Of a stretch of 34,011 nucleotides of DNA, positions 1-34,011 are shown piece by piece (position 1 is the first letter of the stretch; each line of letters opens with the position of its first letter). The notes beneath the pieces were generated by a model, which had not been told where the DNA came from, searched no databases, and was given only the letters and a program-made list of their open reading frames with translations. Both the position numbers and the translations under genes were made by a program. Source of the stretch: Candidatus Rokuibacteriota bacterium (GTDB taxonomy: Bacteria > Methylomirabilota > Methylomirabilia > Rokubacteriales > CSP1-6); contig QHSC01000106.1 of NCBI GenBank assembly GCA_003220345.1, forward strand, positions 1-34,011, read 5' to 3'.

Positions 1-236
1 TCGGTGGGCAGCAGCACGACATCGGCGCCGTCCGCCCGGCTGACCGGGGTCGTGTAGATGATGGGCATGGCGCGCGCGCGACACGCGCCGATGAGGGCAA
101 CCCAGGCGTCGAGGACGGGCCGCATGGCCGTGCGTCGCGCAGGATCGGCGGGAGTCAGGGCGCGGCGGCAGGCGTCGTATACGATCAGGACGGCGCGCGA
201 GGAGTCGATGCGGTCCGAAGCGGCTCGTGTGCTCAT
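1..236 (-). CDS. isochorismatase-like cysteine hydrolase (N-terminal part, runs off window)
   Basis: The minus strand is open from an ATG at 234-236 to the window edge, giving 78 N-terminal residues without a stop. The segment AVLIVYDACRRAL matches the first beta strand and the position of the catalytic Asp in the isochorismatase-like fold. It is followed by a helix, then RARAMPIIYTTPVSRADG, the second strand plus the loop seen in these amidohydrolases. The family hydrolyses amides or vinyl ethers with an Asp-Lys-Cys triad. The Lys and Cys would lie outside the window, so activity and substrate cannot be judged. No clear Shine-Dalgarno sequence precedes the ATG. The family assignment rests on the fold pattern of the first third only. 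Confidence 0.6.
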   Translation of the reverse strand, partial: MSTRAASDRIDSSRAVLIVYDACRRALTPADPARRTAMRPVLDAWVALIGACRARAMPIIYTTPVSRADGADVVLLPT

Positions 237-330
237 GGCAAGACTCTAGTGCGAGCGCCATCGTTCACAGGCAGGGTGAGCCTCTCGCGCCGCTTCGCGC
301 ACGCCGGACGGCGAGCCATTCTCCCGCTGG

Positions 331-801
331 CTACTGTCTCGGGGGAATGCCGGTCGACTGCCACGAGACGAACTGGAGCCCACCCGGCCGCTTGGCCCAG
401 ATGGCGGTGAAGCGCAGGGGAACGGTGCGATCCTGGCCGCCCGCCGTCACCTCGTACACCGCGGTCCCGGTGATGATCGCGAGGCAGCCATATGTGCGCG
501 TCGTCAGGTCGCTGTTCGGCGTCATCTTCCGGTACTTCGTGCGCCCCGAGCGCATGGCGTCGATGTACTTTGCCTTGTCATCGCTGGCGGCGGAGGAGTG
601 ATTGTACGTGAGGTCGTTGCCGAACAGCTTCTCCATCGCCGCGAAGTCGTTCGTGGTTTGCGCGGCATAGCGGGCCAGCTCGGCCTTCATCGCCTCGTCG
701 GCGGTGACGGTTCCGCTGCACTCCTCGGCGGCAGCGGTGCCGATACCGACGAGTCCCAGCATCGCGCACAGAGCGAACAGCCGCAGTGATCTGTGTGCCA
801 T
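331..801 (-). CDS. exported SnoaL/NTF2-like (DUF4440-type) protein
   Basis: 156 aa. Residues 1-25 form a Sec signal peptide (basic MAHRSLR, a hydrophobic core, then a TAAAEE cleavage region). The mature part begins with a helix containing AELARYAAQTTNDFAAMEKLF and continues with DLTYNHSSAASDDKAKYIDAMRSG, the pattern of SnoaL-like/DUF4440 proteins of the NTF2 fold: a helical start, a strand with an H after Y, then an excursion toward the pocket. The end is beta-rich (LRFTAIWAKRPGGLQFVSWQS), as expected. Members bind small ligands or act as isomerases or cyclases, and no function can be assigned here. A strong Shine-Dalgarno (GGGAGGAG) lies 8-9 bases before the ATG and fixes the start. It appears to be a single-gene unit. 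Confidence 0.75.
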   Translation of the reverse strand: MAHRSLRLFALCAMLGLVGIGTAAAEECSGTVTADEAMKAELARYAAQTTNDFAAMEKLFGNDLTYNHSSAASDDKAKYIDAMRSGRTKYRKMTPNSDLTTRTYGCLAIITGTAVYEVTAGGQDRTVPLRFTAIWAKRPGGLQFVSWQSTGIPPRQ

Positions 802-939
802 CGCGGTCTCCTCCCGTTGGCTTTGGAGAGCGTAGGTCCTGTTCGGTGGCGATACTGCCAGAGCGGGGAGGAGAGGTCAACGGCACTGCCGGTGGCGGGG
901 CGAGGTGGGCGCCTCGCCACCGGTTCCCGCCGCGCGGGG

Positions 940-1107
940 CTACTTGCGACGCTTGCGCTCGAGGCGCACCCCGTGGTCCACGCCATCCAGGAAGGTGCGG
1001 GCCACGATGTGGTCATAGGCCGCCTTGAGCCGTCGTCCCTCTGATGTCGCCTCGCCGTGATCCTTGAGCGCTTGCTTGACCTGCTTCTGCGCCTGCTTGA
1101 TGGTCAT
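940..1107 (-). CDS. small basic hypothetical protein (55 aa)
   Basis: A 55-codon frame starting MTIKQAQKQVKQALKDHGEA and ending in VRLERKRRK. It is Lys/Arg/Gln-rich with alternating helix-forming residues, so it is probably one or two amphipathic helices, possibly nucleic-acid binding. It has no cysteines and no signal peptide. A purine-rich GAGGCAG lies just before the ATG. The longer frame in the same register reaching back to about 1560 does not look like protein, so the short start is preferred. No family recognised. Confidence 0.5.
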   Translation of the reverse strand: MTIKQAQKQVKQALKDHGEATSEGRRLKAAYDHIVARTFLDGVDHGVRLERKRRK

Positions 1108-1244
1108 CGCCTGCCTCGTCTTGTCCGCCCGACACGTTCGGCCGGGGCTTGCGTGAGCACGATTATGCGGCCGCCCTCCAACCGGGCAGCTCCTCGTAGA
1201 TTTCATCGGCCGGTGGCGGCAGGATTCGGAGCCCGATCTTGCGC

Positions 1245-1592
1245 TTATTTCCTGCACGCTTCGTCCAGGGCGAGGAGGACGAGCTGACCCATGTCTTGCT
1301 TCCGCTCGCCGGGGTTTCTGGATACGAACCGGTCCACGAGCGTCCGGACCTCGGCTGTGGACAGCCTCCCGGATACGCACCTGACGATTTGACCGAAGGT
1401 CGTGCTGAACATCGCCGAGGGGCGAGCTCGCATGACGGTGTCCGCGACGATCCAGCCCTCGAGTGTCCCCGCCACGTACATGGCCCGCTCCTGCGGTGTG
1501 AGGCGCTGGTAGTCGTTCCCGGTGATGGCCGCGGCTTCCCCGGCGGCCAGAACGACGCATGCGAGAGCCACGTACCCGTACACCTTCCTCAT
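1245..1592 (-). CDS. exported Rap1a/Tai-immunity-like small protein
   Basis: 115 aa with a signal peptide (MRKVYGYVALACVVLAAGEAAA). The mature domain reads NDYQRLTPQERAMYVAGTLEGW, then a Cys in GQIVRCVSG, then LSTAEVRTLVDRFVSRNP, then GQLVLLALDEACRK. An 'xYVxGxxxG' helix, a central Cys followed by a 'lT..qlv..v..yl..nP' helix, and a final 'a..lv..AL..aC' helix is the arrangement of the Rap1a/Tai superfamily, small periplasmic proteins named after Serratia type VI immunity proteins. The two mature cysteines could form a disulfide. AAGGAG lies 7-8 bases before the ATG and supports this start. No toxin or type VI gene is nearby, so immunity is not implied. Confidence 0.6.
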   Translation of the reverse strand: MRKVYGYVALACVVLAAGEAAAITGNDYQRLTPQERAMYVAGTLEGWIVADTVMRARPSAMFSTTFGQIVRCVSGRLSTAEVRTLVDRFVSRNPGERKQDMGQLVLLALDEACRK

Positions 1593-1634
1593 GCGCTTCT
1601 CCTTGGCGGCCGCTGATCCCCTCGACGCCTGGTC

Positions 1635-1640
1635 TACAAT
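1635..1640 (+). promoter_or_regulatory. -10 box of a possible leaderless promoter
   Basis: TACAAT (5 of 6 to TATAAT) ends six bases before the ATG of the zinc-ribbon gene, so transcription would start at about the A of the ATG. No Shine-Dalgarno fits in the space. The -35 region is poor. Confidence 0.4.
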
Positions 1641-1646
1641 GGCCGC

Positions 1647-1889
1647 ATGGCAGATAGCTTTGGTGAGCTGGAGGCCTCGAGCCTCTTCTGCCCGCGCTGC
1701 AAGCGGGCGACGGCGGTTCGGAAGAAGCTCCTGCTCGTCCTGCCCACCGGCAACAAGTACGACTACACGTGCAGCGTCTGTGGCACCCAGGTGGGCGGGA
1801 AGACCGATTCCAACAGCAGCGAGTTTCACCGGGTGGCGTCAGCCGCCCGGAAGCCTCTCCCGCCTCCTCCCGGGCGCCCGCCCTGCTGA
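1647..1889 (+). CDS. small zinc-ribbon protein
   Basis: 80 aa, cytoplasmic. Two CxxC pairs, CPRC at residues 15-18 and CSVCG at 42-46, separated by 23 residues with hydrophobic strands (AVRKKLLLVLPTG, YDYTC), make a zinc-ribbon fold. The tail is Pro/Arg-rich (RKPLPPPPGRPPC) and probably disordered. No catalytic motif is present; zinc ribbons of this size usually mediate protein or nucleic-acid contacts. It faces the Rap1a-like gene divergently, with 54 bases between starts. A TACAAT box six bases before the ATG and the lack of a ribosome-binding site suggest a leaderless transcript. Biological role unknown. Confidence 0.7.
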   Translation: MADSFGELEASSLFCPRCKRATAVRKKLLLVLPTGNKYDYTCSVCGTQVGGKTDSNSSEFHRVASAARKPLPPPPGRPPC

Positions 1890-1897
1890 CGCTCGGG

Positions 1898-2251
1898 TCA
1901 GGGCCGGCTTTCCAGGTCCCTGAGCTTGGCCTCGAATTCTTCCTTGCTGATCTCGCCTCGCGCGTAGCGCTCCCGGAGGACGGCGACAGCGGGATCGTGA
2001 CGAGAGGCCCGGCTGGTCTTCGTCAGCCAGCGGATGCCGAGCACGGCCGCGACGACCCCGAGGATGAGGGGGGCGAGATTGAGCAGGACCCAGCCGAACA
2101 AGACGAGCAGGAGCAGGCTCGCCGCCAGCGCGGCAAACGGCCACCAGATCGGATGCATGTCCCACCGCCAGTCGAAGGTCGGCTCTTGCGCCCATGCGGA
2201 GAGGGGTCGCAGCAGACCTGCGAGCACCACCGTGAATGAAAGCGGTCGCAT
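1898..2251 (-). CDS. membrane protein with C-terminal SHOCT domain
   Basis: 117 aa. The N-terminus looks like a signal peptide or first membrane helix (LSFTVVLAGLLRPLSAWAQ). Residues about 35-70 are a long hydrophobic stretch (WWPFAALAASLLLLVLFGW continuing into LLNLAPLILGVVAAVLGI), probably one or two membrane spans. The last about 30 residues (AVLRERYARGEISKEEFEAK) are a textbook SHOCT motif: a short helix, 'RYArGEIskEEFe', then a second helix. SHOCT domains are short oligomerisation or protein-contact modules. A Shine-Dalgarno CAGGAGGA sits 9 bases upstream of the ATG. It follows the alcohol dehydrogenase gene on the same strand, with 65 bases between. Confidence 0.75.
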   Translation of the reverse strand: MRPLSFTVVLAGLLRPLSAWAQEPTFDWRWDMHPIWWPFAALAASLLLLVLFGWVLLNLAPLILGVVAAVLGIRWLTKTSRASRHDPAVAVLRERYARGEISKEEFEAKLRDLESRP

Positions 2252-2316
2252 GGTCGGGAGTCCTCCTGGTGCGACGCGGCCGGGACTGATCCCACGCGCT
2301 CCCGCCGGCGCCGCGC

Positions 2317-3432
2317 CTACGGGATCAGCGCTGCACGGGTGATGCTCGTCGTCTCCTTGTTGTGCCACTCGGAGGCGGCGAAGGCCTCGTTGATCTTCTC
2401 GAGGGGATACTTGTGGGAGACGATGCGGTCCCAGGGCCAGCGCGCCTTCGTGCGCACGAGGAAGTCGAGGGCGCGCGGGATGATCCACGGATCGTACTGG
2501 ATGACGCCCACGATCTTCTTCGAGCCCCACACGAGGAGCGAGGGTTCCAGCTCGATCTTGGCGCCGCGGCTGATCGTCCCGATCTCGAGATAGGTGCCGC
2601 CCGAGCGCAGCATCTCGATGCCCTCGGTGATGACGGCGGGGAAGCCGACGAAGTCACACGCGACGTCGGCCCCGACTCCGCCTGTCCATTCCCGCACGAG
2701 CTTCACGCGCTCCCGGCGGTCCGGCACGTCCTTGAGGTTGAGGGTGTGATCGGCGCCGAAGGCCTTGGCGAGCTCGAGCCGCCCGGGAATCTGGTCCACC
2801 ACGATGACGGTGGCCGCGCCCATGTCCTTGGCGACGGCGGCGGCCTGGAGCCCCAGCCCTCCCGCGCCCTGGATGACCACGCGGTCGCCAAAGCGCACCC
2901 CGACCACGTGCAGGCCGTACATGACCTGGGCGAGGGCGCAGTTGACGGGCGCCACCACCTCGTCGGGGAGCTCCGCCGGCACCGCGAAGAGCGCGCCGCC
3001 CGGGCGGAGGTAGTAGTGATCCGCGAAGGCGCCGTGCAGATGCGGGGGTGTGCTCGGTCCAAGTGGCCGCTCGAGCTTGTGCGGGCAGGCGGCGGGCTCC
3101 TTGTTGAGACACGCGTAGCAGCGGCCGCACGGGTAGAAGTACGTGTAGGCGACGCGATCGCCTTCCTTGAGAGGCCGGCCGAGCGAATCGGCCTTGATCC
3201 GGGACCCGAGCTTGGCCACGCGGCCCGTCATCTCGTGGCCGAAGATCCAGCCGTCCTCGGGGAGCCTCAGGGGCGCGTCGCCGCGCCAGAAATGAAGATC
3301 CGATCCGCAGATGTTGGCGGCGGTGACGCGGATGAGCACGCCGTTGGCGTCGACCTCGGGAATGGGCACCTCGCGGATCTCGAAGGGCTTGCCCGGCCCG
3401 AAGAACACCGCGGCCCTGGCGGTGGCGGGCAC
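2317..3432 (-). CDS. zinc-dependent medium-chain alcohol dehydrogenase
   Basis: 371 aa, GTG start. It has the MDR layout: an N-terminal GroES-like domain with the catalytic zinc ligand in NICGSDLHFWRG and GHEMTGRVAKLG (GHE motif), a structural zinc site of four Cys (CGRCYACLNKEPAAC), and a Rossmann domain with GAGGLGLQAAA followed by VDQIPGRLELAKAFGAD. The acidic residue after the second strand (VVDQ) suggests NAD(H). It oxidises an alcohol or polyol, but the sequence does not fix the substrate; formaldehyde, threonine and sorbitol dehydrogenase-like members share these motifs. It starts two bases after the aspartate kinase stop codon, so the two are cotranscribed. Confidence 0.85.
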   Translation of the reverse strand: MPATARAAVFFGPGKPFEIREVPIPEVDANGVLIRVTAANICGSDLHFWRGDAPLRLPEDGWIFGHEMTGRVAKLGSRIKADSLGRPLKEGDRVAYTYFYPCGRCYACLNKEPAACPHKLERPLGPSTPPHLHGAFADHYYLRPGGALFAVPAELPDEVVAPVNCALAQVMYGLHVVGVRFGDRVVIQGAGGLGLQAAAVAKDMGAATVIVVDQIPGRLELAKAFGADHTLNLKDVPDRRERVKLVREWTGGVGADVACDFVGFPAVITEGIEMLRSGGTYLEIGTISRGAKIELEPSLLVWGSKKIVGVIQYDPWIIPRALDFLVRTKARWPWDRIVSHKYPLEKINEAFAASEWHNKETTSITRAALIP

Positions 3433-3434
3433 GA

Positions 3435-4664
3435 CTAGGCCTCCCGTTCCTTGGCGAGCTCGAAGGCGTCGTGCAGGGCGCGCACGGCGAGCTCAGCGTA
3501 CTTGTCTTCGATCACGCAGGAGACGGCGATCTCGGACGTGGAGATCATCTGGATGTTGATGTTCTCCTTGGACAAGGTCTCGAACATGCGTGCGGCCACG
3601 CCGGAGTGGCTGCGCATGCCCACGCCGACGATGGAGACCTTGGCCACGCGGTCGTCCGCGGCCACGCCGCTCGCCCCGACCTCCTTGGCCACCGTGGCGA
3701 GCGCGCTCTCCGCGCGCTGCCGGTCCGCGCGGGGCAGGGTGAACGAGATGTCGGTCGAGCCGTCGCGTCCGATGTTCTGGACGATCATGTCGACCACGAT
3801 GTTCTGCTTGGCGAGCCCGCCGAAGACCTGGCTGGCGATGCCCGGCCGATCCGGCACGCGCAGGATGGAGAGCTTGGCCTGGCCTCGGTCATGCGTGACA
3901 CCGGTGACTACCACGTCTTCCATGCTGCGATCCTCCCTTGTCACCATGGTGCCGGGATCTGGCTTGAACGTCGAGCGGACGTGCACGGGGACGCTGAACT
4001 TCTTGGCGAACTCGACCGAGCGCGCCTGGAGCACCTTCGCCCCGAGGGCGGCCATCTCGAGCATCTCGTCGTAGGAGACGCGCGCCAGCTTGCGGGCGTC
4101 GGGGACCACGTTGGGGTCAGCGGTGTAGACGCCGTCCACGTCCGTGAAGATCTCGCACACGTCCGCCTTGAGGGCGGCGGCCAGGGCCACCCCCGTGAGG
4201 TCGGAGCCGCCGCGCCCGAGGGTGGTGATGTCTCCCGATTCCGTCATGCCCTGAAAGCCCGCCACCACCACCACCTTGCCCGCCTCGAGGGCGGTCTGGA
4301 TCCGCTCCGCGGTGATGCGCCGGATGCGCGCCTGGGTGTGGACGCCGTCGGTGATCATCCCGACCTGGGGACCGGTGAAGGAGCACGCGGGGTGTCCGAG
4401 ACTGGCGAGGGCCATGGCGAGGAGCCCGATGGTGATCTGCTCGCCCGAGGCCAGCACCATGTCCATCTCGCGCGGGTCGGGAGTCGGCGTGATCGCCTGC
4501 GCGAGGGCGACGAGACTGTCGGTGGTCTTGCCCATGGCCGACACCACGATCACCATCCGGTGGCCCTGAGCGGCGCCTTCGGCTACGCGCCGCGCGACGC
4601 TCTTGATCTTCTCGGGATCGGCGACGGACGAGCCACCATACTTCTGCACGATGAGCTGGCCCAT
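3435..4664 (-). CDS. lysC: aspartate kinase
   Basis: 409 aa from the ATG at 4664. It phosphorylates L-aspartate, the committed step to lysine, threonine, methionine and diaminopimelate. [13 protein letters not shown] at the N-terminus is the kinase signature. [17 protein letters not shown], which touches aspartate and ATP, and [17 protein letters not shown] are also conserved. The C-terminal third has two ACT domains ([20 protein letters not shown] and [19 protein letters not shown]), as in monofunctional feedback-inhibited enzymes of about 405-410 aa. A GTG 24 bases upstream gives eight extra residues (VVYDDCL), but family members begin like [10 protein letters not shown], so the ATG is preferred. 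Its pathway partners hom and thrC lie about 5 kb away in a separate unit. Confidence 0.95.
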
Positions 4665-4731
4665 GAGGCAGTCATCGTACACGACCACTTACAGCACTGT
4701 AAAGAACGCGCGAGTAGAGAGACATTCCCTC

Positions 4732-4858
4732 GCAGGCTGCTCAAAAAGGTCCAGATGCGAGGCGGCGCCCGAAGGCCGCACGCGAGGCGTACTTTCTGTA
4801 CGTTGAGCGTGCGGTCGAGGGCGCCAACGAAGCAGATGGGCCTTTTTCAGCAGCCTGC
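4732..4858. repeat. 127-bp palindromic repeat-like element (hairpin)
   Basis: The whole element is an imperfect inverted repeat centred at 4795, with a TTTCT loop at 4793-4797 flanked by GTAC on both sides. The outer arms (4732-4758 and 4832-4858) match at 23 of 27 positions. Further in, GGCGCCC pairs with GGGCGCC and CCGCACGC with GCGTGCGG. It lies between the DUF3106 gene and lysC. Its last base, 4858, is also the last base of the DUF3106 stop codon. It resembles REP/MITE-type intergenic palindromes; no transposase is nearby. It could also serve as a terminator for the sigma-factor operon. No second copy was noticed in this window. Confidence 0.75.
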
Positions 4859-5523
4859 TAGCGCGGCGGTCGAGGGCCGCGCGGACCGGGGCCGTGTCCT
4901 TCAGCACCGGGTTGCTCACCCTCGGGCCGTGGCTCGCCCGGGCGCGCCCCGGGTCCATCGTGAGGCCGGCGCTGGCGGACCTGCTCGCGCAGATGCTGGC
5001 GCTGCTCGGGCGTCATCTGGCGCCAGCGCTCCGCGTTTTTCTCGAAGCGCTCGCGCTGCTCGGGATTCATGGCCTGATAGCGCTGGAAGCGCCGCTGGAG
5101 CTGCTGCTGTCGCTCCGGGGGCAGCTTCTGGAAGCGCTCGTGCGCCGCCTCGAGCTCGCGCTTGCGGTCCTCGGGCAGGCTGTTCCACCGCTGGAAGTCC
5201 TCCATGATGCGCGCGCGCTCGCCCGGCGGCATGTTCCGCAGGCGCTGGAGGTTCTGCCGCGCCGCCTGCCGCTCGCCCGGGGTGAGGGTCTTCCAGTGCT
5301 GGTAGTTCTCGAGCGCCCGCTGCCGCTGCTCCGGTGAGAGCTGCCGCCACTTCTCCAGATTTTTCTCGGCCTGGGCCCGCTCCTCGGGCGTCAGTCGCTC
5401 GAGCCCGCGGACTTCGCTCTCCGAGGTCCGGGGCGCCTGCTCACCGGAGGTCTGCGCCGCCGATGGAACGGCGGCCGACAGCACGGCGACGGCGAAGAGG
5501 GTGGTCACGACGAGGCGGCGCAT
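4858..5523 (-). CDS. exported DUF3106 repeat protein
   Basis: 221 aa. Residues 1-24 are a signal peptide (MRRLVVTTLFAVAVLSAAVPSAAQ). The body has about seven helical repeats of roughly 18-25 residues, each opening with an L[TS]PEERQ-like turn and holding a W or F (EKWRQLSPEQRQ, QHWKTLTPGERQ, RWNSLPEDRKRE, RWRQMTPEQRQH). This is the DUF3106 pattern. The tail of about 40 residues is Pro/Gly/Arg-rich and probably disordered. The charged helices resemble periplasmic CpxP/Spy-type or coiled-coil scaffolds, but no function is established. The ATG directly follows the stop codon of the preceding gene. Its own stop codon lies at the edge of the palindrome, so the disordered tail may have been altered by insertion of that element. 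Confidence 0.8.
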   Translation of the reverse strand: MRRLVVTTLFAVAVLSAAVPSAAQTSGEQAPRTSESEVRGLERLTPEERAQAEKNLEKWRQLSPEQRQRALENYQHWKTLTPGERQAARQNLQRLRNMPPGERARIMEDFQRWNSLPEDRKRELEAAHERFQKLPPERQQQLQRRFQRYQAMNPEQRERFEKNAERWRQMTPEQRQHLREQVRQRRPHDGPGARPGEPRPEGEQPGAEGHGPGPRGPRPPR

Positions 5524-5868
5524 TTACCTCACCTCCTTTGGAGTGGAACCAGTTGGGGGAGTGGAGCCGGTTGGCGGCGTCTGGCCCGCCGGCGTGACCG
5601 GGGTAGCGGGAGTCTGGCTCTCCAGAGCTCGATAGGACTCGAGCACGCGAAGTCGCTCCAGGAGCCGCATTCGCTTCGCCACTTCTCGGTCGCGCGAGTA
5701 GTCCGGGTTGTCGAGGAGGTCGAGATCGCGCAGGAACTCCGCGTCGAGGGGCTGGCCGGTCGCGGGCCCTTTGGACGGCGCGGCGGGCCCCGCCGCCCAC
5801 GCGGCGCCCGCCATGGCGAGCAGGGCGGGCACCGCCAGGACCGTCTGCCGGAGCCACCGCGCGATCAC
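5524..5868 (-). CDS. exported hypothetical protein in sigma-factor operon
   Basis: 114 aa. Signal peptide MIARWLRQTVLAVPALLAMAGAAWA. The mature part holds LDAEFLRDLDLLDNPDYSRD and a charged helix (RMRLLERLRVLESYRALES), then a low-complexity tail with a duplicated PPTGST unit. The mature LRDLDLL motif echoes the leucine/aspartate repeats in the periplasmic part of the neighbouring putative anti-sigma factor (5878-6282), which suggests the two may interact. The gene is 9 bases after that gene and abuts the DUF3106 gene without a gap. No family recognised. Confidence 0.65.
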   Translation of the reverse strand: MIARWLRQTVLAVPALLAMAGAAWAAGPAAPSKGPATGQPLDAEFLRDLDLLDNPDYSRDREVAKRMRLLERLRVLESYRALESQTPATPVTPAGQTPPTGSTPPTGSTPKEVR

Positions 5869-5877
5869 CGCTGTTCC

Positions 5878-6282
5878 CTATCCTTCGTTGGGTGTCAGCC
5901 GGTCCAGGCGGCTGATCACGTCGAAGTCTTCGAGCACGTCCAGCCGCTGGACCACGTCCAGCTGGACGATCAGGTCGAGCCGGCTGGCCAGGATGGCATT
6001 CTCCAGGAGGGCCGGATCCGTCCCCTGTCGACCCGGCAATCCGACCCAGGCGAGCACGGCGACCAGGCTGGTGGCGACGGCGATCTGGAGCGGGCGGCTC
6101 TTCCAGCTCCACGCCCACGTCCAGGGCGCGGGCGCCCGACGCCGCTCGAGCTTGTCCCGCAGCTCGGCGCGGTAGGCGCCCCAATGAATGGGCGGCGGCT
6201 CGGGCGCGGTGCGCCGGAGCTCCTGGACGAGATCACGGAACTCGTCTTCCGGCGGCCTGTTCGTTTCCGGTGGCCTGTTCAT
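5878..6282 (-). CDS. putative membrane-anchored anti-sigma factor
   Basis: 134 aa. The cytoplasmic N-terminal half (about residues 1-65) has DEFRDLVQELRRTAPEPPP and AYRAELRDKLERRR. One membrane helix follows at about residues 67-87 (LQIAVATSLVAVLAWVGL). The periplasmic tail has a striking run of LD-containing units (ASRLDLIVQLDVVQRLDVLE, then DFDVISRLDRL). Topology and position, overlapping the sigma-factor stop by four bases (ATGA), fit a transmembrane anti-sigma factor. It has no HxxxCxxC zinc motif, so it is not a standard ZAS-type protein. The start is the ATG at 6282; a longer frame upstream would overlap the sigma gene heavily. Function is inferred from position and topology only. Confidence 0.6.
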   Translation of the reverse strand: MNRPPETNRPPEDEFRDLVQELRRTAPEPPPIHWGAYRAELRDKLERRRAPAPWTWAWSWKSRPLQIAVATSLVAVLAWVGLPGRQGTDPALLENAILASRLDLIVQLDVVQRLDVLEDFDVISRLDRLTPNEG

Positions 6283-6971
6283 GACTGCTCTCCGAATCGA
6301 CGCTTGAGCGTCGTGTATGCGCGGTGCAGATGCACTCGCACCGTCGCTTCCGACAGGTGAAGCACCGCCGCGATCTCCTTGGTGGAGAGCTCCTCGCGGC
6401 ACTGGAGGAGCACGGCCGTCCGCTGCTGCGGGGAGAGCTCCTCGACCGCCTCCCAGATCTGGCTCATGTGTCGCTCCGCCCCCACGGCCTCGATGGGATC
6501 GACGAACGGCGCCGGCTGCCGCTCGATGGGATCGCTCTCACCCTCCTCGGCACCGCCGCCCCAGCCGAGGAGCCGCCGCCATCCCCGCCGTCGGCGCTGA
6601 TGATCCAGACAGCAGTTGACGAGGATGCGGTAGAACCAGGTCGAGAACTTCGCTTGCCCCGCGAAGGTCCCCGCCGACTCGTGCAGGCGGATGAACGCTT
6701 CCTGGGAGCAATCCTTGGCGTCTTCCCGGTCGCGCACGATGGACCAGGCGATGCGATACGCCCGCTCCTGGTAGCGCTCCACGAGGTCGTCGAAGGCTCC
6801 CCCGTCCCGTTCCGCGACTCTCTTGCAGAGCGCTTCGTCGGACGGCGCGAGAGTCTCCACTGGCGTCGATCTTCGCACATGGTTGTCGGGGAGCCCAAAC
6901 CCTGGCCGGGACTGGCTTCGGCATCCCCCGCCCGGCCGCCTTCGGTCCGACTCCCGGGGGTTAGACGACAC
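6279..6971 (-). CDS. ECF RNA polymerase sigma factor (RpoE-like)
   Basis: 230 aa from a GTG at 6971. Region 2 spans about residues 46-115: FDDLVERYQERAYRIAWSIV, then DREDAKDCSQEAFIRLHESA and STWFYRILVNCCLDHQRRRR, the -10 recognition and melting elements. A linker rich in G and E precedes region 4 at about 170-225 (LSPQQRTAVLLQCREELSTK followed by EIAAVLHLSEATVRVHLHRA), a helix-turn-helix for -35 recognition. The first about 37 residues are non-conserved, so the true start may be an internal GTG (VRRSTPVETL or VETLAPSDE). It heads an operon with a membrane anti-sigma candidate and two exported proteins, pointing to an envelope-stress or surface signal. Confidence 0.88.
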   Translation of the reverse strand: MSSNPRESDRRRPGGGCRSQSRPGFGLPDNHVRRSTPVETLAPSDEALCKRVAERDGGAFDDLVERYQERAYRIAWSIVRDREDAKDCSQEAFIRLHESAGTFAGQAKFSTWFYRILVNCCLDHQRRRRGWRRLLGWGGGAEEGESDPIERQPAPFVDPIEAVGAERHMSQIWEAVEELSPQQRTAVLLQCREELSTKEIAAVLHLSEATVRVHLHRAYTTLKRRFGEQS

Positions 6972-7044
6972 CTCTCCGCCGTCCGTTTACAGGGTCGGGC
7001 GGCGGGAGACCCGGGCCTGGGGCCCCCGCCGCCCTCGGGCCGTC

Positions 7045-7509
7045 CTACCCCGCCCGCCTCGCATGCACGTCCCGGCGCAGCTCCCGCCGATCGTGGCGAA
7101 GATCCCGCACGTCGCCGTCCCGCTCATGCCGGTCCTGGCGAAGGTCCCGGACATCGTGGTGGCGCTCGGCGACGTCGTGTCGCATCTCCCGCCGGTCCTG
7201 CCGAAGCTCGCGGCGGGCGTTCCGGATGGCCTGGGGATCGCCCGACTTGATGGCGTCGCGAAGGCTCTGCCGGTCGCCCCGCAGCTCGCGGGCATCCTGC
7301 CGGATCTCGCGGTTGTCCTGCCGGATCTCGCCTCTGTCCTCCCGGATGTCGCGCGTGTCGCGACGAATGTCCTGGCGGTCGCCGCGAATGTCGCGGAGAT
7401 CGTCGCGGATCTCCTGGGCGCCTGCCACCGTTGCCCACAGCGCGATGCCCGCGAAGATGCCGGTCACCACCGCCACGCCCGTCGTCCAGCCTGAGATTTG
7501 TCGATTCAT
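7045..7509 (-). CDS. exported Asp/Arg heptad-repeat protein
   Basis: 154 aa. Residues 1-32 form a signal peptide or membrane anchor (TTGVAVVTGIFAGIALWATV, then AGAQ). Almost all the rest is a tandem heptad of the form D-x-R-[DE]-[IL]-R-x: DLRDIRG, DRQDIRR, DTRDIRE, DRGEIRQ, DNREIRQ, DARELRG, DRQSLRD, then a break (AIKSGDPQAIRNARRELRQ) and six weaker heptads. Asp and Arg at fixed spacing suggest a single salt-bridged helix or coiled coil. The DNA is correspondingly repetitive. A Shine-Dalgarno GGGAGGA precedes the ATG by 9 bases. It lies 73 bases upstream of the sigma-factor gene on the same strand. No known domain; a periplasmic spacer or structural role is a guess. Confidence 0.7.
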   Translation of the reverse strand: MNRQISGWTTGVAVVTGIFAGIALWATVAGAQEIRDDLRDIRGDRQDIRRDTRDIREDRGEIRQDNREIRQDARELRGDRQSLRDAIKSGDPQAIRNARRELRQDRREMRHDVAERHHDVRDLRQDRHERDGDVRDLRHDRRELRRDVHARRAG

Positions 7510-7554
7510 GGTCGTCGTCCTCCCGTATTGGCTCGTGTTTGGCAAAAGTCCCAA

Positions 7555-7673
7555 CTACACCTTCACGGGATAGACGCCGGCCTGCGGCGCTGCGTTTACG
7601 GGGAGAGGGGTCTGCGGCGCGCCCAGAAATCCGCCGCCGAGAGGTTGAGCCAAGTAGTAGCCATGCCCTCGTC
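7555..7673 (-). other. possible gene fragment between the flippase-like gene and heptad-repeat gene
   Basis: On the minus strand the spacer is open in a frame reading GYYLAQPLGGGFLGAPQTPL, then PVNAAPQAGVYPVKV and a TAG at 7555-7557. Composition is protein-like, but there is no ATG or GTG start in this frame within the spacer; a TTG is the best candidate. It could be the eroded 3' end of a gene, or chance. Confidence 0.25.
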
Positions 7674-8663
7674 TTATTCGCTGGCGGAGACGACCGGCCG
7701 CTGCGAGGCGGCGGAGAGGCTCACGTGCTCCACGACGAGGAGGGCGAGGCCCCAGACCGTCACGGGCACGAACTGCGAGGCGTGGAGCAGCAGCGAGAAG
7801 CTGAGGGCGTCCGCGCGCGGCACGCCGAAGAAGGACAGCGCGAGCACGGTGGCGGCCTGGATGATGCCGATGAAGCCCGGGCTCGACGGGAGGCTGACCC
7901 CGAGCCCCACGAAGGCGATGACGGTGAGGGCGGCGAGAAGGGAGAGATCGAGGCTCGCCGCCCAGAAGGCCGTCCAGAACGCGAGCACGACGAAGATCCA
8001 CACCATCACGGACCAGATCACGATGGGCACGAGCTGGCGGGGACGCCGCATGCTCTGCAGGCCGTCGGCCATGACGTCAAAGGCCTGAAGCAGCCGGCGC
8101 TCGATGGCGGGCCAGCGGTACGTCAGGGAATGGATGAAGATGCGGCAGGGTAGCGGCGCCACCGCGATCACCACGAGCGCGAGCAAGAGGACGAAGACGA
8201 AAGCGCCGAACATCTCGGCGGCCCAGGCGATCTCACGGGGTGTGGGCACCAGGGTCAGGCTGGTGGCGAGGATGAGCCCGATGGCCAGCCCGTCGAGCAC
8301 GCGCTCGACGACCAGGGTGGCCACCACCGTCGACACGCGAGGACCGTGGCGAGCCGCCACGTAGACGCGCAGCACCTCGCCGGCGCGGAGCGGCAGCACG
8401 TTGTTGCCCATGTAGCCGATCATCACGGCGTTGAAGAGACGCGCCGGATGAGAGCCGCGAGGAAAGAGATGGCGCCAGCGGATGGAGCGGGCCCAGAGGG
8501 AGGCGAGGTTGCAGGCCATGCTGAGGACGAGCCATCGCCACTGGGTATCCGCGAGCCGGGCAAGCACGGCGCGGACGTCCACGTTCCAGAAGAGGTAGAC
8601 GAGGAGGGCGACACTGATCGCGATCCCGAGAAGGATCTTGACCAGCCGCGCCGCGCCGGGCAC
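7674..8663 (-). CDS. flippase-like membrane protein (LPG_synthase_TM / UPF0104 family)
   Basis: 329 aa, GTG start. There are about eight hydrophobic spans, the first at residues 8-25. The family hallmarks are RSIRWRHLFPRG after the second span and IGYMGNNVLPLRAGEVLRVY, the conserved N-x-x-x-P-x-R-x-G-E loop of the lysylphosphatidylglycerol synthetase membrane region family (PF03706, including AglD). VERVLDGLAIG and LGVSLPSSPGFIGI are the other conserved loops. Members are proposed lipid or polyprenol-linked substrate flippases or accessory proteins. No aminoacyl-transferase domain is fused. It starts six bases after the threonine synthase stop codon, so it rides on the hom-thrC operon; no functional link to threonine synthesis is apparent. 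Confidence 0.85.
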   Translation of the reverse strand: MPGAARLVKILLGIAISVALLVYLFWNVDVRAVLARLADTQWRWLVLSMACNLASLWARSIRWRHLFPRGSHPARLFNAVMIGYMGNNVLPLRAGEVLRVYVAARHGPRVSTVVATLVVERVLDGLAIGLILATSLTLVPTPREIAWAAEMFGAFVFVLLLALVVIAVAPLPCRIFIHSLTYRWPAIERRLLQAFDVMADGLQSMRRPRQLVPIVIWSVMVWIFVVLAFWTAFWAASLDLSLLAALTVIAFVGLGVSLPSSPGFIGIIQAATVLALSFFGVPRADALSFSLLLHASQFVPVTVWGLALLVVEHVSLSAASQRPVVSASE

Positions 8664-8669
8664 GTCCGG

Positions 8670-9728
8670 CTAGAGTCCGAGCTGCGCGAGGACGGCGTCG
8701 AGGCGGGCGGGCACCGTCACCGGGCGCGTGGCCGACTCGAGGGCGGTGTCCGGATCCTTGAGGCCATGGCCCGTGAGGGTCAGCACGAGCGTGGTGCCGG
8801 GCTCGAACTTCCCCGCCTTGACCATCTTGGCGAGTCCCGCCACCGTGGCGCAGGAGGCGGGCTCCATGAAGATGCCTTCCTCGCGGGCGAGCATCCGGTA
8901 GCCGCGCACGATCTCCTCGTCGGTCACGGAGTCGATCCAGCCGCTCGAGTCCGCCAGCGCTTCCTTGGCGAGCCCCCAGGAGGCGGGATTGCCGATGCGG
9001 ATGGCCGTGGCGAGGGTCTTGGGCTCGGCGATCACGCGGTCCTCGACGATGGGGGCGGCCCCGGCCGCCTGGAAGCCCACCATCTTCGGCAGCTCCTTGG
9101 CGATGCCCGCGCGGTGGTACTCGCGGTAGCCCCGCCAGTACGCGGAGATGTTGCCGGCGTTGCCCACGGGGATCAGGTGGTAGTCGGGGGCGCGCCCGAG
9201 CTGGTCAACCACCTCGAAGGCGCCGGTCTTCTGCCCCTCGAGACGGAACGGATTGAGGCTATTGACGAGGGTGACGGGGTGGCGCTCCGCGATCTGGGTG
9301 ACGATGGAGAGGGCCTGGTCGAAATTGCCCTCCATCACCAGCACGGTGGCGCCGTGAATCGCCGCCTGCGAGAGCTTGCCGATGGCCACCGCGCCCCTGG
9401 GCACCATGACGAAGGCGCGGATGCCCGCGCGGGCCGCATAGGCGGCGGCGGAGGCGGACGTGTTGCCCGTCGAGGCGCAGATGACGGCGCGCGAGCCCGC
9501 CTCCACGGCCTTGGAGATGGCCATGGTCATGCCGCGATCCTTGAACGAGCCCGTGGGGTTGAAGCCCTCGCACTTGAGGAAGATGCGCAGGCTCGGGTCC
9601 GTGGCCTCGGCCAGACGCGGGGCGGGGATGAGCGGCGTGTTGCCCTCGTGCAGCGTGACGATCGGCGTGGAGCTCGTGACGGGAAGGAACTGCCGGTAGC
9701 GCTCGATGACGCCCGGCCACAGGCTCAT
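8670..9728 (-). CDS. thrC: threonine synthase
   Basis: 352 aa. It converts O-phospho-L-homoserine to L-threonine with PLP, the last step of threonine synthesis. PLP-lysine motif NPTGSFKDRGM with K63; substrate/PLP phosphate loops STGNTSASAAAYA and PVGNAGNISAYW; the N-terminal HEGNTPLIPAPRLAE is typical. The length matches the short (about 350-aa) class. The ATG overlaps the homoserine dehydrogenase stop by four bases (ATGA), implying translational coupling. Longer frames upstream have no homology and run inside the hom gene. Confidence 0.95.
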   Translation of the reverse strand: MSLWPGVIERYRQFLPVTSSTPIVTLHEGNTPLIPAPRLAEATDPSLRIFLKCEGFNPTGSFKDRGMTMAISKAVEAGSRAVICASTGNTSASAAAYAARAGIRAFVMVPRGAVAIGKLSQAAIHGATVLVMEGNFDQALSIVTQIAERHPVTLVNSLNPFRLEGQKTGAFEVVDQLGRAPDYHLIPVGNAGNISAYWRGYREYHRAGIAKELPKMVGFQAAGAAPIVEDRVIAEPKTLATAIRIGNPASWGLAKEALADSSGWIDSVTDEEIVRGYRMLAREEGIFMEPASCATVAGLAKMVKAGKFEPGTTLVLTLTGHGLKDPDTALESATRPVTVPARLDAVLAQLGL

Positions 9729-11026
9729 GCCGGCTCCACGCGGATCATGGTCGTGCGCGAGGCGACCACGGGGAGCTTGTCGATGGCCTGGAGGGCCGCG
9801 CGCATGTCCCGCTCGCGGGCCTCGTGCGTCATCATCACCACGGGCACCGCTTCGCCCTGGGCGCGCCCTTTCTGGAGGACGGAGACGAGCGAGATCTCGT
9901 GCTGACCCAGGATGCCCGCCACCTGCGCGAGCACGCCCGGCCGGTCCAGGGCCATGACGCGCAGATAGTAGGAGGAGCGGATGTCCTCCATGCGCCGAAG
10001 GGGCAGGGGCCGCTCGCTGATCGAGGGCAGGTCCCCTTCCATGGCGGGGACGCCGTGGGCGACGCGCCGGGCGATCTCGAGGGTGTCCGACCACACCGCC
10101 GAGGCCGTGGGCAGCTGGCCCGCCCCGCGTCCGTAGAACATGAGGTTGCCGACGTTGTCGCCCGTGATGAACACGGCGTTGAAGACGCCGGAGACGGCGG
10201 CCATGGGCGAGGCGGCGGGGATCATGGTCGGGTGCACGCGCGCCTCGAGGGCGCCGTCGGAGGTCTTGGCGATGGCGAGCAGCTTGATCCGATAGCCGAG
10301 CTCGGCCGCGTTCTCCACGTCCTGCGGCGCGATGCCCGTGATCCCCTCCGTGTGGATGTCCTTCAAGTCCACCGCGGTCCGGAAGGCGATGGTGGCCAGG
10401 ATCTGCAGCTTGTGGGCGGAGTCCATGCCCTCGATGTCGAGGGTAGGATCAGCCTCGGCATAGCCCTGGGCCTGCGCCTCCTTGAGCACCATCGAGAAGT
10501 CCAGCCCCTCGTCCGTCATCTTCGAGAGGATGTAGTTGCACGTGCCGTTGACGATGCCGAAGGCGGAGAGCACGCGGTTGGCGGGCAGCCCGTCCTTGAC
10601 GGCGCGGATGAGGGGAATGCCTCCGGCCACCGCGGCCTCGAAGCCCAGGAGGACGCGGTTGCGCCGCGCCGCCTCGAAGATCTCCGGCCCGTGGTGGGCG
10701 AGGAGCGCCTTGTTGGCGGTGACCACGTGCTTGCCTGCCTCGAGGGCGCGGAGAATGAAGGTGCGGGCCGGCTCGAGTCCCCCCACCAGCTCGATGACGA
10801 TCTGCACGGCGGGATCGGCGAGCACCTTGGCCGCGTCGTTGACGAGAGGGAGGGTTTTCAGGTCGAGCCCCTCGCGGGGGCGCGTGAGCTCGGCGTCGGC
10901 GATGGCGTGGAGGCGGAGGCGGCAGCCCGCGCGCTCCTCCATGTCGGCGCCGTGGTTCTGGAGAACCTTGACGACCCCGCTGCCCACGGTGCCCAGGCCG
11001 AGGAGGCCGATCTTGATCTCGTTCAT
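9725..11026 (-). CDS. hom: homoserine dehydrogenase
   Basis: 433 aa. It reduces aspartate semialdehyde to homoserine with NAD(P)H. The Rossmann motif GLLGLGTVGSGVV is at residues 7-19. VIELVGGLEPARTFILRALE and VVTANKALLAHHG form the nucleotide/catalytic core, and GIVNGTCNYILSKMTDEGLD with EADPTLDIEGMDSAHKLQIL the substrate region. A C-terminal ACT domain (YLRVMALDRPGVLAQVAGIL) is the usual threonine feedback site. Start: the ATG at 11026, because the family begins directly with the first strand. It lies 31 bases after the aminotransferase gene and overlaps thrC by four bases. Confidence 0.95.
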   Translation of the reverse strand: MNEIKIGLLGLGTVGSGVVKVLQNHGADMEERAGCRLRLHAIADAELTRPREGLDLKTLPLVNDAAKVLADPAVQIVIELVGGLEPARTFILRALEAGKHVVTANKALLAHHGPEIFEAARRNRVLLGFEAAVAGGIPLIRAVKDGLPANRVLSAFGIVNGTCNYILSKMTDEGLDFSMVLKEAQAQGYAEADPTLDIEGMDSAHKLQILATIAFRTAVDLKDIHTEGITGIAPQDVENAAELGYRIKLLAIAKTSDGALEARVHPTMIPAASPMAAVSGVFNAVFITGDNVGNLMFYGRGAGQLPTASAVWSDTLEIARRVAHGVPAMEGDLPSISERPLPLRRMEDIRSSYYLRVMALDRPGVLAQVAGILGQHEISLVSVLQKGRAQGEAVPVVMMTHEARERDMRAALQAIDKLPVVASRTTMIRVEPA

Positions 11027-11057
11027 GGCAGGACCGAAGGTCGCTCTGCGCGCCCGG

Positions 11058-12230
11058 TCAGCGGGCGCCCAGAGTCTTGAGACCGCGGAGCGCTTGTCGG
11101 ATGCGCTGCTCGTTCTCGACGAGAGCGAACCGGACATAGCCCTCGCCGTACTCGCCGAAGCCGATGCCCGGGGAGACCGCGACCTTGCACTCCTGGATCA
11201 GCATCTTGGAGAACTCGAGCGATCCCATGGCGCGGAATCCGTCGGGAATGGGTGCCCACACGAACATGGTGCCCTTGGGCTTGGGCACGCACCAGCCGAT
11301 CTTGTTGAGCCCGTCCACGAGGACGTCGCGGCGCTTCTGGTGGAGCTCCACGATGTCGCGCACCACGGACTGCTCGCCCTCCAGGGCGACGATGGCCGCG
11401 ATCTGGATGGGCTGGAAGGCGCCGTAGTCGAGGTAGGACTTGATCCGGCCGAGGGCGTGGATCATGCGCGAATTGCCGCACACGAAGCCCATCCGCCAGC
11501 CGGGCATGTTGTAGGACTTCGAGAGCGAGAAGATCTCGACCCCGACCTCCTTGGCCCCCGGCACCGCGAGGAAGGAGGGCGGCCGGTAGCCGTCGAAGGC
11601 GAAATCGGCGTAGGCGAAGTCGTGAACCACCATGAGCTTGTGCTCTTTGGCGAACTCCACCACCTTGACGAAGAAGTCCTGCTCCACGCACATCGTGGTC
11701 GGATTGTGCGGGAAGGACAGGATGAGCATCTTGGCCTTGGGCCAGGAAAGACGGGCCGCCTCCTGCAGGCGGGCGAAGAAGTCCTCGCCCGGCACCAGGG
11801 GCACCGAGCGCAGGTCGCCGTCGGCGATGACGACCGAGTAGGAGTGGATGGGGTAGGTCGGGTTCGGCACCAGCACCCCGTCCCCCGGCTGGAGGACGGC
11901 CAGGGCCAGGTGGGCCATGCCCTCCTTGGCGCCGATGGTGGCGATGGCCTCGGTCTCGGGATCCAGCTCGACCTTGTAATGGTCCCGATACCAGGTCGTG
12001 ACGGCCTTGCGGAGCCTCGTGATTCCCCGTGAGGCGGAATAGCGGTGGTTGCGGGGATTGCGGGCGGCCTCGACCAGCTTGTCCACGATGTGCTTGGGGG
12101 TGGCCTGGTCAGGATTGCCCATGCCGAGGTCGATGATGTCCTGCCCCTGGCTCCGCGCCTTCGTCTTGAGGTCATTGACGATGGCGAAGACGTAGGGGGG
12201 CAGCCGCTTGATCCGGTAGAAGTCGTCCAT
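11058..12230 (-). CDS. alaC: alanine-type aminotransferase (AlaC-like, class I/II)
   Basis: 390 aa, PLP-dependent. It resembles Escherichia coli AlaC from end to end as I remember that sequence: [74 protein letters not shown]. The PLP lysine is K238 in [16 protein letters not shown]. The probable reaction is pyruvate plus glutamate to alanine; related enzymes transaminate diaminopimelate or methionine precursors, so specificity is not certain. It is the first gene of an operon with hom and thrC. The start at 12230 is fixed by an AGAGGA Shine-Dalgarno and by a promoter whose predicted start site is about 14 bases upstream. The longer frame upstream crosses that promoter and is not coding. Confidence 0.9.
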
Positions 12231-12250
12231 GGTGTCCTCTGGATTCGCCG

Positions 12251-12280
12251 ATGATACTTCGGACCGTTTCCAGGTGTCAA
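12251..12280 (-). promoter_or_regulatory. sigma-70-type promoter of alaC-hom-thrC operon
   Basis: Reading on the minus strand: TTGACA (12280-12275), an 18-base spacer, TATCAT (12256-12251). The -35 is perfect and the -10 is 5 of 6. The predicted start site, about 12244, gives a 14-base leader carrying the AGAGGA ribosome-binding site. Confidence 0.75.
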
Positions 12281-12334
12281 CAAACCCAAAGCGACGCGGA
12301 CATAGCGCGCATGGCGGCGGGCGGATTTCCGGGG

Positions 12335-12364
12335 TTGACACCTCGGAAGAGCGCGTGCTACAAG
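12335..12364 (+). promoter_or_regulatory. sigma-70-type promoter of bactofilin operon
   Basis: TTGACA (12335-12340), an 18-base spacer, TACAAG (12359-12364, 4 of 6, preceded by TGC). It shares the nine bases TTGACACCT with the divergent alaC promoter. The leader to the bactofilin ATG would be about 128 bases. Confidence 0.55.
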
Positions 12365-12498
12365 GGCGAAGATCCTCATACATCCTTCCCATAGCTGGAT
12401 CGAGCATCGTCACTCCCTTCCACCCGCCTTGGGGCCCGGAAGGTGATTGCTGAGCGCGCCGCACTCGCAGCACCGGTGAAGGAGGCTGCCGGTCGACC

Positions 12499-12909
12499 AT
12501 GTGGATGCGCAAGCGGAAGTCGCCGGGCCGCAACGGGCTGACCGCCTTCATCGACGAGGGCTCGGAGATCGAGGGGAAATACACGTTCAGTGGCACGGTC
12601 ATGCTGAACGGACGGTTCAAGGGCGAGATCTCGACGACGGACACCCTCATCATCGGCGAGAAGGCCGCCGTCAACGGGGACGTCCGCGCGGGGCGGGTCC
12701 TGGTGAGCGGCGAGCTGGTGGGCAATATCTCGGGCACCGAGCGCGTGGAGCTGAAGCGCACGGCGCGGGTGTTCGGTGACGTGGAGGCGCCCATGGTCGT
12801 CCTGGAGGAAGGCGTGCTCTTCGAGGGCCATTGCCGGATGACGAAGGTCAACCCGAACGCCGAGGCGACGACGACTCGGGATTTCTCGGTCGTCCCGCTG
12901 AAGCGCTGA
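12499..12909 (+). CDS. bactofilin
   Basis: 136 aa. Bactofilins polymerise without nucleotide into filaments near the membrane and position cell-wall enzymes. The core (about residues 17-115) is a right-handed beta helix with the family's periodic glycines and hydrophobics: [60 protein letters not shown], then [20 protein letters not shown]. Short basic, disordered tails flank it, and the N-terminal WMRKRKS may be membrane-associating. GAAGGAG lies upstream of the ATG. It is six bases before an M23 peptidase gene, the known bactofilin-peptidase partnership. Confidence 0.92.
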
Positions 12910-12915
12910 GGGAGC

Positions 12916-13803
12916 ATGCCGACACCGAAAGAATTCAATCTCCTGGTCGTGCATGGCGACGGACGCCGCGTCGTCCGTCTCGCTCTTTCCCGATGGGTCA
13001 TCCTGATCGCTCTCGGCGTGCTCCTCGCCGCGCCCATTGCCCTGGCGGTCATCTACGGTGACTACCTCCAGCTCCGGCGTGAGCGCGCCTCGCTCGCTCA
13101 GCTCACCGCTCGCGTGACCGAGCAGCAGACCTTGATCGAGAGCTCGCAGGCGCGCATGCGCGAGCTCCGTGCCGAGATCGACAGCTGGCGAGACCTCCAG
13201 GCCAGGATCTGGGAGCCCTTCGGGCCCGAGGACGGGAAGGCCAAGCGAGGCAGCGCCATGGGTGGGCCGACGGGGGCCGCGCGGACGGGCGAAGGGCCCG
13301 ACCGGGGCGCCATCGGCGACGAGCTGGAGCGGCTGACCTCTCTCGTCAAGGACGAGGGCGAGAATCTCCGCTCGCTCGAGCGGTTCCTCGTGCGCGCCAC
13401 GCGCGTCCTCGCCGCCCTCCCCTCGCGCTGGCCGCTGCGCGGCCCCGTCAACTCCGGCTTCGGCGGCCGCGTGTCGCCCTGGTCGTCCAGGTCCGAGTTC
13501 CACAGCGGTCTCGACATCGGCGCGCCCATCGGCACGGCCGTGAAGTCGCCCGCTCCCGGAACGGTGGTCTTCGCAGGGATCCATCCGGAATATGGCCAGA
13601 CCCTCATCATCGATCACGGCCACGAGACCAAGTCGCTCTACGGTCACCTCTCGAAGCTCCAGGCGACGGTGAACCAGAAGGTGCAGCGTGGGGAAGTGAT
13701 CGCGCTGTCCGGCAACACCGGGCGATCCTCGGGCCCGCACCTCCACTACGAGATCCAGGTGAAAGGCCAGTCGGTCAACCCGACCAGCTACCTCTGGGAG
13801 TGA
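12916..13803 (+). CDS. membrane-anchored M23 (LytM) peptidoglycan endopeptidase
   Basis: 295 aa. A cytoplasmic tail of about 26 residues is followed by a membrane helix (about 27-48, [20 protein letters not shown]), a coiled coil (about 50-100), a Gly-rich linker and the LytM domain (about 175-295). All zinc and catalytic residues are present: H196 and D200 in [11 protein letters not shown]244 in LYGHLS, H275 and H277 in PHLHYEI. It should therefore be an active periplasmic zinc endopeptidase cutting peptide cross-links. The architecture matches bactofilin-linked peptidases such as LmdC, in which the cytoplasmic tail binds bactofilin. It lies six bases after the bactofilin gene, and its stop overlaps the next start by four bases. 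Confidence 0.92.
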
Positions 13804-14213
13804 TCCTCCGTCGCCTCGTGCCGGTGGTGGCGCTGGCGCTCCTCGCGAGCGCGGGGTCGACCGGTGCCCAGCCTCTCGATCCGAGATCCCAGGACGCCCT
13901 CGGCCAGACGCTCCAGATCATGCTCGACCCCAATGCGCGGGCGGCCGAGCTGGCGAAGAACCCTCAGGGCGCGACGGTGGACCAGCAGGTGCGCGCCCTC
14001 ACGGGCTCGGACGCGCTCACCCAGGAGTTCTACGCGGTGGCCGGCCAGGTCCTCACCGAGCTCACGCAGAACAGCGGCGGCGACGCGCAGAAGATGCTCC
14101 AGGCCGTCGAGCGCGCCAAGGCCGATCCGGCGGGCTTCGCCGCCATGCTCAGCCCCGCGACCCAGCAGCGCCTCCGCGAGCTCGCGGTGAAGCTTTCCGA
14201 CCAGAAACGGTAG
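13800..14213 (+). CDS. exported small helical hypothetical protein
   Basis: 137 aa, GTG start overlapping the M23 stop (GTGA). Signal peptide [24 protein letters not shown]. The mature part is Ala/Gln/Leu-rich and all-helical (LGQTLQIMLDPNARAAELAK, FYAVAGQVLTELTQ, RLRELAVKLSDQ) with no cysteines or catalytic motif. Position makes it the third member of the bactofilin-peptidase operon, so a periplasmic accessory to the peptidase is possible but unproven. No family recognised. Confidence 0.7.
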   Translation: MILRRLVPVVALALLASAGSTGAQPLDPRSQDALGQTLQIMLDPNARAAELAKNPQGATVDQQVRALTGSDALTQEFYAVAGQVLTELTQNSGGDAQKMLQAVERAKADPAGFAAMLSPATQQRLRELAVKLSDQKR

Positions 14214-14225
14214 CAGCCCGCCTGC

Positions 14226-14954
14226 TTAGTTGAGGTGCTTGCGGAGAAAGCTCAGGACGGTCTCGTTGAAGGCGGGAGCCTGCTCGAGAAAGTGCATGTG
14301 GCCTGCCTCGGGAATGCGGACGAGCTCGGATCCGGCGATGCGCTCGTGGAGATCGTCCGAGGCGGAAGGCGGCACCAGGATGTCCTCGGTGCCCGTGGTG
14401 ACGAGGGTGGGCACGCGAAGCTTGCCCAGCCGATCACGCGTGTCGTGGCCGCGGATGGCCTGAGCCTGCCGGTTCAGCCCGACGAGGGTCGTCTGAAAGG
14501 GATACTCGAGGGCTCGCTGGATCCACATCTCGACGAAATCGCGCCGCTCCGCGAAGGTCTTCCGGCAGAGGAGCCAGGGCAGCACGAAGAGGGTGAACTC
14601 CTCCACGCCTCCGTGGGCCTTGGCGCGAAGAAAGTTATCGATGACCGCGCGGCCCCACTCGTCGACATGGGCCGTCGTGCAGTGGAGCTGCAGGCTGAGC
14701 ACGCGGCCGGGATGCCGGAGGGCCACCTCCTGGGCGATCATGCCGCCCATCGACGCTCCCGCGATGTGCGCGCTCCGGACGCCCAGCTCGTCCATCAGCC
14801 CGGTCACGTCCTCGGCCATGTCCGCCATCGAATAGGTGATGTCAGGAGCAGCGCTCTGTCCCGCGCCTCGATTGTCGAAGGCGATGACGTCGAACTCGGC
14901 GGCAAGGGCGGCGACCTGGAGCGCCCAGGCGGTGTGGTCGCCGCCCCAGCCCAT
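14226..14954 (-). CDS. alpha/beta hydrolase, 5' end defective or non-canonical
   Basis: 242 aa from the first ATG at 14954. The catalytic triad is visible: the nucleophile Ser in IAGASMGGMIAQEV, Asp in TGTEDILVPP and His in PEAGHMHFLEQ. The oxyanion-loop region starts at MGWGGDHTAW, so this ATG falls inside the domain. The first two strands are encoded upstream in frame, reading PRIRVGEVELFYQRTGPARP to 15035, but no ATG, GTG or TTG exists between the TGA at 15041-15039 and 14954. The codon where MPRIRVG would begin is ATC. Either ATC starts translation, the start was lost, or there is a sequence error. Family hydrolases act on esters or haloalkanes; substrate unknown. Confidence 0.75.
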   Translation of the reverse strand: MGWGGDHTAWALQVAALAAEFDVIAFDNRGAGQSAAPDITYSMADMAEDVTGLMDELGVRSAHIAGASMGGMIAQEVALRHPGRVLSLQLHCTTAHVDEWGRAVIDNFLRAKAHGGVEEFTLFVLPWLLCRKTFAERRDFVEMWIQRALEYPFQTTLVGLNRQAQAIRGHDTRDRLGKLRVPTLVTTGTEDILVPPSASDDLHERIAGSELVRIPEAGHMHFLEQAPAFNETVLSFLRKHLN

Positions 14955-15038
14955 GACGAGGACGAGTGAGGGCGGTCGAGCGGGTCCCGTCCGCTGGTAG
15001 AACAGCTCGACCTCCCCGACGCGGATCCGAGGGATAGG

Positions 15039-15119
15039 TCAGGCCCGGAAGGCCGACAGGGTCTCGGCGAGCTCGTCGAGCGTGCCGCCGTCGAGTGACG
15101 CTAGGCGCGAACCTGACAC
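15039..15119 (-). other. possible 3' gene remnant upstream of the hydrolase
   Basis: A 26-codon frame from a GTG at 15119 to a TGA at 15039 ends in LDGGTLDELAETLSAFRA, with GC-rich third positions like real coding sequence. It overlaps the end of the OppF-like gene by about 19 bases and lies in frame with the start-less hydrolase. It may be the remaining C-terminus of a lost gene. Confidence 0.25.
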
Positions 15120-16075
15120 GCCACCCAGTGCCCCGGCGAGATCTCTTTCAGGACCTGCTCGTTCTCCGAGCAGCTGGGCACCCGGATGGGGCAGCGCGTG
15201 TGGAAGCGGCAACCGGAGGGCGGCTTGATGGGGCTGGGCACGTCGCCCTCGAGCAGGATCCGCTTGCGCTTGATCGCCGGATCCGGAATGGGGACGGCGG
15301 AGAGGAGCGCCTCGGTGTAGGGGTGCTTGGGGTTGTTGTAGAGCTCCTTGGCGGGCGCGATCTCCACCACCTTGCCCAGGTACATGACGGCCACGCGGTT
15401 GGAGATGTGCTCGACCACGGAGAGATCGTGGGCGATGAAGAGATAGGTCAGGTTGAACTGCTTCTGCAGGTCCTCCATCAGGTTGATGACCTGGGCCTGG
15501 ATCGACACGTCGAGGGCGGAGACGGGCTCGTCGGCCACGATGAGCTTGGGGCTCACGGCGAGCGCCCGCGCGATGCCGATGCGCTGCCGCTGGCCGCCCG
15601 AGAACTCGTGGGGGTAGCGGCGCAGGTGATCGGCGCTGAGGCCGACCGTCTCCAGGAGATGGATCACGCGCTCCTCGCGCTCCTTGCGCGTCTTGGCGAG
15701 CTTGTGGATGACGAGGGCCTCGCCGATGATCGAGCCCACCGTCATGCGCGGGTTCAACGATGCGTAGGGGTCCTGGAAGATGATCTGCATGTCTCGCCGG
15801 AGGTGGCGGAGCGACCGCTTGTCGAGAGTCGTCACGTTCTGACCCTCGAAGGTGACCTCGCCCGAGGTCGGCTCGATGAGGCGGAGGATGCAGCGGCCGG
15901 TGGTGGACTTGCCGCAGCCCGACTCGCCCACCAGCCCCAGCGTCTCGCCCTTGAGGATGCTGAACGTCACGTCATCGACGGCGTGAACGCGCGCGACCTC
16001 TCGGGAGAAGAGCCCACCCCGGATCGGGAAGTACTTCTTGAGGTTCTTGACCTGGAGCAGCGGTGTCTCGGCCAT
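15101..16075 (-). CDS. oligopeptide/dipeptide ABC transporter ATP-binding protein (OppF/DppF type)
   Basis: 324 aa. Walker [10 protein letters not shown] at residues 50-58, Q-loop [14 protein letters not shown] near 99-111, signature [15 protein letters not shown] near 158-172, Walker B LIVADEP at 178-184, H-loop [17 protein letters not shown] near the N-terminus and the C-terminal oligopeptide domain with [15 protein letters not shown] mark the OppF/DppF group; these Cys positions can bind an iron-sulfur cluster in characterised Opp ATPases. It would form a heterodimer with the OppD-like protein encoded upstream. No permease or peptide-binding protein gene is in the window, so the pair must serve components encoded elsewhere. 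Confidence 0.92.
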
Positions 16076-16130
16076 ATCGTGATGACCTAACCTTTCCGTC
16101 CGTCAGTGACCGCCAGTAACCTCGTTGAAA

Positions 16131-17108
16131 CTAGTAGAGCCAGCAGGCGACCTTGTGCCCGGGCTTGACTTCCTTGATCACGGGATCCTTCTCGGTGCAG
16201 ACCGACTTCACGAACGGGCAGCGCGGCGCGAAGCGGCAGCCCGGCGCGATATCGCCCCGCAGCGTGGGGACCGTCCCGGGAATCGTCTCGAGCCGGCGCC
16301 GCTCCGTGGCGGCGAGGTCGATGCGCGGGATGGACCGCAGGAGCCCCTGGGTATACGGGTGCAGCGGCTCCTTGAAGAGATCCGCCACGGAGGCCTCTTC
16401 GGCCACCTTGGCGGCATACATGACCACGACGCGCTGGGCCGTCTCCGCGATCACGCCCATGTCGTGGGTGATGAGCATGACGGCCATCTTGAGCTTGCTC
16501 TTGAGCTCGTTGAGCAGGTCGAGGATCTGCGCCTGGATGGTGACGTCGAGGGCGGTGGTGGGCTCGTCGGCGATGAGGAGGTTGGGATTGCAGGACAGGG
16601 CCATGGCGATCATGATGCGCTGGCGCATGCCCCCGGAGAGCTGGTGGGGGTATTCCTTCACCCGCCGCTCCGCGTTCGGGATGTGCACGAGCTTGAGCAT
16701 GTCGACCGTCTTGTCCATGGCCGCCCGGCGCCCGAGCCCCTCGTGCAGCCGCAAGGCTTCGGCGATCTGCTCCCCGCAGGTGAAGACGGGATTGAGGGAC
16801 GTCATGGGCTCCTGGAAGATCATCGAGATCTCTTTCCCGCGGATCTTGCGCATCTGGTTCGCGGGCATGTTCACCAGGTCCCGGCCGTTGTAGAGGATCT
16901 CCCCCTCGACGATCTTGCCGGGCGGCTGAGGGATCAGCTTCATGATGCTCAGCGCGGTCACCGACTTGCCGCAGCCGGATTCCCCGACGATGCCCAGGGT
17001 CTCGCCCTTCTCGATGTAGAGGTCCACGCCGTCCACGGCGCGGACCACACCCTCATCGGTGAAGAAGTAGGTCTTGAGGTTCTTGACGTCCAGCAGGCGC
17101 TCGGCCAT
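16131..17108 (-). CDS. oligopeptide/dipeptide ABC transporter ATP-binding protein (OppD/DppD type)
   Basis: 325 aa from the ATG at 17108. Walker [10 protein letters not shown] (T to V at the last place, usual in OppD), Q-loop MIFQEPMTSLNPVF, signature LSGGMRQRIMIAMAL, Walker B LLIADEPTTALDVT, H-loop LITHDMG. The C-terminal segment has GCRFAPRCPFVKSVC and VACWLY, the OppD Cys pattern. The longer frame upstream reads through the aldolase 3' end and is not homologous. It lies 14 bases after the threonine aldolase gene and 55 bases before the OppF-like gene. Confidence 0.92.
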   Translation of the reverse strand: MAERLLDVKNLKTYFFTDEGVVRAVDGVDLYIEKGETLGIVGESGCGKSVTALSIMKLIPQPPGKIVEGEILYNGRDLVNMPANQMRKIRGKEISMIFQEPMTSLNPVFTCGEQIAEALRLHEGLGRRAAMDKTVDMLKLVHIPNAERRVKEYPHQLSGGMRQRIMIAMALSCNPNLLIADEPTTALDVTIQAQILDLLNELKSKLKMAVMLITHDMGVIAETAQRVVVMYAAKVAEEASVADLFKEPLHPYTQGLLRSIPRIDLAATERRRLETIPGTVPTLRGDIAPGCRFAPRCPFVKSVCTEKDPVIKEVKPGHKVACWLY

Positions 17109-17122
17109 CGTATGGGCTCCCC

Positions 17123-18160
<1,038 letters not shown>

Positions 18161-18162
18161 GC

Positions 18163-18918
18163 TTATCTCGTGGCCGCCGTGCGCAGTCGCTGCGTCGCCC
18201 GCTTTCCCCACTCCGTGTAGGGATATTCCTCGGCGAGCTTGCGGAACAGGTCTTGCGCTTCGGCGGCGCGCCCTTCGCGGGCGTTGAGATCGGCGAGGCG
18301 GAACATGGCCTCAGGGATGATCAGGGTCCGCGGGTAGTCCTTGAGCACGCCCTCGAGCCGCTGCCGGGCCGCCGCGGGATTGTTCTCGGTCTCGAAGTAG
18401 TAGGCGGCGACCCACAGCTCCTTCTGCGCCAGGCGTCCGCGACAGATCTCGATCTTGGCGAGGGCGTCGCTGGCATACCGGCTCTCCGGGTACTCACGGA
18501 CCAGCTTCTTGAGCTGATCCGTGGCTTTCACGGTGAGGGCCTGGTCCTGCTCGACGGGCTTGAGCTGGTCGTAGTAGCTCATGGCGAGCCGGAACTGCAC
18601 GAGGTCGGCGATCTCGTGGCGAGGGAAGAAGGCCATGAAGCCCTCGAACTCCGGGATGGCCTTGTCGAAGGTGCCCTCGCGGTAGTACGTCTCACCCACC
18701 AGGAAGCGCGCGCGCGGCGCGTAGTTCGACTGCGGGTGGCGCTCGACGATCTTCTGGTAGTAGGAGCGCGCCGTCGGATAGTTCTTCTTGACCATCTCCG
18801 CGTCGCCGAGCTGGTAGAGCTCCTGGGCGGGCAGGAGAGGCTGGGGCTTCTGGCGGAAGAGGTCCTCGACATAGGCGCAACCGTGCAACGCCATGGCCAG
18901 GGCGAGCAGGCATGGCAT
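18163..18918 (-). CDS. bamD: outer-membrane assembly lipoprotein BamD
   Basis: Essential lipoprotein of the BAM beta-barrel insertion complex. MALHGC is the lipobox. TPR-like repeats follow: ELYQLGDAEMVKKNYPTARS, YYQKIVERHPQSNYAPRARF and YYREGTFDKAIPEFEGFMAF, then the BamD-typical QFRLAMSYYDQLKPVEQDQ and LVREYPESRYASDALAKIE. The start is uncertain. The ATG at 18918 gives only 13 residues before the lipid Cys with no basic residue; a TTG at 18972 would give a normal signal with Arg residues. The frame reaches a TTG at 19026, but that codon coincides with a likely -35 box. Coordinates are given for the ATG. Confidence 0.85.
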   Translation of the reverse strand: MPCLLALAMALHGCAYVEDLFRQKPQPLLPAQELYQLGDAEMVKKNYPTARSYYQKIVERHPQSNYAPRARFLVGETYYREGTFDKAIPEFEGFMAFFPRHEIADLVQFRLAMSYYDQLKPVEQDQALTVKATDQLKKLVREYPESRYASDALAKIEICRGRLAQKELWVAAYYFETENNPAAARQRLEGVLKDYPRTLIIPEAMFRLADLNAREGRAAEAQDLFRKLAEEYPYTEWGKRATQRLRTAATR

Positions 18919-18997
18919 CGCGGCACGGCGGAACGTGCGGAATTGGCTTGGCGAAAGGGAAATGCGTACCAAAGGGCTATGTTCCAATTGGGCCACA

Positions 18998-19026
18998 GTT
19001 TTACGGGCATACTCAGCCAAAGTCAA
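18998..19026 (-). promoter_or_regulatory. promoter of bamD operon
   Basis: Minus strand: TTGACT (19026-19021, 5 of 6), a 17-base spacer, TAAAAC (19003-18998, 4 of 6). The transcript would begin near 18991, upstream of the TTG (18972) and ATG (18918) start candidates and downstream of the TTG at 19026. Confidence 0.55.
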
Positions 19027-19031
19027 GGTCG

Positions 19032-19061
19032 TTGACAGGCCCCCGGGGCGGCCAGTACCAT
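19032..19061 (+). promoter_or_regulatory. possible divergent promoter of the LarA-like gene
   Basis: TTGACA (19032-19037), an 18-base spacer, TACCAT (19056-19061, 4 of 6). It is back-to-back with the bamD promoter; the two -35 boxes form the inverted repeat TCAA-GGTCG-TTGA. If used, transcription starts near 19068, downstream of the first ATG at 19060. Confidence 0.4.
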
Positions 19062-20319
19062 GCCCGCCATGCCCCTACCCATGATGTACCGGGTGAGGCA
19101 GAGCTTCCCCCGCCAGCGTTTGGTGGACATCCCCGCGGGTGTCCGCGCGACCATGGCACAGGCGGATCTGCCCATCAAGCGCGGTGATGTCGTGGCCGTG
19201 GGGGCGGGCAGCCGCGGCATTGCCAATATCGCGGTCATCGTCCGGGGCGTCGTGGACCACCTCAGGGAGCTCGGGGCCCGCCCCTTCGTTTTCCCCGCCA
19301 TGGGCAGCCACGGGGGCGCCACCGCCGAAGGTCAGCTCGAGATTCTCGAGCACTACGGCATCACGGAAGCGACCATGGGCTGCCCCCTGCGAGCGAGCAT
19401 GGAGGTGGTGCAGGTCGGCGAGGCCCTCGGGTTGCCCGTGTGGTGCGACAAGACCGCCTCCGAGGCCGACTGGATCGGGGTGGTCAACCGCGTCAAGCCC
19501 CACACCGACTTCAAGGGCGAGATCGAGTCGGGGCTCTTCAAGATGATGACCATCGGGCTCGGCAAGTACCGCGGCGCCACCCAGTACCACCGGGCCAATG
19601 TCAACCACGGGTACGAGACGGTGATCACCGCGGTGGGCCGCGAGATGCTCGCCAAGGCACGCATCGGCTTCGGGCTCGGCGTGGTGGAGAACGGCTACGA
19701 CGAGACGGCGTACGTCGAGGCATTCAGTGCCGCCGATCTCGAGGCGGGCGAGCGGCGGCTTCTCAAGGACGCCCGGGGCTGGATGGCGCGGCTGCCCTTC
19801 TCGCCCATCGACGTGCTCGTGGTGGAGGAGATCGGCAAGAACATCTCCGGCTCGGGCATGGACACCAACGTCATCGGTCGCCCCTCGAATCCGCACGAGC
19901 CCTTCCCCAATGACCCCAAGATCCTCTGGATCGTCGCTCTCGACCTGACGGAGGACAGCGGGGGGAATGCCACGGGTGTCGGGAACGCGGATTTCACGAC
20001 GCGGCGGGTCGCCGACAAGATCGACTGGAAGAAGACGGCCATCAACTCGCTGACCGCCTGCGCCCCCAACGGAGCGAAGCTGCCCCTCGTCTTCGACTCC
20101 GACCGCGAGGCGGTGGAGAGCGCGTTGGGCTGCATCGGGCTGACCGAGCCCGAGCACGCCCGCGTCATTCGCATCAAGAACACGCTCATGATCGGGGAGC
20201 TGGAGTGCTCCGAGGCGTTTCTCCCCGAGATCAAGAAGCGCGCCGACCTCGAGGTGGTGGGCGAGGCCCGTCCGCTCGATTTCGACGCCGCGGGACAGGT
20301 GGTGCCGCTCCGCCACTGA
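19060..20319 (+). CDS. LarA-family (DUF2088) nickel-pincer-type isomerase homologue
   Basis: 419 aa. The N-terminal half is DUF2088-like: VVAVGAGSRGIANIAVIVRG and PFVFPAMGSHGGATAEGQLE (H84), then VNRVKPHTDFKGEIESGLFK and MMTIGLGKYRGATQYHR. K161 and H177 are 16 residues apart, as are the cofactor-linked Lys184 and nickel ligand His200 of lactate racemase. H84 and H148 could be the acid/base pair. A racemase or epimerase of a 2-hydroxy acid is likely; substrate unknown. No larB, larC or larE is nearby, so cofactor would be made from distant genes. The start may really be the ATG at 19081 or 19084 (MMYRVRQ), given the promoter position. Confidence 0.72.
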   Translation: MPAMPLPMMYRVRQSFPRQRLVDIPAGVRATMAQADLPIKRGDVVAVGAGSRGIANIAVIVRGVVDHLRELGARPFVFPAMGSHGGATAEGQLEILEHYGITEATMGCPLRASMEVVQVGEALGLPVWCDKTASEADWIGVVNRVKPHTDFKGEIESGLFKMMTIGLGKYRGATQYHRANVNHGYETVITAVGREMLAKARIGFGLGVVENGYDETAYVEAFSAADLEAGERRLLKDARGWMARLPFSPIDVLVVEEIGKNISGSGMDTNVIGRPSNPHEPFPNDPKILWIVALDLTEDSGGNATGVGNADFTTRRVADKIDWKKTAINSLTACAPNGAKLPLVFDSDREAVESALGCIGLTEPEHARVIRIKNTLMIGELECSEAFLPEIKKRADLEVVGEARPLDFDAAGQVVPLRH

Positions 20320-20434
20320 GGCCGCGCCCCGGCGCCGTGTGGTGAATAGATTCAAGGTCTCGGGGTCCAACGTCCACAGTTACCTGTCGGGCATTCGATT
20401 CCGGCCGCTCTCAACGTCGAGGAGGAGTGAATTC

Positions 20435-21709
20435 ATGCATCCAGTCAGTCGCCGGCAGTTCCTGACGACCGCCACCGGCCTCGCGGGCATCCTGGCCTCC
20501 GGGGTGCCCCCCGCGTGGGGGCAGTCGCGCGAGATCTCGTACCTGTGCTGGAACAACTTCGCCCCCGCCTCGGACAAGAAGCTGTCCGAGATCGGCCAGC
20601 GCTTCACCAAGGACACGGGTATCAAGCTCAAGATCGACCACATCTCCCACATGGGCCCGCAGCAGGCGAAGTACGCCTCCGAGGTCCAGACCCAGGCCGG
20701 CCACGACCTCGTGGAGATGCGCATGCATTTCCCCTGGCTGTACGAGCCCCAGCTCGTGGACGTCTCGGACGTGGTGGGCGAGCTCGAGAAGAAGTACGGC
20801 AAGGCGATCGGCTCCGCCTACGAGGGCGCCCACGTCAACGGGACCTGGCGCGCCGTGCCCCAGTATCACGGCATGTTCCTCGCCACCTACCGGGAAGATC
20901 TCTTCAAGAAGGCGAGCCTCAAGGTGCCCGACACCTGGGAGGAGCTCTACACCGTGGGCAAGGAGCTCAAGAAGATGGGCAATCCCGTGGGGATCCCCAT
21001 CAGCCAGAACTACGACTCGATCTCCACGGCGGGTCCCGTGCTGTGGTCGTTCGGCGGCCAGGAGGTCGACAAGGACGGCAAGACCGTCCGCATCAACTCG
21101 CCCGCCACCGTCCAGACCATCGAGTGGTACAAGAAGATGTTCCGCGACTGCATGGAGCCCGAGGTGCTGTCGTGGTCGGATGCGAGCAACAACGAGTCGA
21201 TCCAGCAGGGCAAGGCGGGCTGGATCCACAATCCGGTCAGCGCGTACATCGTGGCCAAGCAGCGCAAGCTGGTGACGGCGGACGGCATCAACCACCACCG
21301 GAGCCTGGGCGGGCCCCACGGCCGCCACGAGACGGACACCCCGCGGCACATCGGGATCTGGAAGTTCTCCAAGAACATCGATGCGTCCAAGGAGTGGATC
21401 CGCTATCTCCTCGGCAAGAGAGAGACGTACGACGAGTACATCATGGCCGGGGACGCCTTCAATTTGCCCGCCTACGAGAAGCTCCAGGATCACCCGGTGC
21501 TCAGGACCGACCCCAAGTACGCCGCCCTCCGGGGCGAAGGGGTCCAGTACCACACCTACGGGTGGCCGGCGCCCGCTTCGGACAAGGTCCAGCTCATCAC
21601 GAACTCGTACATCCTGCCCAACATGATCGCCAAGGCGGTGACGGGAACGTCGACGAAGGACTCGATCGCCTGGGCCGAGACCGAGATGAAGAAGATTCTT
21701 GCTGGGTGA
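20435..21709 (+). CDS. Tat-type ABC transporter substrate-binding protein (carbohydrate family)
   Basis: 424 aa. The N-terminus HPVSRRQFLTTATGLAGILA is a Tat signal (SRRQFL). The mature part is a family 1 sugar-type binding protein: ISYLCWNNFAPASDKKLSEI, a GMFLATYREDLFKKA hinge strand, PDTWEELYTVGKELKKMG, then IQQGKAGWIHNP and IAWAETEMKKILAG at the end. These are typical of maltose/glycerol-phosphate-type importers, but the substrate cannot be read. A strong GAGGAGGAG Shine-Dalgarno precedes the ATG at 20435; the frame extends 32 codons further upstream without homology. It is followed by two permease genes, the first 83 bases downstream. Confidence 0.88.
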   Translation: MHPVSRRQFLTTATGLAGILASGVPPAWGQSREISYLCWNNFAPASDKKLSEIGQRFTKDTGIKLKIDHISHMGPQQAKYASEVQTQAGHDLVEMRMHFPWLYEPQLVDVSDVVGELEKKYGKAIGSAYEGAHVNGTWRAVPQYHGMFLATYREDLFKKASLKVPDTWEELYTVGKELKKMGNPVGIPISQNYDSISTAGPVLWSFGGQEVDKDGKTVRINSPATVQTIEWYKKMFRDCMEPEVLSWSDASNNESIQQGKAGWIHNPVSAYIVAKQRKLVTADGINHHRSLGGPHGRHETDTPRHIGIWKFSKNIDASKEWIRYLLGKRETYDEYIMAGDAFNLPAYEKLQDHPVLRTDPKYAALRGEGVQYHTYGWPAPASDKVQLITNSYILPNMIAKAVTGTSTKDSIAWAETEMKKILAG

Positions 21710-21792
21710 GCCGCAGGCCGCTGGAGGAGCCGCAGCCGCAAGCGAGGCGACCGCGAGAACGACGAGGCGAACGAACATGGTAATGGCCTAAC

Positions 21793-22734
21793 ATGGCGGT
21801 CAGAGCCGACGAGATCCCGGTTCCCCGCGGCCGCCCGCGGCCGGTGGCGCGCCTACGCACGTGGCTCGACCGGGAGTCCGTTCTCGGGCCCGTCCTGGTG
21901 ACGCCGGCCATGCTCCTGCTCGTCCTCCTGGTCGCGTACCCGTTCGTCATGGCGCTGTACTTCTCGCTGTCGAACGCCTTCATCGGGCGGCCCAGCCATT
22001 TCATCGGCATCCAGAACTTTGTCCGACTCTGGGACAGCGACGCCTTCCGCCAGACCTTCCAGAACGCCTTCGTCTTCACGGGCATCGCGGTGGCCTTCAA
22101 GCTCGTGATGGGGATCTCGCTCGCCCTCCTGCTCAACGAGCAGCTCTGGTTCAAACGCATGATTCGGGGGGCGGTGCTCCTGCCCTGGGTCATTCCCACC
22201 GCCCTCAGCACCCTCGGCTGGTGGTGGATGTTCAACTCGCTCTACAGCGTGGTGAACTGGACGGGGATCGCCATCGGGATCATGGATCCGCCGGGACCCA
22301 ACTGGCTCGGGCAGAAGTACTACGCGATGGCGGCGGTGGTGACGGTCAACGTCTGGCGGGGCCTGCCCTTCTTCGCCATCACCATCCTCGCGGCCCTGGT
22401 GGCCATTCCCCGCGAGCTCTACGAGGCGGCCGAGGCCGACGGCGCGAACGCCAACGCGCGCTTCTGGCACATCACGCTTCCGCTCCTCAAACCGGTCCTC
22501 GCGGTGGTCGTCCTCTTCTCGACCATCTTCACCTTCAGCGACTTCAACATCGTCTACATTTTGACCCACGGTGGACCGATCAACTCCACCCATCTCTTTG
22601 CCACGCTGTCCCGGATGCTCGGTCTCGAGGTGGGGCGCATCGGCGAGGGCGCGGCCGTCTCGCTGTACCTCTTCCCGCTCCTCGCCTTCGTGGTGTGGGC
22701 CCAGCTTCGCTTCGTTCGCAAGCAGGCGTACTGA
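21793..22734 (+). CDS. carbohydrate ABC transporter permease (MalF/UgpA type)
   Basis: 313 aa. A charged cytoplasmic start is followed by six membrane spans, the first LVTPAMLLLVLLVAYPFVMA. The EAA loop that docks the ATPase is YEAAEADGANANARFWHITL (G in place). VLLPWVIPTALSTLGWWWMF and FFAITILAALVAIPRELY are further conserved stretches. The protein forms the transport channel with the permease encoded two bases downstream. The gene is preceded by an 83-base spacer rich in GCCGC motifs. Confidence 0.92.
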   Translation: MAVRADEIPVPRGRPRPVARLRTWLDRESVLGPVLVTPAMLLLVLLVAYPFVMALYFSLSNAFIGRPSHFIGIQNFVRLWDSDAFRQTFQNAFVFTGIAVAFKLVMGISLALLLNEQLWFKRMIRGAVLLPWVIPTALSTLGWWWMFNSLYSVVNWTGIAIGIMDPPGPNWLGQKYYAMAAVVTVNVWRGLPFFAITILAALVAIPRELYEAAEADGANANARFWHITLPLLKPVLAVVVLFSTIFTFSDFNIVYILTHGGPINSTHLFATLSRMLGLEVGRIGEGAAVSLYLFPLLAFVVWAQLRFVRKQAY

Positions 22735-22736
22735 CC

Positions 22737-23582
22737 ATGCCTGTGGCGCGTCGGCCGCTCCTGAAGCGCGTGCTCATTCATCTGGGGCTGCTGCCCTTCC
22801 TGATCTTTGCCTTGTTCCCCTTCTATCACATGACGCTGACCTCGCTGAAGAAGGACCGCGAGCTGTACGACAGGCATGCGGTGCCGCTCATCATCAAGCA
22901 GGGCCCGACCCTCGAGCACTACAGCAAGCTGCTCTGGGAAACCGAATTCCTCACGTGGACCAAGAACAGCCTGATGGTGACCATCCTCGCCACGGGAATC
23001 TCCGTGGTCATCGGCACCGTGGCCGCATACGCGCTGGCGCGGCTCCGCTTCGTCGGCGTCAGCAGCTTCGGCACGGGCATCTTCGTGACCTATCTGGTGC
23101 CGACGTCGCTCCTCTTTCTTCCCCTCGCCCAGGTGGTGAACTGGCTCGGCCTCGCCGACTCGAAGTGGGCCCTCATCCTCACGTATCCGACCTTCCTCGT
23201 GCCCTTCTGTACCTGGCTCCTCATGGGCTACTTCCGCACGGTGCCGAAGGAGGTGGAGGAGTGCGCCATGGTGGACGGCGCCACCCGCATCCAGGCGCTC
23301 TGGCGTATCGTCCTGCCCATCGCGATCCCGGGCCTGGTCTGCGCGGTGCTCTTCGCCTTCACGCTGTCGTGGAACGAGTTCATCTACGCGCTGACCTTCA
23401 CGTCCTCGTCGGAGCAGCTCACGGCCAGCGTGGGCGTCACCAGCGAGCTGATCCGCGGCGACATCTATTTCTGGGGCTCGCTCATGGCGGGGGCCATCCT
23501 CGGCTCCGTGCCCATCGTCATCCTCTACGTCTTCTTCCTCGACTACTACGTCTCCGGCCTGACCGCGGGCGCCATCAAGTAG
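22737..23582 (+). CDS. carbohydrate ABC transporter permease (MalG/UgpE type)
   Basis: 281 aa from the ATG at 22737, two bases after the preceding stop. Six membrane spans. The EAA loop reads VEECAMVDGATRIQALWRIV followed by LPIAIPG. The MalG-type phrase TLSWNEFIYALTF and the periplasmic NSLMVTILATGISVVIGTVA segment are present. Partner of the MalF-type permease. No ATPase gene follows; this importer must borrow one from elsewhere in the genome (an MsmX-like arrangement) or the operon has lost it. Confidence 0.92.
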   Translation: MPVARRPLLKRVLIHLGLLPFLIFALFPFYHMTLTSLKKDRELYDRHAVPLIIKQGPTLEHYSKLLWETEFLTWTKNSLMVTILATGISVVIGTVAAYALARLRFVGVSSFGTGIFVTYLVPTSLLFLPLAQVVNWLGLADSKWALILTYPTFLVPFCTWLLMGYFRTVPKEVEECAMVDGATRIQALWRIVLPIAIPGLVCAVLFAFTLSWNEFIYALTFTSSSEQLTASVGVTSELIRGDIYFWGSLMAGAILGSVPIVILYVFFLDYYVSGLTAGAIK

Positions 23583-23638
23583 CCGCCGCCGCTTTTCGCC
23601 GCCTCTGGCGAGAAATTTCGCATCCCCGTGCCGTCGAC
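23583..23638 (+). other. spacer after the sugar permease
   Basis: The 463 bases between the permease gene and the nitrate-binding protein gene hold, in order, this short spacer (no feature seen), a probable acetyltransferase remnant (23639-23806), about 120 bases without visible features (23807-23928), and a sigma-54 promoter with a structured leader. Confidence 0.5.
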
Positions 23639-23806
23639 GGACGGCGCGCCGCGGAGACCACGCGCGGTCTCACGCGCTTCCGGGCCCTCGTGCTCGGCGA
23701 GAACCATCGCATGCTCCGGCTCCTCGCGAGCCACACCCGCATCATCGAGCGCAAGATCGAGCAGGGCGGTGACGATCCTCTTCCAGCCTCGCTGACCGCA
23801 AAATAA
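23639..23806 (+). pseudogene. probable GNAT acetyltransferase C-terminal remnant
   Basis: About 55 open codons end at TAA 23804-23806 and read TTRGLTRFRALVLGENHRML, then RLLASHTRIIERKIEQGG. The pattern 'GI.RF.A.VL.EN..ML.LL...GF' is the acetyl-CoA-binding end and final helix of GNAT N-acetyltransferases. There is no start codon context or N-terminal domain upstream; the frame runs back through the permease gene antisensically to its own coding frame. It is best read as the 3' remnant of a lost gene. Confidence 0.4.
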
Positions 23807-23928
23807 TCATCCTCGGCAGCTCAAGCACAGTTCGTGAGCAGCCCGCAACGTAGGCACGGCCTCCGCCGCTCTCCTCTCTGACCTGATGCGGCGGGAGCTT
23901 AGGGCCGACGGTGCCCGCGGGTGATGCG

Positions 23929-23944
23929 TGGCACGGGCGTTGCT
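23929..23944 (+). promoter_or_regulatory. sigma-54 (RpoN) promoter of nitrate assimilation operon
   Basis: TGGCACGGGCGTTGCT matches the RpoN consensus TGGCACG-N4-TTGCW at every position, with GG and GC ten bases apart (-24/-12). Transcription would start near 23955. RpoN promoters need an activator such as NtrC; no clear NtrC palindrome was recognised in the 150 bases upstream. Confidence 0.85.
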
Positions 23945-23957
23945 CTTTCTGTCCCGA

Positions 23958-23977
23958 GGCCTGCGGGGTGGCAGGCC
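23958..23977 (+). promoter_or_regulatory. leader hairpin (perfect 7-bp stem, 6-base loop)
   Basis: GGCCTGC (23958-23964) and GCAGGCC (23971-23977) enclose the loop GGGGTG. It begins about three bases from the predicted RNA 5' end. A competing hairpin GCCG-CAACAA-CGGC (23975-23988) shares its 3' arm. Six-base loops are the target type of ANTAR antiterminators, but the loop lacks the expected A at position 1. Confidence 0.6.
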
Positions 23978-23990
23978 GCAACAACGGCGA

Positions 23991-24031
23991 GGGCGCCGGC
24001 TCCCGAGAGGGAGAGGCGCCCTATTTTTTTT
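23991..24031 (+). terminator. intrinsic terminator in the leader of the nitrate operon (attenuator)
   Basis: GGGCGCC (23991-23997) pairs with GGCGCCC (24015-24021), and inside it CTCCC (24000-24004) pairs with GGGAG (24009-24013) around a GAGA tetraloop. TA and eight T follow (24024-24031). The start codon of the binding-protein gene is at 24046, so no promoter fits between; expression requires readthrough. Confidence 0.88.
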
Positions 24032-24045
24032 GGAAAGGGGAATTC

Positions 24046-25284
24046 ATGCGCACCACCCGACGAGATTTCCTCAGGATCACGGCCGCGGGCACCCTGCTCG
24101 CAGGGGTGCCGGCTCGATGGGCCGGCACCGCCTACGCGTCCGACGCCCCGGAAACTCCGAAGATGCGGATCGGCATCATCGCCCTCACCGATTGCTCCTC
24201 GATCGTGATGGCCCACGAGCTGGGTCTCTTCAAGAAGTACGGGATAGAATCGACGATTTCCAAGGAGGCGTCGTGGGCGGTCATCCGTGATCGCCTCTCG
24301 CTCGGCGAGAACCAGGCGACTCACATGCTCCTCGGCATTCCCTACGCGGCGACGATGGGCCTTCAGGGCTCGCCCGTGAAGCCGATGGTCATCCCGATGT
24401 ACCTCAACCGGAACGGCCAGGCCATCACGCTCACGAAGGCGCTGCTCGAGAAGGGCGTGAAGACTCCGCAGCAGCTCAAGCCGCTCGCCCTGGAGGCCAA
24501 GGCCAAGGGCGCGCCCATGACCTTCGCCATGACCTACCCGCCGGGCACCCATGCCATGTGGACGCGCTACTGGCTGGCCGCGGGCGGTCTCAATCCCGAC
24601 CGCGATGTCACCCTGATCACGATCCCGCCCGCGCAGATGGTCGCGAACATGAAGGTGGGCAAGATGGACGGCTATTGCGTCGGCGAGCCGTGGGGGGCGC
24701 GCGCCATCGCCGACGGCATCGGCTTCACCGCCATCACCACGCAGCAGATCTGGAAGGACCACCCGGAGAAGGTGCTCGCCTTCACCGAGGAGTTCGCCAC
24801 CAAGAATCCCAAGACGGTGAAGGCGACCATGCGCGCGGTCCTCGAGGCGAGCCAGTGGAACGACAAGCTCGAGAACCGCCCCCGCATGGCCGAGGTGGTG
24901 GGCCAGCCGCAGTACGTCAACGCCGCCAAGGAGATCATCCTGGGTCGGATGCTCGGCGACTACGACTACGGCGACGGGCGCAAGGAGAAGGACAAGTACT
25001 ACATGACCTTCTTCGATCGCCAGACCAACTTCCCCCTCAAGTCCCATGGCGTCTGGTGGCTGACCCAGTTCCGCCGCTGGGGGATGGTCAAGGAGACGCC
25101 CGACTACAAGGGGCTCGTGGACCGGGTGCACCGGCCCGACATCTATCGGGAGGTCGCGAAGGAGATGAGCATCGAGGTGCCGCGCGAAGACATGAAGAAG
25201 GAGACGCTCTTCGACGGCGTGCCCTTCGACCCCGCGGAGCCCGAGAAGTACGTCAAGGCCTTCGCCGTGAACACGATGGCATAG
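24046..25284 (+). CDS. nrtA: nitrate ABC transporter substrate-binding protein (NrtA/CmpA family)
   Basis: 412 aa. Tat signal TTRRDFLRITAAGTLLAG. The mature domain matches NrtA/CmpA: MRIGIIALTDCSSIVMAHEL, GLFKKYGIESTISKEASWAV, LLGIPYAATMGLQGSPVKPM and KMDGYCVGEPWGARAI, with VWWLTQFRRWGMV late in the protein. It binds nitrate or nitrite in the periplasm. The start is the ATG at 24046, since AAAGGGG is five bases upstream and the Tat motif follows directly; the frame extends further upstream only through the terminator. Nitrate, rather than sulfonate or bicarbonate, is inferred from the reductases downstream. Confidence 0.9.
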   Translation: MRTTRRDFLRITAAGTLLAGVPARWAGTAYASDAPETPKMRIGIIALTDCSSIVMAHELGLFKKYGIESTISKEASWAVIRDRLSLGENQATHMLLGIPYAATMGLQGSPVKPMVIPMYLNRNGQAITLTKALLEKGVKTPQQLKPLALEAKAKGAPMTFAMTYPPGTHAMWTRYWLAAGGLNPDRDVTLITIPPAQMVANMKVGKMDGYCVGEPWGARAIADGIGFTAITTQQIWKDHPEKVLAFTEEFATKNPKTVKATMRAVLEASQWNDKLENRPRMAEVVGQPQYVNAAKEIILGRMLGDYDYGDGRKEKDKYYMTFFDRQTNFPLKSHGVWWLTQFRRWGMVKETPDYKGLVDRVHRPDIYREVAKEMSIEVPREDMKKETLFDGVPFDPAEPEKYVKAFAVNTMA

Positions 25285-25293
25285 GGGCGGACC

Positions 25294-26064
25294 ATGTCAT
25301 CGAGACTCGGGGCTCGCCTTCTGTTGCCGTTCCTTGGCCTGACCGCCGTGCTCCTCCTCTGGGCCGTGGTCAGCCAGACGGTGGCGGCCGACCTGCCCTC
25401 GCCCTGGAAGACCTGGCTGGAGTCGAAGCGCTACATCCTCGAGCCCTTCTTCAAGGACGGCGAGATGAACCAGGGCATCGGCCGTCTCGCCTTCTACTCG
25501 CTCGTGCGCGTGGCCAAGGGCTATCTCCTCGCCCTCGCCATCGGGACCCCGATCGGCTTCTTTCTCGGGCTCTCGCGGGGCTTCCATTCCGCCTTCGACC
25601 CCATCATCCAGTTCCTCCGCCCGATCTCGCCCCTGGCCTGGCTGCCCCTCGGCCTCGTGGTCTTCCAGAAGTCGGAGCCCGCGGCCATCTTCACCATCGC
25701 GCTGTGCGCGATGTGGCCGACCGTCATCAACACCGCGGTGGGCGTGCGCGGCATCAGCCAGGACTATCTCAACGTCGGCCGGGTCCTCAAGCTCTCGAAG
25801 CTCAAGATGATGACCAAGATCATCATCCCCGCCTCCCTCCCCTACGTCTTCACGGGCTACCGGCTCTCCCTCGGCATCGCCTGGCTCGTCATCGTGGCGG
25901 CGGAGATGCTGACGGGGACCCCGGGGGTGGGCGGCTTCCTGTGGCAGGAGTACAACAGCCTCGTCTACTCGCACATCATCCTCTCCGTCATCACCATCGG
26001 CGCGATCGGGTTCATCCTCGACCGGCTCATGGGGCTCGTCGAGTCCCGCTTCAAGACGACATGA
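25294..26064 (+). CDS. nrtB: nitrate ABC transporter permease (NrtB family)
   Basis: 256 aa, about six membrane spans (first LLPFLGLTAVLLLWAVVS). FDPIIQFLRPISPLAWLPLG is the signature stretch of the nitrate/sulfonate/taurine permease family. The EAA-like loop is VGRVLKLSKLKMMTKIIIPA followed by SLPYVFTG. The gene begins nine bases after nrtA and its stop overlaps the first ATPase start (ATGA). Shorter than most NrtB (about 275 aa), but the core is complete. Confidence 0.92.
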   Translation: MSSRLGARLLLPFLGLTAVLLLWAVVSQTVAADLPSPWKTWLESKRYILEPFFKDGEMNQGIGRLAFYSLVRVAKGYLLALAIGTPIGFFLGLSRGFHSAFDPIIQFLRPISPLAWLPLGLVVFQKSEPAAIFTIALCAMWPTVINTAVGVRGISQDYLNVGRVLKLSKLKMMTKIIIPASLPYVFTGYRLSLGIAWLVIVAAEMLTGTPGVGGFLWQEYNSLVYSHIILSVITIGAIGFILDRLMGLVESRFKTT

Positions 26065-26846
26065 GCCACTACCTCGAGGTTCGGGGCCTCGAGAAGACAT
26101 TCCGCGCGGCGACGGGGCCGGTACGCGTGCTGGGCGGCGTCGACCTCTCCCTGGAGGACGGGGAGTTCGTGGCCATCGTCGGCTATTCCGGCTCCGGCAA
26201 GACGACGCTCGTCTCCCTTATCGCCGGCCTCATCGCCTCCGACGCCGGCACCATCGTGCTGGACGGCGCCGTGGTGACCGAGCCCGGCCCCGAGCGGGGG
26301 ATTGTCTTCCAGCAGTACTCGCTCCTGCCCTGGATGAGCGTCTACGACAACGTCGCCCTCGCTGTGGACGCCGTCAATCCGGGCCTCTCCGGCGCGGAGC
26401 GGAGACGCGTCACCGAGGAATTCATCGCCCTCGTGAACCTGAGCGAGGCGACCTGGAAGCGGCCGCGCGAGCTCTCGGGGGGCATGCGCCAGCGCGTGGC
26501 CGTGGCGCAGGGGCTCGCCATGCGCCCGAAGCTCCTTCTCATGGACGAGCCCTTCAGCGCGCTGGATGCCCTCACGCGCGCCACGCTCCAGGACGAGCTC
26601 CTGCGGATCTGGGGGGAACGGCGCTCGACGGTGATCATGGTCACCAACGACGTCGACGAAGCCATCCTTCTCGCTGATCGCATTTACCCGATGACGCCGG
26701 GTCCGGGCGCCGTCCTCGGCCCCGCCATCGAGGTCGGGCTCGAGCGTCCGCGCCACCGGCGCCACATGAGCCTGACCCCGGCCTATCAGAAGGCCCGGCA
26801 GGGCATCGTCGAGTTCCTCCGCGCCTGCCGTCGCGGCTGGGCGTGA
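26061..26846 (+). CDS. nitrate ABC transporter ATP-binding protein 1 (H-loop His replaced by Asn)
   Basis: 261 aa from the ATG at 26061. Walker A GYSGSGKTT (41-49), Q-loop IVFQQYSLLPW, signature LSGGMRQRV (138-146), Walker B LLLMDEP (158-164). The switch region reads VIMVTNDVDEA with N196 where the catalytic-cycle His normally sits. A single ATPase domain; it lacks the binding-protein-like C-terminal domain of cyanobacterial NrtC. It probably pairs with the second ATPase encoded 13 bases downstream and drives the NrtB permease. Confidence 0.92.
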   Translation: MSHYLEVRGLEKTFRAATGPVRVLGGVDLSLEDGEFVAIVGYSGSGKTTLVSLIAGLIASDAGTIVLDGAVVTEPGPERGIVFQQYSLLPWMSVYDNVALAVDAVNPGLSGAERRRVTEEFIALVNLSEATWKRPRELSGGMRQRVAVAQGLAMRPKLLLMDEPFSALDALTRATLQDELLRIWGERRSTVIMVTNDVDEAILLADRIYPMTPGPGAVLGPAIEVGLERPRHRRHMSLTPAYQKARQGIVEFLRACRRGWA

Positions 26847-26859
26847 GGGATCACCAGCC

Positions 26860-27702
26860 ATGAACGAGGCCGCGAACCAATCGATCAATGTGGTGGGGGG
26901 GTCTGGGGGAGGAGCGACGCCGCTCCCCCCCAGAACCCTTGTCGAGATCGCTCAGCTCGGGAAGACGTACCCGACGCCCGTCGGACCGTCGGAGGTCGTC
27001 CGCGACTTCACGCTTCACGTCAGGCAGGGCGAGTTCGTCTGCATCGTCGGGCACTCGGGCTGCGGCAAGTCCACCGTGCTGTCCATCATCATGGGCCTCA
27101 ACCCGCCCACAACGGGGGGCGTGGTCATCGGTGGCCGCGAGGTCAGCGGTCCCGGTACCGACCGCGGCGTGGTCTTCCAGTCGGCGACGCTGCTGCCCTG
27201 GCTCTCCGTGCGCGACAACGTGCGGCTCTCCCTTGGCCAGGTCCGTCCCGGAGCCGTGGCCGCCGACGCCGATCCGTACCTCGACGCGGTCGGCCTCCCG
27301 GGGCAGGGGAACCGCTATCCGCGGGAGCTCTCGGCGGGCATGCAGCAGCGCGTCGGCATCGCGCGCGCCTTTGCCCTGGAGCCGCGGCTCCTCCTCCTCG
27401 ACGAGCCGTTCTCTCTCCTGGACGCGCTGACCCGGATGGACCTCCAGGACCAGCTCATGACGCTCTGGGAAGCCGAGCGGAAGACCGTCATCATGGTCAC
27501 CCACGACGTGGACGAGGCCCTCTTCCTGGCCGACCGCATCGTCATGATGACGAGCGGTCCCGCCGCCACCGTTGGCGAGATCCTGGCCGTGTCCTTTCCG
27601 CGGCCGCGCCGGCGCGAGGAGATCCTGTCGACCTCCGAGTACTTCGAGCTGCGCGACCAGGTCGTCGGCTTCCTCGAAGAGTGCGCCAATGTTCGAGCTT
27701 AG
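26860..27702 (+). CDS. nrtD: nitrate ABC transporter ATP-binding protein 2 (NrtD type, LSAGM signature)
   Basis: 280 aa. About 25 Gly/Pro-rich residues precede the domain. Walker A GHSGCGKST (64-72), Q-loop VVFQSATLLPW, signature LSAGMQQRV (157-165; Ala replaces the second conserved position's Gly), Walker B LLLLDEP (177-183), H215 in VTHDVDEA. The end GPAATVGEILAVSFPRPRRR is characteristic of nitrate-transport ATPases. The start is the ATG at 26860. The gene overlaps nasA by 14 bases. Confidence 0.92.
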   Translation: MNEAANQSINVVGGSGGGATPLPPRTLVEIAQLGKTYPTPVGPSEVVRDFTLHVRQGEFVCIVGHSGCGKSTVLSIIMGLNPPTTGGVVIGGREVSGPGTDRGVVFQSATLLPWLSVRDNVRLSLGQVRPGAVAADADPYLDAVGLPGQGNRYPRELSAGMQQRVGIARAFALEPRLLLLDEPFSLLDALTRMDLQDQLMTLWEAERKTVIMVTHDVDEALFLADRIVMMTSGPAATVGEILAVSFPRPRRREEILSTSEYFELRDQVVGFLEECANVRA

Positions 27703-29818
27703 TGGAACGTGGCGGAAGACGTTGTGCCCCTACTGCGGTGTTGGGTGCGGACTGCTGGTGCAGATCGAGGACGGCGCCGTCAGGAGGGTGAAGGGCGATC
27801 CTGAGCATCCGTCGAGCTTGGGGGACGTGTGCGCCAAGGCCGTGCACTTGCCTCCGGCTCTCCGCACGCCCGATCGGCTGCTCTATCCGCAGGTGCGGAC
27901 GCGGCGCGACGCCGAGCTGAGCCGCGTGCCCTGGGAGCTCGCCGTGCGCACGGTCGCCGACCGGCTTCGCGAGATCGTGGCCACGCATGGTCCCGCGGCG
28001 ATCGCGTTCTACGGCTCGGGGCAGCTCCTGACCGAGGAGTACTACGTCGCCTCGAAGCTGGCCAAGGGCTTTCTCGGCACCAACAACTTCGACACGAACT
28101 CGCGGCTCTGCATGGCCTCGGCCGCGGCCGGCTACGCGCGCTCCCTGGGATCCGACGGCCCCCCCGGGACCTATGCCGACATCGAGACCGCCGACTGCTT
28201 TTTCCTGATCGGCACCAACACCGCCGAGTGCCATCCCGTGACCTGGAAGCGCATCCGCAAGCGCAAGCTCGCCGCCCCCGACGAGGTCGCCGTCATCGTG
28301 GCCGATCCGCGCTTCACCGAGACGGCCGACATCGCCGACCTGCATCTCCCGCTCCGACCGGGCTCGGACATCGCGCTCCTCAATGCCATGCTCCACGTCC
28401 TCTGGAAGGACGGGCTCCTCGACCGCCATTTCATCGAGGAGCGCACGCGGGGCTGGGCCCAGCTCCTGCCCGTCATCGCGCGCTACACGCCCGAGCGGGC
28501 AGCCGCCCTCACCGGCCTCTCCCCCGAGATCATCGCGGGGGCGGCGCGGCGCTTCGGCGGAGCGCGCGCGGCCATGACGCTCTGGAGCATGGGGATCAAC
28601 CAGAGCCACATCGGCACCGACAAGAATGCCGCGATCCTCAACCTGCATCTCGCCACGGGGCAGATCGCGCGGCCGGGCGCCGGACCCTTCTCGCTGACGG
28701 GTCAGCCCAACGCCATGGGCGGCCGCGAGACGGGCGGTCTCGCGCATCTGCTCCCTGGCTATCGTCAGGTCACCGACGCGGCGGCCCGCGCCACCGTCGA
28801 GCGGCACTGGGGCGTGCCCGCCGGGCGCATCGCCTCCAGCCCGGGACGGGCGGCCCTGGAAATCTTCGAGGGGCTGCGCGAGGGCTCCGTGCGGGCCGTG
28901 TGGATCATTTGCACCAATCCCGCCGCCTCCATGCCCGACCTCGATCTCGTCGAGAAGGCGCTCCGGCAAGCCGAGCTGGTCATCGTGCAGGACGCCTATC
29001 ACCCGACGGAGACGACGCGATTCGCTGACGTCTTGCTGCCCGCCGCGCAGTGGCCCGAGAAGGACGGCGTGATGACGAATTCCGAGCGGCGGCTGACCTA
29101 TCTGCCGAAGCTCGTGGACCCTCCAGGCGAGGCCTTGCCCGACGCCGTCATCGTCACGCGTGTGGCCAGGGAGCTGGGCTTCAAGGATGCGTTCCCGTAC
29201 GAGAGCGCGTCCGAGATCTTCGACGAGTTCGCTGCGCTCACGGCCGGCACGGTCTGCGACTGCTCGGGGGCGAGCCACTATCGCCTCTCGTCCGTGGGGC
29301 CGCTCCAGTGGCCGGTGCCGGGCCCGACCCATCCAGGGACGCCGAGGCTCTACACGGACGCGCATTTCCCGACGGGCGACGGCCGCGCCCGGCTCGTGGC
29401 CGTCGAGCACGACCCTCCCGTCGAGCCGCCGGACGCCGCCTATCCGCTGACCCTGACCACCGGGCGCGTGCGCGACCACTGGCACACGCTGACGCGCACG
29501 GCCAAGTCGCCCGCCCTCGCTGCGCGCACGCGCGAGCCGCTCCTCGAGGTCCACCTGCGTGACGCGCGCCGCGCCGGCATCCGCGACGGCGACTTCGTCG
29601 AGATCACCTCCCGCCGGGGCAAGGCGGTGGCGCAGGCGCGGGTGGGGGAGACCATTCGCGAGGGCACGTGCTTCCTGCCCTTTCACTGGGGAAGGCAATG
29701 GGGCTTCTACAAGGCGGCGAACAACCTGACGCTCTCGGCGCGCGATCCCCTCTCGCGGCAGCCCGAGCTCAAGGCCTGCGCCGTCCGCCTCCGGGCCATC
29801 ACCGAAGACCGCGCATGA
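27689..29818 (+). CDS. nasA: assimilatory nitrate reductase catalytic subunit (ferredoxin type)
   Basis: 709 aa. It reduces nitrate to nitrite in the cytoplasm using Mo-bis-MGD and one [4Fe-4S] cluster. Cluster ligands C13, C16, C20 and C48 (CPYCGVGCG and GDVCAKA). Probable Mo ligand C141 in TNSRLCMASAAAGY. The C-terminal MGD domain has TLTTGRVRDHWHTLTRT and FLPFHWGRQWG. Length is close to cyanobacterial NarB; there is no C-terminal [2Fe-2S]/BFD extension and no NasB/NasC-type NADH subunit gene follows, so ferredoxin or flavodoxin is the likely donor. The ATG at 27689 lies inside the end of the preceding ATPase gene; the longer frame upstream is out of frame with real protein. Confidence 0.93.
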   Translation: MFELSGTWRKTLCPYCGVGCGLLVQIEDGAVRRVKGDPEHPSSLGDVCAKAVHLPPALRTPDRLLYPQVRTRRDAELSRVPWELAVRTVADRLREIVATHGPAAIAFYGSGQLLTEEYYVASKLAKGFLGTNNFDTNSRLCMASAAAGYARSLGSDGPPGTYADIETADCFFLIGTNTAECHPVTWKRIRKRKLAAPDEVAVIVADPRFTETADIADLHLPLRPGSDIALLNAMLHVLWKDGLLDRHFIEERTRGWAQLLPVIARYTPERAAALTGLSPEIIAGAARRFGGARAAMTLWSMGINQSHIGTDKNAAILNLHLATGQIARPGAGPFSLTGQPNAMGGRETGGLAHLLPGYRQVTDAAARATVERHWGVPAGRIASSPGRAALEIFEGLREGSVRAVWIICTNPAASMPDLDLVEKALRQAELVIVQDAYHPTETTRFADVLLPAAQWPEKDGVMTNSERRLTYLPKLVDPPGEALPDAVIVTRVARELGFKDAFPYESASEIFDEFAALTAGTVCDCSGASHYRLSSVGPLQWPVPGPTHPGTPRLYTDAHFPTGDGRARLVAVEHDPPVEPPDAAYPLTLTTGRVRDHWHTLTRTAKSPALAARTREPLLEVHLRDARRAGIRDGDFVEITSRRGKAVAQARVGETIREGTCFLPFHWGRQWGFYKAANNLTLSARDPLSRQPELKACAVRLRAITEDRA

Positions 29819-31347
29819 ACAAGACCGAAGCGCTCAAGACCGAGAAGGACGGGCTCGACATCCAGGAGGATCTCGTCCGCTTCGCCCGCGAGGGATGGAA
29901 GACCATCGGCGACGACGACAAGGAGCGGCTCAAGTGGGTGGGCGTGTTCATGCGGCGCCCCACGCCGGGCCACTTCATGATGCGCGTCCGCATGCCCAAC
30001 GGCATCGTCACCACGGATCAGGTCCGCCTGCTCGCGCAGATCACACGCGAGTCCGGACGGAGCATCGCCGACATCACCACGCGCCAGCAGCTCCAGCTTC
30101 GCTGGGTCACGATCGAGCGGGTGCCGGAGATCATCGCGCGTCTGGAGGCGGCGGGGCTCTCGAGCCTGCAGACGGGAATGGACAACATCCGCGGGATCAT
30201 CGGCTGCCCCGCCACGGGCCTGACGCCGGGTGAGCTGATCGACACCGCGCCCATCGCGCGCGAGTTCCAGCGAATCTTCCTCGGCAACAAGGAGTTCACC
30301 AACCTGCCGCGGAAGTTCAACGTCACCATCACGGGGTGCCCCGAGCACTGCACTTCCGGGGAGACGCAGGATATCTCGATGACGCCCGCCCTGGCCTCCG
30401 GAGGCGACGGCGATGAGATCGCCGGCTTCAACGTGGCGGTGGGGGGCAAGCAGGGCTCGGGAGGGCCCACGCTCGCCCGCTCCCTCGACGCCTTCGTGCG
30501 CCCCGAGGAGGCGGCGGCGGTCTGCGCGGCCATCGCCCTCGTCTACCGCGACCACGGACCGCGCGAGTCGCGCAGCAAGGCGCGCCTGGCCTTCCTGCTC
30601 GCCGAGTGGGGAGCGGAGCGCTTCCGGAAAGAGCTCGAGGCGCGCCTGGAGCGGCCCTTGCCGCGGGCGGGGCGGGACGCGCGCGGGGCCACCCACAGCG
30701 ACCACATCGGCGTCTTCCGGCAACGCGAGCCCGGCCTCAACTACGTGGGGCTCAAGACCCCGGTGGGTCGCGTCACCGCCAATCAGCTCGACGCGCTGGC
30801 GCGGCTGGCCGACCGCTACGGGCGCGGCGAGCTCCGCTTCATGGCCTCGCAGGACGTGCTTCTCCCTCACGTCCCCGATACGATGCTCGGCGACCTGACC
30901 CAGGAGCCGCTCCTGAAAGAGCTGCCCTACAACCCCTCGGAGATCCGCCGCGGCCTCGTCTCGTGCACGGGCACGGACTTCTGCAACCTGGCCCTCATCG
31001 ATACCAAGACGCGCGCCATGGCCCTCGCGAACCAATTCGAGAAAGACATCGGCAAGACCCGTCCGATCAGCGTGCGCTGGTCCGGCTGCCCTGCCTCGTG
31101 CGGGAACCACCACACCGCCGACATCGGGCTCCAGGGGTGCAAGGTCAAGGTGGACGGCAAGATCGTGGACGGTGTCCATGTTTTCGTGGGCGGCCGCGGC
31201 GGGAACGATCCGCGGGCTGCCATGCGGATCATGGAGGACGTGCCCTGTGACGAGCTGCCGGAGGTCCTCGAGCGGCTCGTCCGCTTCTTTCCGCGACCGG
31301 AGCGGCAGGCGCCGCCCCCGGAGCCGCGACCGGAGTCCTCGACATGA
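29815..31347 (+). CDS. nirA: ferredoxin-nitrite reductase
   Basis: 510 aa. It reduces nitrite to ammonium with six electrons, using siroheme coupled to [4Fe-4S]. The cluster/siroheme cysteines are C384 and C390 (SCTGTDFCNLAL) and C425 and C429 (SGCPASCGNH). The first half has RMPNGIVTTDQVRLLAQITR and ADITTRQQLQLRWVTIERVP, usual in nitrite rather than sulfite reductases. ITGCPEHCTS is a further conserved Cys region. A Pro-rich tail ends the protein. The ATG overlaps the nasA stop by four bases. Sulfite reductase is the alternative, but context supports nitrite. Confidence 0.92.
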   Translation: MNKTEALKTEKDGLDIQEDLVRFAREGWKTIGDDDKERLKWVGVFMRRPTPGHFMMRVRMPNGIVTTDQVRLLAQITRESGRSIADITTRQQLQLRWVTIERVPEIIARLEAAGLSSLQTGMDNIRGIIGCPATGLTPGELIDTAPIAREFQRIFLGNKEFTNLPRKFNVTITGCPEHCTSGETQDISMTPALASGGDGDEIAGFNVAVGGKQGSGGPTLARSLDAFVRPEEAAAVCAAIALVYRDHGPRESRSKARLAFLLAEWGAERFRKELEARLERPLPRAGRDARGATHSDHIGVFRQREPGLNYVGLKTPVGRVTANQLDALARLADRYGRGELRFMASQDVLLPHVPDTMLGDLTQEPLLKELPYNPSEIRRGLVSCTGTDFCNLALIDTKTRAMALANQFEKDIGKTRPISVRWSGCPASCGNHHTADIGLQGCKVKVDGKIVDGVHVFVGGRGGNDPRAAMRIMEDVPCDELPEVLERLVRFFPRPERQAPPPEPRPESST

Positions 31348-31976
31348 GCTTCGCGTACCCGGTCATGCTCGACATCGCGGGACGGCCTTGTCTCGTGGTG
31401 GGCGGCGGCCCCGTGGCCGAGCGGAAGATGGACGGACTGCTCGCCGCGGATGCACGCGTGACCGTGGTCAGCCCGTCGCTCACGCCGGCCCTCCTGACCC
31501 TGGCCGCCGAGGCGCGGCTTCACTGGCGGCCGCGCGAATACGTCGCCGGAGACGCGGCGGGGTTCGCCCTCGTCATGGTCGCCACCTCGGACGCCTCGGT
31601 GAGCGAGGCCATCGCCGCGGAGTGTCGGGCGCGGGGCGTGTGGATCAATTGCGCCGACGATCCCGGGCGCTGCGATTTCATCCTGCCCGCGGTCTTCCGT
31701 CGTGGCGCGCTCACGGTGGCGGTGTCGACGGGTGGCGTCAGCCCGACCATGGCGCGACTGGTGCGCGAGGAGCTGGAAGCCCGCTTGCCTGACGACCTGG
31801 CGCTGCTCACCGACGTCATGGGCGATGTTCGGCGATCGCTCCGGGAGGGCGGCATCTCCCTCGACGCCGAGCGCTGGTGGCAGGCCCTGGACGGAGAGCT
31901 GCGAAGCCTGGTCGCGGCCGGCCGCACGGCCGAGGCGCAGGCGCGGTTGAAGGAGCGTCTCGGTGTCTCAGGGTAA
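31344..31976 (+). CDS. precorrin-2 dehydrogenase / sirohydrochlorin ferrochelatase
   Basis: 210 aa. It oxidises precorrin-2 with NAD and inserts iron to give siroheme, the prosthetic group of the nitrite reductase encoded just upstream. The Rossmann motif VVGGGPVAERKMDGLL follows the start MLDIAGRPC. The conserved stretch VWINCADDPGRCDFILPAVF and RGALTVAVSTGGVSPTMARL match CysG N-terminal/Met8p/SirC proteins. The chelatase Asp is likely in the ADDPGRCDF segment. The ATG overlaps the nirA stop (ATGA), and its end overlaps the next gene by 14 bases. Confidence 0.92.
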   Translation: MSFAYPVMLDIAGRPCLVVGGGPVAERKMDGLLAADARVTVVSPSLTPALLTLAAEARLHWRPREYVAGDAAGFALVMVATSDASVSEAIAAECRARGVWINCADDPGRCDFILPAVFRRGALTVAVSTGGVSPTMARLVREELEARLPDDLALLTDVMGDVRRSLREGGISLDAERWWQALDGELRSLVAAGRTAEAQARLKERLGVSG

Positions 31977-32730
31977 GGTCGTCCTCGTCGGCGCCGGCCC
32001 CGGCGACCCGGAGCTGATCACGCTCCGCGGCCTCCGGTGGCTCCGTCGCGCGGAGGTGATCGTGTACGACCAGCTTTCCACCCCCGCGCTCCTCGACGAA
32101 GCGCCCGAAGACGCGTTGAGGATCTTCGCGGGCAAGTCGGCGGGACGGCACTATCTCGAGCAGTCCGCCATCAATGCCATCTTGATCCATCACGCCCGGC
32201 GCGGAAGGCTCGTGGTCCGCCTCAAGGGCGGCGATCCCTTCGTCTTCGGCCGGGGAGGGGAGGAGATGCTGGCGTGCGCGCGCGCCGGGGTGGCCGTGGA
32301 AGTGGTGCCGGGCGTCAGCGCGGCGATCGCGGTGCCCGCCGCCGCCGGCATCCCCGTCACGCACCGAGGCTTCGCGTCGTCGTTTGCCGTCGTGACCGGC
32401 CACGAAGATCCCGCCAAGCCGGAGCCTGCCGTGGACTGGGAGCGCCTCGCGATGGCCGTGGACACGCTCGTCATCCTGATGGGCGTGGGGACACTACCGC
32501 GCATCACCGCACGGCTCCTGGCGGCGGGGCGGAGCGGAGACACGCCTGCGGCCGTGATCCACCGCGGGACTACCCAGGCGGAAGAGACCGTGGTCGGCAC
32601 GCTCGGCGACATCGCCGCCCGTGCCGCGGAGATCCAGGCGCCGGCCGTCATCGTGATCGGCGAGGCGGTGGCTTTCCGCCCCCTGCTCGCGCGATCGCTG
32701 CTCGCCGCCGCCGTCCTCGATCACCGCTGA
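31963..32730 (+). CDS. cobA: uroporphyrinogen-III C-methyltransferase
   Basis: 255 aa, GTG start with AAGGAG 8 bases upstream. It methylates uroporphyrinogen III at C2 and C7 with SAM to give precorrin-2. Family motifs: [17 protein letters not shown] (loop at the SAM site), [37 protein letters not shown] and [18 protein letters not shown]. Together with the preceding protein it equals a split CysG. It is the last gene of the nitrate operon; nothing downstream on this strand appears coding. Confidence 0.95.
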
Positions 32731-32857
32731 CACGGTTCGGGAGTATCGGCAGCATCGCAGGCTAGCCCGCCCCGGTCGTCCCACGTTGCGTATGACCCCG
32801 ATGGCACCAGGTCGCCCGCACAACGCAAAACGTCCGGGGCTCGAAGCATCTCCAAGT
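32731..32857. other. spacer after nitrate operon
   Basis: No gene or convincing terminator hairpin is visible here. The rest of the 777-base interval to the methyltransferase gene is occupied by an eroded reading frame on the minus strand. Confidence 0.4.
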
Positions 32858-33489
32858 CTATCGGTCCAGCAGGTAGTCAACAGTGATGGAGCCGTCGGTC
32901 ACCATGCGCCGCACGCGTTTGCCGCTTCCCTCACGGAGGATCATCGTTCCGCTGTGACCCCGGTACGACTAATGTAGAAGATCTTGCCGCCTTCGAGTCG
33001 AATTGGGATGCGGTAGTGAACGGAATCGGAAAGCAATTCCACCCTGCCCTCGGGATCAACAAACAGGAGCGCCCGCGGGAGGCCGTCCGCTGCCCGCTCC
33101 AGCCCTGTGCACGGGCCCACGAGGGCCTGCGTATCAGCGATGGGCCCCATCCGGAGGGAGCTTGGCGACGAGGGCACGTCGCGATTGCTGGAGCATCACG
33201 TGAGGGGAGACGCCGCCTTTGACGATTCTTTGGAGCTGCACCCTGTGAGGGGCATGCGAACTCTGTGGCCCGGACGCCGTACCGTCCCCCAGCAGGAGGT
33301 CTCCGCGAAGGGTCAGCGTTACCCGGTGGCCTCAGTTTGTACTCAGCTGAACAGCGGGGACTCGCCATTCTGCGTCATCGTTCCGTACACTTCGCGGCTG
33401 GATCCCGCGGCCACAGCCGCCGCAAGAGGCGATGGCACTTGAGCGGCATCGGTTGCGCGCGTGAAAGTGAGCTCGCCCCCGAACGCCAG
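32858..33489 (-). pseudogene. frameshifted pseudogene of an unrecognised protein
   Basis: Four protein-like segments follow each other in different frames on the minus strand. A (33489-33343) reads LAFGGELTFTRATDAAQVPS and VYGTMTQNGESPLFS, then stop. B (33331-33134) has GHRVTLTLRGDLLLGDG and VQLQRIVKGGVSPHVMLQQS, then stop. C (33177-32941) has LERAADGLPRALLFVDPEGR and RIPIRLEGGKIFYISRTG, then stop. D (32944-32858) reads MILREGSGKRVRRMVTDGSI and VDYLLDR. Joined end to end they would make about 200 residues, so at least three frameshifts or stops interrupt one gene. No start codon precedes A; a TGA sits immediately before it. No family recognised. C alone could still be expressed from a GTG at 33177. 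Confidence 0.5.
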
Positions 33490-33507
33490 TCAAACGCCGT
33501 TACGCTT

Positions 33508-34011
33508 CTATTGCCTCGTCGGATCCCTCTCAGCGGCCGCGAGTTTCCTGCCCTTCAGGACGAACTTCTCCATGACGTAGCTGAAGAACGGGAGCGACCC
33601 GATCGCTTCCTCTGCGCGCAGGGAGCCATCGAGATAGCGCTTCAGGATCGCGGGATGATGCTTCTCGAGCCACGGCGCGACCATGAACTCAGTGAGCAAC
33701 CACTTGTTGAAGCCAAATCCGGTGCCACGGACGACAGTCACCTTGACGCCCTGTTGTCGCAGCCAGCGGCACACCTGGGAAACGGTGTTGTATTGATCGT
33801 ATTGCAGTTCCCACGGGGCGAACGGTGAGAGTGTTCGAAAGAGCGCTCGGAAGGGCGCGTTCAGCACTGGCGCGAGGCGACTCTGACGCAGGCGCTTCAC
33901 GGCTCCTTTGGAGCTGGCGCTGTTGTAGCAATGAAGGATAATTTCGCCCCCGGGGCGTAGCACCCGCACCATGTCGGCCACGGCCCGAGCTTGGTCGTGG
34001 ATGTGCTGGAG
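33508..34011 (-). CDS. class I SAM-dependent methyltransferase (C-terminal part, runs off window)
   Basis: 167 residues, open to the window edge. LQHIHDQARAVADMVRVLRP followed by GGEIILHCYNS is the post-motif region (motifs II/III) of Methyltransf_11-type enzymes, in which 'l.Hi.d...al.em.RVLkPGG' closes the Rossmann fold. The SAM-binding GxGxG lies outside the window. The rest is a basic, aromatic-rich domain (APFRALFRTLSPFAPWELQY, VTVVRGTGFGFNKWLLTEFM) of unknown role, perhaps for a lipid- or polymer-linked substrate. An internal ATG (33981) could be mistaken for the start but lies inside the domain. Confidence 0.8.
   Translation of the reverse strand, partial: LQHIHDQARAVADMVRVLRPGGEIILHCYNSASSKGAVKRLRQSRLAPVLNAPFRALFRTLSPFAPWELQYDQYNTVSQVCRWLRQQGVKVTVVRGTGFGFNKWLLTEFMVAPWLEKHHPAILKRYLDGSLRAEEAIGSLPFFSYVMEKFVLKGRKLAAAERDPTRQ

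Follow-up and report, generated by a model that had tools for sequence, protein, structure and literature searches.

The nasF operon of Klebsiella is transcribed from a sigma-54 promoter. In Klebsiella oxytoca, the leader of nasF, which is read by the NIT-ANTAR protein NasR, carries a pair of hairpins ahead of nitrate assimilation genes, each with a six-base loop closed by a C-G pair, and the second of these (P2) overlaps the terminator (PMC7496416). The NasS-NasT systems of Paracoccus, Azotobacter and Bradyrhizobium combine a receiver-ANTAR protein with hairpin leaders before nitrate genes (nasA, nosR) and are under general nitrogen control through NtrC (PMC5424462, PMC3795266, PMC6759348), and the eut leaders read by EutV have the same dual six-base-loop motif and the same overlap of P2 with the terminator (PMC3369931, PMC8934654). 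Published ANTAR targets have A at position 1 (A1) and G at position 4 (G4) of both loops (PMC3369931), and SELEX with NasR likewise gave A1 and G4 loops (PMC7496416). ANTAR target RNAs have been predicted widely before nitrogen genes, including those for urea and nitrate transporters and nitrite reductase (PMC3369931), so that the kind of switch considered here is already known. For ANTAR genes, predicted sigma-54 promoters came mainly from beta- and gammaproteobacteria (PMC12316311), and a word search of the accessible text of that paper found no mention of Rokubacteria or Methylomirabilota. Among the literature matches listed, nothing dealt with this system for Rokubacteria together with nitrate assimilation or antitermination, or for ANTAR together with urtA. 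The leader presented here would extend ANTAR antitermination of nitrate assimilation to Rokubacteria.

Rokubacteria are a soil group known mostly from metagenomes. The window, by which we mean the whole 34,011-nt stretch of DNA that was analysed, is contig C252 of a Candidatus Rokubacteria genome (G000 in our set; 5.6 Mb, 429 contigs, 96.6% complete, 7.3% contaminated), and the 10 closest named relatives by nrtA were all Candidatus Rokubacteria genomes. Its nitrate operon lies on the plus strand and begins with an nrtA-like gene for a nitrate ABC transporter binding protein (24046..25284; Pfam NMT1_2, E 1.5e-92), the product of which carries a twin-arginine-type signal, as judged by eye. It is followed by an nrtB-like ABC permease gene (25294..26064; BPD_transp_1), two ABC ATPase genes (26064-26846 and 26860-27702; ABC_tran) and a nitrate-reductase-like molybdopterin oxidoreductase, for which the mechanical reading frame spans 27572..29818 and the real start is probably near 27700; its top NCBIfam scores, 585 bits for Fdh-alpha and 528 for NasC, are both under the families' own cut-offs. 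Farther downstream are nirA, encoding a ferredoxin-nitrite reductase-like protein (29668..31347, mechanical start; 535 bits against a cut-off of 594), and two siroheme synthesis-type genes found by profile search (31344-31976 and 31963-32730).

Upstream of nrtA, positions 23929..23944 of the plus strand match the sigma-54 consensus exactly (TGGCACG-N4-TTGCT). This is the only exact match in the window and one of five across the 5.6-Mb genome, in which an RpoN domain was also found; with the full TGGCACG-N4-TTGCW pattern, its GG and GC included, the site is a predicted sigma-54 promoter in the strict sense. Inexact sites carry little meaning in this genome, since the pattern with at most one mismatch gave 56 matches, compared with 42 for the reversed control. 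Transcription is expected to start at 23954..23956, judging from the position of the -12 GC (23942-23943). About three bases farther on begins hairpin P1 (23958..23977), which has a perfect 7-bp stem and the six-base loop GGGGTG and on its own is moderately unusual (shuffle p 0.028). P2, the putative antiterminator hairpin (23985..23998), has a 4-bp stem and a six-base loop, CGGC-GAGGGC-GCCG. The predicted intrinsic terminator (23990..24031) pairs 23990-23997 with 24015-24022 and, further in, 24000-24004 with 24009-24013, and ends in a U tract of eight T (24024-24031), leaving 14 bases to the ATG at 24046. The leader thus has two hairpins, each with a stem of 3 bp or more and a six-base loop, the second of which overlaps an intrinsic terminator: P2 and the 5′ arm of the terminator have eight bases in common (23990-23997). 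A simple terminator scanner, which takes single stems with loops of 3-8 bases, reported no site. The region 23952-24050 folds at -50 kcal/mol, compared with a shuffle mean of -39 (z -3.1), and beats 200 of 200 shuffles. P1 with the terminator reaches -44.5 kcal/mol and P1 with P2 -22.8 kcal/mol; when five successive transcript ends were folded, P2 was self-paired at 23998, 24004, 24010 and 24016 and was replaced by the terminator at 24022. Termination is therefore the predicted default, and readthrough would require that P2 be held.

An earlier note, made from the letters of this stretch, had described the full-consensus RpoN site, the perfect 7-bp hairpin about three bases past the predicted start, the U-tract terminator ending 14 bases before the ATG and, taken together, a nasF-like sigma-54 promoter with a terminator/antiterminator leader of a nitrate assimilation operon; our analysis agrees on each of these, on the last through layout, folds and conservation. 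The same note had also proposed a smaller hairpin that is mutually exclusive with another structure. This stands insofar as P2 excludes the terminator and is seen in relatives, but P2 had not been singled out as an ANTAR-type hairpin, and the hairpin meant could be GCCG-CAACAA-CGGC.

We consider it likely, judging from sequence, that the leader works as a transcription antitermination switch of the ANTAR type, placed downstream of a sigma-54 promoter. Upon nitrogen starvation, an NtrC-like enhancer-binding protein would cause the sigma-54 promoter to fire; by default, P1 and the terminator would form and transcription would halt before nrtA. An ANTAR protein that occupies the P1 loop and then the P2 loop would hold P2, the 5′ arm of the terminator would be unavailable, and readthrough would extend into nrtA, the ABC transporter genes, the nitrate reductase gene, nirA and the siroheme genes. 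We infer that nitrate or nitrite is the signal, the nitrate signal being the least supported step of this scheme.

P2 contributes only -6.8 kcal/mol beside the -28.5 kcal/mol of the terminator, and one could picture a plain terminator with constitutive readthrough, all regulation being exerted at the sigma-54 promoter. Conservation bears on this point. A search for nrtA in the 60 genomes of the order (E ≤ 1e-100) yielded 15 genomes, our own included, and the leader layout is common to the window and the 14 others: a pattern search aimed at such sites found a sigma-54-like site in all 14, followed by a GC-rich stretch, a T-rich tract and nrtA, with a poor T tract in G009. The earlier note had recommended aligning the leaders and looking for covariation, and the 15-row alignment contains compensatory changes in both P2 and the terminator. 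P2 is paired in 89% of cells, compared with 17-56% when the partner is slid, and has five cells with changes on both sides, a number reached by 4 of 500 shuffles; the number of its pairs with both-sided changes (two) and of further pair types (five) are ordinary (204 and 194 of 500 shuffles). For the terminator, 91.8% of cells are paired and 18 are both-sided (0 of 500 shuffles); both-sided pairs number five (28 of 500) and further types 11 (120 of 500). Two genomes, G008 and G009, have a broken P2 stem but retain the terminator, as a plain terminator would allow. Against such a reading, the outer P2 pair, which lies outside the terminator, has changed from CG to AU in two leaders and still pairs, and the three-part layout recurs before several nitrate and nitrite operons. 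We regard regulation at the promoter alone as very improbable and keep to antitermination.

The shuffle p of P1 was below 0.05 in 7 of the 15 leaders and above it in the other 8; in 14 leaders, all but G028, where the script took another hairpin, the P1 loop starts 22-31 bases past the TGC of the -12 element, and in five leaders the loop has five bases on differing stems (L035 ACGGC, L038 ACGAG, L042 ATGGC, L043 ATGAC, L044 ACGGC). In G025, which belongs to the same genus as our genome, P1 reads GGCTTGC-AGGGTG-GCAAGCC, one stem pair being changed on both sides.

A covariance model built on the 15 nrtA leaders (R1) widened the set. At E ≤ 0.05, R1 matched 27 of the 60 genomes of the order, that is, the 15 model sources and 12 others; the matches in G040 and G051 look like chance. 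The search at E ≤ 0.001 covered 95 genomes of the phylum, among them the 60, and gave matches in 27, three of which belong to family f10. The chance-like matches L133 and L134 were left out of the resulting set of 34 leaders, and the weak matches G027:C20, G007:C151, G020:C255:37172, G039:C85 and G010:C128 were left out of the loci. The genes that follow the leaders, assigned by inspection and from their similarity to the window proteins, were nrtA in the 15 and in G057, with an nrtA-like reading frame in G014, and nirA in G012, G003, G011, G026, G024, G058 and G088; in G010 a formate/nitrite-transporter-like gene stands between the leader and nirA. The oxidoreductase downstream of the leader in G085 and G092 may be nirB-like. 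A second nrtA-like gene in our own genome (L094:1129-2553, contig C101) is accompanied by an ABC permease gene and a sigma-54-like site, and no R1-type leader was found there; in G041 a leader does precede a similar second nrtA-like gene (L137). As a side observation, the nrtA leader on contig C203 of G057 (L121:468-572), a genome of another family, is nearly identical to that of G025, which would reflect either gene transfer or a misbinned contig.

The loop letters were compared with the A1-G4 rule. Both window loops (GGGGTG and GAGGGC) have G at position 4, as do all 15 aligned P2 loops, including the two with a broken stem. There are two causes for the conservation of G4, G5 and C6 in P2, because these bases are also held by the terminator stem. 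A1 is absent from the window, where position 1 is G in both loops, and across the 15 P2 loops position 1 is G in 11, A in two and C in two. The leader is thus a variant of the ANTAR target rather than a plain member. An automatic hairpin picker applied to the 34 leaders returned a hexaloop in 29, with position 1 as G in 15 and A in 14 and position 4 as G in 28 and C in one. For the nrtA leaders the aligned count is preferred. The picker returned P1 as P2 in G030, settled on incorrect hairpins in G008, G009 and G017, misread the terminator in G003 and G030 at least, and missed P2 in G014, G003, G012b, G030b and G041b. In 11 of the 15 P2 loops, G1 could pair with C6, and RNAfold forms this pair in the window P2, leaving a four-base loop. 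According to the EutV-RNA structure paper, A1 makes no specific contact and G4 stacks on the protein; A1 was proposed to prevent cross-loop pairing, and Met172 to exclude smaller loops (PMC8934654). With 11 loops in which G1 is able to pair with C6, the idea about A1 and cross-loop pairing becomes directly testable, and the Rokubacteria leaders provide a natural set that varies at loop positions thought to be fixed.

Because of its GGGGTG loop, the window leader had been suggested in the earlier note to answer to another ligand or protein, and an attenuator that works independently of ANTAR proteins, through binding of a small molecule (nitrate, the molybdenum cofactor or another) to the RNA or through some other protein, would account for the missing A1. 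It would also agree with the lack of a NasS or NIT-domain sensor in our searches (the control of the NIT search was itself silent) and of any Rfam family at threshold. The relatives point elsewhere. The P1 loop of the sister leader in G025 is the canonical AGGGTG with A1 and G4, which recurs in G057, and the conserved parts of the 15-row alignment are short hairpins and a terminator, with no extended conserved aptamer core seen. Furthermore, six loci carry an ANTAR gene ahead of the leader and in the same orientation, 73-468 bases away. The distance is 224 bases in G030, where nrtA follows the leader; 73 bases in G058 (weak leader match, 27 bits) and 468 bases in G088, both with nirA downstream, the gap in G088 holding open frames of up to 83 amino acids; 373 and 244 bases in the deltaproteobacterial loci L020 and L021, with nirA and nrtA downstream; and 97 bases in the burkholderial locus L029, followed by nrtA (weak leader match, 27 bits), where the ANTAR protein is without an equivalent of R175. 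This linkage is the best evidence for the ANTAR reading of the leader type. The proposal of another ligand or protein was not upheld, and we give an ANTAR-independent attenuator very little credence.

Which ANTAR protein would read the window leader is a separate question. The genome search for an ANTAR nitrate sensor advised in the earlier note succeeded in part: the only ANTAR match in our genome is a receiver-ANTAR protein (reading frame C137:2484-3086), which adjoins urea transporter genes and is unlinked to nrtA, and the NIT domain had no match in the genome, the control of that search being silent. In an alignment with EutV, this protein keeps most of the RNA-contact residues (R142, K143, K149, E160, M172 and R175), has Phe in place of Tyr164 and differs at R168, N173 and R177 (residue roles from PMC8934654; the numbering assumes that chain and paper differ by two). 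Phosphorylation at Asp54 activates EutV, whereas the homologous site in the C137 receiver is Ala. The same holds widely: a search of 42 loci, our own included, gave 44 aligned rows, in which the phosphoacceptor site is Ala in 37, Asp in three (two of them receiver-only matches), Glu in two and not covered in two. Across the order, 43 of the 60 genomes had ANTAR matches. These lie at 56 places, of which 30 (29 and our own) were taken as loci, plus some others. Of the 29 best-scoring loci besides our own (L047-L075), 27 have the ANTAR gene next to urtA, as does our genome (only a partial match in L062), and Ala occupies the phosphoacceptor site in nearly all of these proteins; urtA was not seen at the second ANTAR loci L088 and L089.

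The locus differs from each described system in some respect. Compared with nasF/NasR, there is no NIT domain match (with the silent control), G1 stands in both hairpins and the gene content is another. Unlike in NasS-NasT systems, no NasS adjoins the ANTAR gene, which is instead located at a urea transporter and encodes Ala in place of the receiver Asp; the genome has 21 matches to PF13379, and the two strongest, each next to an ABC permease gene and apparently equipped with a signal sequence, resemble exported transporter subunits. The neighbourhood of ANTAR and UrtA suggests the pairing of an antiterminator with a binding-protein-type partner known from AmiR-AmiC, UrtA being presumably related to AmiC, but UrtA here looks like an exported transporter subunit as well. 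Candidate R1-type leaders between our ANTAR gene and urtA reached 11.9 bits at best (minus strand, partial) and 8.5 bits, and were not accepted.

We infer that this single pseudo-receiver ANTAR protein is the reader in our organism. A more specific proposal, which we put forward tentatively and would ourselves call doubtful, is that one ANTAR protein, whose gene lies at the urea transporter and whose receiver cannot be phosphorylated, reads the nitrate and nitrite leaders of Rokubacteria in trans without NasS or a NIT domain, through P2 loops narrowed to four bases by G1-C6 pairing and, in some genera, through five-base P1 loops. Such loop reading, if true, would break the six-base, A1-G4 rule of ANTAR recognition. 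The location of the only ANTAR gene found in our genome, next to the urea transporter, also makes one ask how a single antiterminator that has no phosphorylation site could act for two nitrogen sources. Another possibility, which lies within the ANTAR explanation and so does not exclude it, is that the reader is a dedicated nitrate-responsive NasS-NasT or NasR system missed through genome incompleteness, rather than the urea-linked ANTAR protein. G030 and G058 do have an ANTAR gene beside nrtA or nirA, and our assembly is in 429 contigs and 96.6% complete; against a missed reader, the urea-linked ANTAR gene is the only one found in eight of the nrtA genomes (G000, G025, G008, G021, G016, G006, G028 and G041), and we consider it unlikely. 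No ANTAR match was found in three of the 15 nrtA genomes (G009, G018 and G039, which are 94, 95 and 77% complete).

Another described RNA, the narK RNA (Rfam RF03032), shares with the window leader the sigma-54-like letters and a six-base-loop hairpin, followed by a hairpin of the CGAC-AAAGAC-GUCG type. Window positions 23930-23999 align over the whole model; the score of 20.2 bits is below the gathering score of 43.2, and L138 scored 16.1 bits, so that membership was rejected. No match was obtained in L021, nor at E ≤ 1 when 19 loci, the window's included, were searched together. The whole-genome search (E ≤ 10) returned nine weak matches in our genome, none of them the window's, and is uninformative because 13 of 14 control genomes also gave matches. 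Given the A1 and G4 of its second hairpin, the narK RNA consensus may itself be a NasT-type ANTAR target; a NasT hairpin has been predicted in a narK leader of Bradyrhizobium (PMC6759348).

Upstream of the promoter lies a degenerate palindrome, AGCCCG-N5-TAGGCA (23840..23856; three mismatches to TGCCTA-N5-TAGGCA, shuffle fraction 0.04), which is a weak candidate for the site of an enhancer-binding protein. G025 has this palindrome with two mismatches at the same distance. In the 12 other nrtA leaders compared (G028 was left out), the best matches had 3-5 mismatches at varying distances, and two of them (G017 and G039) gave a shuffle fraction below 0.05 with simple base shuffles; TGCCTA-N5-TAGGCA was thus dismissed as a common activator site, as it has no consistent place in these leaders beyond the window and G025. 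With at most one mismatch, the pattern occurs at six places in our genome, compared with four per strand for the backward control pattern. Two of its occurrences lie upstream of sigma-54-like sites: an exact one at the urea operon (L031:3119-3135) and one with a single mismatch near the second nrtA-like gene (contig C101:11497-11513), both possibly sites of an enhancer-binding protein. The ANTAR gene of our genome is itself preceded by a sigma-54-like site, TGGCATCGTCCTTGC (L031:2454-2484, contig C137), and such a site lies 29-44 bases before the ANTAR start in 8 of 8 loci (loose pattern; some start codons approximate).
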